Part shown: positions 1 to 43,130 of the stretch, piece after piece
Numbering within the stretch: the first letter of the stretch is position 1
How the letters are laid out: every line of letters starts with the position of its first letter
NCBI GenBank assembly: GCA_944382785.1
Contig: CALWNO010000021.1
Location: 1 to 43,130 of the forward strand
DNA: 43,130 nt
From: an uncultured Gemmiger sp.
GTDB taxonomy: Bacteria; Bacillota; Clostridia; Oscillospirales; Ruminococcaceae
Direction of reading: 5' to 3'
The notes under the pieces: generated by a model
Databases searched by the model: none
What the model saw: only the letters and a program-made list of their open reading frames with translations
Told to the model about the DNA's origin: nothing
Program-made: the position numbers and the translations under genes

Positions 1-494
1 ACCGGCACGGTCACACCGCCATGGGCGGCAATGTACTCTTCAAAGTTGGCAAACTTCTGCTTGGGCGGACGGCGGGTAATGAGCAGCAGGCCCACGTCCT
101 CGTTCTGGGGTTCCCGGGCTTTCCGGCTGCTGTTGGCACGGCGTCCGGGCTGGGATTCCGCCTGCCGGGGCGGATGCTGTTCGCCTCCGCGGCGCTGGTT
201 GCGGGGCTGGGAACTGGGCTGGGAGGGCTGGCGGCGGCTGTTGCCGTTCTGGCCGTTGCCCTGGCTGTTGTTGGCCCCGCCGCGGCCCTTGCGGGTCTGA
301 CCGTTCTTTTCGGCAGCGGGGGCATTTTTTCCCTGCTGAGGCTGTTGGGCCGCCTTGGCAGGGGCCTGGCCCTGGGGGGCACTGCCCTGTCCGCTCCGGG
401 GACGGCGACGGCGACGGCGGTGCTGTTCCTGTTCGCCGGGGGCTTTTTCCTTATGCTGATTCTGTTGGGGTTGAGCGGGTTTGGTATTCGGCAT
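1..494 (-). CDS. Hypothetical low-complexity protein, N-terminal part (truncated by window edge)
   Basis: The minus-strand frame opens with ATG at 494 behind a purine-rich ribosome site (GGAAGAAGAGGA) and stays open to base 1, so about 164 residues are visible and the C-terminus is outside the window. Residues 1 to about 130 are disordered and rich in Gln, Arg, Pro, Gly, Ser and Asn, with a run of six Arg near residue 27. Order begins only near the edge (GLLLITRRPPKQKFANFEEY). It follows the DUF1015 gene by 47 bases in the same direction, so the two are probably cotranscribed. The basic, glutamine-rich tail suggests RNA or nucleic-acid contact, but this is inference. I do not recognise the family. 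Confidence 0.65.
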   Translation of the reverse strand, partial: MPNTKPAQPQQNQHKEKAPGEQEQHRRRRRRPRSGQGSAPQGQAPAKAAQQPQQGKNAPAAEKNGQTRKGRGGANNSQGNGQNGNSRRQPSQPSSQPRNQRRGGEQHPPRQAESQPGRRANSSRKAREPQNEDVGLLLITRRPPKQKFANFEEYIAAHGGVTVP

Positions 495-541
495 GCGTAT
501 TCCTCTTCTTCCTGCGGGTGAATATGACAAACCGGAGCCCC

Positions 542-1816
542 TTATACAAGGGCCCGGCACTCGTTATAGTAGCGTTTTTCCTCGGCGTGGCCCATGCTGA
601 AGGTCTTGCGGGGCAGCACCCCGCCCAGCACCACACCCCGGAACAGGTCCGCCTTTTCAAAGGGCGGCAGCAGGATGGCGGTGGCCTTTTCCCCCGCCAG
701 ACTGCAGGCTGCCACCTGGCCGTGGATATAATCCACCCGGCAGGCGGGGTTTTGGGCGCACAGGTCGGTGAGGAAAGCCTCCACCGTGCCCACGGCCAAC
801 GGCCGGGGCGCATCGTCCAACGTGTACCGCCGGGCCATGGTGGGGCCAAAAATGGTAAAGGTCTGTACCGGCATGCGGCCGGTGGACTTGTGCTGTGCAC
901 TCCAGGCATCGAAGGCCTCGCACACCTCCCGGACCCCCATGCCGAAGATCACCCGATGGATGGGTTCGATCTCGATGGCCGGGGAATGGACGTTGCACAC
1001 TTCCGCCAGGCAGTATCGGGCCGGATGGGCGGCCTGTTCCTCCGGTGTGAGGGTAGGTTTCAGTTCCTCCCAGTAGGCCTTGGCGGTGGCCAGGGAGTGG
1101 TTGCCGTCCCCCACCGCCAGCACCATGGGCGGCTGGCCGGCTGCGCCCGGCCAACGGGCGGCAAAGGCCGCGGCATCTCCCAGAGCAGTGAGAGCCCTGT
1201 CGATCCGGTCGATGAGGGCAGGGTCTTCCACCGCCCAGCCGGCCAGATGGCCGCCGCCCAGCATCAGGTCTCCCTCATACAGGCAGGGCAGTTCGGCTTT
1301 ATGGGCGGCGATGGGCTCGATCAGGGTACATCTTTCATCATCGGCCAGCATCATCACATGGGGCGTTTCCAGCTCTGCCCCCCGGCGGATGGCCAGGCGG
1401 GGCGGAATGCGCTCCACCACCGTGTTTTCACTGGGACGGATGGGCGTCTTGGCCCCGGGCTCATAGCTGTAGGCTTCCAGGTCCACCATGCCCACCAGAC
1501 CCTGGCGGACGGTGCCGTCCAGCTGGGTGCGCTCCACATACACGTATCCGTGTACATGGCGGGTGAGCACACTGCGGCGGTAGTCGGCCATGGCGGCGCG
1601 GATCTCTTTCAGCCGCAGCTCTTCCCCGGGCGTGCCCAGATAGGCTTCAGGCAGAACGATATGCAGGGTGCTGGGATGCCCGGCAGCACAGGCTTCCGCC
1701 CGCTCCCAGTACTCCGGCTGAGAGGTGAACTGATCCACCGCAATGCTAGCCCAGGGGTCCAGCGGAACCGAGGGGTCGGGCAACAGAATATCAGCCGACA
1801 AAAAGCAGTTGGACAT
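542..1816 (-). CDS. DUF1015 family protein
   Basis: A 424-residue soluble protein matching the DUF1015 family. It starts with the typical segment on the protein's own address (ADILLPDP), continues with PWASIAVDQFTSQPEYW, and near residue 250 has GDGNHSLATAK, the family's counterpart of the DGHHR-type motif. I chose ATG at 1816 because CGGAG lies nine bases upstream; an in-frame TTG at 1825 has no spaced ribosome site. The family's biochemical role is not established; in other genomes it sits near serine or one-carbon genes, but nothing here supports that. It lies between the Rnf-like genes and the low-complexity gene, all in one direction, with a 34-base gap after rnfA. Confidence 0.85.
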   Translation of the reverse strand: MSNCFLSADILLPDPSVPLDPWASIAVDQFTSQPEYWERAEACAAGHPSTLHIVLPEAYLGTPGEELRLKEIRAAMADYRRSVLTRHVHGYVYVERTQLDGTVRQGLVGMVDLEAYSYEPGAKTPIRPSENTVVERIPPRLAIRRGAELETPHVMMLADDERCTLIEPIAAHKAELPCLYEGDLMLGGGHLAGWAVEDPALIDRIDRALTALGDAAAFAARWPGAAGQPPMVLAVGDGNHSLATAKAYWEELKPTLTPEEQAAHPARYCLAEVCNVHSPAIEIEPIHRVIFGMGVREVCEAFDAWSAQHKSTGRMPVQTFTIFGPTMARRYTLDDAPRPLAVGTVEAFLTDLCAQNPACRVDYIHGQVAACSLAGEKATAILLPPFEKADLFRGVVLGGVLPRKTFSMGHAEEKRYYNECRALV

Positions 1817-1850
1817 TGGTATCAACTCCGATTTCAGACTGAGCGCCGTC

Positions 1851-2501
1851 TTACCGGGCGACGCCGTGACCCACCAGGCCGTAAATGGCCAGGGACAGAA
1901 TACCGATATAGATCAGGTAGCTGGGCAGTCCCCGGAAGATGGTGGGGATATCCTTACTGCCCAGACGCCGGCGGCCTTCATCCACCACCAGCACCGCAAA
2001 CAGATAGCCCAGACCGCTGCCGAGCCCGAAGGCGGTGGACTGCAGCAGGTCATAGTTTTGGTTGGAGCAGAGCAGCAGCGTGCCCAGCACGCTGCAGGTG
2101 CAGGTGGCCAGGGGCAGCTGTTCCCGGCAGGCGACCCGGTGGGCGGCGGGCAGAATGCCCAGCAGCACCCACACCACCGCCATGGCCAGGACCGCACAGG
2201 TCAGGTAAAGAATGGGACGCAGAGAAGCCACCGGAAGCCAGTCCGGCAGATACAGCGGCAGCAGGGGTGCAACGTAAGTCATGCAGGCCCAGCCCAGGGG
2301 TGCGCTGAACAGCTGTACCAGAATCACCGGGGTGCAGTATTGCCAGGTGCGCACTTCGGGGTCGCCCACCAGTTTGATCAGCCGGGAAACACCCATGGCG
2401 CGGGAGAAAACCACGTTTTCCGCAAAGACGGCCAGAACGGCGTAGGAAAGGAACTGCGCCACGCTCTGGAACACCGTGAGATCAGTGCTTACGGTCAGCA
2501 T
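1851..2501 (-). CDS. rnfA: RnfA-like integral membrane subunit
   Basis: A 216-residue polytopic protein of the RnfA/RnfE (NqrD/NqrE) family, with about six membrane segments. Recognisable RnfA features are the N-terminal FAENVVFSRAMG, the LPLATCTCSVLG stretch (129-140) and the C-terminal KDIPTIFRGLPSYLIYIGILSL. The start is ATG at 2501, behind GAGGAGGTG, and it overlaps the 3' end of the upstream rnfE by 20 bases. In canonical RnfA one Cys in an LGxCP-type motif and one in an NC motif bind an intramembrane [2Fe-2S] cluster. Here the first is Ser39 (MGVSR), while Cys136 is kept. It is about 20 residues longer than usual. The family call is firm, but participation in a true Rnf complex is doubtful because B, C and G subunits are absent nearby. 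Confidence 0.8.
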   Translation of the reverse strand: MLTVSTDLTVFQSVAQFLSYAVLAVFAENVVFSRAMGVSRLIKLVGDPEVRTWQYCTPVILVQLFSAPLGWACMTYVAPLLPLYLPDWLPVASLRPILYLTCAVLAMAVVWVLLGILPAAHRVACREQLPLATCTCSVLGTLLLCSNQNYDLLQSTAFGLGSGLGYLFAVLVVDEGRRRLGSKDIPTIFRGLPSYLIYIGILSLAIYGLVGHGVAR

Positions 2502-3411
2502 ACAGGTGACGCACCTCCTCCTGTTTGTAACGCACATAGGCACCGGCCACGGCGGTCCAGCCGGCGGCCACCAGACCCAGCAGCAGGAAGCCTCCCGCAG
2601 GCTGAGCGGCCAGAGGCAGCAGTCCCACCGGCAGCACCGATCTTTCAAACACGGTGCCGTAGGCCAGTAGTTCCCGCAGGCACCCCACCAGCAGAATGGC
2701 AATGCACAGGCCGATGGTGTTGTTGATGCCCTTGCGGAAAGCTTCGCCGATGGTTTCCAGCTCGGTGGCTTCCATGCGCTTGACGATGACCGGCTCCACC
2801 ACCATCATGGGCAGATAAATGCCCATGATGGACAGATTGGTGCCGAAAATATTGTACATGATGATATACACCGGGATATACAGGACGGCGGCGGCATAGG
2901 CATACACCACCGGGCGGAACCGGTTGCCGGTGATATGGCAGACGGCCACCGCCAACATACGGGTGGCGGTGAGCAGCAGAACAGACAGCACACACAGCAT
3001 GAGAGCACGGTCGCCGTCACTGGCCATGGCCACGATGGGCGCCAGACCCAGGCCGCGGACCATGACCGGGTTGTTCAGCCACAGATGGTCGTCGTGGATG
3101 CTCTGAGCCAGTTCTGCCTCCGCCTCTGCCCGGGTCTTGCGGGCCTTGGCCTGGGGTTTGGGCTGGGGCTGGGGTTTGGGCTGGACGGCCTGCTCCCCGG
3201 CAGCCTGGGCTGCCTGCTGGGCAGCGGCTGCGGCGGCTTCCTCGTCGATCTGCTGCGGGGTCTTGCCCTCGGCGGCAGCACGGCGGGCACGCTCCAGCAC
3301 TTCGGGAGAAAGCTGGGGAATAATGACAGTCTGGGAATGTTCCGGCTGGTTTTTCTTGCGCACATTGCGCCCGGTCGGCTTAGAGGGCTTCCGGTTTTGC
3401 TCGTTTTGCAA
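2482..3411 (-). CDS. rnfE: RnfE-like membrane subunit with long N-terminal extension
   Basis: A 309-residue protein. Residues 1 to about 105 form a charged, Ala/Gln/Pro/Lys-rich tail, and residues about 110-300 are an RnfE/NqrD-like membrane domain (NNPVMVRGLGLAP, IMGIYLPMMVVEP, CLRELLAYGT). Canonical RnfE is near 200 residues, so the tail is an addition. The start is TTG at 3411, supported by AAGGAGG nine bases upstream inside the end of rnfD. The next ATG lies inside the membrane domain and would delete it. Both expected [2Fe-2S] cysteines are replaced: Ala124 in LGLAP and Pro207 in LPMMVVEP. The gene overlaps rnfD by 32 bases and rnfA by 20 bases, so translation is probably coupled. Confidence 0.8.
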   Translation of the reverse strand: MQNEQNRKPSKPTGRNVRKKNQPEHSQTVIIPQLSPEVLERARRAAAEGKTPQQIDEEAAAAAAQQAAQAAGEQAVQPKPQPQPKPQAKARKTRAEAEAELAQSIHDDHLWLNNPVMVRGLGLAPIVAMASDGDRALMLCVLSVLLLTATRMLAVAVCHITGNRFRPVVYAYAAAVLYIPVYIIMYNIFGTNLSIMGIYLPMMVVEPVIVKRMEATELETIGEAFRKGINNTIGLCIAILLVGCLRELLAYGTVFERSVLPVGLLPLAAQPAGGFLLLGLVAAGWTAVAGAYVRYKQEEVRHLYADRKH

Positions 3412-4405
3412 GCCGTTTCGCCTCCTTCTTCATGAACTTCATCCGCTCCGCACGGCGGGACACCCGGTCCAGCCATTCGGGCACGGCGCCCACGATGAGC
3501 AACGCGAAGCAGACGCCGGTCTCATAGACGGTATTGTAGCGGAACACGGTGGTAGCCAGTCCCAACAGCAGGCCGTAGATGATCCGGCTGGCAACGCGGT
3601 TGGGCTGGGTGACCGGTTCACAGATCAGGAATACCCCGCCGAAGGCCATACCCCCGGTGAGCAGGATATACTTTTCCAGATAGACGCGCTGGCGGATATA
3701 CTCCCAGGGGAAACTGAACGCCGGCAGATCGTTGAGGTTGGGCAGCAGCCAGGGCACCGCCACACAGACAAGCAGGTAAGGCAGCAGGGTGGACAGTTTC
3801 AGATGCCCCCGGCAGAGCAGGAACAGCCCGCAGGCCACAATGACCAGGAAAGCCCCGGTGCCCAGCGGACCGGTGACGTTGCCGGTGAGCAGATTCATGG
3901 TGGTGGCCGAAGGCAGACCGCCGCTGGACAGGGTGGTGTTCATGCCGGCGGTGAGGGTATCGGAGGTAAGTCCCCACAGGGGCAGCACAGTGCCGGGGGT
4001 GGGATACCGGGTCATCTGGTTTGGCCAGGAGAGGGCAGCCACCGCCACGCCCACCGCAGCCGGGTGGAAGGGATAGTGGCCCTCGCCGCCGAAGGTCTCC
4101 TTGATGAGCACCGCCACAATGACCGCGGCAACCACCATGAAGTAGGAGACCGAGGCCGGCATCATGAGCACGATGAGGGCGGCAAAACATTCACTGGACG
4201 GCTCATGGGGCCGGTAACCCGCGCCGTGCAGCGGGGTGACCAGACAGTCGCAGACATAGGCGGTGAACAGACCCACCAGCATGAGCAGAATCGGCCGCGG
4301 GCCATAGAAAAACCAGGCCATGGCCATGAGCGGGACACAGCACCAGAGCACGTCTGCATAATAGTTGTAGTTGGCGCTTCGCTCAATCTTGTAACGGTTT
4401 GGCAT
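3380..4405 (-). CDS. rnfD: RnfD-like (NqrB family) membrane subunit
   Basis: A 341-residue polytopic protein of the RnfD/NqrB family with about nine hydrophobic segments. Typical features are ETFGGEGHYPFHPAAVGVA (103-121), the EPVTQP loop (263-268) and a basic C-terminus. Canonical RnfD carries FMN covalently on a Thr in a D-x-x-S-G-A-T type motif. The matching place here reads GGLPSATT (162-169): the threonines remain but the leading Asp and the Gly do not, so flavinylation is uncertain. ATG at 4405 follows AAAGGAGAG. It is the first of three overlapping genes in order D, E, A, which is the canonical rnfCDGEAB order with C, G and B removed. It lies 39 bases after rpe. Confidence 0.85.
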   Translation of the reverse strand: MPNRYKIERSANYNYYADVLWCCVPLMAMAWFFYGPRPILLMLVGLFTAYVCDCLVTPLHGAGYRPHEPSSECFAALIVLMMPASVSYFMVVAAVIVAVLIKETFGGEGHYPFHPAAVGVAVAALSWPNQMTRYPTPGTVLPLWGLTSDTLTAGMNTTLSSGGLPSATTMNLLTGNVTGPLGTGAFLVIVACGLFLLCRGHLKLSTLLPYLLVCVAVPWLLPNLNDLPAFSFPWEYIRQRVYLEKYILLTGGMAFGGVFLICEPVTQPNRVASRIIYGLLLGLATTVFRYNTVYETGVCFALLIVGAVPEWLDRVSRRAERMKFMKKEAKRLAKRAKPEAL

Positions 4406-4444
4406 AAGCTCTCCTTTGCTGCCCGAACTGCGGGCGGGGGCCGC

Positions 4445-5107
4445 TTACAGGGCGTGGATGTCCGTCACCATGGCGGACATATCGGGTGCTTTGTACAGGG
4501 CGCTGCCCACCACCAGGACATCCGCCCCTGCCTGCGTGCACAGAGGGGCCGTCTGGGTGTTGACGCCGCCGTCCACCTGCAGCATGGTGGAAAGGCCCCG
4601 GCGATCCAGCTCCGCCCGCACGGCGGCCAGGCGTTCGGGGGTGCCGGGCAGGAAGGCCTGCCCGCCGAATCCCGGTTCCACACTCATGATGAGAACCAGG
4701 TCCACCTCATCCAGATAGGGGAACAGTTTTTCCACCACGGTGCCGGGACGGATGCTCAGGCCGGTCTTGCAGCCCAGGGCCCGGATGGTGCGCAGCACCC
4801 CCAGCGGGTCCCGGCTTACCCCTTCGGCTTCCAGATGCACGGTGATCAGATCGGCCCCCGCCGCGGCAAAATCCTTGGCAAAGAAAGCCGGATCATCGAT
4901 CATCAGGTGCACGTCATAGAAGGCATGCGGCAGAGCGCTGTGCAGGCATTTGAGTACCGGCGCCCCGTAGCTGATGTTGGGCACGAAATGGCCGTCCATC
5001 ACATCGATGTGCAGCATATCCGCACCGGCATCCAGGGCGGCACGGCTCTGTGCGGCCAGATTGGCCAGGTCAGCCGAAAGGACCGACACGCTCAGTTTTG
5101 TTTGCAT
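4445..5107 (-). CDS. rpe: Ribulose-phosphate 3-epimerase
   Basis: A cytosolic 220-residue TIM barrel that interconverts ribulose-5-phosphate and xylulose-5-phosphate in the pentose phosphate pathway. All family motifs are present: SVLSADLANL, HIDVMDGHFVPNIS, DVHLMI, VEPGFGGQ and VDGGVN, including the metal-binding His and Asp residues of HIDVMDG and DVHLM. The start is ATG at 5107 behind AAAGGAAAG. A longer frame to 5200 has no better ribosome site and would add a non-conserved tail. It is the first gene after a promoter at 5179-5207, and the Rnf-like genes follow it. The length is normal. Confidence 0.95.
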   Translation of the reverse strand: MQTKLSVSVLSADLANLAAQSRAALDAGADMLHIDVMDGHFVPNISYGAPVLKCLHSALPHAFYDVHLMIDDPAFFAKDFAAAGADLITVHLEAEGVSRDPLGVLRTIRALGCKTGLSIRPGTVVEKLFPYLDEVDLVLIMSVEPGFGGQAFLPGTPERLAAVRAELDRRGLSTMLQVDGGVNTQTAPLCTQAGADVLVVGSALYKAPDMSAMVTDIHAL

Positions 5108-5178
5108 AGTGATACTTTCCTTTTTTCCTTTATACTCTTTCCCGCGCAGGCATCCCTGCGCACACTCATACATATTGT

Positions 5179-5207
5179 ATTGTACCGTAACACGGCACAA
5201 AAATCAA
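5179..5207 (-). promoter_or_regulatory. Promoter for the rpe-rnfDEA operon
   Basis: Minus strand: -35 TTGATT at 5202-5207, a 17-base spacer, and -10 TACAAT at 5179-5184. The leader of about 65 bases holds a small hairpin (GCGCAGG/CCTGCGC). It is placed just downstream of the glf terminator, so it likely starts a new transcript. Confidence 0.6.
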
Positions 5208-5233
5208 ATACTTATCGCGGGTCCCTGTCTGGA

Positions 5234-5277
5234 AAATCAGGCGGCAGCCCTATGGATACAGGGCTGCCGCCTGATTT
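5234..5277 (-). terminator. Rho-independent terminator after glf
   Basis: Perfect 18-bp inverted repeat (arms 5234-5251 and 5260-5277, 8-base loop). On the minus strand it lies about 20 bases past the glf stop and its right arm ends in a short T run, closing the polysaccharide operon. Confidence 0.8.
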
Positions 5278-5297
5278 GTAAAAATTTCAGAACCCTA

Positions 5298-6434
5298 TCA
5301 ATTGTCGTACTGGTTGATCTTGTCCAGCTGCACCCGTACGCATTCCAGGGCACTCTCGATGACCTTGTCCATGTCATAGTAGCGGTATTCGCCCAGACGG
5401 CCGCCGAAAACCACATGAGGTTCGGCGTCGGCCATGGCCTTGTAACGGGCATACAGCGCATTATTCTGCTCGTCGTTCACCGGGTAGTAGGGCTCGTCCC
5501 CGGGCTTCCACTCGGCGGAGTATTCCCGGCTGATGACCGTCTTGGTGCCCGGTTCGGTGGAGCCGAACTCAAAATGCTTGTGCTCGATGATGCGGGTATA
5601 GGGCGTCTCGGCGTCGGTATAGTTGATGACTGCGTTGCCCTGGTAGTTGGGGCAGTCCAGCACCTCGGTCTCAAACCGGACGCTGCGATACTGCAAGGCA
5701 CCCAACGCATAATCGAAGTAGGCGTCGATGGGACCGGTGTAGATCACCCGGCCGGCCAGGGCATCCAGCTCCGCCTTGTTCTGCAGGTAGTTCACACCCA
5801 GGCGGACCTCAATGCCGTGGAGCATCTTTTCCACCATGGCGGTGTAGCCGCCGTTGGGAATGCCCTGGTACAGGGCGTTGAAATAGTTGTTGTCAAAGGT
5901 CAGGCGCACCGGCAGCCGCTTGATGATGAAGGCGGGCAGCTGGTCACAGGGGCGGCCCCACTGCTTTTCGGTATAGCCTTTGATGAGCTTTTCATAGATA
6001 TCGGTACCCACCAGGTTGATGGCCTGTTCTTCCAGGTTTTTGGGCTCGGCAGTGAAGTGGGCAGCCCGCTGTTCGGCGATCTTGGCTTCAGCCTGGGCCG
6101 GGGTGATGACCCCCCACATCTTGTTGAAGGTATTCATGTTGAAGGGCATGTTGTACAGTTCGCCCTTGTAGTTGGCCACCGGAGAGTTGGTGTACCGGTT
6201 GAATACCGCAAAGTTGTTCACATAGTCCCACACCTTCTTGTTGTTGGTGTGGAAGATATGGGCACCATACTTGTGGACGTTGATACCGGCGATGTTTTCG
6301 GTGTAGATGTTGCCGGCGATGTGGTCCCGCTTGTCGATCACCAGGCAGGTACGGCCCGCTTTGGTGGCCTCATGGGCGAACACCGCGCCGAACAGACCGG
6401 CGCCGACAATAAGATAATCATACTGTTTTGCCAT
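5298..6434 (-). CDS. glf: UDP-galactopyranose mutase
   Basis: A 378-residue flavoenzyme that converts UDP-galactopyranose to UDP-galactofuranose, the donor for galactofuranose in surface glycans. The N-terminal FAD-binding motif is VGAGLFGAVFAHEA (10-23). The family segments YGAHIFHTNN, YNMPFNMNTFNKMWG, GYTEKQWG, RLPVRLTFDNNYF and GRLGEYRYYDMDKVI are present in order. ATG at 6434 follows a perfect AAGGAGG. A longer frame to 6596 overlaps the upstream glycosyltransferase and is not a credible start. It overlaps the GT2 gene by 17 bases and is the last gene of the polysaccharide operon. No obvious galactofuranosyltransferase lies beside it, although one of the neighbouring GTs could act as one. 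Confidence 0.95.
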   Translation of the reverse strand: MAKQYDYLIVGAGLFGAVFAHEATKAGRTCLVIDKRDHIAGNIYTENIAGINVHKYGAHIFHTNNKKVWDYVNNFAVFNRYTNSPVANYKGELYNMPFNMNTFNKMWGVITPAQAEAKIAEQRAAHFTAEPKNLEEQAINLVGTDIYEKLIKGYTEKQWGRPCDQLPAFIIKRLPVRLTFDNNYFNALYQGIPNGGYTAMVEKMLHGIEVRLGVNYLQNKAELDALAGRVIYTGPIDAYFDYALGALQYRSVRFETEVLDCPNYQGNAVINYTDAETPYTRIIEHKHFEFGSTEPGTKTVISREYSAEWKPGDEPYYPVNDEQNNALYARYKAMADAEPHVVFGGRLGEYRYYDMDKVIESALECVRVQLDKINQYDN

Positions 6435-7404
6435 CGGAATTGACCTCCTTGTGATGGGAAGGGTCCAGGGCGGCGGCTTCCCGCTTCCAGCGTTCGGCCT
6501 GCTGCAGCTTGAACTCAAAATCACGAGCGTCCTGGGCCAGAAGGCTGGACAGAATGACGCCCGAAATAAACAACAGAAGCGCCGCCACCATACCACAGGT
6601 GCAGACGATCAGGGTGGGGAACCGGGGCACCAGACCGGTACGGAAGTATTCCGCCACCACCGGCACCATAAACCCGGCGCTGACCAGGGCCAGCAGCACC
6701 GCAAGAGTCGTAAAGAAAGCGAAGGGACGATAATTTTTATACAGCCGGGCAATGGTGCGCAGCACCTTGGCACCGTCGCTGTAGGTGTTGAGCTTGGAGA
6801 CGCTGCCCTGGGGGCGGTCCCGGTACTCGATGACCACGTTTTCGATCTGCATCCGGCGCTCCACCGCGTGGATGGACATTTCAGTCTCGATCTCAAAGCC
6901 CCGGGACAAAACCGGGTAGGTTTTTACGAACTGAAAGCTGAAAGCCCGATAGCCGGTCATGATGTCCTGGATCTGGCTGCCGAACAGCCGGTTGATGGAA
7001 AACCGGACCAGACTGTTGCCGAAATTGTGGAAGGGGCGTTTGTTTTCGGTGAAATAGGTGCTGGAAAGCCGGTCCCCCACCACCATATCCGCCCCCCGCT
7101 CCAGCACAGGGCGCACCATGTCGGGGGCGGCGGGGGCCGGGTAGGTATCGTCGCCGTCCACCAGCAGGTAGCATTCTGCGTCGATCTCCCGGAACATCCG
7201 GCGCAGCACGTTTCCCTTGCCCTGCTGATACTCGTGGCGCACCACTGCGCCGGCTTCGGCGGCCAGGACAGCGGTGCGGTCGGTAGAGTTGTTGTCGTAC
7301 ACATAGATGGTGGCTTGGGGCAGTACAGCCCGATAGTCGGACACCACCTTGGCCACCGTCTTTTCCTCATTGTAACAGGGGATCAGCACTGCGATCTTGT
7401 CCAT
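6418..7404 (-). CDS. Family 2 glycosyltransferase, polyprenyl-phosphate sugar synthase type
   Basis: A 328-residue GT-A fold enzyme. The N-terminal catalytic domain shows LIPCYNEEKTV, DNNSTDRT and the metal/nucleotide site VDGDDTYP, then GYRAFS and ETEMSIHA. Two hydrophobic segments follow near residues 232-255 and 268-290, with a charged cytoplasmic tail. This layout is that of dolichyl-phosphate mannose synthase-like or GtrB-like enzymes that load a sugar onto a polyprenyl phosphate. The actual sugar is unknown. ATG at 7404 follows AGGGGAGAAGG. The gene lies 16 bases after a GT4 gene and overlaps glf, so it belongs to the same operon. A GT-C enzyme using its product could be the membrane protein at 11177-13249 (inference). 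Confidence 0.85.
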   Translation of the reverse strand: MDKIAVLIPCYNEEKTVAKVVSDYRAVLPQATIYVYDNNSTDRTAVLAAEAGAVVRHEYQQGKGNVLRRMFREIDAECYLLVDGDDTYPAPAAPDMVRPVLERGADMVVGDRLSSTYFTENKRPFHNFGNSLVRFSINRLFGSQIQDIMTGYRAFSFQFVKTYPVLSRGFEIETEMSIHAVERRMQIENVVIEYRDRPQGSVSKLNTYSDGAKVLRTIARLYKNYRPFAFFTTLAVLLALVSAGFMVPVVAEYFRTGLVPRFPTLIVCTCGMVAALLLFISGVILSSLLAQDARDFEFKLQQAERWKREAAALDPSHHKEVNSDGKTV

Positions 7405-7420
7405 ACCCTTCTCCCCTTTC

Positions 7421-8473
7421 TTACTGGGCGGCAAAACGGCGGATCTCCTCCAGCCAGAAAGCCGCCGTCACCGGCCAGCTGTATTTCTGCAAAATGGCCT
7501 GGGGCGACTCCACCGGCCGGGCCATGAGCTCGTCCAGATCCACGTCGTAATCATACGGATCAAAATACCGCACCGTGTTGCCGTACAGTTCCGGCAGGCA
7601 GGAGGCGTTGGACACCGCCACCTGAGCCCCCAGGCTGAGAGCTTCCAGAGGCGGGATGCCGAAGCCTTCAAACACCGCCGGGTGCAGGAAGGCCCGGCAG
7701 TTCTGCATCAGGGCCTTGTTCTCCCCGTCCGAAACATATCCGGGATAGTGCAGGTTGCCGGCGCTGACCGCCTTCTCGTCATCCCCGAAAGCGGCCAGGT
7801 CCTTGCCCCCGGCCACCACAAAGGTCTTGTCCGGGTTGCGGGCGGCCACCTCCCGGATCCATTTATAGTTCTTGTGTCCGGCCAGGCTGCCCAGGGCGTA
7901 GAAGTACTCCCCTTTGCGCACGCCGGGCAGTTTGTCGAACACTCCTTCGTCCGGTTCCACCGGCTGCAGGTGTTCCCAGCCGTTGTAGGTCAGACCGATG
8001 CGGGCGGTGGGGATGTGCAGGGTGTCGGCAATGAGCTGGCGCTGGTTGTCGCTGACCGTGTACACCCGCTGGGCAAAGGCCTTGATGCTCAGGCAGTGTA
8101 CCCAGAACTTGAACCGGAAAAAGGCCCGGTCAGTGTTCATGACCAGGGGCCGGATATCGTGCAGCACCACAGCGCTGGGGCGGCCCATGAGCATATCACT
8201 GGCCAGGCCCAGGTAAAAAGCATCGTGTTTGCGCACATACCGGGGCAGAACAAACAGGTTGTAGCTGTATTTGACGGCCTTGAGGGGCACGATCTGAATA
8301 TTTTTCAGCGGCGGCAGATGCAAAGGACGGCCGTCGTCCCGGTAGCACAGCCGCACATCCAGCCCCGTGCCGGTGAGCAGTTCGTCCAGACGGGTCACGA
8401 CCTCATAGACATAGCGCGGAATCCCGGTGATGGGGTCACACAACACCGTGCCGTTGATCACGATGGGTCTCAA
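7421..8473 (-). CDS. Family 4 (GT1-type) glycosyltransferase
   Basis: A 350-residue GT-B fold glycosyltransferase. The C-terminal half carries the GT4 signature FLHPAVFEGFGIPPLEALSL with the acid EGFGIPPLE, and earlier YALGSLAGHKN, the usual nucleotide-binding strand. The N-terminus reads PIVINGTVLCDPITGIPRY, where the glycine-rich loop contacts the acceptor. The start is TTG at 8473: GGAGG lies seven bases upstream, and TTGA forms a four-base overlap with the stop of the preceding GT4 gene. No ATG fits. The donor is unknown; the family often uses GDP-mannose or UDP-sugars. It acts on the inner membrane face in the polysaccharide operon. Confidence 0.85.
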   Translation of the reverse strand: MRPIVINGTVLCDPITGIPRYVYEVVTRLDELLTGTGLDVRLCYRDDGRPLHLPPLKNIQIVPLKAVKYSYNLFVLPRYVRKHDAFYLGLASDMLMGRPSAVVLHDIRPLVMNTDRAFFRFKFWVHCLSIKAFAQRVYTVSDNQRQLIADTLHIPTARIGLTYNGWEHLQPVEPDEGVFDKLPGVRKGEYFYALGSLAGHKNYKWIREVAARNPDKTFVVAGGKDLAAFGDDEKAVSAGNLHYPGYVSDGENKALMQNCRAFLHPAVFEGFGIPPLEALSLGAQVAVSNASCLPELYGNTVRYFDPYDYDVDLDELMARPVESPQAILQKYSWPVTAAFWLEEIRRFAAQ

Positions 8474-9624
8474 GTTGTTTCCTCCTTCGGCAGATGGGCA
8501 CAATTCTGCAGTTCCCGGCGCCAGTCCGCGACCCGGCGGGCGCAGTAGTCCCGCAGCTGGGCCTCGAACCGTTCCTCGCTGAACTGCAGGCTGTGGGCAC
8601 GGATTTCCTCCTTGGAGCAGGCCACGCCCTCGGCCTCGAATTTTTCGATACATTCGGCCAGGCTGTCCACCGTCTGGGCGTGGAAGAGCAGGCCGGTGCG
8701 GCCATCCTCCACCGTCTCGCAGGCGCCGCCCCGGCCATAGGCCAGCACCGGAGTACCGGCGCTCTGGGCTTCCACCGGGGTGATGCCGAAATCTTCCTCC
8801 CCGGGGAAAAGAAAAGCCTTGGCCCGCAGGTAGTAACTCCGCACTTCCTCGTCCGAAAGGCCACCGCCCTTGAACTCCACGGTGGGGCCGGCCATGGATT
8901 TCAGATGGGATTGCTCATCTCCGGTGCCGATGACCACCAGCCGCCTGCCCAGCTTGGTGCAGGCCGCCACAGCCAGGTCCATCCGCTTGTACCAGGTAAA
9001 CCGGCCCACCACCAGATAAAAATCTTCCTTTTCCACAAAGGGGCTCTGGTTGATGTGCACACAGGGATAGATCACATCGCTGTCCCGGCGGTAGTATTTC
9101 TTGATGCGCTGGGCGATATAGCGGGAATTGGCAATGAAATAGTCCACCCGATCGGCGGCGCACCGGTCCCACTGACGCAGCTTGTGCATCTGGCCGGGCA
9201 TGACCGCTTTCACCAACGGGTTGGCGTTGGCACGATAGGTATAATAAAAATCCCACACGTACCGGATAGGGGTGTGGCAATAGCAGATGTGCACCGCATC
9301 CGGCCGAGTAATGACCCCCTTGCTGCAGGAGGAAGAAGAAGACAGCACCAGGTCGTATTCCGACAGATCCAGGGCCTCAAAGGCTCCGGGCATCAGAGGA
9401 AGCAGTTTTTTGTACAGTTTGGTGGCAAAGGGGATCTTCTGTACCCAGGTAGTGCGGATGTCATAGTCCCGGAACCAGGACGGCATCTTTTTCTCGTCAT
9501 AGACAAGGGTATAGATGGGGGCATCAGGGAACACATGGTGCATGCAGTCCACCACACGGTCGGCGCCTGCATAGGACACCAGCCAGTCGTGCACGATGGC
9601 GACCTTGAGCTTGTTGTTTTGCAT
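8470..9624 (-). CDS. Family 4 glycosyltransferase (WbaZ-like)
   Basis: A 384-residue GT-B enzyme starting KVAIVHDWLVSYAGADRV, the form seen in WbaZ-type mannosyltransferases. CYCHTPIRYVWDFYY, ANSRYIAQRIKKYY, VVGRFTWYKRMDLAV and the GT4 signature FPGEEDFGITPVEAQSAGTP follow in order. ATG at 9624 sits behind AAAGGAGG. It overlaps the next GT4 gene by four bases and follows the sugar transferase by 36 bases. It probably adds an early sugar of the repeat unit on the cytoplasmic face. The donor cannot be read from the sequence; mannose is a guess from the family. Confidence 0.87.
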   Translation of the reverse strand: MQNNKLKVAIVHDWLVSYAGADRVVDCMHHVFPDAPIYTLVYDEKKMPSWFRDYDIRTTWVQKIPFATKLYKKLLPLMPGAFEALDLSEYDLVLSSSSSCSKGVITRPDAVHICYCHTPIRYVWDFYYTYRANANPLVKAVMPGQMHKLRQWDRCAADRVDYFIANSRYIAQRIKKYYRRDSDVIYPCVHINQSPFVEKEDFYLVVGRFTWYKRMDLAVAACTKLGRRLVVIGTGDEQSHLKSMAGPTVEFKGGGLSDEEVRSYYLRAKAFLFPGEEDFGITPVEAQSAGTPVLAYGRGGACETVEDGRTGLLFHAQTVDSLAECIEKFEAEGVACSKEEIRAHSLQFSEERFEAQLRDYCARRVADWRRELQNCAHLPKEETT

Positions 9625-9660
9625 TGGCTGCCTCCTTTGGGATTTGCCGGAACGGGCAGT

Positions 9661-11067
9661 TCAGACGAGCTTTTCGTCATTGATCATCTTGCCGCCGAAT
9701 GCGGTGCGGAAGATGATCTTGATATCCAGGGCCAGGGTCCAGTTTTCGATATACCAGATATCGTACCGGATACGCTCGGCAATATCGGTATCCCCCCGCA
9801 GGCCGTTGACCTGGGCCCAGCCGGTCACGCCGGGGCGCACCTGCTGGCGCACCAGATACCGGGGGATTTCCTCCTTGAAATGCTCCACATGGAAGGGCAC
9901 TTCCGGCCGGGGGCCCACCAGGCTCATGTCCCCTTTCAGCACATTGAAGAACTGGGGCAACTCGTCCAGGCTGAACTTGCGGATAAAGCTGCCGAACCGG
10001 GTCTTGCGGGGGTCGGCGTTGGTGCTCCAGCCGGTTTTCTCGTCCGTGTTCACCCGCATGGACCGGAACTTGTACATCATGAACTCTTTTTTGTTCAACC
10101 CCACCCGCTTCTGGCAGAAGATGACGGGACCCGGGCTGGACAGCTTGACCCCGATGGCCACCGCCAGCATGACCGGGCTGGTGAGCACAATGAGGAACAG
10201 ACTGCCCAGAATGTCGAACAGACGCTTGGCAAAGGCATTGAGGATGTTGTCAAAGGGCGTCTGCCGCACATTGATGAGCTTGCAGCTGCCCAACACGTCG
10301 ATGGTGGGCCGGGCGGGCATGTAATCATTGTAGAAAGGCAGCATGGTGATGCGCAGGCCCTGCTTGTCACAGGCAGCCAGGGCATGGGGGATCATCTGCA
10401 TCTCCTCGGCGTCCAGGGCGATGACGACCTCCTCAATGCCGGGGTCGCTGAGCACCTGGTCCAGCTGGGCATAGCTGCCCTTGTAAGGAGCCTTGAGAGA
10501 GTCACTGGGGGTATCGGCCAGATAGCCGTCCACACAGTAACCATAGTAGGGGTTCTGTTCCAGGGCCAGCAGGTACTGGGCGGCCGCCTTGCCGCCCCCC
10601 ACCAGCAGCACGTGGTGGAAGTCCAGTCCCTGGCGGTGGCGCCACCGGTCATACCAGCGGCGCAGCAGCCGCTTGATGATGAGGAAGCCGGTGCCGAACA
10701 CATAGAACAGAATCACCACCAGACGGGAGAAGTTGACCACCCGGAACTGGTAGAGCAGGGCCTCAAAGCCCAGGATGCACACCGCGTTTACCAGCAGGAT
10801 CAACCGGCAGCGCCGCCAGAATCCCCGCAGGCGGGAGGCATCGTACAATCCGCACAGCCAAAAGACAGCCACCGCCACCACCGCATACACCGCCCCGGCA
10901 AAAGCCGTTTCCTGGGCGATATCCAGAGCGGGACCGGCGCCGCCGGGCTGGAAAAAGCGCAGATAGTTGAACCGCAGATGGTTGGCCAGAAGATACGCCA
11001 CGAACAGGAGCACCGCATCCAGCCCACTGCTGAACCAGGCGCGGATGCGTTTGTTCTTTTCCAGCAT
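9661..11067 (-). CDS. Initiating polyprenyl-phosphate sugar-1-phosphate transferase (WbaP/WcaJ type)
   Basis: A 468-residue enzyme that transfers a sugar-1-phosphate from a UDP-sugar to undecaprenyl phosphate, the first step of surface polysaccharide assembly. The N-terminal part has four hydrophobic segments, then a CoA-binding-like Rossmann stretch (VLLVGGGKAAAQYLLAL). The C-terminal catalytic domain has MYKFRSMRVNTD, SLDELPQFFNVL, MSLVGPRPE and RPGVTGWAQVNG, the conserved core of the family. ATG at 11067 follows AAAGGAGG. It is the first gene after a promoter at 11125-11153, upstream of two GT4s, a GT2 and glf. The full-length N-terminal module resembles WcaJ rather than the short PglC form. 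Sugar specificity is unknown. Confidence 0.92.
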   Translation of the reverse strand: MLEKNKRIRAWFSSGLDAVLLFVAYLLANHLRFNYLRFFQPGGAGPALDIAQETAFAGAVYAVVAVAVFWLCGLYDASRLRGFWRRCRLILLVNAVCILGFEALLYQFRVVNFSRLVVILFYVFGTGFLIIKRLLRRWYDRWRHRQGLDFHHVLLVGGGKAAAQYLLALEQNPYYGYCVDGYLADTPSDSLKAPYKGSYAQLDQVLSDPGIEEVVIALDAEEMQMIPHALAACDKQGLRITMLPFYNDYMPARPTIDVLGSCKLINVRQTPFDNILNAFAKRLFDILGSLFLIVLTSPVMLAVAIGVKLSSPGPVIFCQKRVGLNKKEFMMYKFRSMRVNTDEKTGWSTNADPRKTRFGSFIRKFSLDELPQFFNVLKGDMSLVGPRPEVPFHVEHFKEEIPRYLVRQQVRPGVTGWAQVNGLRGDTDIAERIRYDIWYIENWTLALDIKIIFRTAFGGKMINDEKLV

Positions 11068-11124
11068 ACCGCCGGCCTCCTTTCACAACAAATTCGCCAC
11101 TGCGTAAGAAATAGGCATTTATAT

Positions 11125-11153
11125 AGAATACCATACTCCCGCCCAGGTTGCAA
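11125..11153 (-). promoter_or_regulatory. Promoter for the polysaccharide operon
   Basis: Minus strand: -35 TTGCAA at 11148-11153, a 17-base spacer, and -10 TATTCT at 11125-11130, in the 109-base gap upstream of the sugar transferase. It implies that the glycosyltransferase genes can be expressed apart from the upstream membrane protein. Confidence 0.5.
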
Positions 11154-11176
11154 GGCAGGCGCCCGGGCAGCAGGGG

Positions 11177-13249
11177 TTATTCAAAGAAGTATTCCCAGTC
11201 GAAATAGGTAGCCTCCACCGTGGCGCTGTTGACGGTGACATGGGCCGCATCCTGGGGCAGCGCTTCCAGGGTGATGGTCCCTACCCCGTCGGAGATGGTC
11301 ACCGGTACATAGTAAATGCTGCGATCGGTAGGCAGGAAGAAGTTACTCATACCCGCGTCCCGGCCCGCCGCCACATTCAATTCGTTTTCGGTGACAGCGG
11401 TACAGAACAGAAAACTGTGCAGCCCACCCCGCAGGGCATACCCGCCGTCCACAGCGAAGGTGTAGTCCAAAGCCACATCGGCCACCCCGCAGAAGGTGGG
11501 GTCATCCGCCGTGACGGTGAGAGTCACCGTTTTGCCGTCCTGAGCCAGATCCACCGTGCAGGGCTGGGCCAGGTCGTTGCAGACTCCGGTGCGTTCCCAG
11601 AACAGATGCATGCCGCCGCTGTTGTAGGTGTTGGCCACCGGGTTCCACCAGCGGTACAGCTCCCGGTAGAACCACCAGTTGGCGTTGCGGCTCCACCGCT
11701 CGGACAAGGCCACCTTGGCGCTGGGGGTGACCACCCGGTCAAAGGTCCCAGTCTGAAAGGCAGTCAGATAGGCCAGCCGCTGCCGGTCCCCCATGGCGTG
11801 GATGATGTAATCCACCCCGGTGGGCTGGAACTGGCCGGTCATGGCCTCCAGCGCGCTGGAATAGGTTCCGAAAAGGGTCTTGCCCTCGTTCATCTCTTTT
11901 TCCTTTGCCAGTTTGTCCGCCTGGTCTCCGAACCAGCCCCCCAGCTCGGGCACGTAGGTCAGCTGGTCGGGACGGTCCTGCCGCGTCCGGTACTGGGTAT
12001 AGCTCCCCACCGCCAGAACGGCACAGGCAAACACCGCGCACACTGCCCCGGCAGCATACGGCAGAACGCGGACGGGCTTTTCCCCGCCCTGCAGCAGCCG
12101 CCCGGCTGCTTCCAGCAGGGCACGCAGCACAAACAACGGCAACAGAATCGCCAGCAGAGCCTGGGCCCCGCCGGTGGGGCCGCCCTCCCGGGAACCCGAG
12201 AGAATGCAGTAAAGAAGATTCCACAAAGGCATGCCCAGGCACAAAACGAACCCGGCCGCCGCCAGCACCGCCGAGCGGACACGGCGGCAGCGGAAGATCC
12301 CCACCGCAAAGAGCACCGCCAACACCAGGCACAGGGCCCCGGCGGGCTGAGGGATATAGTCGGTGAGGTAGCAGAGTTTGCCGTCGGCGGAAGTCCCGTA
12401 ATACCAGCCCTGGAAGGCGCTGACCCCCCGGGTCTGCTGCAGCCAGGCAATGGGGTGACCGTAGCTGATGAGCAGCACCGATACACCCAGCCCTATGCAG
12501 CTGATGAGGATGTACTGGCCCACCCGCAGCAGAACGCGCCTCCAGGCGGTGCCGTACTGCCGCAGCAGAAACAGGCCGTAGCCCAGAGCCACCGAAATGT
12601 ACATGGCGGCGCCCATATCATTGCTCCAGGGCACCAGGAACCCCGCCACGGCGGGCACCAGCACCCAGGGAGCGACAGCCTTGCCCCGTTGGGCCGTGCG
12701 GTCCCGGCGTGCCCAGATTCGCAGCCCCAGCAGGATAAGCAGAACGGCCAGGGTCAGCGCGGCACCGCGCATCATGCGGGCGCTGTTGCCGTTTTTGGCT
12801 GCGTACTCGATGAGAGGGCGCAGCTGTGCCTGCAAGGGCACCGGCACATCGTGGGCAATGAGCAGGAACCAGGCGCTCAGGGCAGGGCAGGCAAACAGGG
12901 CCCGGCGGCCCTTGCCCAGCACCACCAGACAGGCGGCCAGCACCAGCAATTCAAAGTAAAACCAGGTAAAAAAGTTGGTGGCAAACATGCTGTTGCTGAA
13001 ATTATTGCCCAGCACCAGCAAAAGACCACCCACACTGTACAGCTCTCCGGCCCCCAGATACACCGCGAAATCCTGATAGGGCGCCTGCCCGGCCAGCAGA
13101 TGCCGCACCGGGTTATAGTTCTGAAAATCGCCGTTCATGATCTCGTAGCTGGCGTCAAAGTTGGCGTCCAGGCCGTGAACCGCCGCCAATCCGGCCAGCA
13201 GAGCCAGTACCAACACCCAGGGAAGGACACGTTTGAGGTTTTGTTTCAA
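11177..13249 (-). CDS. Large polytopic membrane protein, GT-C glycosyltransferase-like
   Basis: A 690-residue protein with an N-terminal membrane anchor, roughly ten membrane segments to about residue 420, and a C-terminal extracytoplasmic domain of about 270 residues with little hydrophobicity. The first loop (NYNPVRHLLAGQAPYQDFAVYLGAG, split by conserved Gly and Asp) resembles the first external loop of GT-C enzymes, which holds the catalytic acid. The start is TTG at 13249 with AAGGGAGAG eight bases upstream; no ATG is available before the first membrane segment. The gene follows the WYL regulator by 23 bases. The most economical idea is a glycan-modifying or polymerising GT-C enzyme, but no motif proves it; a plain membrane protein of unknown function is the alternative. 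Confidence 0.7.
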   Translation of the reverse strand: MKQNLKRVLPWVLVLALLAGLAAVHGLDANFDASYEIMNGDFQNYNPVRHLLAGQAPYQDFAVYLGAGELYSVGGLLLVLGNNFSNSMFATNFFTWFYFELLVLAACLVVLGKGRRALFACPALSAWFLLIAHDVPVPLQAQLRPLIEYAAKNGNSARMMRGAALTLAVLLILLGLRIWARRDRTAQRGKAVAPWVLVPAVAGFLVPWSNDMGAAMYISVALGYGLFLLRQYGTAWRRVLLRVGQYILISCIGLGVSVLLISYGHPIAWLQQTRGVSAFQGWYYGTSADGKLCYLTDYIPQPAGALCLVLAVLFAVGIFRCRRVRSAVLAAAGFVLCLGMPLWNLLYCILSGSREGGPTGGAQALLAILLPLFVLRALLEAAGRLLQGGEKPVRVLPYAAGAVCAVFACAVLAVGSYTQYRTRQDRPDQLTYVPELGGWFGDQADKLAKEKEMNEGKTLFGTYSSALEAMTGQFQPTGVDYIIHAMGDRQRLAYLTAFQTGTFDRVVTPSAKVALSERWSRNANWWFYRELYRWWNPVANTYNSGGMHLFWERTGVCNDLAQPCTVDLAQDGKTVTLTVTADDPTFCGVADVALDYTFAVDGGYALRGGLHSFLFCTAVTENELNVAAGRDAGMSNFFLPTDRSIYYVPVTISDGVGTITLEALPQDAAHVTVNSATVEATYFDWEYFFE

Positions 13250-13272
13250 GATTCAGACTCTCCCTTCCCGGT

Positions 13273-14268
13273 TCAGCGGTAGATGGTCTGCAGGGTATCC
13301 AGGGTCTTGCGCATCTCGGCGCGGACCTCCGGCGGGGACAAAATCTCCATCCCTTTGCCGAATCCGGCCACCCAGCCGAAAAACTGGGGGCTGATCTGCA
13401 CGTCCACCGTCAGGGTAAAATGTTCCCCGCCCACACAGGGCACCAGGGTGGGCCCGGTGCCGAAGCGGTCGATCATGGCCCCGGCGAACCGGTTCTCACA
13501 TTTCAGGGTGACCTTCTTCAGCGGACCGTTGAACATGCCGAACATCTGCTGGGTATAGCTGTTTACATCAAAATCGGCGTACTCTTCGGCGCCTTCCCGG
13601 GGCACGTCGGGCAGAGGTTCCACCTTCTGCATCTTGTCCACCCGGTAATGGCGCAGATGGCCCTCGGTGTAGGCAATGAGATAATAGTTTCCGTTTTCCC
13701 ACACCAGTGCCCAGGGGCTGACCTTGTACAGCTGCCCATTGTGGCGGGGCACCATCTTTTTTTCCAGATCCCAGTCACAGTATTTGAACTGTACCTGCAC
13801 CCCGGTGGTGATGGCGGTGTGCAGAGCGTCCACGCTGTACAGGATCTTTTCATCCTGGCTTTTGACCCGGCCGGATACCAGCACCGTGCGGTCCAGTTCC
13901 GCCTGGCGGTAACGGGAGGTGAACTTTCCCAGCTTGTCAATGAGGACGCGGCTCTTGCGGGCGGTGATGAACTTGCTGGCATACACCGCATCCACCAGCA
14001 GCTTGAGTTCGGCAAACTCAAAGGGGCTGTCGGTCATATAATAGCCGCCGCCCCGGCCACGCTGCTGCACGATCTCAAAGGGAGCGCCGGGCATGGAGTT
14101 GATGGTCTGGATGTCGTCATACACGCTCTTGCGCTCGGCATCCACTCCCCGTTCCCGCAGCAGTTCCACCAGGTGGGGCACACTCAGGGGATGCTGTTCG
14201 TCGGTCTCCCGGGAGAGGATCTCCAGCAGGGTGAGCAGTTTCAGTTTTTGTCCTTCTTTGCGGGGCAT
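13273..14268 (-). CDS. WYL domain transcriptional regulator
   Basis: A 331-residue regulator. Residues about 10-65 form a winged helix (LLTLLEILSRETDEQHPLSVPHL, split by the turn, with KSVYDDIQTI as recognition helix). The middle and C-terminal parts are a WYL domain followed by a WCX-like C-terminal extension (SPWALVWENGNYYLIAY, HYRVDKM, and the final VQISPQFFGWVAGFG). WYL domains bind ligands such as nucleotides or nucleic acid and set DNA binding. ATG at 14268 follows GAGGAGG. It lies 18 bases after tyrA and 23 bases before the membrane protein gene, so it is transcribed within the aromatic/polysaccharide run. The target and ligand are unknown. Confidence 0.88.
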   Translation of the reverse strand: MPRKEGQKLKLLTLLEILSRETDEQHPLSVPHLVELLRERGVDAERKSVYDDIQTINSMPGAPFEIVQQRGRGGGYYMTDSPFEFAELKLLVDAVYASKFITARKSRVLIDKLGKFTSRYRQAELDRTVLVSGRVKSQDEKILYSVDALHTAITTGVQVQFKYCDWDLEKKMVPRHNGQLYKVSPWALVWENGNYYLIAYTEGHLRHYRVDKMQKVEPLPDVPREGAEEYADFDVNSYTQQMFGMFNGPLKKVTLKCENRFAGAMIDRFGTGPTLVPCVGGEHFTLTVDVQISPQFFGWVAGFGKGMEILSPPEVRAEMRKTLDTLQTIYR

Positions 14269-14286
14269 AGTGGTCTCCTCCTCGCT

Positions 14287-15153
14287 TTATTTTCGATCGA
14301 AGGCTTCCCGACGCTTGGTGGAAAGGCGGAACATCTCTTCCAGCCCTTCCCGGTCTCCGGCGGCCAACCGTTCCCGCAGCTGCGCCAGCGCAGCGGAGAA
14401 CATGTCGATCTCGCCGATCAGATTATCCTTGTTCCACAAAAACAGTTCCGCCCACATTTTATCGTTGATGCGTGCGATCCGGGTCAGATCCCGGAAAGAG
14501 TCGCCGGTGTAGCAGGCCAGCTCGCTGTTGTCCGAAGCGCACATCAGGCAGACGGCTATGGCGTGGCACAGCTGGCTCACATAACCGATCATCCGGTCAT
14601 GTTCGGCGGGAGTCAGGGTGGTGATACGGGCAAAGCCCAGCACCCTGGCCAGATCGGCACACCACCGGATGGCTTCGGGGGTGTTTTTGTCGGTGGGGGT
14701 AATGATGAAGTTGGCGGGGGCAAAATCCACCTCGGCGCTGTGGGTGATGCCGCTGGTTTCCCGCCCGGCCATGGGATGGCTGGAGATGAACTCCACCCCC
14801 TGAGGCATCATGGCCTGGACCGGGCCCACCACCCCGCGCTTGACACCGGAGACATCGGTGACCAGGGTGCCGGGCTGCAGAAGGTGCCCGTACTGACGCA
14901 CCCACTCCAGAAAAGCGGTGGGGTACAACCCGAAGATGACCCGGTCCGCCCCGGTGACCAGGGCTTCAAAGTCGTGGTCTGCCCCGGCGCAGATATATTC
15001 CTTTTCCAGGGCCCAGGCCACAGCGGCAGGGTCCTTGTCGATGCCGGTGACCCGGTATCCCTTGCCGGAGAGCACCTGGGCATATTTGCCGCCCAGCAGT
15101 CCCAGGCCGACGATGAGATAGGTATGGCTGTGATCCATCAGAACATCACTCAC
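14287..15153 (-). CDS. tyrA: Prephenate dehydrogenase
   Basis: A 288-residue NAD-dependent enzyme oxidatively decarboxylating prephenate to 4-hydroxyphenylpyruvate on the tyrosine branch. The dinucleotide motif is IVGLGLLGGKYAQVL. Family motifs TDVSGVKRGV, SSHPMAGRETSG and the catalytic His of HPMAG are present, followed by the helical C-terminal domain (HAIAVCLM, FRDLTRIA). It has neither a chorismate mutase nor an ACT domain, so feedback control in this protein is not evident. The start is either GTG at 15153, which overlaps the aroA stop by eight bases, or ATG at 15138; neither has a well-spaced ribosome site, which suggests translational coupling to aroA. Confidence 0.92.
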   Translation of the reverse strand: MSDVLMDHSHTYLIVGLGLLGGKYAQVLSGKGYRVTGIDKDPAAVAWALEKEYICAGADHDFEALVTGADRVIFGLYPTAFLEWVRQYGHLLQPGTLVTDVSGVKRGVVGPVQAMMPQGVEFISSHPMAGRETSGITHSAEVDFAPANFIITPTDKNTPEAIRWCADLARVLGFARITTLTPAEHDRMIGYVSQLCHAIAVCLMCASDNSELACYTGDSFRDLTRIARINDKMWAELFLWNKDNLIGEIDMFSAALAQLRERLAAGDREGLEEMFRLSTKRREAFDRK

Positions 15154-16435
15154 TTTCCACCAGGTCGATGTTGGCGCCTAAAGAGCGCATCACCGTAAAG
15201 AAATCCGGCCAGCTCTTGCGCACGGCCTCGGCCCCCCGGATGGTGGCCGGGACCCCGGCGGCCAGGGCAGCCACCGTCAGGGCCATGACAATGCGGTGGT
15301 CATTGTGGCCGGACAGGGGTTCGGTGGGGGCATGCAGCGCCCCGCCGGTCATGGTCAGGGTATCGCCATCCACCTGCACCTGCCCGCCCATCTTGGCCAG
15401 TTCCAGCTGCATGGAGGCGATGCGGTCGGATTCCTTGATGCGCAGGCGCCCGGCGTTGCGGATGGTGGTGGTGCCGCCGCACAGGCAGCCCAGGGCAATG
15501 AGCACCGGGCCCAGGTCGGGGCAATCGGCCAGGTCGATGTCCATCCCCTTCATCAGGCTGCGGGAGAAGCGCAGTGCGCCGTTGACGTTGGCGATCTTGC
15601 CGCCGCCGCTCTTGAGGATATCCAGGATGACCCGGTCTCCCTGGCGGCTGGCGGGGTCCAGGCCGGACACCGAGATGCCGCCCAGCAGCACGCCCAGCAC
15701 CCCCAGAAAAGCCGCCTGGCTGTAATCCCCTTCCACCGCCATATCACAGGGCAGGTAACGCTGAGGAGCAGGGATGCGGTAGATGACCCCGCCGTTTTTC
15801 TTGGCCCGCTGGGTCACCTTGACCCCGAACCGCTGCATGGCGGCGACGGTCAGGTCCACATAACTGCGGCTCTCGTAGGGGGGCAGGACCTCGATGGTGG
15901 TTTCGGATTCCAGCAGAGGCACCGCAAAGAGCAGTCCGCTGATGAACTGGCTGGACACGTCACCGGGCAGGGTGAGCCCGCCGGGGCGCAGCCGGCCAAA
16001 GACGGTGATGCCCTCGGCGGACTGTTCAAACCGCAGTCCCTGCCGGTTGAAGAGCATCCGGTAGACTTCCTGGGGGCGGTCCATGAGACGCCCGGCCCCG
16101 GTGAAGCGGATCTTCTGGGCGGTGAGGCTGAACACCGGGATCAGAAAACGCAGAGTGCTGCCGCTCTCGTTGCAGAAGACCGGCCGGGTAACGGTGGGGA
16201 ATCCATCCGACCCCAGGCCCTTGATGACGACGGCGTGCTTTTCCTGCTGGACGCGGGCACCCAGCTGGCACACCGCCCCCAGGGTAGCACGGATATCGTC
16301 GGAATATTCAATATTTTCAATGCGGCTGGTGCCGCAGGCCAGGGCCGCACACAGCACCGCCCGGTGCGCCGCGCTCTTGCTGGGGGGCACGCAGGCCGTG
16401 CCGGACAGACGACTGGCATGCAGAATCGCGTCCAA
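15146..16435 (-). CDS. aroA: 3-phosphoshikimate 1-carboxyvinyltransferase (EPSP synthase)
   Basis: A 429-residue two-domain enzyme joining shikimate-3-phosphate and PEP to give EPSP. Signatures are SKSAAHR (shikimate phosphate and PEP contacts), NESGSTLRFLIPV, DRPQEVYRML, DVSSQFISGLL, EGDYSQAAF, RIKESDRI and DHRIVMAL. The start is TTG at 16435 with AAGGTGGTG eight bases upstream. Although the C-terminal alternation of motifs is standard, the first PEP-site loop of class I enzymes (LPGSKS) reads VPPSKS here. It lies between aroF (32-base gap) and tyrA (overlap). Confidence 0.95.
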   Translation of the reverse strand: MDAILHASRLSGTACVPPSKSAAHRAVLCAALACGTSRIENIEYSDDIRATLGAVCQLGARVQQEKHAVVIKGLGSDGFPTVTRPVFCNESGSTLRFLIPVFSLTAQKIRFTGAGRLMDRPQEVYRMLFNRQGLRFEQSAEGITVFGRLRPGGLTLPGDVSSQFISGLLFAVPLLESETTIEVLPPYESRSYVDLTVAAMQRFGVKVTQRAKKNGGVIYRIPAPQRYLPCDMAVEGDYSQAAFLGVLGVLLGGISVSGLDPASRQGDRVILDILKSGGGKIANVNGALRFSRSLMKGMDIDLADCPDLGPVLIALGCLCGGTTTIRNAGRLRIKESDRIASMQLELAKMGGQVQVDGDTLTMTGGALHAPTEPLSGHNDHRIVMALTVAALAAGVPATIRGAEAVRKSWPDFFTVMRSLGANIDLVESE

Positions 16436-16467
16436 ACTGACACCACCTTTTGGGAAAAAATCTTACC

Positions 16468-17484
16468 TTACATGGCGCGGCCGATGGCGGCAGCCACCTT
16501 GCGGCACTTGGCCACCGTATCCGCGAACTTGTCGGGCTTCAGGCACTGGGCGCCGTCGCTCCAGGCACACTGCGGGTTGTCGTGGACTTCGATCTCCAGA
16601 CCGTCGGCACCGGCAGCCACCGCCGCCAGGGCCATGCTTTCCACATACTTGTAATCGCCGGTGGCATGGCTGGGGTCCACGATGACCGGCAGATGGGTCT
16701 TTTCCTTGATGACCGGCACGGCGGACAGGTCCAGGGTGTTTCGGGTGTACTTTTCAAAGGAGCGGATGCCACGCTCGCAGAGGATAACCTTTTCGTTGCC
16801 GCCGGCCATGATGTACTCGGCGGACATGATCCATTCCTCAATGGTGTTGGCAAAGCCGCGCTTGAGCAGGATGGGCTTGCTCATCTTGCCCACCGCCTTG
16901 AGCAGCTGGAAGTTCTGCATGTTGCGGGCGCCGATCTGCACAATGTCCACGTATTCCTCGAACTCGTCGATGTGGGTCTCATCCATCAGCTCACTGACGA
17001 TGGGCAGGCCGGTAAGCTCCCGGGCCTTGACCATGTCCAGGATGCCCTCGGTGCCCAGGCCCTGGAAGGAGTAAGGGCTGGTGCGGGGCTTGTAGGCACC
17101 GCCGCGCAGGAAGTTGGCGCCGCCTGCCTTGACCAGGTTGGCCATCTTGATGATATGGTCCTCCCCTTCCACGCTGCAGGGACCGGCCATGACCACCACC
17201 GGGGAGTTGCCGCCGATCTTGATGCCGTTCACATCAATGACGGTGTCTTCGGGGTGAAACAGGCGGTTGGCGCGCTTGTAGGGGGCGGACACGCGGGTGA
17301 CGTTCTCCACCCAGGGGTTGGCCAGAACGTCCTTTTCGGCGATCTTGGTGGTGTCGCCCACCAGGCCGAAAACGTTGTAGTCGGTGCCGCGGATCAGCGT
17401 GACCGAAAGGCCCTGTTTCTCGAAGCTGTCGATGATGCGGTCCAGTTCGACCTGCGGAGTGCCTTTTTTGGTAGAAATAATCAT
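16468..17484 (-). CDS. aroF: 3-deoxy-7-phosphoheptulonate synthase, type I-beta
   Basis: A 338-residue enzyme condensing PEP and erythrose-4-phosphate to DAHP, the entry step of the shikimate pathway. Residues 1 to about 70 form the ferredoxin-like domain of the AroF family (IISTKKGTPQ), which in relatives mediates feedback by aromatic products. The barrel has VMAGPCSVEG, FLRGGAYKPRTSPYSFQG, QIGARNMQNF, LLKRGFANT, CERGIR and VDPSHATG with the metal-binding Cys, His, Glu and Asp positions. ATG at 17484 follows GAGAGGGA. It sits between the aroE-aroK fusion gene and aroA. Confidence 0.95.
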   Translation of the reverse strand: MIISTKKGTPQVELDRIIDSFEKQGLSVTLIRGTDYNVFGLVGDTTKIAEKDVLANPWVENVTRVSAPYKRANRLFHPEDTVIDVNGIKIGGNSPVVVMAGPCSVEGEDHIIKMANLVKAGGANFLRGGAYKPRTSPYSFQGLGTEGILDMVKARELTGLPIVSELMDETHIDEFEEYVDIVQIGARNMQNFQLLKAVGKMSKPILLKRGFANTIEEWIMSAEYIMAGGNEKVILCERGIRSFEKYTRNTLDLSAVPVIKEKTHLPVIVDPSHATGDYKYVESMALAAVAAGADGLEIEVHDNPQCAWSDGAQCLKPDKFADTVAKCRKVAAAIGRAM

Positions 17485-17533
17485 GGTTACATGTCCCTCT
17501 CTATGTCTTGTGTTTTATCTTGACGGTACGTCG

Positions 17534-18790
17534 TCAGCAGGTATAATCAAAGGCTTTTTCAAAGGCGGACCGGGCGGCGTTCACCGCGTTGGCCAGGGTG
17601 GAGGTGTTGTCCACCACCCCGTCGGCAGCCTTGCGGTAGGCGGGTTCCCGCTCCGCTTCCATCCGGCGCAGGGCTTCCCGGCCGGTGGAAAGGGGGCGTC
17701 CGCCCATGGCCAGGAATTCCACCGGGCGGCGTACCCACAACACGGGGCCGTTCTGACGCAGCATCCGGGTATTGCCGGGGGTTTTGACCACACCGCCGCC
17801 GCAGGCGATGACCTGACCGCTGCGCTTGGATACCTCGGACAGGGCATCCGCCTCATACCGGCGGAAAGCGGCCTCCCCTTCCCGGGCAAAGATGTCGGGA
17901 ATGGGCATGCCGGCGTGCTGTTCGATCCATTCGTCCAGATCCACGTAGGTCTTGTTCAGGGCCTTGGCCAGCCCCTCCCCCACCGTGCTCTTGCCGCAGC
18001 CGGGCATACCGATGAGAGAAACGTTGCTCAGCTCCCGTTTCAGGTCCCGGCTGGTGGTGCGGATGAAGGAATCCTTATCCATGGTGGTGCCGGTGAACAG
18101 CTCCGAGGCGTAGGCCGCCTGGGCTACCAGCATCTCAAAGCCGCAATAAGCCGGGATGCCCCGGTCCTCCGCCCGCAGCAGCAGCTCGGTGCGGAAGGGA
18201 TTGTACACCACATCCAACACCGCCTTCAGATTGGGCAGGGCGCTCAGATCCAGCAGACATTCCCCCACATTGGGGAACATGCCCGCCGGGCTGGTGTTGA
18301 CGATGATCTCGGCTTCCTTGCACTGGGCCGCCTGGTCATAAGTCAGGGCGTTCTTGCCGCCCCGGCGGCTGACCGGGAGCACCGCCTTGGCCCCGGCGTC
18401 CCGGCAGACAGCGCTGACGGTGGAGCAGGTGCCGCCGGTTCCCAGCACCAGCACCGTACGCCCCGCAAAGTCAATGCCGTGGCGGCGGGCCAGCCAGGCA
18501 AAACCGGCGTAGTCGGTGTTATAGCCGTACAGGCGGCCTTCCCGATTGACCACCGTATTCACCGCGCCGATGGCCTTGGCCGCCGGGTCGATGACGTCAC
18601 AGTATTCCATGACCAGCTTTTTGTACGGGATGGTCACGTTGATGGCCTTGAAGGCCCGGGCCTGCAAAAAGGCGCGGGCGTCGGCCTCGGTGGGCAGGGC
18701 GCGCAGCTCATAGGCATAGCCGCCCGCCCGCTGGTGGATCTGCCGGGAATAGCTGTGTCCCAGCTTGGCACCGATCAAACCGTATTCCAT
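17534..18790 (-). CDS. aroE/aroK: Bifunctional shikimate dehydrogenase / shikimate kinase
   Basis: A 418-residue fusion. Residues 1 to about 250 are shikimate dehydrogenase: GLIGAKLGHSYS at the N-terminus, the catalytic lysine in NVTIPYK (Lys57), Asp93 in NTDYAGF, and the NADP fold GTGGTCSTV. Residues about 255-418 are shikimate kinase: P-loop GMPGCGKST (261-269), DLDEW (284-288), ACGGGVV (329-335) and the lid GRPLS. The protein thus catalyses two consecutive steps, dehydroshikimate to shikimate to shikimate-3-phosphate. ATG at 18790 follows AAAGGGGAGA; an upstream frame extension to 18835 lacks a ribosome site. It sits between aroC (41-base gap) and aroF. Both halves look complete. Confidence 0.94.
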   Translation of the reverse strand: MEYGLIGAKLGHSYSRQIHQRAGGYAYELRALPTEADARAFLQARAFKAINVTIPYKKLVMEYCDVIDPAAKAIGAVNTVVNREGRLYGYNTDYAGFAWLARRHGIDFAGRTVLVLGTGGTCSTVSAVCRDAGAKAVLPVSRRGGKNALTYDQAAQCKEAEIIVNTSPAGMFPNVGECLLDLSALPNLKAVLDVVYNPFRTELLLRAEDRGIPAYCGFEMLVAQAAYASELFTGTTMDKDSFIRTTSRDLKRELSNVSLIGMPGCGKSTVGEGLAKALNKTYVDLDEWIEQHAGMPIPDIFAREGEAAFRRYEADALSEVSKRSGQVIACGGGVVKTPGNTRMLRQNGPVLWVRRPVEFLAMGGRPLSTGREALRRMEAEREPAYRKAADGVVDNTSTLANAVNAARSAFEKAFDYTC

Positions 18791-18831
18791 GCTCAGATTC
18801 TCCCCTTTCCTTGCAATGGCATTTTGTAAAC

Positions 18832-19941
18832 TCAATGGGGCAGGCCGTGCTTTTGCGCCAGCGTGCCGTAACGGATACTGATGAGATCCAGGATGCCGAA
18901 AGCCGTGAGGCTGTTCTGCACCACCGCCGCCCGGGGCACGATACAGGGATCATGGCGGCCCTTGATCTGAATGACCGCGTCCTGCCGGGCGGGATAGTCC
19001 ACCGTATCCTGGGAACGGTAGATGCTGGGGGTGGGCTTGACCACCGTGCGCAGCACAATGGGCATACCGTTGGTGATGCCCCCATTGATGCCGCCGTTGC
19101 GGTTGGTGGCGGTCCGGATCTGCCCGTCCCGCATGCGGAAGGCATCGTTGGCCTGGCTGCCCCGCAGTTCCGCAAAACCGAACCCGGCGCCGAACTCGAT
19201 GCCCTTGACGGCCGGCACCGCAAACATCAGGTGAGCCAGGGTGCTCTCCACGCTGTCAAACCAGGGTTCTCCCACCCCGGCAGGCATGCCGGTGACCACC
19301 GTCTCCAGGATACCGCCCACGCTGTCTCCCTCCGACCCGGCGGCCCGGATGGCCGCCTGCATGGGGGCTTCCTTTTCGGGGTCCAGCAGGGCAAAATGTC
19401 CCGGTTCCGGCTCGGGCATGACCAGCCCCGCAGCGCTGGACAGGGGCGCGTCCTGCACACCCGCACAGGCAGCGATATGGGTATACACCCGGATACCCAT
19501 GCTTTGCAGGGCCTGCTCGCAGATGGCACCGGCCGCCACAGCGGCGGCGGTGATCCGGCCGGAAAAGTGTCCTCCGCCCCGGGCGTCCTGATAGCCTTCG
19601 TACTTTTCAAAAGCGGTGTAATCCGCATGACCGGGGCGCAGCAGAGCGGCGGTTTTGGCATAGTCCCCGCTGCGGGTGTTGGTGTTGCGCACCATCAGGG
19701 TCAGGGGGGTGCCGGTGGTGTGGCCGTCCAGCACGCCGGAGAGGAACTCCACCTCATCCGGCTCGGTGCGGGCGGTGGACAGGCCATCTCCCCGGGCCCG
19801 GCGGCGGTCCATGCGGACTCTGATGAAATCGGTATCCACCGGCAGCCCGGCAGCCAGACCGTCCAGCACGGCGCCGATGGCCGGGCCGTGACTTTCGCCG
19901 AAGATGGTCAGGGACACCGCACTGCCAAAGGTATTCTTCAT
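18832..19941 (-). CDS. aroC: Chorismate synthase
   Basis: A 369-residue FMN-dependent lyase converting EPSP to chorismate. Signatures are FGESHGPAIG (catalytic His near residue 18), RRRARGDGLSTARTEPDEVE (split by the turn), RPGHADYTAFEKY, DARGGGHFSGR and GINGGITNGMP. The C-terminus ends in the normal place. ATG at 19941 follows AAGGGGGA. It starts 16 bases after aroB, in the operon order pheA-aroB-aroC. Confidence 0.96.
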   Translation of the reverse strand: MKNTFGSAVSLTIFGESHGPAIGAVLDGLAAGLPVDTDFIRVRMDRRRARGDGLSTARTEPDEVEFLSGVLDGHTTGTPLTLMVRNTNTRSGDYAKTAALLRPGHADYTAFEKYEGYQDARGGGHFSGRITAAAVAAGAICEQALQSMGIRVYTHIAACAGVQDAPLSSAAGLVMPEPEPGHFALLDPEKEAPMQAAIRAAGSEGDSVGGILETVVTGMPAGVGEPWFDSVESTLAHLMFAVPAVKGIEFGAGFGFAELRGSQANDAFRMRDGQIRTATNRNGGINGGITNGMPIVLRTVVKPTPSIYRSQDTVDYPARQDAVIQIKGRHDPCIVPRAAVVQNSLTAFGILDLISIRYGTLAQKHGLPH

Positions 19942-19957
19942 TGGTGGTCAGTCCCCC

Positions 19958-20989
19958 TTATTCCTCTTCCAGGCCCAGCAAAGCGGGCAGCTGGGTCATG
20001 GGCAGGGTATCCGCCCGCCAGCAGCCCAGCCCCGGCACCCGGATGACCGTGATGCTCTTGCCGCTGCTCTTCTTGTCGTGGCGCATATATTCCAGCACCT
20101 TGCGCTTGTCCACACCAGTGCGCACCGGCAGGCCCAGCTTGCGCAGCACCGCCCGGGTACGCTTTTGCAGGGAGCGGTCCTCGATCATGGGCAGCATGCC
20201 CAGGGCCACGCACTCCCCGTGGTACAGGCCGTTGGTGCGGCGGCCCCGCACCCCCTTGACGGCTTCGATGCCGTGGCCGATGGTGTGACCGAAGTTCAGC
20301 GCTTTGCGGGCACCGGATTCCCGCTCATCCTGCTCCACGATCTTCTTTTTCACCAGCAGGCTGCGATAGATGATGGTCTCAATGTCCTTGTCCATATCCC
20401 CGTGCTCGAACACGTCGAAGAGTTCGGGGTCGGCAATGAGCCCCGCCTTGACCGCCTCGGCCAGGCCGTTGCTGTACTGACGCCGGGGCAGGGTGGCCAG
20501 CGTATCCGGGTCTACCAGCACCACCTGGGGCTGCCAGAAGGCGCCCACAATGTTTTTGGCACTGCCCAGATCAATGGCGGTCTTGCCTCCGATGGAGGAA
20601 TCGATCTGGGACAGGGTGGTAGTGGGGCAGTTGATAAAATCGATGCCCCGCATATAGCTGGCAGCGCAGAAACCGCCCAGGTCCCCGACCACGCCGCCGC
20701 CCACGGCCACCAGCAGGTCTTTGCGGTCCATGCCGAATTCCAGCATGGCGGTGAGAACCTGACCGTAGACCTTCAGGCATTTGCTGCCTTCCCCCTGGGG
20801 AATGGTGTACACAGTGCCGTTGGCGCACTGGTCGGCCACGGTCCGGGCATATTGGGCGGGCACGCCGGAGTCGGTGAGCACAAAGACCCGGCGATGGGTC
20901 AGGTCCGCAAACTGGTGCAGGTTGGGAAGGCAGCCCCGCTTGAGGATGATATCATAGCTGCGGGTACCGAGATTCATGGTCATTTTCAT
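19958..20989 (-). CDS. aroB: 3-dehydroquinate synthase
   Basis: A 343-residue NAD- and metal-dependent enzyme cyclising DAHP to 3-dehydroquinate. Motifs: GGGVVGDLGGFCAASYMRG (nucleotide binding), PTTTLSQIDSSIGGKTAID (substrate site), and the metal ligands in NGLAEAVKAG, NFGHTIGHGIE and YHGECVALG. The start is ATG at 20989 behind AAGGAGGG; two further in-frame ATGs within five codons are less well spaced. It follows pheA by 33 bases. Confidence 0.96.
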   Translation of the reverse strand: MKMTMNLGTRSYDIILKRGCLPNLHQFADLTHRRVFVLTDSGVPAQYARTVADQCANGTVYTIPQGEGSKCLKVYGQVLTAMLEFGMDRKDLLVAVGGGVVGDLGGFCAASYMRGIDFINCPTTTLSQIDSSIGGKTAIDLGSAKNIVGAFWQPQVVLVDPDTLATLPRRQYSNGLAEAVKAGLIADPELFDVFEHGDMDKDIETIIYRSLLVKKKIVEQDERESGARKALNFGHTIGHGIEAVKGVRGRRTNGLYHGECVALGMLPMIEDRSLQKRTRAVLRKLGLPVRTGVDKRKVLEYMRHDKKSSGKSITVIRVPGLGCWRADTLPMTQLPALLGLEEE

Positions 20990-21022
20990 ACAAAAGGCCC
21001 TCCTTATGGTTGGTGAGCTTGG

Positions 21023-22138
21023 TTACTGCAATTCATCGGCCGGGCCGGTGGCAAAAACCCCCAGCACCCGCACAGTACGGCAGACTTTCTGCATGGCCTG
21101 CACCAGCGCTTCACAGGTGGCGGGAGCGTCGGTGTCGGGGCAGACCAGCTGCACATAAAAATAATATTCAAAGGAAACATGGGGCAGAGGGCGGCTCTTG
21201 ATGTTTTCCATATTGAAGCCCTGTTCCCCGATAAGGCGGATCACATCGGCCAGCTTGCCGGGCTTATGGTCCACGGTGAAGAGCAGCGCCATCCGGCGGC
21301 CCGGCGCCGGGGGCACCGGGGCAGCGGCGTCGGTGCGGGTGATGACGATGAACCGGGTGGTGTTGTCCCCGTCCTCGTTGACACCTTTGGCCAGGATCTG
21401 CAGGCCGTACAGCTCCGCCGTCTGGGCCGAGGCGATGGCCGCCAGGGACTTGTCCCCGGTTTCGGAGACATAGCGGGCGGCCTCGGCGGTGTTGCCCCAC
21501 ACCCGGGTGGCCAGGCCGCGACTCCTGATATACACACTGCTCTGGGCCAGGGCCTGCTGATGGCTGATGACGGTGCGGATGTCCGAAAGCTGGGCCCCGG
21601 GCAGAGCCAGCAGATCCTGCCGGATGGGCAGGTCACACATGCGCGCCACGCTCAGTTCCGGGTGAGCGTACAGCAGGTCCAGCACGGTGGACACATCCCC
21701 GGCGTTGGAATTTTCAAAGGGCAATACGCCGAAAGCGGCATCTCCCGCCGCCACGGCGTCGAACACTTCCGCCCAGGTGTCAAAGGCTTTTGCCCTGGCA
21801 AAGAGGAACAGCCGGGTCAGGGCAATGTGGCTCCAGGCCCCCTGCACCCCCTGATAGGCGGCCACATCCCGCCCCAGCAGCTTGCGCTGGTAGGCACGGG
21901 ACACCGCCATCATCTCCTGCAGGACATGGCGGTAATACGGGCGCAGTTCCTCGTTTTCCAGGCGTCCGGTGTTTTTGGCCAGAACCACGTCCTCCCGGGC
22001 GGCGTCAAACACCGGTTTGCCGGTAGCCGCTTTATATTGTGCCACCTGGCCCACCGCTTCCATCCGCCGTTCAAACAGCGCGGCCATCTGGGCGTCGATC
22101 TCGTCGATGATGCCCCGCGCCTGCTGCAGCTGATCCAT
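21023..22138 (-). CDS. pheA: Bifunctional chorismate mutase / prephenate dehydratase
   Basis: A 371-residue protein making phenylpyruvate from chorismate. Residues 1 to about 88 are an AroQ-type chorismate mutase (IIDEIDAQMAALFERRMEAV). Residues about 90-270 are prephenate dehydratase (FGVLPFENSNAGDVSTVLDLL, split, and the catalytic TTRF motif in DNTTRFIVI). Residues about 280-355 are an ACT domain (LLFTVDHKPGKLADVI, SRPLPHVSFEYYFYV), which binds phenylalanine in relatives and gives feedback inhibition. ATG at 22138 sits behind AGGGGGT. It is the first gene of the aromatic operon, directly after the promoter at 22177-22205. Confidence 0.94.
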   Translation of the reverse strand: MDQLQQARGIIDEIDAQMAALFERRMEAVGQVAQYKAATGKPVFDAAREDVVLAKNTGRLENEELRPYYRHVLQEMMAVSRAYQRKLLGRDVAAYQGVQGAWSHIALTRLFLFARAKAFDTWAEVFDAVAAGDAAFGVLPFENSNAGDVSTVLDLLYAHPELSVARMCDLPIRQDLLALPGAQLSDIRTVISHQQALAQSSVYIRSRGLATRVWGNTAEAARYVSETGDKSLAAIASAQTAELYGLQILAKGVNEDGDNTTRFIVITRTDAAAPVPPAPGRRMALLFTVDHKPGKLADVIRLIGEQGFNMENIKSRPLPHVSFEYYFYVQLVCPDTDAPATCEALVQAMQKVCRTVRVLGVFATGPADELQ

Positions 22139-22176
22139 TCTGATACCCCCTGCCTTTGTGATACGTATACATATTT

Positions 22177-22205
22177 ACTATACCATAAACCGGTCTTTAT
22201 CACAA
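22177..22205 (-). promoter_or_regulatory. Promoter for the aromatic amino acid operon
   Basis: Minus strand: -35 TTGTGA at 22200-22205, a 17-base spacer, and -10 TATAGT at 22177-22182, about 40 bases upstream of pheA. I see no T-box, no leader peptide rich in aromatic codons and no attenuator hairpin between it and pheA, so control is by other means or by feedback on the enzymes. Confidence 0.65.
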
Positions 22206-22333
22206 GTAAAAACCGTGAAAAATGTCAGAAGTTTTTGGGCAGTTTATTACAATGTGAACACTTGATTTTTCCTGTACGAATCGTACAGATTTTGTCTGTT
22301 CCGGCGGCCTTTTCTGCCCCCCCCTGCAACGGC

Positions 22334-22366
22334 AAAAGGCGGCCGCCGGTTTTCGGCAGCCGCCCT
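22334..22366 (-). terminator. Rho-independent terminator after the 59-residue protein gene
   Basis: Arms 22338-22348 and 22354-22364, 11 bp with one G-U pair, 5-base loop, followed on the minus strand by TTTT. It ends the small operon upstream (22379-23349) and separates it from the pheA promoter. Confidence 0.7.
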
Positions 22367-22378
22367 TCGGGATGATAT

Positions 22379-22558
22379 TCATTTTTTCGGGGAAGGATCT
22401 TCCCTGCGGGCCCGTCGGACCAGCTCCTCAAAAGTGGGGGTCCGGGTGTAAAAACGGCGGTAGGGATTGTCCGGCAGCGGCACAGAGGCCACAGCCTTTG
22501 TCTCCGGTCTGGGTGCCGCAGGTTTTTCCTCCTTACGCCGGCACGGACGCCACCGCAT
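22379..22558 (-). CDS. Small basic protein of unknown function
   Basis: A 59-residue, strongly basic, proline-rich protein (MRWRPCRRKEEKP at the start, PDNPYRRFYTRTPTFEELV in the middle). Its ATG at 22558 shares a base with the TGA stop of the upstream gene (TGATG), the usual arrangement for translational reinitiation, which supports it as real. It has no membrane segment. A longer frame reaching 22663 is only overlap with the upstream gene. I do not recognise a family. It is followed directly by a terminator. Confidence 0.55.
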   Translation of the reverse strand: MRWRPCRRKEEKPAAPRPETKAVASVPLPDNPYRRFYTRTPTFEELVRRARREDPSPKK

Positions 22559-23349
22559 CAGTTCTGCCCCGCGGTGGACACCGATCCCTGGGTGAGTTTC
22601 TGCCACAGCACATCGTCTTCTGCATAGGATTTTTCTGCCTTTTCGGTCCAGGTGCCTCGGCAACCGATGTACAGTTTGCTCAGCACATCCTGATTGTTGC
22701 CGGTGGAATCATCCATCATGGTATACCCGGTGTAGGTCCCCAGATCCAGTCCGGCAAGCACCGGGCAGTCGGTCCAGCGATAGACCATATTTTCCCAGTC
22801 GGAGGCCGGCTGGTCCTGGCTGGGCACCGTACCGTCCAGATACCGCAGGGCCGCCGTGTTTTCCTGGAAGCTGGCCGGGTCTTCCAGCAGAAAGATGTAG
22901 CTGCCTTCGGTGCTGGAGATATCGGTGCTGAGGCGGGTCAGCTCCGCCATGCGGACATAGGCGTCGGTACTGTCCTGCACCTGGGTGGAATCGGCGGTCT
23001 CGGCCGTGGAGGCGGCCGTGGCCAGATCGATGGTGTACTGATTCAGCTCCACCACCACCTGGCCGTCTCCGTTGCGGTCATCGCAGAAAGATTCCAGCGC
23101 TGTGGTCAGCGCGTCCACCGTGTCGCTGGGAAGTTCCTGTACCCCCACATACCCCACCTGATAATCCGGCCGGGTGCGGAAGAAGGCATCCTTGATGATG
23201 GCGCCCAGAATTCCCAGCACCACCAGGACGATCACCACCTGCCATTTGTGGTAATGCCACCAGTTGCCGGCTTTTTCGGTTTTGGTGTACGTGTGTTCGG
23301 GTTCGTTGTTCTGATAAGTTTCCTGGCTGCTTTTTGTGACCCAGGCCAT
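22558..23349 (-). CDS. Membrane-anchored extracytoplasmic protein of unknown function
   Basis: A 263-residue protein with a hydrophilic cytoplasmic N-terminus (1-35, Tyr/Glu/Thr/His-rich), one membrane segment near 37-53 (VVIVLVVLGILGAII) and an external domain of about 200 residues. DDRNGDGQVVVELNQYTIDL near residue 90 (split by the turn) looks like a dockerin or EF-hand calcium loop D-x-N-x-D-G. Similar single-pass proteins with a D-N-G-D-G loop are common and unnamed in Clostridia. ATG at 23349 follows AAAGGGGA. It is the first gene of a two-gene operon divergent from the C39-like gene, 293 bases away. Confidence 0.7.
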   Translation of the reverse strand: MAWVTKSSQETYQNNEPEHTYTKTEKAGNWWHYHKWQVVIVLVVLGILGAIIKDAFFRTRPDYQVGYVGVQELPSDTVDALTTALESFCDDRNGDGQVVVELNQYTIDLATAASTAETADSTQVQDSTDAYVRMAELTRLSTDISSTEGSYIFLLEDPASFQENTAALRYLDGTVPSQDQPASDWENMVYRWTDCPVLAGLDLGTYTGYTMMDDSTGNNQDVLSKLYIGCRGTWTEKAEKSYAEDDVLWQKLTQGSVSTAGQN

Positions 23350-23384
23350 GGGCGGGTTCCCCTTTCCAAAACTGTGATGCTTTG

Positions 23385-23393
23385 ATTGTAACA
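23385..23393 (-). promoter_or_regulatory. Extended -10 promoter element
   Basis: TGT followed by TACAAT (-10 at 23385-23390, minus strand), 36 bases upstream of the membrane-anchored protein. No good -35 hexamer lies at normal spacing. A short inverted repeat AACAC-N6-GTGTT overlaps the upstream side (23390-23405). Confidence 0.4.
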
Positions 23394-23445
23394 CAAAACC
23401 GTGTTCAATTTGTAAAAATATTCTGACCTTTTTCCCCGTCCCGCC

Positions 23446-23474
23446 TTGCACCGACTGACAAAAAAGGGTATGAT
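23446..23474 (+). promoter_or_regulatory. Promoter for the C39-like gene
   Basis: Plus strand: -35 TTGCAC at 23446-23451, a 17-base spacer, and -10 TATGAT at 23469-23474. Transcription from here leaves a leader of about 160 bases before the ATG at 23643. A second -10-like hexamer, TATAAT, lies at 23482-23487 without a good -35. Confidence 0.5.
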
Positions 23475-23486
23475 GAAAATGTATAA

Positions 23487-23504
23487 TTCTATCCATGGAT
23501 AGAA
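23487..23504. promoter_or_regulatory. Perfect 18-bp palindrome, possible operator
   Basis: TTCTATCCATGGATAGAA reads the same on both strands. It begins about six bases after the expected start of transcription from the promoter at 23446-23474, a typical place for a repressor site. A GC-rich dyad (CCGCCGG/CCGGCGG) follows within the same leader. No regulator gene is adjacent, so the cognate protein is unknown. Confidence 0.45.
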
Positions 23505-23642
23505 AAAAGGTTCCCCGCCGGTGAAACGTCCCGGCGGCGGACGGTGCATGCCCCATCGCCGGCCGCTCTTGTTTGACTGTACAGAGCAGCGAAGGGCGGT
23601 CACGGGGACGCACAGCACGAAACATAAGGCGGTGAGCTTTTG

Positions 23643-25112
23643 ATGGATACCAAAAACACCTTTCTGCTTCAGGATACCGAAATGTTCATGCGGGGCGAGC
23701 TGGACAATGTGACGGTGTCCGGCGGGCGCATCCTGCTGGATATTGTCCAGGGCGGGCATGTGCCCTACGGCTGTTATACCAGCCCCGCCATCACCCTGCC
23801 CGCCTTTGACGCGGTGCGGGTAAGCTGGAACGCCGGTACCCCGCCGGACACCGCCGTGGAGGCCCAGGCCCGGGTGCTGGTGGACGGCAACTGGAGTGCC
23901 TGGTCCAGTTTTGGCCGGTGGAGCCCTTACCTGGACCGGGAAGGTGCCCGCCCCGCCACCCGGGGACCACTGGTGCTGTGTTCCGACCATCTGACCCTGG
24001 ATTCCAAAATCGGCATGCAGGTGCAGCTGCGCATCTATCTGTACACCAAGGACGAAAAAAAGACGCCGTCGGTCAGCCTGCTGGGGGTCAGCGTCCGGGC
24101 CGTGGATGTGATTCCTGCCGGTGGACGGCCGGTGAACGCAAAGCTGAACCTGATGCCCTACACTGTCTTTTCCCGTGCCCCCGCCCTGCGGGAGGTGATG
24201 GATCTGGCCATCTGTCTGACCAGTCTGACCAACCGCTGGGGCGCCGATATTCTGCCCGAAGAATTTGCCCTGGCCATGCGGGATTTTCAGCCCGGACAGG
24301 ACCAGCGCAACCTGAGCTTTGCGGCGGCGGCCGCCGGATGCTGGGGGTTTCCTGCCTGGGCCTGCTGGGCGGACCTGGCCCTGCTGCGGGCGGAAGTGCG
24401 CGCCGGATACGGGGTGATCGTGGCGCTGAACCGCCGGGCGGTGGAGATTGACGCCGGACTGACCCCCATCCGGTATGCAGCCCTGCGTGGATTTTCCAAT
24501 ATGGATGGGACTCCCTGTGTGCTGCTTATTGACCCCTGGGCCGGTTCCAGCAATTTTGACGCCGAGACCCAAATGCCGCTGGACGAGTTTCTGGTAGCTT
24601 GGAACAACCTGGCCTTGTGTATGCGCCAGCGGCAGAAATCCCTGCCGGAGGGCATGCCGGAACGTTCTTCCGTCTGGCTTCGCCACGAGAAAGAGGCCCC
24701 CGAAGGACTTTATCAGATGTATCTGGGCGGTGCCCCTCATCCCCTGCCCGACGATTTCTGCGGGGAGGACCGCAGTCCCGCCGCCGGGAACCTGCCCCGG
24801 CCGGAATCGGAGACGCCTGCCCCGGACAGCGCACCGGAACAGGAACCGCAGCCGGAAGATTCCGTCCCACAACCGGAGGAGTCCGCTCCCGCCGCGCCGG
24901 TGCGTCCGGCCGCCGTGGGGGTACTGGCCTGGTCCATCCCGGATGAGCGTCCCCACGCCACCACCGCCCACCGCACCCTCCACTTTACCCGCCCGGTGAG
25001 CGGCGGCATCCACCTGGGCACCCGCACAGCCCCCAGCGAGCCTCCCACCAAATACACCGTCTACGCCATCGACACCGCCGGGCGGATGCTGGTGGGGGAT
25101 GTGATGGTCTGA
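23643..25112 (+). CDS. Peptidase C39-like protein, probably catalytically inactive
   Basis: A 489-residue protein whose layout recalls C39-like proteins known from Actinobacteria. Residues about 35-155 are a beta-rich domain (YTSPAITLPAFDAVRVSWNA, split; FGRWSPYL). Residues about 168-345 resemble the papain-like C39_2 fold (FAAAAAGCWGFPAWACWADLA, split; RYAALRGFSNMDG; LIDPWAG). Residues about 385-430 are a Pro/Glu linker, and the end (HLGTRTAPSEPPTKYTVYA) is a further conserved tail. By eye the catalytic Cys aligns to Asp187 and the catalytic His to Arg277; the Asp of DP is kept (Asp297). No signal peptide is seen. The ATG at 23643 has AAGGCGGTGAG upstream; a TTG one codon earlier is less well placed. 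This is one of two plus-strand genes. Confidence 0.65.
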   Translation: MDTKNTFLLQDTEMFMRGELDNVTVSGGRILLDIVQGGHVPYGCYTSPAITLPAFDAVRVSWNAGTPPDTAVEAQARVLVDGNWSAWSSFGRWSPYLDREGARPATRGPLVLCSDHLTLDSKIGMQVQLRIYLYTKDEKKTPSVSLLGVSVRAVDVIPAGGRPVNAKLNLMPYTVFSRAPALREVMDLAICLTSLTNRWGADILPEEFALAMRDFQPGQDQRNLSFAAAAAGCWGFPAWACWADLALLRAEVRAGYGVIVALNRRAVEIDAGLTPIRYAALRGFSNMDGTPCVLLIDPWAGSSNFDAETQMPLDEFLVAWNNLALCMRQRQKSLPEGMPERSSVWLRHEKEAPEGLYQMYLGGAPHPLPDDFCGEDRSPAAGNLPRPESETPAPDSAPEQEPQPEDSVPQPEESAPAAPVRPAAVGVLAWSIPDERPHATTAHRTLHFTRPVSGGIHLGTRTAPSEPPTKYTVYAIDTAGRMLVGDVMV

Positions 25113-25122
25113 CAATCTCCAC

Positions 25123-25163
25123 AAAAAAAGAGCAGGCGGAGCGTTCAGCGTTCGCTCCGCCTG
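25123..25163 (-). terminator. Rho-independent terminator (minus direction)
   Basis: Perfect 11-bp stem (25133-25143 with 25153-25163, 9-base loop). On the minus strand it is followed by CTC and seven Ts. There is no T run on the plus side, so it serves leftward transcription, possibly of the structured stretch at 25164-25256, and protects the end of the plus-strand gene from collision. Confidence 0.65.
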
Positions 25164-25256
25164 AGAAGAAGGAGAAAAACAGAGCGTCCTGTTTGCACAG
25201 CCCCGTCTGGCAAAACCCACCCCTCTGAGTTCACGGGACCCCGGGGCGCTCTGGTT
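25164..25256 (-). ncRNA. Candidate structured RNA between convergent genes
   Basis: In the 311-base gap between the C39-like gene and the SGNH gene, a segment can fold as a rod: outer stem CAGAGCG/CGCTCTG (25180-25186 with 25247-25253), an inner GC-rich pairing (CCCGT with ACGGG) and an internal loop region. On the minus strand it is followed by an intrinsic terminator at 25123-25163. Upstream, TATAAA near 25275 could be a -10 but has no clear -35. I do not recognise SRP RNA, tmRNA, RNase P or 6S RNA, although a rod with internal loops is 6S-like. The strand is uncertain. Confidence 0.3.
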
Positions 25257-25284
25257 TTCCTCTTATTCATCTGTTATTTATACT

Positions 25285-25336
25285 AAAAAAGCAAAGGTAT
25301 TTTGGGCGATATGCCTCAAAGCACCTTTGCTTTTCT
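25285..25336. terminator. Bidirectional terminator
   Basis: AAAAGCAAAGGT at 25287-25298 pairs with ACCTTTGCTTTT at 25323-25334, and an inner TTTGGGC/GCCTCAAA stem extends the hairpin. There are T runs on both sides (six on the minus strand). It lies 88 bases past the stop of the SGNH gene and ends the dlt-like operon; it can also stop rightward transcription from the C39-like gene. Confidence 0.75.
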
Positions 25337-25423
25337 TGTATTATAGCGCATTGACCCCCGCCGCGCAAGAGGGCACTGTGTACAACATCCTTGCACACAT
25401 CCGCCCTTTTTTTGTCAGACAGG

Positions 25424-26431
25424 TTATCCCAGAACCGTCAGCTGATAGTCCGCGGCCTCCCTGTTTCGGGCTGCGGCGTCGGTGATGGTCTGGGTGTAGG
25501 TCTCGGCGTCCCTGTCCCAGCTTTCAAAGCCGGGCTGGCCCCGGTGGTCTTCCAGAGCGTAGTGTTCGCTCAGATAGCTGCCCAGTGCAGCGGTCAGCTT
25601 CTGGGCCCCCAGCACATTCAGGTGGGAGCCGCCGTCCGGTGTATCGGTTTTCCAGTCGATATCCGGGCTCAGGTCCGCCATGTTGTAGTCCAGATAGGGC
25701 AGATCATTCTCCTCCGCAAAAGCCTGGATGCCGTTGTGCCGCGCCAGGTTCCAGCTGGAGGAGGCCGGTACCGTGATGAGCAGCAGCTGGCTGCCGTGGT
25801 CTTCACACAGGGACACGATCCGGTCCAGGTACAGCCGCACCAGCAGCGGGATGGGCTCCCGGGTGCCGTCATCGTACATGTAGTCGCCCCGCATGCTGGC
25901 CGCCACGTCGGTGATGGGGGTAAATCCCTTGTTGGTGTCTCGCCAGCTGTAATCGTGCTCTTCCAGCAGGTTGTCCCAGGTCAGGTCCTTCCAGTTGTCA
26001 TGAAAGCGCACCAGAGGGATAAGCTCGTCGGTGATGTCCCCGATGGCGGCCTGAAGTTCCGTCTCATTACCCATACGGCTGTAGACCACATCGGTGCACA
26101 GCACCACCACCTTGGGCGTCTGCTCCTCATAGATGGAGCGCAACCGGTAATAAATATTGTACACCGACAACCAGCCCGAGGCATAGGTGTACCCGGTGAT
26201 ACCGCTGTCACAGTACCACTGCATGGGGGAAATGCCCTGGGCAGCGTTGGAATCCCCCATAACCAGCACGTCGATGGTGTCGAAGTCCTCCCCCAGAATG
26301 CCGCCCGCCGTATAACCGGACAGATAGCGGTTGGAGTGGGGCATCAGGTAATGCCCCGCCAGAAACACCGCCATGGCCAGCACCAGCAGAAAGGCTGTGA
26401 CATGGAGGATATGTTTGATGCAGGATCTCAT
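25424..26431 (-). CDS. Membrane-anchored SGNH/DltD-like protein
   Basis: A 335-residue protein with one N-terminal membrane segment (residues about 8-28) and an external SGNH-type hydrolase fold: block I VLVMGDSNAAQGISP (near residues 55-70) with the nucleophile-region Ser in GDSN, and a C-terminal SHLNVLGAQKL with the His typical of DltD and AlgJ/AlgX relatives. Partners of MBOAT proteins in this family complete acyl transfer outside the membrane. ATG at 26431 has AAAGGGAG close by; a longer frame to 26476 overlaps the MBOAT gene. It is the last gene of the four-gene operon. The acyl group and acceptor are unknown; D-alanyl to teichoic acid is the analogy from dlt. Confidence 0.75.
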   Translation of the reverse strand: MRSCIKHILHVTAFLLVLAMAVFLAGHYLMPHSNRYLSGYTAGGILGEDFDTIDVLVMGDSNAAQGISPMQWYCDSGITGYTYASGWLSVYNIYYRLRSIYEEQTPKVVVLCTDVVYSRMGNETELQAAIGDITDELIPLVRFHDNWKDLTWDNLLEEHDYSWRDTNKGFTPITDVAASMRGDYMYDDGTREPIPLLVRLYLDRIVSLCEDHGSQLLLITVPASSSWNLARHNGIQAFAEENDLPYLDYNMADLSPDIDWKTDTPDGGSHLNVLGAQKLTAALGSYLSEHYALEDHRGQPGFESWDRDAETYTQTITDAAARNREAADYQLTVLG

Positions 26432-26441
26432 AATACTCCCT

Positions 26442-28010
26442 TTAGAATTGCGCATAGATGAAGGCGGCAGGGTCATAGTGGTCCCCGTAGGCGCCGAAGA
26501 TCATGATGGACAGCACCGCCCCGATGTACACGGCCCAGCGCAGGGCCAGCGGGCGGGCGGCCAGTTCGGACCGGAGCTGATGTCCCCGGTGATGCAGCCA
26601 GTCCACCCCGAACAGGATCAGAGCCCCCACCACCAGCACCGCCATATCCCGGGCATCCAGCTTGATGAGCAGCGAGCCCTCATAGGGAACAGCCAGGGAG
26701 CGGAGCATATCCAGCGCCGCCCGTACCCCGTTGGAGCGGAAGATCAGCATGCCGAAATTGACCAGCACAAAGGTGCGCAACACCTGCCACAAACGGTAAG
26801 GCCGGGTCCTGCGCCAGGCAGGCAGGTTGGGCAGTAGACGGAGCAGAGCCGGTTCGGCCAGTTCTCCCAGCCACTGGAGGGCAAAATAGTACAGGCCGTA
26901 CAGCAGGTACAGCCACCCCGCCCCGTGCCACAGGCCGATGAGGGCCCAGGTAATGCCAAGGCCCGCCCACACCGGCCACTGCCGGGCTGCCGCAGGGCTG
27001 ACCTTGTCCCGGCACAGGCGGGCAAATTTCTGCATGGGTTTACTGAGGATCAGGGGTTGGAAAACGTACTCCCGCAGCCAGGCCCCCAGGGTGATGTGCC
27101 AGCGGCGCCAGAATTCGCCCACACTGGCCGAGAAGAAAGGCTGGCGGAAGTTTTCTGCCGGATGCACCCCGAACAGTTCCGCCGAGCCGCAGACGATGTC
27201 CATGCAGCCGGAAAATTCGGCGTAGAGCTGCAGGGTATACAGCAGAACCCCCAGGGCGGTGGCAGCGCCGCTGTACTGGGTCCAGTCGTCGAAAGTAGCC
27301 TTAACGTACATATTGGCCCGGTCGGCAATGACCATCTTTTTGAACAGGCCCCAGACGATGCGCTGGATGCCGAAGGTCAGGTTGCGGTAGGAGGGCGGCG
27401 GCGGGTCCAGCAAGGCCGGGAAAAGGGCACCGTACCGGTCGAAGGGGCCTTCCACCACATGGGGCCAGAAGCTCAGGAAGAGCAGGACCTGCCAGTACTG
27501 TCCGGCTGCTTTACAGCTGCCCCGGTACACATCCACCATGTAGCTAATAGCCATGAGGGTGAAGAAACTCAGCCCCATGGGCTGCACCAGGGCGGGCACG
27601 GTGAATACCGGGGACCCGGGCAGGGATTCCAGCAGCTGAGAGAGCACCCGCGCCCCGAAGGGCAGGTACTTTACAAAGAGCAGAATCCCGGCCATGGCCA
27701 CCACGCCCCCGGTGACCGCCATCTTTTTGAGGGCGGCCACCTCTTTTTTGAAGGGCTTGCGCCGGTCCGGCGGCAGGACGGGGCGGGTATCAACTTGTAA
27801 AGCGTCCAGCCTGCCCAGCAGCAACCCCACGCCCCAGGCGATGGCCGCCGCCAACAAAATATATACGATGTATCGTTTTGTGCTGGCAAAATAGAACACC
27901 AGGCTGGCCCCCAGCAACACACCGGGACGCCACTTCTGGGGGGCAAAGGCCCACAGCAGCCAGGCAACCACCAGGAATACAAACAGATACATAAAAGAAT
28001 TGTAAGACAT
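26442..28010 (-). CDS. MBOAT family membrane O-acyltransferase (DltB-like)
   Basis: A 522-residue polytopic protein, within the usual 400-520 range for MBOAT proteins. The conserved histidine lies in IGLWHGAGWLYLLYGLYY, preceded by EFWRRWHITLGAWLREYVF (split), the standard MBOAT pair. EFSGCMDIVCG and NFRQPFFS also match. MBOAT proteins pass an acyl group across or within the membrane from a carrier to a glycan. ATG at 28010 follows AAGGGG. It lies 9 bases after the carrier protein gene and 10 bases before the SGNH gene, so the three act together. Confidence 0.92.
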   Translation of the reverse strand: MSYNSFMYLFVFLVVAWLLWAFAPQKWRPGVLLGASLVFYFASTKRYIVYILLAAAIAWGVGLLLGRLDALQVDTRPVLPPDRRKPFKKEVAALKKMAVTGGVVAMAGILLFVKYLPFGARVLSQLLESLPGSPVFTVPALVQPMGLSFFTLMAISYMVDVYRGSCKAAGQYWQVLLFLSFWPHVVEGPFDRYGALFPALLDPPPPSYRNLTFGIQRIVWGLFKKMVIADRANMYVKATFDDWTQYSGAATALGVLLYTLQLYAEFSGCMDIVCGSAELFGVHPAENFRQPFFSASVGEFWRRWHITLGAWLREYVFQPLILSKPMQKFARLCRDKVSPAAARQWPVWAGLGITWALIGLWHGAGWLYLLYGLYYFALQWLGELAEPALLRLLPNLPAWRRTRPYRLWQVLRTFVLVNFGMLIFRSNGVRAALDMLRSLAVPYEGSLLIKLDARDMAVLVVGALILFGVDWLHHRGHQLRSELAARPLALRWAVYIGAVLSIMIFGAYGDHYDPAAFIYAQF

Positions 28011-28019
28011 AATAGCCCC

Positions 28020-28256
28020 TTACTCTTCTTCCAGCCGCTGCACCATGGCCAGGATGGCCTGCGGTGTGCGGAAGTTTTCCTCCTTGAGGTCCAGCGGGGT
28101 GATTTCGATGTCAAATTCGCCGGTCAGGGCCATGACCAGGGACATGATGTCCACCGAGTCCAGCTTGCCGCTCTTGACCAGTTCTTCCTCCGGCGCGGGA
28201 TGCAGGCCGGGCTTGACTTCCTCGATCATGGCAATGATTTCTTCGATGGTATGCAT
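28020..28256 (-). CDS. Acyl/aminoacyl carrier protein
   Basis: A 78-residue acidic four-helix protein. GKLDSVDIMSLVMAL contains the phosphopantetheine attachment serine (Ser34 in LDSVDI). Length and context resemble DltC, the D-alanyl carrier, but the motif LDSVDI is closer to general acyl carrier proteins than to the LDSMGTV of textbook DltC. ATG at 28256 follows AAAGGAGAA. It sits between the adenylating ligase (18-base gap) and the MBOAT gene, so it most likely receives the activated group from the ligase and hands it to the MBOAT protein. Confidence 0.9.
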   Translation of the reverse strand: MHTIEEIIAMIEEVKPGLHPAPEEELVKSGKLDSVDIMSLVMALTGEFDIEITPLDLKEENFRTPQAILAMVQRLEEE

Positions 28257-28274
28257 AAGTATTCTCCTTTTGTT

Positions 28275-29780
28275 TCAAAGCATGGCGGCCAGGGCCTTGC
28301 GGTCCACCTTGCCGTTGGCGTTGTGGGGCATCTGGCGCAAGCGCCGGTATTCGGCGGGCTGCATGTAGGCGGGCAGCCGTCCAGCCAGACGGGCACGCAG
28401 TTCTCCGGTCACGTCTTTTTTGGCCTGGAAAAACAGCACCAGCTTGTCCCGGGCGGCGTCGTACACGCAGGCACAGTCATCCAGTTTTTCCTGGCCGAAG
28501 GCCGCCGTCTCGATCTCCCCGGGTTCGATGCGGTACCCCATGTGTTTGATCTGGTTGTCCAGCCGGCCGCAGTAGACCAGCTCTCCCCTGTCGTTATACT
28601 GCACCAGGTCCCCGGTGCGGTAGAGGGTCTCCGGGCAGGCGGTCTGGACCGGGTTGGGCACAAAGCGCTGGGCGGTCTTGTCCGGCTGGCGGTAGTACCC
28701 CGCCGCCACAAAGCTGCCCCGCACGCACAGTTCCCCTGCTTCTCCCGGGGCCGCAGGGCGGTCCCCGCATAACACCAGCAGGCCGCAGTTTTCGCAGGCC
28801 CGGCCGATGGGCAGGCTTTCATCATCCCGGAAGTCCCGGTCCAGTTCATAATACGCGCAGATATCGGTGGTCTCGGTGGGGCCGTACAGATTGGCGAACC
28901 GGGCCTTGGGGTAATGGCTGCGCCAGTAGTTCAGCTTGGCGGTGGGCATGACCTCCCCCGCAAAAAGGATTGTGTGCAGGGGCGGGGCGGCGGTGTAGTC
29001 CAAGGCCTTCCAGTTGGCCACGATGCCCAGAGCCGAGGGCACCCAGTACAGGGTATTCACCTGCCGGGCGCACAGGTATTCCAGCAGCTGTACCGGAAAG
29101 CTGAACAGCCGCTTTGGCAGCACCTGCAGGCAGGCACCGCTGCGCAGGGCCCCATACAGGTCGGTGACCGACATGGAAAAATAGAAAGGCGTCTGGTTGC
29201 CCAGCACCGTGTCGGGGGAAAATCCGAAGGTGGAAACCACCCATTCACTGTAGGCCAGCACATTCCGGTGGGTGATGGCCACCCCCTTGGGCAGGCCGGT
29301 TGACCCGGAGGTGAAGAGCACATAGGCCAGATCGGTATCAATCACAGCCTGCCGCAAAGCTGCCACACGGGCTTCATTGGCCTCTGTGGCAGCGGCCGCT
29401 TGGTAGTCCAGCACGGGGGTGTCCCCTGCCAGCGCCCGGGCAACCTCGGCATGGGCGACATCGGTAATCAGCGCCGCAGGTTCCAGCTGGTCCAGGATGG
29501 CCCGGACCCGTTCCGGGGGCTGAGCGGTGTCCAGCACGGTGTAAAAACCTCCGGCAGCCAACACTCCCAGCATGGCATGCAGGGCCGCAGTGCCCCGCTC
29601 CATGTACACCCCCACCGGGCGATGAAGCACGCTCCCAGGCAGAGCATCCAGGGCCGTTCCCACCCCGTGCACCGCCCGGGAAGTCTGTTCCCAGGTAAAA
29701 GAGGCGGTCTCATCACAGAATCCCACCGCCCGGGGGTGTTCCGACGCGGTGCGGTCCAACAGCTCCAGAATATGATGCAC
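28275..29780 (-). CDS. AMP-binding adenylating ligase, DltA-like
   Basis: A 501-residue ANL superfamily enzyme that activates a carboxylic or amino acid with ATP and loads it onto the neighbouring carrier protein. Motifs: FTSGSTGLPKGV (156-167), LYGPTETTDI, YRTGDLV, GRLDNQIKHMGYRIEPGEIE (split) and the C-terminal catalytic lysine in NANGKVDRKA. Size and context match DltA, the D-alanine ligase, but GYRIEPGEIE resembles NRPS adenylation domains more than DltA's GYRMELEEIE, so the substrate may not be D-alanine. The start is GTG at 29780, nine bases after AAAGGAG; the longer frame to 29852 has no better ribosome site. It is the first gene of its operon. Confidence 0.85.
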   Translation of the reverse strand: MHHILELLDRTASEHPRAVGFCDETASFTWEQTSRAVHGVGTALDALPGSVLHRPVGVYMERGTAALHAMLGVLAAGGFYTVLDTAQPPERVRAILDQLEPAALITDVAHAEVARALAGDTPVLDYQAAAATEANEARVAALRQAVIDTDLAYVLFTSGSTGLPKGVAITHRNVLAYSEWVVSTFGFSPDTVLGNQTPFYFSMSVTDLYGALRSGACLQVLPKRLFSFPVQLLEYLCARQVNTLYWVPSALGIVANWKALDYTAAPPLHTILFAGEVMPTAKLNYWRSHYPKARFANLYGPTETTDICAYYELDRDFRDDESLPIGRACENCGLLVLCGDRPAAPGEAGELCVRGSFVAAGYYRQPDKTAQRFVPNPVQTACPETLYRTGDLVQYNDRGELVYCGRLDNQIKHMGYRIEPGEIETAAFGQEKLDDCACVYDAARDKLVLFFQAKKDVTGELRARLAGRLPAYMQPAEYRRLRQMPHNANGKVDRKALAAML

Positions 29781-29819
29781 GCTCTTCCTCTCCTTTCCGG
29801 TCCTTCCAGGTTGGCCTTT

Positions 29820-29825
29820 ATTATA
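29820..29825 (-). promoter_or_regulatory. -10 element for the dlt-like operon
   Basis: A perfect TATAAT on the minus strand, 39 bases upstream of the GTG start of the ligase gene. A convincing -35 is not visible at 16-18 bases; TTGCCG lies 20-21 bases away. Confidence 0.4.
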
Positions 29826-29887
29826 GCACGGAGGCTTGTGCGAAACCGGCAAAGAAACGGCAAAGACCCGGCCCCAGTCTGCCGCAG

Positions 29888-29931
29888 AAAAAGCGCGCAG
29901 TCATGTTTGTAACACAGCTGCGCGCTTTTTT
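29888..29931. terminator. Bidirectional terminator after ilvE
   Basis: AAAAAGCGCGCAG at 29888-29900 pairs with CTGCGCGCTTTTT at 29918-29930, with T runs on both strands. It lies about 47 bases past the ilvE stop on the minus strand, upstream of the dlt-like operon. Confidence 0.85.
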
Positions 29932-29977
29932 CAATTTGTTTTCAATTGTAAAAGTTTTGCGATATCAAGAGAGGCCC

Positions 29978-31057
29978 TTAGTTTTTGGGTTCCACCTTGA
30001 CGGTCCAGCCCTTGGTGTCGGGCAGCTTGCCCCACTGGATGCCGGTGAGGGTATCGTACAGTTTCTGGGTCAGGGGGCCGATCTTGCCGCCGCTGATGTT
30101 GGCGACCTTGCCTTCCCAATCCAGTTCCTTGACGGGGCTGACGACGGCGGCGGTGCCGGTGCCGAAGACCTCTTCCAGCTTGCCTTCGTCGGCAGCCTTC
30201 ATCACATCGGCGATGGCCAGCTTGCCTTCGATGACCTCATAGCCCCAGTCCTTCAGCAGTTCGATGATGGAGCGGCGGGTAACGCCGGGCAGGACGGTGC
30301 CGGTGCAGGCGGCGGTGTAGATTTTGCCGTCGATCTTGAACATGATGTTCATGGAGCCGACTTCCTCAACGTACTTCTTCTCCACGCCGTCCAGCCACAG
30401 GACCTGGCTGAAGCCCTTTTCCTCGGCCAGTTCGCCGGCCTTGATGGAAGCAGCATAGTTGCCGCCGCACTTGGTGAAGCCGGTCAGGCCCGGGGCCGCA
30501 CGGATGTATTCATCTTCGACATAGATGCGGACGGGGTCCAGACCCTCGGCATAGTAGGCGCCGGAGGGAGAGCAGATGATGACGAAGAGATAATGGCGGG
30601 AAGCATGCACGCCCAGGCCCACGTCGGTGGCAAAGGCGAAGGGACGGATGTACAGCGATGCACCGTCGCTGTGGGGCACCCAGTCACGGTCCACATCCAC
30701 CAGGGTCTCCACGGCCTGGATGAAGTCCTCTACCGGGATGGGAGGCATGCACAGACGGTCGGCGGAATCCTGGAAGCGCTTGGCGTTGCAGTCGGGGCGG
30801 AACAGCTGAATGGTGTTGTCCGCAGTGCGGTACGCCTTCATGCCCTCAAAAATTTCCTGGGCATAGTGGAAAACGGTGGTGGCGGGGTCCATGGGCAGGC
30901 TCCCGTAGGGCACGATACGGGCGTCATGCCAGCCTTCGCCGGCGGTATAATCCATCAGGAACATATGGTCGGTAAAGATCTTACCGAACCCGAGTTTGCT
31001 CTCGTCCTGGGGTTTTTCTTTGGGCGTTGTGGTACGCGTGATCTTGATGTCCAACAT
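29978..31057 (-). CDS. ilvE: Branched-chain amino acid aminotransferase
   Basis: A 359-residue PLP enzyme (fold type IV) interconverting Leu/Ile/Val and their 2-oxo acids with 2-oxoglutarate. It matches the longer BCAT II/eukaryote-like class: YAQEIFEGMKAYR, RPFAFATD, the PLP lysine in TKCGGNYAAS (Lys196), QVLWLDGVE, EEVGSMNIMF and GTVLPGVTRRSI. ATG at 31057 has AAGGAG and AAGGAAAAA upstream. It is a single-gene unit with its own promoter (31159-31187) and terminator, divergent from the HAD phosphatase gene. I see no T-box or leader peptide in its roughly 100-base leader, which does hold two direct copies of TTTGTGCGA three bases apart. Confidence 0.95.
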   Translation of the reverse strand: MLDIKITRTTTPKEKPQDESKLGFGKIFTDHMFLMDYTAGEGWHDARIVPYGSLPMDPATTVFHYAQEIFEGMKAYRTADNTIQLFRPDCNAKRFQDSADRLCMPPIPVEDFIQAVETLVDVDRDWVPHSDGASLYIRPFAFATDVGLGVHASRHYLFVIICSPSGAYYAEGLDPVRIYVEDEYIRAAPGLTGFTKCGGNYAASIKAGELAEEKGFSQVLWLDGVEKKYVEEVGSMNIMFKIDGKIYTAACTGTVLPGVTRRSIIELLKDWGYEVIEGKLAIADVMKAADEGKLEEVFGTGTAAVVSPVKELDWEGKVANISGGKIGPLTQKLYDTLTGIQWGKLPDTKGWTVKVEPKN

Positions 31058-31158
31058 TTTTTCCTTCTCTCCTTACTATCGCACAAATATTCGCACAAAA
31101 CAGCTTACGAGGCCGTCTGGCGCCACACCGCGAGGGGCGGTCCGTATAGCTATGCCTT

Positions 31159-31187
31159 ATTATAGCGCTCTAAAGTGCTGAATACAA
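31159..31187 (-). promoter_or_regulatory. Promoter for ilvE
   Basis: Minus strand: -35 TTGTAT at 31182-31187, a 17-base spacer, and perfect -10 TATAAT at 31159-31164. It is only 20 bases from the divergent promoter at 31208-31236, so the two could interfere or share a regulator. Confidence 0.65.
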
Positions 31188-31207
31188 GACCCAACGGTGA
31201 ACTTTTG

Positions 31208-31236
31208 TTGCAAGAGGTTGCTTTTTGCGGTACAAT
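31208..31236 (+). promoter_or_regulatory. Promoter for the HAD phosphatase gene
   Basis: Plus strand: -35 TTGCAA at 31208-31213, a 17-base spacer, and -10 TACAAT at 31231-31236. The start codon follows 42 bases later. Confidence 0.6.
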
Positions 31237-31278
31237 AAGGGCGCGAATCAAACCGCACAGGATAAGGAGAAAGTATCT

Positions 31279-31932
31279 ATGGTCAAGGGTGTTATTTTTG
31301 ATATGGACGGCCTGATGTTCGACACCGAACGTCTGTGGGATACCTTTTGGGAGCCCTGTTGTCGAAAACTGGGGCTGCCCCAGCCGGGGCCGGAATTCAT
31401 GGCCAGCGGCCGTGGTCTGGCCGGGGAGAATCTGCTGCGGCATCTGGCAGAGTTTTATCCCCAGATCGACCCCAAGGTAATGCTGAAAGAGGTCTATGCC
31501 ATTGCGGCGGAGCGGTTCACCCGCCCGGTCCCCTGCAAACCGGGACTGCATGAACTGCTGGAATGGCTGAAAAAGCATCATATCCCCTGCATTGTGGCCA
31601 GTTCCAGCCCCCGCCATATGATCGAAAACAATCTGAAAAACGATCATGTGGACGGATACTTTCAGGGCATCGTCTGCGGGGACGATGTGGAACACTCCAA
31701 ACCGGACCCGGATATCTTCCTGAAAGCGGCCGCCCAGCTGGGTCTGCCCGCCAAGGATTGCCTGGTGCTGGAGGACAGCTTCAACGGCGTGCGGGCGGGC
31801 CATGCAGCGGGCGCCGTGACCGTGATGGTGCCCGACCTGGCCCAGCCCGATGAGGAAATCAAACAGCTTTACACCTGCTGCTGCCACGATCTGCTGGAAG
31901 TGCGGCAGCTGCTGGAGGAAGGCAAGCTGTAA
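31279..31932 (+). CDS. HAD family phosphatase/phosphoglucomutase-like
   Basis: A 217-residue HAD superfamily protein of the beta-phosphoglucomutase/phosphatase branch. All four motifs are present: FDMDGLMFDTE (motif I, nucleophile Asp8 and acid/base Asp10), CIVASSSPRHM (motif II), the lysine in HSKPDPDIF (motif III) and LVLEDSFNGVRAG (motif IV). The cap domain lies between motifs I and II. ATG at 31279 follows AAGGAGA; a frame extension to 31225 runs into the promoter. It could act as a sugar-phosphate phosphatase or mutase; the substrate is not readable. It is a monocistronic plus-strand gene with its own terminator. Confidence 0.9.
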   Translation: MVKGVIFDMDGLMFDTERLWDTFWEPCCRKLGLPQPGPEFMASGRGLAGENLLRHLAEFYPQIDPKVMLKEVYAIAAERFTRPVPCKPGLHELLEWLKKHHIPCIVASSSPRHMIENNLKNDHVDGYFQGIVCGDDVEHSKPDPDIFLKAAAQLGLPAKDCLVLEDSFNGVRAGHAAGAVTVMVPDLAQPDEEIKQLYTCCCHDLLEVRQLLEEGKL

Positions 31933-31945
31933 AGTACCTGCCCTT

Positions 31946-31975
31946 GTTCTGCCGGAATCCGGCAGAACTTTTTTA
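31946..31975 (+). terminator. Rho-independent terminator after the HAD gene
   Basis: Stem GTTCTGCCGG/CCGGCAGAAC (31946-31968) followed by seven Ts on the plus strand, 13 bases past the stop. Confidence 0.85.
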
Positions 31976-32009
31976 TTGTCGCCATTTTCAGCCGCTGCCT
32001 TTGACAGAC

Positions 32010-32048
32010 AAAAAACCGCCCCCGTGCCTGGCACGGGGGCGGTTTTTA
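32010..32048. terminator. Bidirectional terminator after oppA
   Basis: An 18-bp perfect inverted repeat (32011-32028 with 32030-32047), very GC-rich in the middle and A/T at both ends. It ends the opp transcript on the minus strand (31 bases past the stop) and backs up the HAD terminator on the plus strand. Confidence 0.85.
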
Positions 32049-32078
32049 TTTGCTGTTCAAGCCGTTACGCTGATACAA

Positions 32079-34001
32079 TCAGGCAGCGGTCTTGGTGGCA
32101 TGATGGAAGTACTTGTAGCCGAAGGAGTTGGTGTAGACGCCTTCCACATTGGACTTCTGCATGTAGGGGTCGTTGTAGTAGTACAGAGGCACAAGAGCCC
32201 AGGTTTCCATCAGCATGTCTTCAGCCTGATGCATCAGGGCAACACGGGCGGTCAGATCGGTCTCAGCCTTGATGCTGGCGATCAGATCGTTGTAGGTATC
32301 CCAGTTCTGCGGAGCGTAGGAAGGCACGGAGCCGGTCTCATCGGGACGGCCGAACTGAGCGTCGTTGTTGCCGGACTCGGTGGTCCACATCTCCAGCATG
32401 TTGATGGGGTCATCGAAGTCGGCCAGCCAGCCCTGACGGCAGACGTCGTAGTTGCCGGCCTTACGTTCGTTCAGGAAGACGTTCCAGGACTGGGTCTCCA
32501 CGTCGACGGTGATGCCAACAGCGGCCATATCCTGCTGGATAGCAGCACCGATGGCCTCGTTGCCGGCGCCTTCGTTGGTCAGGTAGGTGAAGGACAGCGG
32601 GGTGGAGGAGCTCAGCATGCCGTTGTCGTCGAAGACATAGCCGGCGCTCTCCAGCAGGGAGATAGCGGTCTGCAGGTTTTCTTCGTAGGCATCCTCGGTG
32701 GGATCGAAGTAGCCGACGGCCTCGGCATCGGGATAGGTGTAGCTGTCGGTGTTCTGACGGAATTCAGCGCCGTTGGAGTCGCTCATGCCGGCAGGAACGA
32801 AGGTGTTGGCCAGTTCCTGGCCAGTCTGACCGATGGTGTCAACGATGTACTGACGGTCGATCAGCAGGTTGATGGCTTCACGCATGGCGTTGGCCTGCTC
32901 GGGGGTCTTGCCCTCGAACAGCTTGGAGTTCACGTTGAAGCCAACGTAGTAGGTGCCGATGTTGGTGGCAATGTAGAACTCAGGATCGGTACCGTTGTGC
33001 TTGGGGATCTGCTCGTTGGGGATGGTATCGATGAAGTCCAGGTTGCCGGCCATGTAGGCGTTGTAGATAGCGGTGTCATCGGCGCTCAGCATGAACTGCA
33101 GGGTCTCGATGGAAACGCTGTCGGCATCGTAGTAGTTGGGGTTCTTGGTGTAGGTCATGCTCTCGTCATGGTTCCAAGCGGTGCAGGTGTAGGGACCGTT
33201 GGAGACGAAGCCGGCTTCCAGAGCCCAGGCGCCGGGGTTGGTGCCGTCGGTGTTAGCAGCTTCCACAGAAGCCTGCGGGACCGGGAAGAAGGTCGGGAAA
33301 GCGCACAGGCTCAGGAAGTACGGGCAGGGGCTGACCAGGGTGACGGTCAGGGTGTAGTCGGCGGTAGCCTCAACACCCACCAGGATGTTGTTGGCTTCCT
33401 GCTCAGCCAGAGCAGCGTCGCTGTACACTTCAGCGGGAGTGCTGTACTCTTCGCCGGAAGCAGCGGCAGCCTCAGCGGCAGCAGCGTCATATTCGGGGTT
33501 GGCAACCATTTCCTCGGCAGCCTCGTTCTTGGCGATCAGGCCGTCGAACAGGTAGCTGTAGTCGGAAGCGGTCATCGGGTTGGCGGCACGGTTCCAGCTG
33601 TAGACGAAGTCCTTAGCGGTCAGGTCGGTGCCGTCGCTCCACTTGCTCTGACGCAGGTGGAAGGTGTAGGTCATGCCGTCCTCGGAGACGTCGTAGCTTT
33701 CCGCCACGCCCGGGGCCAGCTGGCCGTTTTCGTCGTAGGTCAGCAGACCCACGAAGCTGTTGACGGCCAGAACGGCGCCGTCAACGGTGGAGTTCAGAGC
33801 CGGGTCCAGACGGTCGGGCTCAGACGCCAGGTTGATGTACAACGTGCTGGTGTCAGTGTTGAGCACAGACTCAGTGGAAGCAGACTCCGAAGTCGCAGCC
33901 GCAGAACCGGTCTCGCCGGTGGTAGCGGTGCTGGAAGCGCCGCAGCCAGCCAGGCTGACGACCATGGCGGCAGCGAGTGCAGATGCCATGAGCTTTTTCA
34001 T
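32079..34001 (-). CDS. oppA: Oligopeptide ABC transporter substrate-binding lipoprotein
   Basis: A 640-residue SBP_bac_5 family protein. A type II signal peptide (MKKLMASALAAAMVVSLAGC) ends in the lipobox LAGC with Cys20, so it is anchored on the outer face of the membrane. A Ser/Thr/Ala-rich linker follows, then the binding fold (LYINLASEPDRLDPAL, YTFHLRQSKWSDGTDLTAKD split, AWNHDESMTYTKNPNYYD split). An Ala/Glu-rich insert near residues 155-195 makes it longer than the usual 540-600. ATG at 34001 follows AGGAGG. It is last in the order oppB-C-D-F-A, but has its own promoter in the 270-base gap, consistent with the excess of binding protein such transporters need. Confidence 0.93.
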   Translation of the reverse strand: MKKLMASALAAAMVVSLAGCGASSTATTGETGSAAATSESASTESVLNTDTSTLYINLASEPDRLDPALNSTVDGAVLAVNSFVGLLTYDENGQLAPGVAESYDVSEDGMTYTFHLRQSKWSDGTDLTAKDFVYSWNRAANPMTASDYSYLFDGLIAKNEAAEEMVANPEYDAAAAEAAAASGEEYSTPAEVYSDAALAEQEANNILVGVEATADYTLTVTLVSPCPYFLSLCAFPTFFPVPQASVEAANTDGTNPGAWALEAGFVSNGPYTCTAWNHDESMTYTKNPNYYDADSVSIETLQFMLSADDTAIYNAYMAGNLDFIDTIPNEQIPKHNGTDPEFYIATNIGTYYVGFNVNSKLFEGKTPEQANAMREAINLLIDRQYIVDTIGQTGQELANTFVPAGMSDSNGAEFRQNTDSYTYPDAEAVGYFDPTEDAYEENLQTAISLLESAGYVFDDNGMLSSSTPLSFTYLTNEGAGNEAIGAAIQQDMAAVGITVDVETQSWNVFLNERKAGNYDVCRQGWLADFDDPINMLEMWTTESGNNDAQFGRPDETGSVPSYAPQNWDTYNDLIASIKAETDLTARVALMHQAEDMLMETWALVPLYYYNDPYMQKSNVEGVYTNSFGYKYFHHATKTAA

Positions 34002-34086
34002 TGTTCTTTCCTCCTAGAGATTCTATCAGAAACCCCCACGCAGACGGCGGTACCGCCCGGTGTGGACTCCTCCTGATACAAGGCCC

Positions 34087-34115
34087 ATTATAGATTCCGG
34101 TCCCGGCAATTGCAA
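34087..34115 (-). promoter_or_regulatory. Internal promoter for oppA
   Basis: Minus strand: -35 TTGCAA at 34110-34115, a 17-base spacer, and perfect -10 TATAAT at 34087-34092. The leader of about 80 bases can fold as a hairpin closed by ATCAG/CTGAT around a GGCGGTACCGCC core, which could stabilise the message. Confidence 0.65.
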
Positions 34116-34271
34116 TGCCGGTGGCCAAGCTGTTGCTTTTCAGTTACCATTTTTGGGCAAGATGTCAAATTTCGCACAAGGCATCCCGCCTTACTTTGTA
34201 GGTTCTGTTAAGCAATTGCCCGTCCGTGGGCGGCGGACAGGCAAAAATCCCCATTTTTCGGGCCGCAGTCC

Positions 34272-35315
34272 TTACTTGTTCCAGCAGGCGACAAAGTGAC
34301 CGTTGCCCCGGTCGGTAAACGGAGGCATGGCCTTGGCGCACTGTTCGGTGGCGTAACGGCAACGGGTACGGAAGGGGCAGCCGCTGGGCATATGCAGCGG
34401 GCTGGGCACGTCCCCTTCCAGCACGATACGCTTGGACGCACGGGCGGTACGCGGATCGGGTACCGGCACGGCGGACAGCAGGCTCTGGGTATAGGGATGA
34501 ATGGGATTGTCGTTGAGTTCGTCGGCGTCGGCCAGCTCCATCATCTTGCCCAGGTACATAACCGCAATACGGTCGCTGATGTGATGCACAACCAGCAGAT
34601 CGTGGGCAATAAAGAGGTAGGCCACACCCAGCTTCTCCTGCAGGTCCTCAAACATGTTGACGACCTGGGCCTGGATGGAAACGTCCAGAGCGGAGACGGG
34701 TTCGTCGCAGACGATGAACTTGGGGTTGACCGCCAGGGCACGGGCGATGCCGATACGCTGACGCTGACCGCCGGAGAATTCATGGGGATACCGCATGGCG
34801 TGCTCGGCGTTCAGACCGACCAGCTCCATCAGTTCCATGACACGCTCGTGGCGTTCTTTCTTGTTGCTGCACAGCTTGTGCACGTCCAGAGGCTCCCCGA
34901 TGATGTCCTCAACGGTCATACGGGGGTTCAGGGAAGAGTACGGGTCCTGAAAGACCATCTGCATTTCCTTGCGGTAGGGCAGCATGTCCACATGGACCTT
35001 CTTGCCCATGACCGGCTTGCCGTTGGCGTCCAGCTTCAGCTGGCCGTTCTCGTCGTACTGTTCCCCGCTGTCAAAAATGACCTTGCCGTCGAAAATGATC
35101 CGGCCGGCGGTGGGCTTGTACAGCTGGAGCAGGGTGCGGCCGACGGTGGTCTTACCGCAGCCGGATTCGCCCACCAGACCCAGGGTCTCACCCGGGCGGA
35201 TGGCGAAGGAGACATCATCCACAGCCTTGAGGTGGATGGTCTTGGCCAGGCCGGCACGAACGGGGAAATATTCCTTCAAATGCTCGACCTGCAAAAGGTA
35301 TTCGCTGTTTGCCAT
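34272..35315 (-). CDS. oppF: Oligopeptide ABC transporter ATP-binding protein
   Basis: A 347-residue cytoplasmic ATPase. Walker [11 protein letters not shown]-loop [12 protein letters not shown], signature [10 protein letters not shown], Walker [13 protein letters not shown] and the switch His in IAHDLLVV are present. The C-terminal oligopeptide domain has [15 protein letters not shown] with further Cys residues (EQCAKA, VACW), the set that binds an iron-sulfur cluster in some relatives. An insert after the Walker A region ([19 protein letters not shown]) is longer than in E. coli OppF. ATG at 35315 follows AAAGGAGGGG and sits one base after the oppD stop. A 270-base gap with a hairpin separates it from oppA. 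Confidence 0.94.
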
Positions 35316-35316
35316 C

Positions 35317-36330
35317 TTACTTCCCCTCCTTTGCATTCTTTACGTTGAGCCAGCACGAAGCCATGTGGTGTTCGCCCACCTGGAGTTCGGGGGGAACTTC
35401 CCGCAGGCAGATCTTCATGGCGGAGTCGCACCGGGGGCAGAAAGCGCAGCCCGCAGGCAGGTCCAGCATGTTGATGGGGGTGCCACCGATGGGTACCAGC
35501 CGCTCCTTCATGTTGGAGCCGGAGGGGATGGAACGCAGCAGGCCCTTGGTATACTCGTGGGCCGGAGCGTAGAAGATGTCGTCAGCAGTGCCGCGCTCGC
35601 ACACACGGCCGCCGTACATGACGATGATCTCATCGCACATGGAGGCAATGACACCCAGGTCATGGGTGACGATGATGATGGCCATGCCCAGCTTTTTCTG
35701 CAGATCCTGCATCAGTTCCAGGATCTGGGCCTGGATGGTCACGTCCAGGGCGGTGGTGGGCTCGTCGGCAATCAGGATGTCGGGTTCGCAGGCCAGGGCC
35801 ATGGCGATCATGACGCGCTGGCGCATGCCGCCGGACAGCTCATAGGGATACTGCTTGATCCGCTTTTCCGGTTCGTTGATGCCCACCAGTTCCAGCATTT
35901 CAATGGCGCGGGCCTTGGCCTGGGCCTTGTTGCGGTCGGTGTGCAGCATGATGGCTTCCATCAGCTGGTTGCCGATGGTGAACACGGGGTTCAGGCTGGT
36001 CATGGGGTCCTGGAAGATGATGGAGCAGCATTTGCCGCGGAAGGACTGCATCTGCTTTTCATCCCACTTGGTGATGTCCTGGCCCTTGTACAGGACCTGA
36101 CCGCCAGTGATGCCGCCGTTATCAGACAGAATGTCCATGATGGAATAGGCGGTGACGGACTTGCCGGAGCCGGATTCACCCACGATACCCAGAATCTTGC
36201 CGGGTTCCAGGGCAAAAGAGACGCCGTTGACCGCATGCACTTCGCCGCCCTTGTCGGTGGAGAAGGTGGTATGCAGGTCCTTGACTTCCAGGAGGTATTT
36301 CCAGTCCTGGCTGGTTTTTACTTCACTCAT
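35317..36330 (-). CDS. oppD: Oligopeptide ABC transporter ATP-binding protein
   Basis: A 337-residue ATPase, the partner of OppF. Walker [11 protein letters not shown]-loop [11 protein letters not shown], signature [11 protein letters not shown], Walker [13 protein letters not shown] and switch His in VTHDLGVI are intact. The C-terminal domain has [19 protein letters not shown] and ASCW, cysteines in the same positions as in OppF. ATG at 36330 follows GAGGAGGGG. It follows oppC by 13 bases. Confidence 0.95.
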
Positions 36331-36343
36331 ACTTTGCCCCTCC

Positions 36344-37441
36344 TCAGCGCTTCAGTTTGGGGTCGAACGCGTCGCGCAGACCGTCGCCCAGCAGGTTGAA
36401 GGCCAAGACGATCAGGCAGATGATCAGCGACGGGAAGACCAGCTTCATGGGATAGCTGTTGATACCCGCACGGGCTTCGTTGGCCAGAGAGCCCAGCGAA
36501 GGCATGGGCACCTTGACGCCGATGCCCAGGAAGGACAGGTAGCTTTCGGTGAAAATGGCGGAAGGAATCTGCAGCGCCACCGAGATGATGATGACGGACA
36601 GGCAGTTGGGCAGGATGTGCTTGCGCAGGATGCGGCCGCTGGGCGTGCCGATGGTGCGGGCCGCCAGAACGTACTCATTCTGCTTGATGGTCAGGATCTG
36701 ACCGCGGACCAGGCGAGCCATGCCCACCCAGTACAGCAGGCCGAAGACCAGGAACAGGGCGATCATGTTGGTGCCCAGAGACTGCAGCAGAGGCACCTTT
36801 TCAATGACCGGCTTCAGGGTCTCGTTCAGAACAACGGAGAGCAGAATGATCATCAGGGTATCCGGCAGACTGTAGATAATATCCACGATACGCATCATGA
36901 TAATATCCACCGTGCCGCCGCACCAGCCCGAGATGGAGCCGTAGATCAGACCGATGATCAGCACCATGATGGACGCCACCAGGCCGACGGCCAGGGAGAC
37001 GCGGGTGCCGTAGATCACGCGGATGAAGTAGTCACGGCCCAGGCTGTCGGTGCCCATGACATGGGGGAAGAGCTTTTCGCCGGTCTCCTCCATGTACTGC
37101 TGTTCCCGCTGGGACCATTCAAAGGGGGCCAGGTTGGTGGCGGTCTTGTCGCGGCGGCCGTCCACGGTAATGATATCCTCATAGCTGTAGGGGACGAAGA
37201 ACGGGATGATGATGATGCTGAGCAGCAGCAGGACCAGCACGACGATGCTGCCCACGGCCAGCTTGTTCTTCATCAGGCGGCGGCAGCCGTCCTTGAAGAA
37301 GGTCACGCTTTCGCCCATGACCTCCTGCTGTGCCTTTTCGTCGGCGGTGGCGGGTTCAAAATCAGCAGAGCTGAACTTGGACAGATCGATCTGGACCGAA
37401 AGAGGGTTCTTTTCGGGCATACCGTTTTCTGCGTAGGTCAT
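36344..37441 (-). CDS. oppC: Oligopeptide ABC transporter permease
   Basis: A 365-residue permease. A long cytoplasmic N-terminal tail (about 55 residues) precedes the first membrane segment (VGSIVVLVLLLLSIIIIPFF, split), which is followed by the OppC-type external loop with GTDSLGRDYFIRVIYGTR. The EAA loop that contacts the ATPase is EYVLAARTIGTPSGRILRKH (split). ATG at 37441 follows AAGGAGG. It lies 15 bases after oppB. About six membrane segments are visible. Confidence 0.95.
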   Translation of the reverse strand: MTYAENGMPEKNPLSVQIDLSKFSSADFEPATADEKAQQEVMGESVTFFKDGCRRLMKNKLAVGSIVVLVLLLLSIIIIPFFVPYSYEDIITVDGRRDKTATNLAPFEWSQREQQYMEETGEKLFPHVMGTDSLGRDYFIRVIYGTRVSLAVGLVASIMVLIIGLIYGSISGWCGGTVDIIMMRIVDIIYSLPDTLMIILLSVVLNETLKPVIEKVPLLQSLGTNMIALFLVFGLLYWVGMARLVRGQILTIKQNEYVLAARTIGTPSGRILRKHILPNCLSVIIISVALQIPSAIFTESYLSFLGIGVKVPMPSLGSLANEARAGINSYPMKLVFPSLIICLIVLAFNLLGDGLRDAFDPKLKR

Positions 37442-37456
37442 TTTCTTTCCTCCTTC

Positions 37457-38368
37457 TTACTCCAGTTCGATGCGCGGGTCGATCAGCTTGTACACCAGGT
37501 CGGTGATCAGGTTGGCCGACACCATCAGGATGCCCAGGAACAGGGTGGTGGCCATGATCAGGGGGTAGTCGCTGTTGTTGATGCTGTTGACGAACTGGGT
37601 GCCCAGGCCGCCGATGGTGAAGATGCTCTCAACGACCATGGAGCCGGTGATGATGTAGGCGATCATGGGGCCCACGTAGGTGACGACGGGGATCAGGGCA
37701 TTGCGCAGGGCATGCTTGAAGATCACCTTGACCTGGGGCACGCCCTTGGCCCGGGCGGTACGCACATAGTCCTGGCTCAGAGCATCCAGCATGCTGGTCT
37801 TGGTCAGGCGTGTGATGTACGCCATGGGGTACAAAGACAGAGAAACCACCGGCAGGAAGTAGTTGGGGTTTTCCGCACTCCACACCGGGAAAATGTTCAG
37901 CTGCACGCAGAAGACCAGCAACAGCAGGGTGGCCAGAACGAAGCTGGGCACACCGGTGAACAGGGTGGTGAAGAAGATGATCAGCCGGTCCGGCAGCTTG
38001 TTGCGGTTCAGGGCCGCAATGCTGCCCAGAACCAGACCCAGAACCACGGCCACCGCGGCAGCCTGCAGACCCAGCTGAGAAGAAACGCCGAAGCGGGTCA
38101 TCAGGGTGGAGGTAATATCACGGCCGGTCTTCAGGGACACGCCCCAGTCACCGTGCAGGATATTGTTCATATACAGGATATACTGTTCGCCCACCGGCTT
38201 GTCCAGGTTGTAACGTGCTTCCAGCACGGCCTGGACCTGCGGACTGGGAGCCTTTTCCTTGTTGAAGGGGCCGCCGGGGATCGCGTTCATCGCGAAGAAG
38301 GTGATCAAGCTGATAATGATCACGGTCACGATCGCCAGCAACACACGTTTTACGACATATCGGGTCAC
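37457..38368 (-). CDS. oppB: Oligopeptide ABC transporter permease
   Basis: A 303-residue permease with six membrane segments. The N-terminus (TRYVVKRVLLAIVTVI) and the EAA loop (DYVRTARAKGVPQVKVIFKH, split) are typical of OppB. The start is GTG at 38368; GAGGAG is 11 bases upstream, slightly far. It is first in the opp operon, behind a promoter at 38586-38614 and a long leader (about 210 bases) that carries a terminator-like hairpin. Confidence 0.94.
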   Translation of the reverse strand: MTRYVVKRVLLAIVTVIIISLITFFAMNAIPGGPFNKEKAPSPQVQAVLEARYNLDKPVGEQYILYMNNILHGDWGVSLKTGRDITSTLMTRFGVSSQLGLQAAAVAVVLGLVLGSIAALNRNKLPDRLIIFFTTLFTGVPSFVLATLLLLVFCVQLNIFPVWSAENPNYFLPVVSLSLYPMAYITRLTKTSMLDALSQDYVRTARAKGVPQVKVIFKHALRNALIPVVTYVGPMIAYIITGSMVVESIFTIGGLGTQFVNSINNSDYPLIMATTLFLGILMVSANLITDLVYKLIDPRIELE

Positions 38369-38525
38369 GTTCGTTCACTCTCCTCATTAAATACGGGGTC
38401 CTGCAGGACCCGCGCTGGCCGCGTGTTTTGAACGGGCCGCCGCCCGTTTTCCCCGCCTGTCCCCCGTTGCGGTGCGGTGCCGGGTCCGGAACACGTTTGT
38501 GTGTCTTCGGCGGACACCTTGCCAC

Positions 38526-38565
38526 AAAAAAAAGGAACGACAGCGTTTGATCAAACGCCATCGTT
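38526..38565 (-). terminator. Attenuator-like terminator in the oppB leader
   Basis: On the minus strand an inverted repeat spans 38536-38565: AACGA/TCGTT outer and GCGTTT/AAACGC inner stems with a 2x2 internal loop. CC and eight Ts follow it directly. It lies downstream of the oppB promoter and upstream of oppB, so it could stop part of the transcripts. The core GCGTTTGATCAAACGC is also a perfect 16-bp palindrome and could instead be an operator. Confidence 0.5.
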
Positions 38566-38585
38566 TGAGCAAAGGAATCCTCAAT

Positions 38586-38614
38586 AAAATATCACAAAAT
38601 TGTAACGTTGTCAA
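38586..38614 (-). promoter_or_regulatory. Promoter for the opp operon
   Basis: Minus strand: consensus -35 TTGACA at 38609-38614, a 17-base spacer, and -10 TATTTT at 38586-38591. The 361-base gap 38369-38729 holds, in transcription order, the hydrogenase terminator, this promoter, the attenuator-like hairpin and a GC-rich leader of about 160 bases. Confidence 0.65.
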
Positions 38615-38650
38615 CTTTTCCGCCGGACAGAAAAGACCCTCCAAATGTGA

Positions 38651-38688
38651 AAATTTGCCCGGCACCTGCCGGTACCGGGCAAAAAAAG
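38651..38688 (-). terminator. Rho-independent terminator after the hydrogenase gene
   Basis: TGCCCGGCACC (38656-38666) pairs with GGTACCGGGCA (38671-38681), 11 bp with one G-U pair and a TGCC loop, followed on the minus strand by AATTTT. It lies 50-80 bases past the hydrogenase stop. Confidence 0.65.
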
Positions 38689-38729
38689 CTGACTTTATTC
38701 TGGGTAAAAAGCCCTTTCAGGAAGCATTT

Positions 38730-40496
38730 TTATTCATTTTCCGCCAGTTCGGAAGGCATCTTCCAGCCAAAATGATCGGTGTGCAGCCAGGCTTCGGCTG
38801 TCTCGCTGCCGGGGGCGCCCAAAGCTTCCCGATACAGGGCCTGAATGGCCGGATTTTCGTGGGAGAAACGCAGAGCGCTGCCTCTGTCAATGCTGTACAG
38901 CACCTGTCCGCGGCTGTGAGCCAGTTCCTCGTCGTCCCGGCTGTGGGGCTGTCCCCCGCCGCCGGCACACCCGCCGGGGCAGGCCATGACCTCCACAAAA
39001 TCGTAGTGCACATGACCGGCGCGCACCGCCTCAATCAGGCGGCGGGTGTTGGCCAACCCGCTGACCACCGCCGTTTTCACACTCGCGCCGCCCAGATCAA
39101 ACTCCGCCTCCGTCCAGCCGGAGGCACCGTCGGCATTGCCCCGCACTGCGTGGAAGGCTTCCGGCGGTGGATTCTGACCGTTGGCCAGATAATAAGCGCT
39201 GCGCAGAGCGGCTTCCATGACGCCGCCGGTGGCCCCGAAGATGACCCCTGCTCCGCTATAGGGCCCCAGGATGGAGTCGAAGGCTTCTTCCGCCATCTGT
39301 TCCGGGTGCAGGTGCTCCGACCGGATCATCCGCACCAGTTCCCGGGTGGTCAGGGCCAGGTCCACGTCCCGTCCGGCCTCGGTCTGCATAGTAGGCAGGG
39401 CGCACTCCGCCTTTTTGGCCACGCAGGGCATGATGGACACGCTGTAGATCTGGTCCGGACGGACTCCGATCTTGCGGGACAGGTAGTTCCGGGCCACCGC
39501 GCCGAACATCTGCTGAGGACTCTTGGCGGTGGACAGCCGGGCGGTCATGTCCGGGTAATGCCCCTTGAGATACCGCACCCAGCCGGGGCAGCAGCTGGTG
39601 AACATGGGCAGGAACTGGGTCTCCCCTGCCCTGAAGCGGTGCAGGAACTCGGTTCCCTCCTCCATAATGGTCAGGTCGGCGGAGAAGGAGGTGTCGAACA
39701 CATAATCGAACCCCAGCGCCCGCAGCACCGCCGCCATCCGGTTGACGGTGGCGACCTCCGGGGGCAGGCCCAGGCTCTCTCCCCAGGCGGCACGCACCGC
39801 CGGGGCGATCTGTACCACCGTGACCAGATTGGGGTCGGCCAGGGCGGCAAAGGCCTTTTCGGTATCGCTGCGTTCCCGCAGGGCCCCGGTTGGGCAATGG
39901 GTAATGCACTGGCCGCAGAGCACACAGTCGGACTCCTTGATGCGGCGGTTGTGGCTCACATCCACCCGGGTACGGCTGCCGGTCCCGGACAGGTCCCAGA
40001 CGTTGACCCCCTGGACCTTATCACACACCTGGATGCAGCGCATGCACTTGATGCACTTGTTGGTGTCCCGGTAGAGAGGGAAATCCTTGGGCCACTGGGC
40101 CCGGGCACCGGTGACCAGGTCCCGGGGATAGGGGTTTTCCAGAATGCCCAGGTCGTTGGCGATATTCTGCAGGTGGCAGTTGCCGCTGCGCAGGCAGGTG
40201 GCACAGTGGCAGTCGTGCTGGGACAGGATGAGCTCCACGTTGATCTTGCGGGTGCGGCGTACCCGGGGGGTGTTGGTGCGGATGACCATCCCCTCAAACA
40301 CCGGGTTGTTGCAGCTGGGCACCAGGTTGCGCTCCCCTTCGATCTCCACGCAGCAGACCCGACAGGCGCCGATCTCATTGAGGCGCTTGAGGTAGCACAG
40401 GTGAGGGATATCCACCCCGGCGGCTTTGGCGGCTTCCAGGATGGTGGTGTGCTCGGGCACGGCCACCGCCTTGCCGTTGACAGTCACGTTTACCAT
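38730..40496 (-). CDS. hydA: [FeFe] hydrogenase with four accessory FeS clusters
   Basis: A 588-residue monomeric-type catalytic subunit (M3 layout). Residues 1-80: [2Fe-2S] domain (C34, C45, C48/49, C62). Residues 92-107: His-Cys3 [4Fe-4S] site (H94, C98, C101, C107). Residues 148-158 and 191-201: two ferredoxin clusters CxxCxxCxxxC. The H-cluster motifs are complete: TSCCPGW (300-306), MPCVAKK (356-362) and MACPGGCAGGGGQP (504-517). It makes or oxidises H2 in the cytoplasm. ATG at 40496 follows GGAGG and overlaps the upstream flavoprotein gene by seven bases, so they form one complex or pathway. Maturases HydE, HydF and HydG are not in this window. Confidence 0.95.
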   Translation of the reverse strand: MVNVTVNGKAVAVPEHTTILEAAKAAGVDIPHLCYLKRLNEIGACRVCCVEIEGERNLVPSCNNPVFEGMVIRTNTPRVRRTRKINVELILSQHDCHCATCLRSGNCHLQNIANDLGILENPYPRDLVTGARAQWPKDFPLYRDTNKCIKCMRCIQVCDKVQGVNVWDLSGTGSRTRVDVSHNRRIKESDCVLCGQCITHCPTGALRERSDTEKAFAALADPNLVTVVQIAPAVRAAWGESLGLPPEVATVNRMAAVLRALGFDYVFDTSFSADLTIMEEGTEFLHRFRAGETQFLPMFTSCCPGWVRYLKGHYPDMTARLSTAKSPQQMFGAVARNYLSRKIGVRPDQIYSVSIMPCVAKKAECALPTMQTEAGRDVDLALTTRELVRMIRSEHLHPEQMAEEAFDSILGPYSGAGVIFGATGGVMEAALRSAYYLANGQNPPPEAFHAVRGNADGASGWTEAEFDLGGASVKTAVVSGLANTRRLIEAVRAGHVHYDFVEVMACPGGCAGGGGQPHSRDDEELAHSRGQVLYSIDRGSALRFSHENPAIQALYREALGAPGSETAEAWLHTDHFGWKMPSELAENE

Positions 40497-42325
40497 TGGG
40501 TCGTCCTCCCTCCCTTGAAGATGCCGTAGCCGAAGTGGTCGCACCGCAGGCAGCGGCTTGCTTCCTGCATGGCTTCCTCCTCAGTCATGCCGCAGGTGGC
40601 CAGGGCAAAGTCGGTCCTGGATTCCAGCGGGTTGCGGGCCTTGAGCTGGATGCGGCCGCAGGGCGGCGTGTTGGACAGTTTGGCCGGGGGGATCTCCACA
40701 TCACAGCGGATGGTGTGGGAAAAGCCCAGGAAACTGTCGATGTTGGCAGCGCCCACCTTGCCCGCCGCCACCGCCCGGATGACGGTGGCCGGGCCGGTGA
40801 CCGCGTCACCCCCGGCAAACACGTTGGGGGTGCCGGGCACATAGCCGGACAGATCCGCCTTGAGGGCGCCCCGGCTGGTTCCGATGCCGCCCTTTTCAAA
40901 GTTGTCGGATTCAATCCGCTGGCCAATGGCGATGATGAGGTAATCACAGGGAATGCGGAATTCCCGCTCGGCGGCATCCCGGGGCCCGGGACGGCCGTCC
41001 CGGCCGTAGCCGCCGATAATCTGGGGCTTGGTCCACAGGGCCGCCACCTTGCCGGTTTCGTCGGCCTCAATGCGGTGGGGCGCCTGCAGGGGCAGGATCT
41101 GGCAGCCCTCGGCCTGGGCGTCGGCGATCTCCTCCGGCAGAGCGGTCATATCGTCCAGACGGCGGCGATAAACACAGGTCACGCTGGCCGCCCCCAGACG
41201 GATGGCCGTGCGGGTGGCGTCCATGCTCACGTTGCCGCCGCCGATGACCACCACCCGCTTGCCGGTGAAATCCAGAGGATGCCCTTCCCCGCAGTTCCGC
41301 AGGAACTCCACGGCGGAAAGGACATTTTCACTGTCCTCCCCGGGCAGGCCCAGCTTCTTGTCGGCATGGGCACCGATGGCCACATACAGGGCGTCGTAGT
41401 CCCGGCGCAGCTGTTCCACCTGGATGTCGGTGCCGATGCAGACGCCGGTCTTGACCTCCACCCCGGTCCTGAGAATGTAATCAATGTCCTTTTGCAGCAC
41501 CTCCGGGGGCAGGCGGTAGTCCGGGATCCCGTAGCGCAGCATCCCGCCCAGGCGGTCCCGCTGTTCAAACACGGTGACGCTGTGGCCCATGAGCTGGAGA
41601 TAGTATGCGGCCGTCAGCCCGCTGGGGCCGCCGCCCACCACCGCGATCCGTTTGCCGGTGGCTTCGGCGGGCGCGGGCGGGGTCTCGTCCCCGCAATGGT
41701 CCACCGCATACCGCTTGATCCCGCAGATGTTGATGGCGTCGTCCACCAGACGGCGGCGGCACTGCTTTTCACAAGGGTGCTCGCACACATAGGCACAGGC
41801 ATACGGGAAGGGATTGTCCTTGCGGATGAGGTCCACGGCGTCCTGGAAGCGGCCTTCCCGCACCAGGGCGATGTACCCGGGGATATCCACATGGGCGGGG
41901 CAGACGGTAACACAGGGCACCGGCTGCTTGAGGGAACAGATGCAGCGGCCTTCCCTGGCATGGAGCTCGTAATCCTCCCGGAAGCCCCGCACCCCTTCCA
42001 ATACCATGGCGGCGGCTTCATAGCCGATGGCGCAGTCGGCGGAATCCGCAATGGCCGCCGCGGTGGATTCGATCAGGTCAATGGTGCCTTCGGGAGCTGT
42101 CTGGTCCAGCACGCTCTCGATGAGGGTTTCCAGCTGGGACAGGCCGATGCGGCAGGGCACGCATTTGCCGCAGGTCTGGGCATGGCACAGGCGCAAAAAG
42201 TTCAGCGCCAGATCCACCGGGCAGAGTCCCGGCGGGTTGGCAGCCACACGGTGCCCCATATCGCGGCAGAGGTCCTGTACCACCTGCTGGGCGCGGTCCG
42301 GGGTCTCAATGGACAATCTTCGCAT
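40490..42325 (-). CDS. NuoF-type FeS domain fused to GltD-like NAD(P)H oxidoreductase
   Basis: A 611-residue electron-transfer flavoprotein. Residues about 35-125 resemble the C-terminal [4Fe-4S] domain of NuoF/HydB (TCGKCVPCRIG, C52/C55/C58, then C98 in SADCAIG). Residues about 125-210 are the Fer4_20 domain of glutamate synthase small subunit (CVTVCPAHVDIPGY, CEHPCEKQC). The rest is the GltD FAD/NAD(P) domain: IAVVGGGPSGLTAAYYL, VVVIGGGNVSMDATRTA and FAGGDAVTGPATVIRA. A C-terminal CLRCDHFGYG adds cysteines. No NuoF FMN domain is present. ATG at 42325 follows GGAGG. It sits directly upstream of the hydrogenase gene and probably links H2 to NAD(P)H. Confidence 0.9.
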   Translation of the reverse strand: MRRLSIETPDRAQQVVQDLCRDMGHRVAANPPGLCPVDLALNFLRLCHAQTCGKCVPCRIGLSQLETLIESVLDQTAPEGTIDLIESTAAAIADSADCAIGYEAAAMVLEGVRGFREDYELHAREGRCICSLKQPVPCVTVCPAHVDIPGYIALVREGRFQDAVDLIRKDNPFPYACAYVCEHPCEKQCRRRLVDDAINICGIKRYAVDHCGDETPPAPAEATGKRIAVVGGGPSGLTAAYYLQLMGHSVTVFEQRDRLGGMLRYGIPDYRLPPEVLQKDIDYILRTGVEVKTGVCIGTDIQVEQLRRDYDALYVAIGAHADKKLGLPGEDSENVLSAVEFLRNCGEGHPLDFTGKRVVVIGGGNVSMDATRTAIRLGAASVTCVYRRRLDDMTALPEEIADAQAEGCQILPLQAPHRIEADETGKVAALWTKPQIIGGYGRDGRPGPRDAAEREFRIPCDYLIIAIGQRIESDNFEKGGIGTSRGALKADLSGYVPGTPNVFAGGDAVTGPATVIRAVAAGKVGAANIDSFLGFSHTIRCDVEIPPAKLSNTPPCGRIQLKARNPLESRTDFALATCGMTEEEAMQEASRCLRCDHFGYGIFKGGRTTQW

Positions 42326-42417
42326 ACATACAATCCTCCGTTGCGGTCCGGAGACCCCTGTCCCCGGCACCTGGATCAGAAAGGCGGCACAGCCATGGCC
42401 GCCGTCACGCTGTTTCC

Positions 42418-42446
42418 AGTATAGGGGATTTGAGCAAAAAGTTCAA
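42418..42446 (-). promoter_or_regulatory. Promoter for the hydrogenase operon
   Basis: Minus strand: -35 TTGAAC at 42441-42446, a 17-base spacer, and -10 TATACT at 42418-42423. The region upstream (42447-42480) is very AT-rich for this genome and could act as an UP element. The leader to the start codon is about 85 bases. Confidence 0.6.
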
Positions 42447-42519
42447 TAATTTTTTAACATGTTCATAATTATTTTGCAATATGGTAAGCATTCCCGGTCG
42501 TATCCCGAAAAAATGCTGC

Positions 42520-42569
42520 AAAAAAGGGGCGATTCCCGGCGCCACGCACCCCAGGAACCGCCCCTTTTG
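42520..42569. terminator. Terminator after the small membrane protein gene
   Basis: AAAAGGGGCGATTCC (42522-42536) pairs with GGAACCGCCCCTTTT (42554-42568) with a single mismatch and a 17-base loop. On the minus strand it is followed by TTTTTT, 18 bases past the stop. Confidence 0.8.
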
Positions 42570-42585
42570 CTTTGATGGGAAATGT

Positions 42586-42858
42586 TTATTCTTCCGCCGC
42601 CGTGTCCGCCGTCTCTTCCGCCGCAGCCAATTCTTCCTCCCGACGGGTCTGTACCACCACATGGGCAAACTTGCTCATCAGGGGAAGATAGGTGGTGAGA
42701 AACACCACCGCCGCCCCGAACGCAAACTGCCGCCGGCGGCTGCGGGGCACCGCCAGTCCGATGAGTACCCCCATGGCACACAGGCAGAACTTGACCAGGG
42801 CCAGGTCCTTCCAGCTGCTCTGTTTCAGATATTGGTCCGCATAGGTAAACAGTTTCAT
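42586..42858 (-). CDS. Small membrane protein of unknown function
   Basis: A 90-residue protein starting MKLFTYADQYLKQSSWKDLA. One clear hydrophobic segment (ALVKFCLCAMGVLIGLAV, about 20-37) and a second weaker one (FAFGAAVVFLTTYLPLM, about 47-63) are followed by an acidic Glu/Ala-rich tail. Proteins of this look are widespread in Clostridia and sometimes carry a misleading label as phosphate transporter permease; no function is established. ATG at 42858 follows AGGGAGGT. It has its own promoter (42934-42962) and terminator, so it is monocistronic. The same frame stays open to 43128 through a terminator, but that part is not coding. Confidence 0.8.
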   Translation of the reverse strand: MKLFTYADQYLKQSSWKDLALVKFCLCAMGVLIGLAVPRSRRRQFAFGAAVVFLTTYLPLMSKFAHVVVQTRREEELAAAEETADTAAEE

Positions 42859-42933
42859 GACAGTGACCTCCCTGCGCGGCACACCGCGCCCATGCTCCCC
42901 GGCCCTGCTGCGGGTCGGGGGCTCTCTGTGCCC

Positions 42934-42962
42934 AGTGTAACACAGACGGAGGGGCACCGCAA
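42934..42962 (-). promoter_or_regulatory. Promoter for the small membrane protein gene
   Basis: Minus strand: -35 TTGCGG at 42957-42962, a 17-base spacer, and -10 TACACT at 42934-42939 preceded by TGT (extended -10). It lies just after the terminator at 42972-43001. Confidence 0.5.
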
Positions 42963-42971
42963 TAAAACAAC

Positions 42972-43001
42972 AAAAAAGGTTTCCCATTTCTGGGAAACCT
43001 T
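42972..43001 (-). terminator. Rho-independent terminator
   Basis: Perfect 11-bp stem AAGGTTTCCCA/TGGGAAACCTT (42976-42986 with 42991-43001, TTTC loop on the plus strand), followed on the minus strand by a run of six Ts. It ends transcription coming from beyond the right edge. Confidence 0.85.
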
Positions 43002-43006
43002 GGTGC

Positions 43007-43126
43007 GCCGGAAGGGGTACCCGCGCTCTTCCCGACAGTCCACCGGACTGTCGGGTCCGGCCGGGACATAAAACGGCCGGACGAGCTGTTCGAGTCCCTT
43101 CCGGGAGCAACGGACTGCCTTCCGGC
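43007..43126 (-). ncRNA. Candidate multi-branched structured RNA at window edge
   Basis: On the minus strand GCCGGAAGG (43118-43126) can pair over 100 bases with CCTTCCGGC (43007-43015). Between them lie two perfect hairpins, CCCGACAGTCC/GGACTGTCGGG (43031-43055) and GTCCGGCCG/CGGCCGGAC (43055-43082). A terminator follows directly. No coding frame here is credible. It could be an independent small RNA, a riboswitch-like 3' end or the 3' UTR of a gene outside the window. I do not recognise a known family. Confidence 0.3.
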
Positions 43127-43130
43127 AAAT

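Follow-up and report, generated by a model that had tools for sequence, protein, structure and literature searches.

A reduced Rnf-like membrane trio in Gemmiger and its probable origin in an rnf operon of the order

What becomes of the membrane core of an Rnf pump once the path for electrons through it is gone? The question is raised by three overlapping minus-strand genes in a 43,130-nucleotide stretch of DNA from an uncultured Gemmiger sp. (hereafter the window), which encode homologues of RnfD, RnfE and RnfA and which we call D', E' and A'. With somewhat better than even confidence, we propose that the trio represents the membrane core of the Rnf native to the order, kept in place after the redox function was lost, and that it now forms a redox-free complex, possibly a transporter that handles cations. 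That redox function was lost and that the trio stems from an rnf operon of the order are both very probable; a redox-free cation-handling transporter is a role that we put forward only tentatively. The branch of bacteria that holds the trio, which we take to be Clostridia, has a membrane core under selection that lacks the cofactor sites otherwise described as strictly conserved, and relatives that seem to hold intermediate stages. The series is a natural test of which Rnf parts move ions and which move only electrons.

The D'-E'-A' locus and its cofactor sites

D' (3380..4405, minus strand, 341 residues) is an RnfD/NqrB-like membrane subunit that matches PF03116 with 162 bits and contains that domain only, without an NqrF fusion. 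E' (2482..3411, minus strand, 309 residues) is an RnfE/NqrD-like subunit (PF02508, 89.5 bits) with a charged, alanine-rich N-terminal extension of about 105 residues, and A' (1851..2501, minus strand, 216 residues) is its RnfA/NqrE-like counterpart (PF02508, 69 bits); A' most likely starts at the ATG at 2501, the longer open reading frame to 2702 being a mechanical extension. The domain matches confirm the original prediction of a D-E-A trio in canonical relative order. The NCBIfam scores of D', E' and A' (109, 62 and 69 bits) lie far under the rnfD, rnfE and rnfA cut-offs (207, 213 and 229). An E' homologue in Gemmiger formicilis is 85% identical, and a PHROGs search with the trio proteins gave no match.

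Upstream of D', at a distance of 39 bp, lies rpe, the ribulose-phosphate 3-epimerase gene (4445..5107, minus strand; TIGR01163, 237 bits), of which a single copy was found in the window genome. Its reading frame is open to 5200, with the ATG at 5107 as the likely start, and a weak promoter-like site, a consensus match only, lies upstream (5179..5207, minus strand). A DUF1015 gene (542..1825, minus strand; PF06245, 184 bits) follows 25 bp downstream of A'. From rpe to the DUF1015 gene, all on the minus strand, neighbors overlap or are separated by at most 39 bp. Domain matches between 542 and 9624 agree with the expectation that these two genes are the flanks and that rnfB, rnfC and rnfG are missing: none of the three is among the genes identified in that interval, and no NqrA, NqrC or NqrF gene is found at the D'E'A' locus.

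Could the trio still carry electrons? The core cofactors of RNF and NQR are described as strictly conserved (PMC12174285), and in the Acetobacterium woodii structure the ligands of the intramembrane [2Fe-2S] cluster are RnfA C25 and C113 together with RnfE C25 and C108 (PMC11889175). We mapped these positions by phmmer alignment to solved Rnf/Nqr chains and by alignment with canonical relatives, and the window trio keeps one of the four cysteines, A' Cys136 (2094..2096, minus strand), at the place of RnfA C113. The place of RnfA C25 is occupied by A' Ser39 (2385..2387, minus strand), that of RnfE C25 by E' Ala124 (3040..3042, minus strand), and that of RnfE Asn107-Cys108 by E' Glu206-Pro207 (2791..2796, minus strand). 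The replacement of three cluster cysteines by Ser39, Ala124 and Pro207, first judged by eye, is thus borne out by both alignments, including the proposed comparison with known structures.

Among the 64 trio rows, which are loci and not independent events, Cys occurs at either E' ligand position in none, at the first A' position in none (two rows have gaps) and at the second A' position in 40. A' Cys136, the one ligand said to remain, is therefore kept in the window but is not a conserved remnant. Canonical E rows have Cys at the first position in 35 of 35 cases and at the second in 34 of 35, and canonical A rows at both positions in 15 of 15; the counts leave out canonical A rows shorter than 150 residues (15 remain) and two repeat loci (L089 and L148). 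The single canonical E row without the second Cys, L166, comes from the same order.

Similarly, the covalent-FMN threonine of RnfD is present in every canonical D row (35/35) and in 7 of the 63 rows of trio D'. In the window this column falls on D' Gly154 (3944..3946, minus strand) within the motif LTAGMN, and hence the flavin site is lost. The original prediction had found the altered flavin motif in GGLPSATT; that stretch is not the flavin site, but the conclusion that the site has changed stands. Likewise, by our own mapping, the riboflavin-contact residues N123 and D249 of A. woodii RnfD correspond to D' His114 (4064..4066, minus strand) and Glu263 (3617..3619, minus strand). This His/Glu pair is found in 24 of the 63 trio rows, and Asn and Asp are both kept in 18. 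With three ligand positions devoid of Cys across the 64 rows, RnfG and RnfB absent and the flavin threonine mostly lost, the proposal that the membrane scaffold was kept while the electron path was lost is well founded.

Neighbors, selection and canonical Rnf in the same genomes

With which genes does the trio travel? An E' profile search matched at least 177 of the 197 genomes of the family, trio and canonical RnfE being mixed among the matches. In 40 loci fetched from the higher-scoring places, a subset of the matches, D', E' and A' adjoin without G in every case, and the locus is found across many genera. On named contigs there are 16 relatives: in each of them the gene after A' encodes DUF1015, and rpe lies before the trio in 13; two of the remaining three begin inside the trio, and one (L012) has no rpe within 7 kb upstream. 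The proposed check of neighbors in related genomes covered a total of 65 loci, two contigs being represented twice (L010 again as L089, L013 again as L148): the D'-E'-A' genes overlap or nearly so, rpe lies upstream in 62, and DUF4015 (30), DUF1015 (30) or both lie downstream in 52. In basal members, rpe and D' are separated by a MecA-like gene in the opposite orientation, so co-transcription with rpe would not hold in all members; the adjacency of rpe may be an inherited position.

The DUF4015 protein (protein X) is an exported, membrane-anchored protein and takes the place of DUF1015 in many other genera. We dropped DUF1015 as a conserved partner because it is next to the trio only in Gemmiger and in part of its relatives, and the recurrent neighbor proved to be DUF4015. 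A PDB search with DUF1015 gave no match, and the best PDB match of the DUF4015 profile is 4s1a, an uncharacterized protein.

Such neighbors could mean that the core transports nothing and instead serves as a scaffold or sensor for envelope partners, among them DUF4015, a response regulator, a histidine kinase and an HtrA-like protease. We consider this rather unlikely. In its favor, DUF4015 recurs downstream of the trio as counted above and also follows 5 of the 13 full rnf operons fetched elsewhere in the order, and the other three partners are encoded upstream of the trio in 24, 25 and 9 of the 65 loci, respectively. However, none of these three turned up in the stretches fetched from Gemmiger or from the majority of basal members, L081 and L082 being exceptions. 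The trio also stays in Gemmiger even though a search of 35 genomes for DUF4015 gave no match in 32 and only partial, weak matches in the remaining three.

Does the trio coexist with a canonical Rnf? The window genome contains canonical rnfA-rnfB at the start of contig 20; contig 70 has, at its edge, 48 residues that match the beginning of rnfC (33 bits), and no second RnfD was found in the assembly. Since only contig-edge parts are present and a second RnfD is not, most of the canonical operon is missing from this assembly. The suggested search for a second complete rnf operon thus recovered canonical parts at contig ends but not the full operon. A complete canonical E/A pair is present in the majority of genus members: 29 of 35 genomes encode both this pair and the trio pair, G218 and G222 the canonical pair only, G207 and G226 (88% and 86% complete) the trio pair only, and G212 neither, while the window genome has three of the four E/A proteins. 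RnfC exceeds its cut-off in 30 of the 35 genus genomes and in 42 of the 46 trio genomes examined, and two Gemmiger genomes (G219 and G220) have an extra rnfC; in G220, D and G come after it, and none of E, A and B was matched there.

The frequent presence of canonical rnfC, and the extra copies, would be expected if D'E'A' joined canonical RnfB, RnfC and RnfG as an alternative core in which electrons move by another route. This arrangement is improbable, given that three of the four cluster ligands and the D flavin threonine are gone, that G207 and G226 carry the trio pair only, and that four genomes elsewhere in the order (G619, G639, G655 and G694; 90–98% complete) have a reduced form only, with no canonical Rnf-Nqr protein.

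Still less probable is a slowly dying relic without function. The stepwise loss of subunits and sites, the branches longer than those of canonical Rnf and a stop inside the E' match of one genome (G632, locus L211) could be read as decay, but the trio is under purifying selection: against five Gemmiger-type close relatives, dN/dS is 0.045–0.17 for D', 0.10–0.28 for E' and 0.12–0.28 for A'. Furthermore, the D', E' and A' reading frames are uncut in 63 of 65 loci (L019 and L020 start inside the trio), and the replacement residues are conserved within trios.

Probable origin of the trio within the Rnf of the order

What kind of locus gave rise to the trio? We searched 197 genomes of the order and fetched 20 loci among the matches listed (227–307 bits); 13 are full rnf operons, one has only C, D and G (L207), and six are reduced. 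Five loci (L198, L199, L204, L205 and L219) combine CDGEAB and DUF4015 with all four cysteines, and in L198 and L219 the order is rpe-C-D-G-E-A-B-DUF4015. L208 and L212 likewise have all six rnf genes and DUF4015, yet three of the cysteines are lost. Both belong to one genus, of which five genomes (L208 and L212–L215) have C, D, E, A and DUF4015; G was matched in four of them and B in three, L214 having an unmatched open reading frame in the place of B. Three of the four cysteines are lost in four of these genomes and all four in L213; in L213–L215, where three or four are lost, one of G or B is missing or unmatched.

Further along come C'D'E'A' loci (L086, L184–L188, L192–L195, L209 and L216–L218) and finally the D'E'A' trio. 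An RnfC-like C' precedes D' in five genomes of family f5 and in one of the trio's own family (L086); family codes such as f1 and f5 are labels of the analysis tool. Two 4Fe-4S motifs persist in each of the ten C' copies that were read, and the glycine-rich FMN/NAD motif is absent from all of them; some of the redox equipment was thus retained for a long time, which counts against the proposed reading. L194 and L216–L218, carried by G619, G639, G655 and G694, have the order C'-D-E'-A-DUF4015 and Cys at none of the four ligand places. The E' proteins of these four loci have a Cys one residue before the ligand place.

Placed in an inferred order, these loci suggest that the intramembrane [2Fe-2S] ligands would have been lost first, with all six genes still present; second, RnfG and RnfB, along with FMN/NAD binding in RnfC; third, RnfC itself; and last, in Gemmiger, the DUF4015 neighbor. 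Because relatives lose the electron-carrying parts stepwise while the membrane core stays, that core probably serves a new purpose in which electrons take no part.

Phylogenetic analysis agrees with this origin. In a D+E+A tree (732 columns, 41 selected loci; L211, L085, L090 and L209, which are long, divergent or cut, were left out along with unselected loci), all 18 reduced rows form one clade (99/94), sister to L208 (99/99), and this clade with L208 is nested inside the order's Rnf (99/98). Eight canonical Rnf from the genus and from the family form a separate clade (100/100), and joining the reduced forms with five canonical Rnf of genus or family costs 145 log units and is rejected (p-AU 1e-101). 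With the cofactor columns removed, the reduced rows still group together (97/97). The reduced forms have longer branches than canonical Rnf, and several rows have an odd composition; the exact sister is therefore less certain than the nesting, and the placement of L208 could be long-branch attraction. In a tree of D only, 20 of 21 reduced forms make one clade (100/100), with L194 outside it and L198 and L205 as the nearest full operons (87/85); neither of the two alternatives tested was rejected (p-AU 0.115 and 0.087), the former being a grouping with the canonical Rnf of genus and family.

That the trio arose by duplication of the canonical Rnf found in its genus and family, and lost genes afterwards, is very improbable and already disfavored: the two E/A pairs do co-occur in most genomes of the genus and the D-only tree tolerates such a grouping, but in the D+E+A tree the reduced forms group with other Rnf of the order, and rpe and DUF4015 also flank full rnf operons elsewhere. 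The trio is best read not as such a copy but, in light of its relatives, as an in-situ remnant of the order's rnf operon.

A possible cation-handling role

How might the core of the order's Rnf, kept in place, work without electrons? The role first suggested, a transporter or sensor derived from Rnf, is putative. D'E'A' would form a complex in which E' and A' retain the fold of paired helices with which Rnf alternates between inward-open and outward-open states; without a cluster to reduce, cation binding would rest on fixed residues, and another Rnf lineage would handle the electron work in most trio genomes. Position 206 of E' is a candidate for such a residue. A. woodii RnfE Asn107 adjoins the Na+ site, and a strain with N107A showed partial recovery of autotrophic growth (PMC11889175). 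In derived forms the place of this Asn in E' is Glu or Asp (49 of 59 rows of the trio's own family), Glu206 in the window, and it is Asn in all five rows of family f5. With an acidic residue beside the lost E' cysteine, the complex would be a cation-coupled or channel-like transporter and not a redox pump, and the location of RnfE Asn107 by the A. woodii Na+ site favors cation handling. Against this, RnfA Glu88, which belongs to the Na+ ion-pair network, is by our own mapping not conserved in A'.

The role of D' is a separate matter. Whether RnfD or RnfA/E forms the ion path is disputed (PMC11889175, PMC12174285), and the A. woodii study (PMC11889175) reports that RnfD takes no part in Na+ movement, in which case keeping D' needs another reason. 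In a fuller and more speculative version, which we think might hold but would not bet on, a redox pump has become a redox-free alternating-access transporter, E' Glu206 replacing the cation attraction of the reduced cluster and His/Glu replacing the riboflavin contacts of D', with the intermediates still alive.

Several known systems resemble the trio in part. The Rnf complex (RnfABCDGE; A. woodii 9eri and Clostridium tetanomorphum 7zc6) shares with the trio the D, E and A homologues and their order relative to one another, but it is encoded as C-D-G-E-A-B in one operon and has the cluster ligands and the covalent-FMN threonine, whereas the trio locus has D', E' and A' only, without three ligands and the threonine, and scores under the family cut-offs. 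The core of Na+-NQR (NqrB/D/E; Vibrio cholerae 7xk3) is also homologous, and this enzyme has been proposed to be the product of rnf operon duplication and gene loss (PMC4014512). NQR kept the core cofactors and gained NqrF (PMC12174285, PMC4014512), whereas the trio lost the sites and has no adjoining reductase gene. Meheust et al. 2021 (PMC8238504) described NQR/RNF-like flavinylated systems, which likewise have partial gene sets with an NqrB/RnfD homologue; they have an NqrB-NqrF fusion and flavinylation, whereas the trio includes E' and A' but lacks a flavin site. A structural and evolutionary relationship between RnfD/NqrB and the ammonium/urea transporter family has also been described (PMC12174285). 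Our literature search of open-licence papers found no description of a D-E-A-only Rnf derivative.

The trio genes match the RnfD, RnfE and RnfA families, and therefore annotation may assign two Rnf pumps to a trio genome or, for certain genera, one pump that may be absent. An AlphaFold2 model of D' was set aside (pLDDT 53). The homology of the trio to RnfE, RnfA and RnfD is seen by sequence for all three proteins and by predicted fold for E', for which an AlphaFold2 model of the core (pLDDT 74) has RnfE/NqrD as its best PDB matches (TM 0.70–0.80).

Partial and rearranged rnf sets

Two loci of relatives carry rnfC-D-G sets, L220 (4048-6862, genome G220) and L207 (3395-6209, genome G686), and within the fetched stretches E, A, and B were unmatched. 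Such sets mirror the D-E-A trio, and G220 carries its rnfC-D-G set in addition to both canonical Rnf and the trio. L189 (3228-7972), from a different family of the class, has D, E, and A genes that are canonical-like and lie side by side. The gene order there is G-C-D-E-A-B, with G upstream of C, which makes the locus no more than a rearranged Rnf operon. Finally, L166 (genome G320), a locus of the order that is otherwise of canonical type, encodes an RnfE protein lacking the second cluster cysteine.

DUF4015 beside rnf operons and trios

In several families of the order, full rnf operons are followed by a gene encoding membrane-anchored DUF4015, a putative glycosyl hydrolase. This is the case at L198 (2162-11000) as well as at L199, L204, L205, L208, and L219, and among the open-licence papers listed by literature searches, none seemed to describe a DUF4015 gene in this position. 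Outside Gemmiger, the trio at L052, L053, and L059 is followed by DUF1015, and no DUF4015 gene was found between them. Thus, DUF4015 may have been lost repeatedly.

The E' N-terminus and the surroundings of rpe

The RnfE-like protein E' of Gemmiger begins with a long extension rich in Ala, Pro, Lys, and Glu (residues 1-104; window 3411-3100, minus strand), and E' ORFs are shorter in most other genera. An opposite-strand gene separates rpe from the RnfD-like D' or RnfC-like C' gene at L081, L082, L083, L084, L085, L086, L087, L088, and L145; both copies scanned (L081 and L088) match MecA. Adjoining rpe in the window, positions 5298-9624 encode a UDP-galactopyranose mutase and three glycosyltransferases, which likely constitute a surface-polysaccharide cluster.
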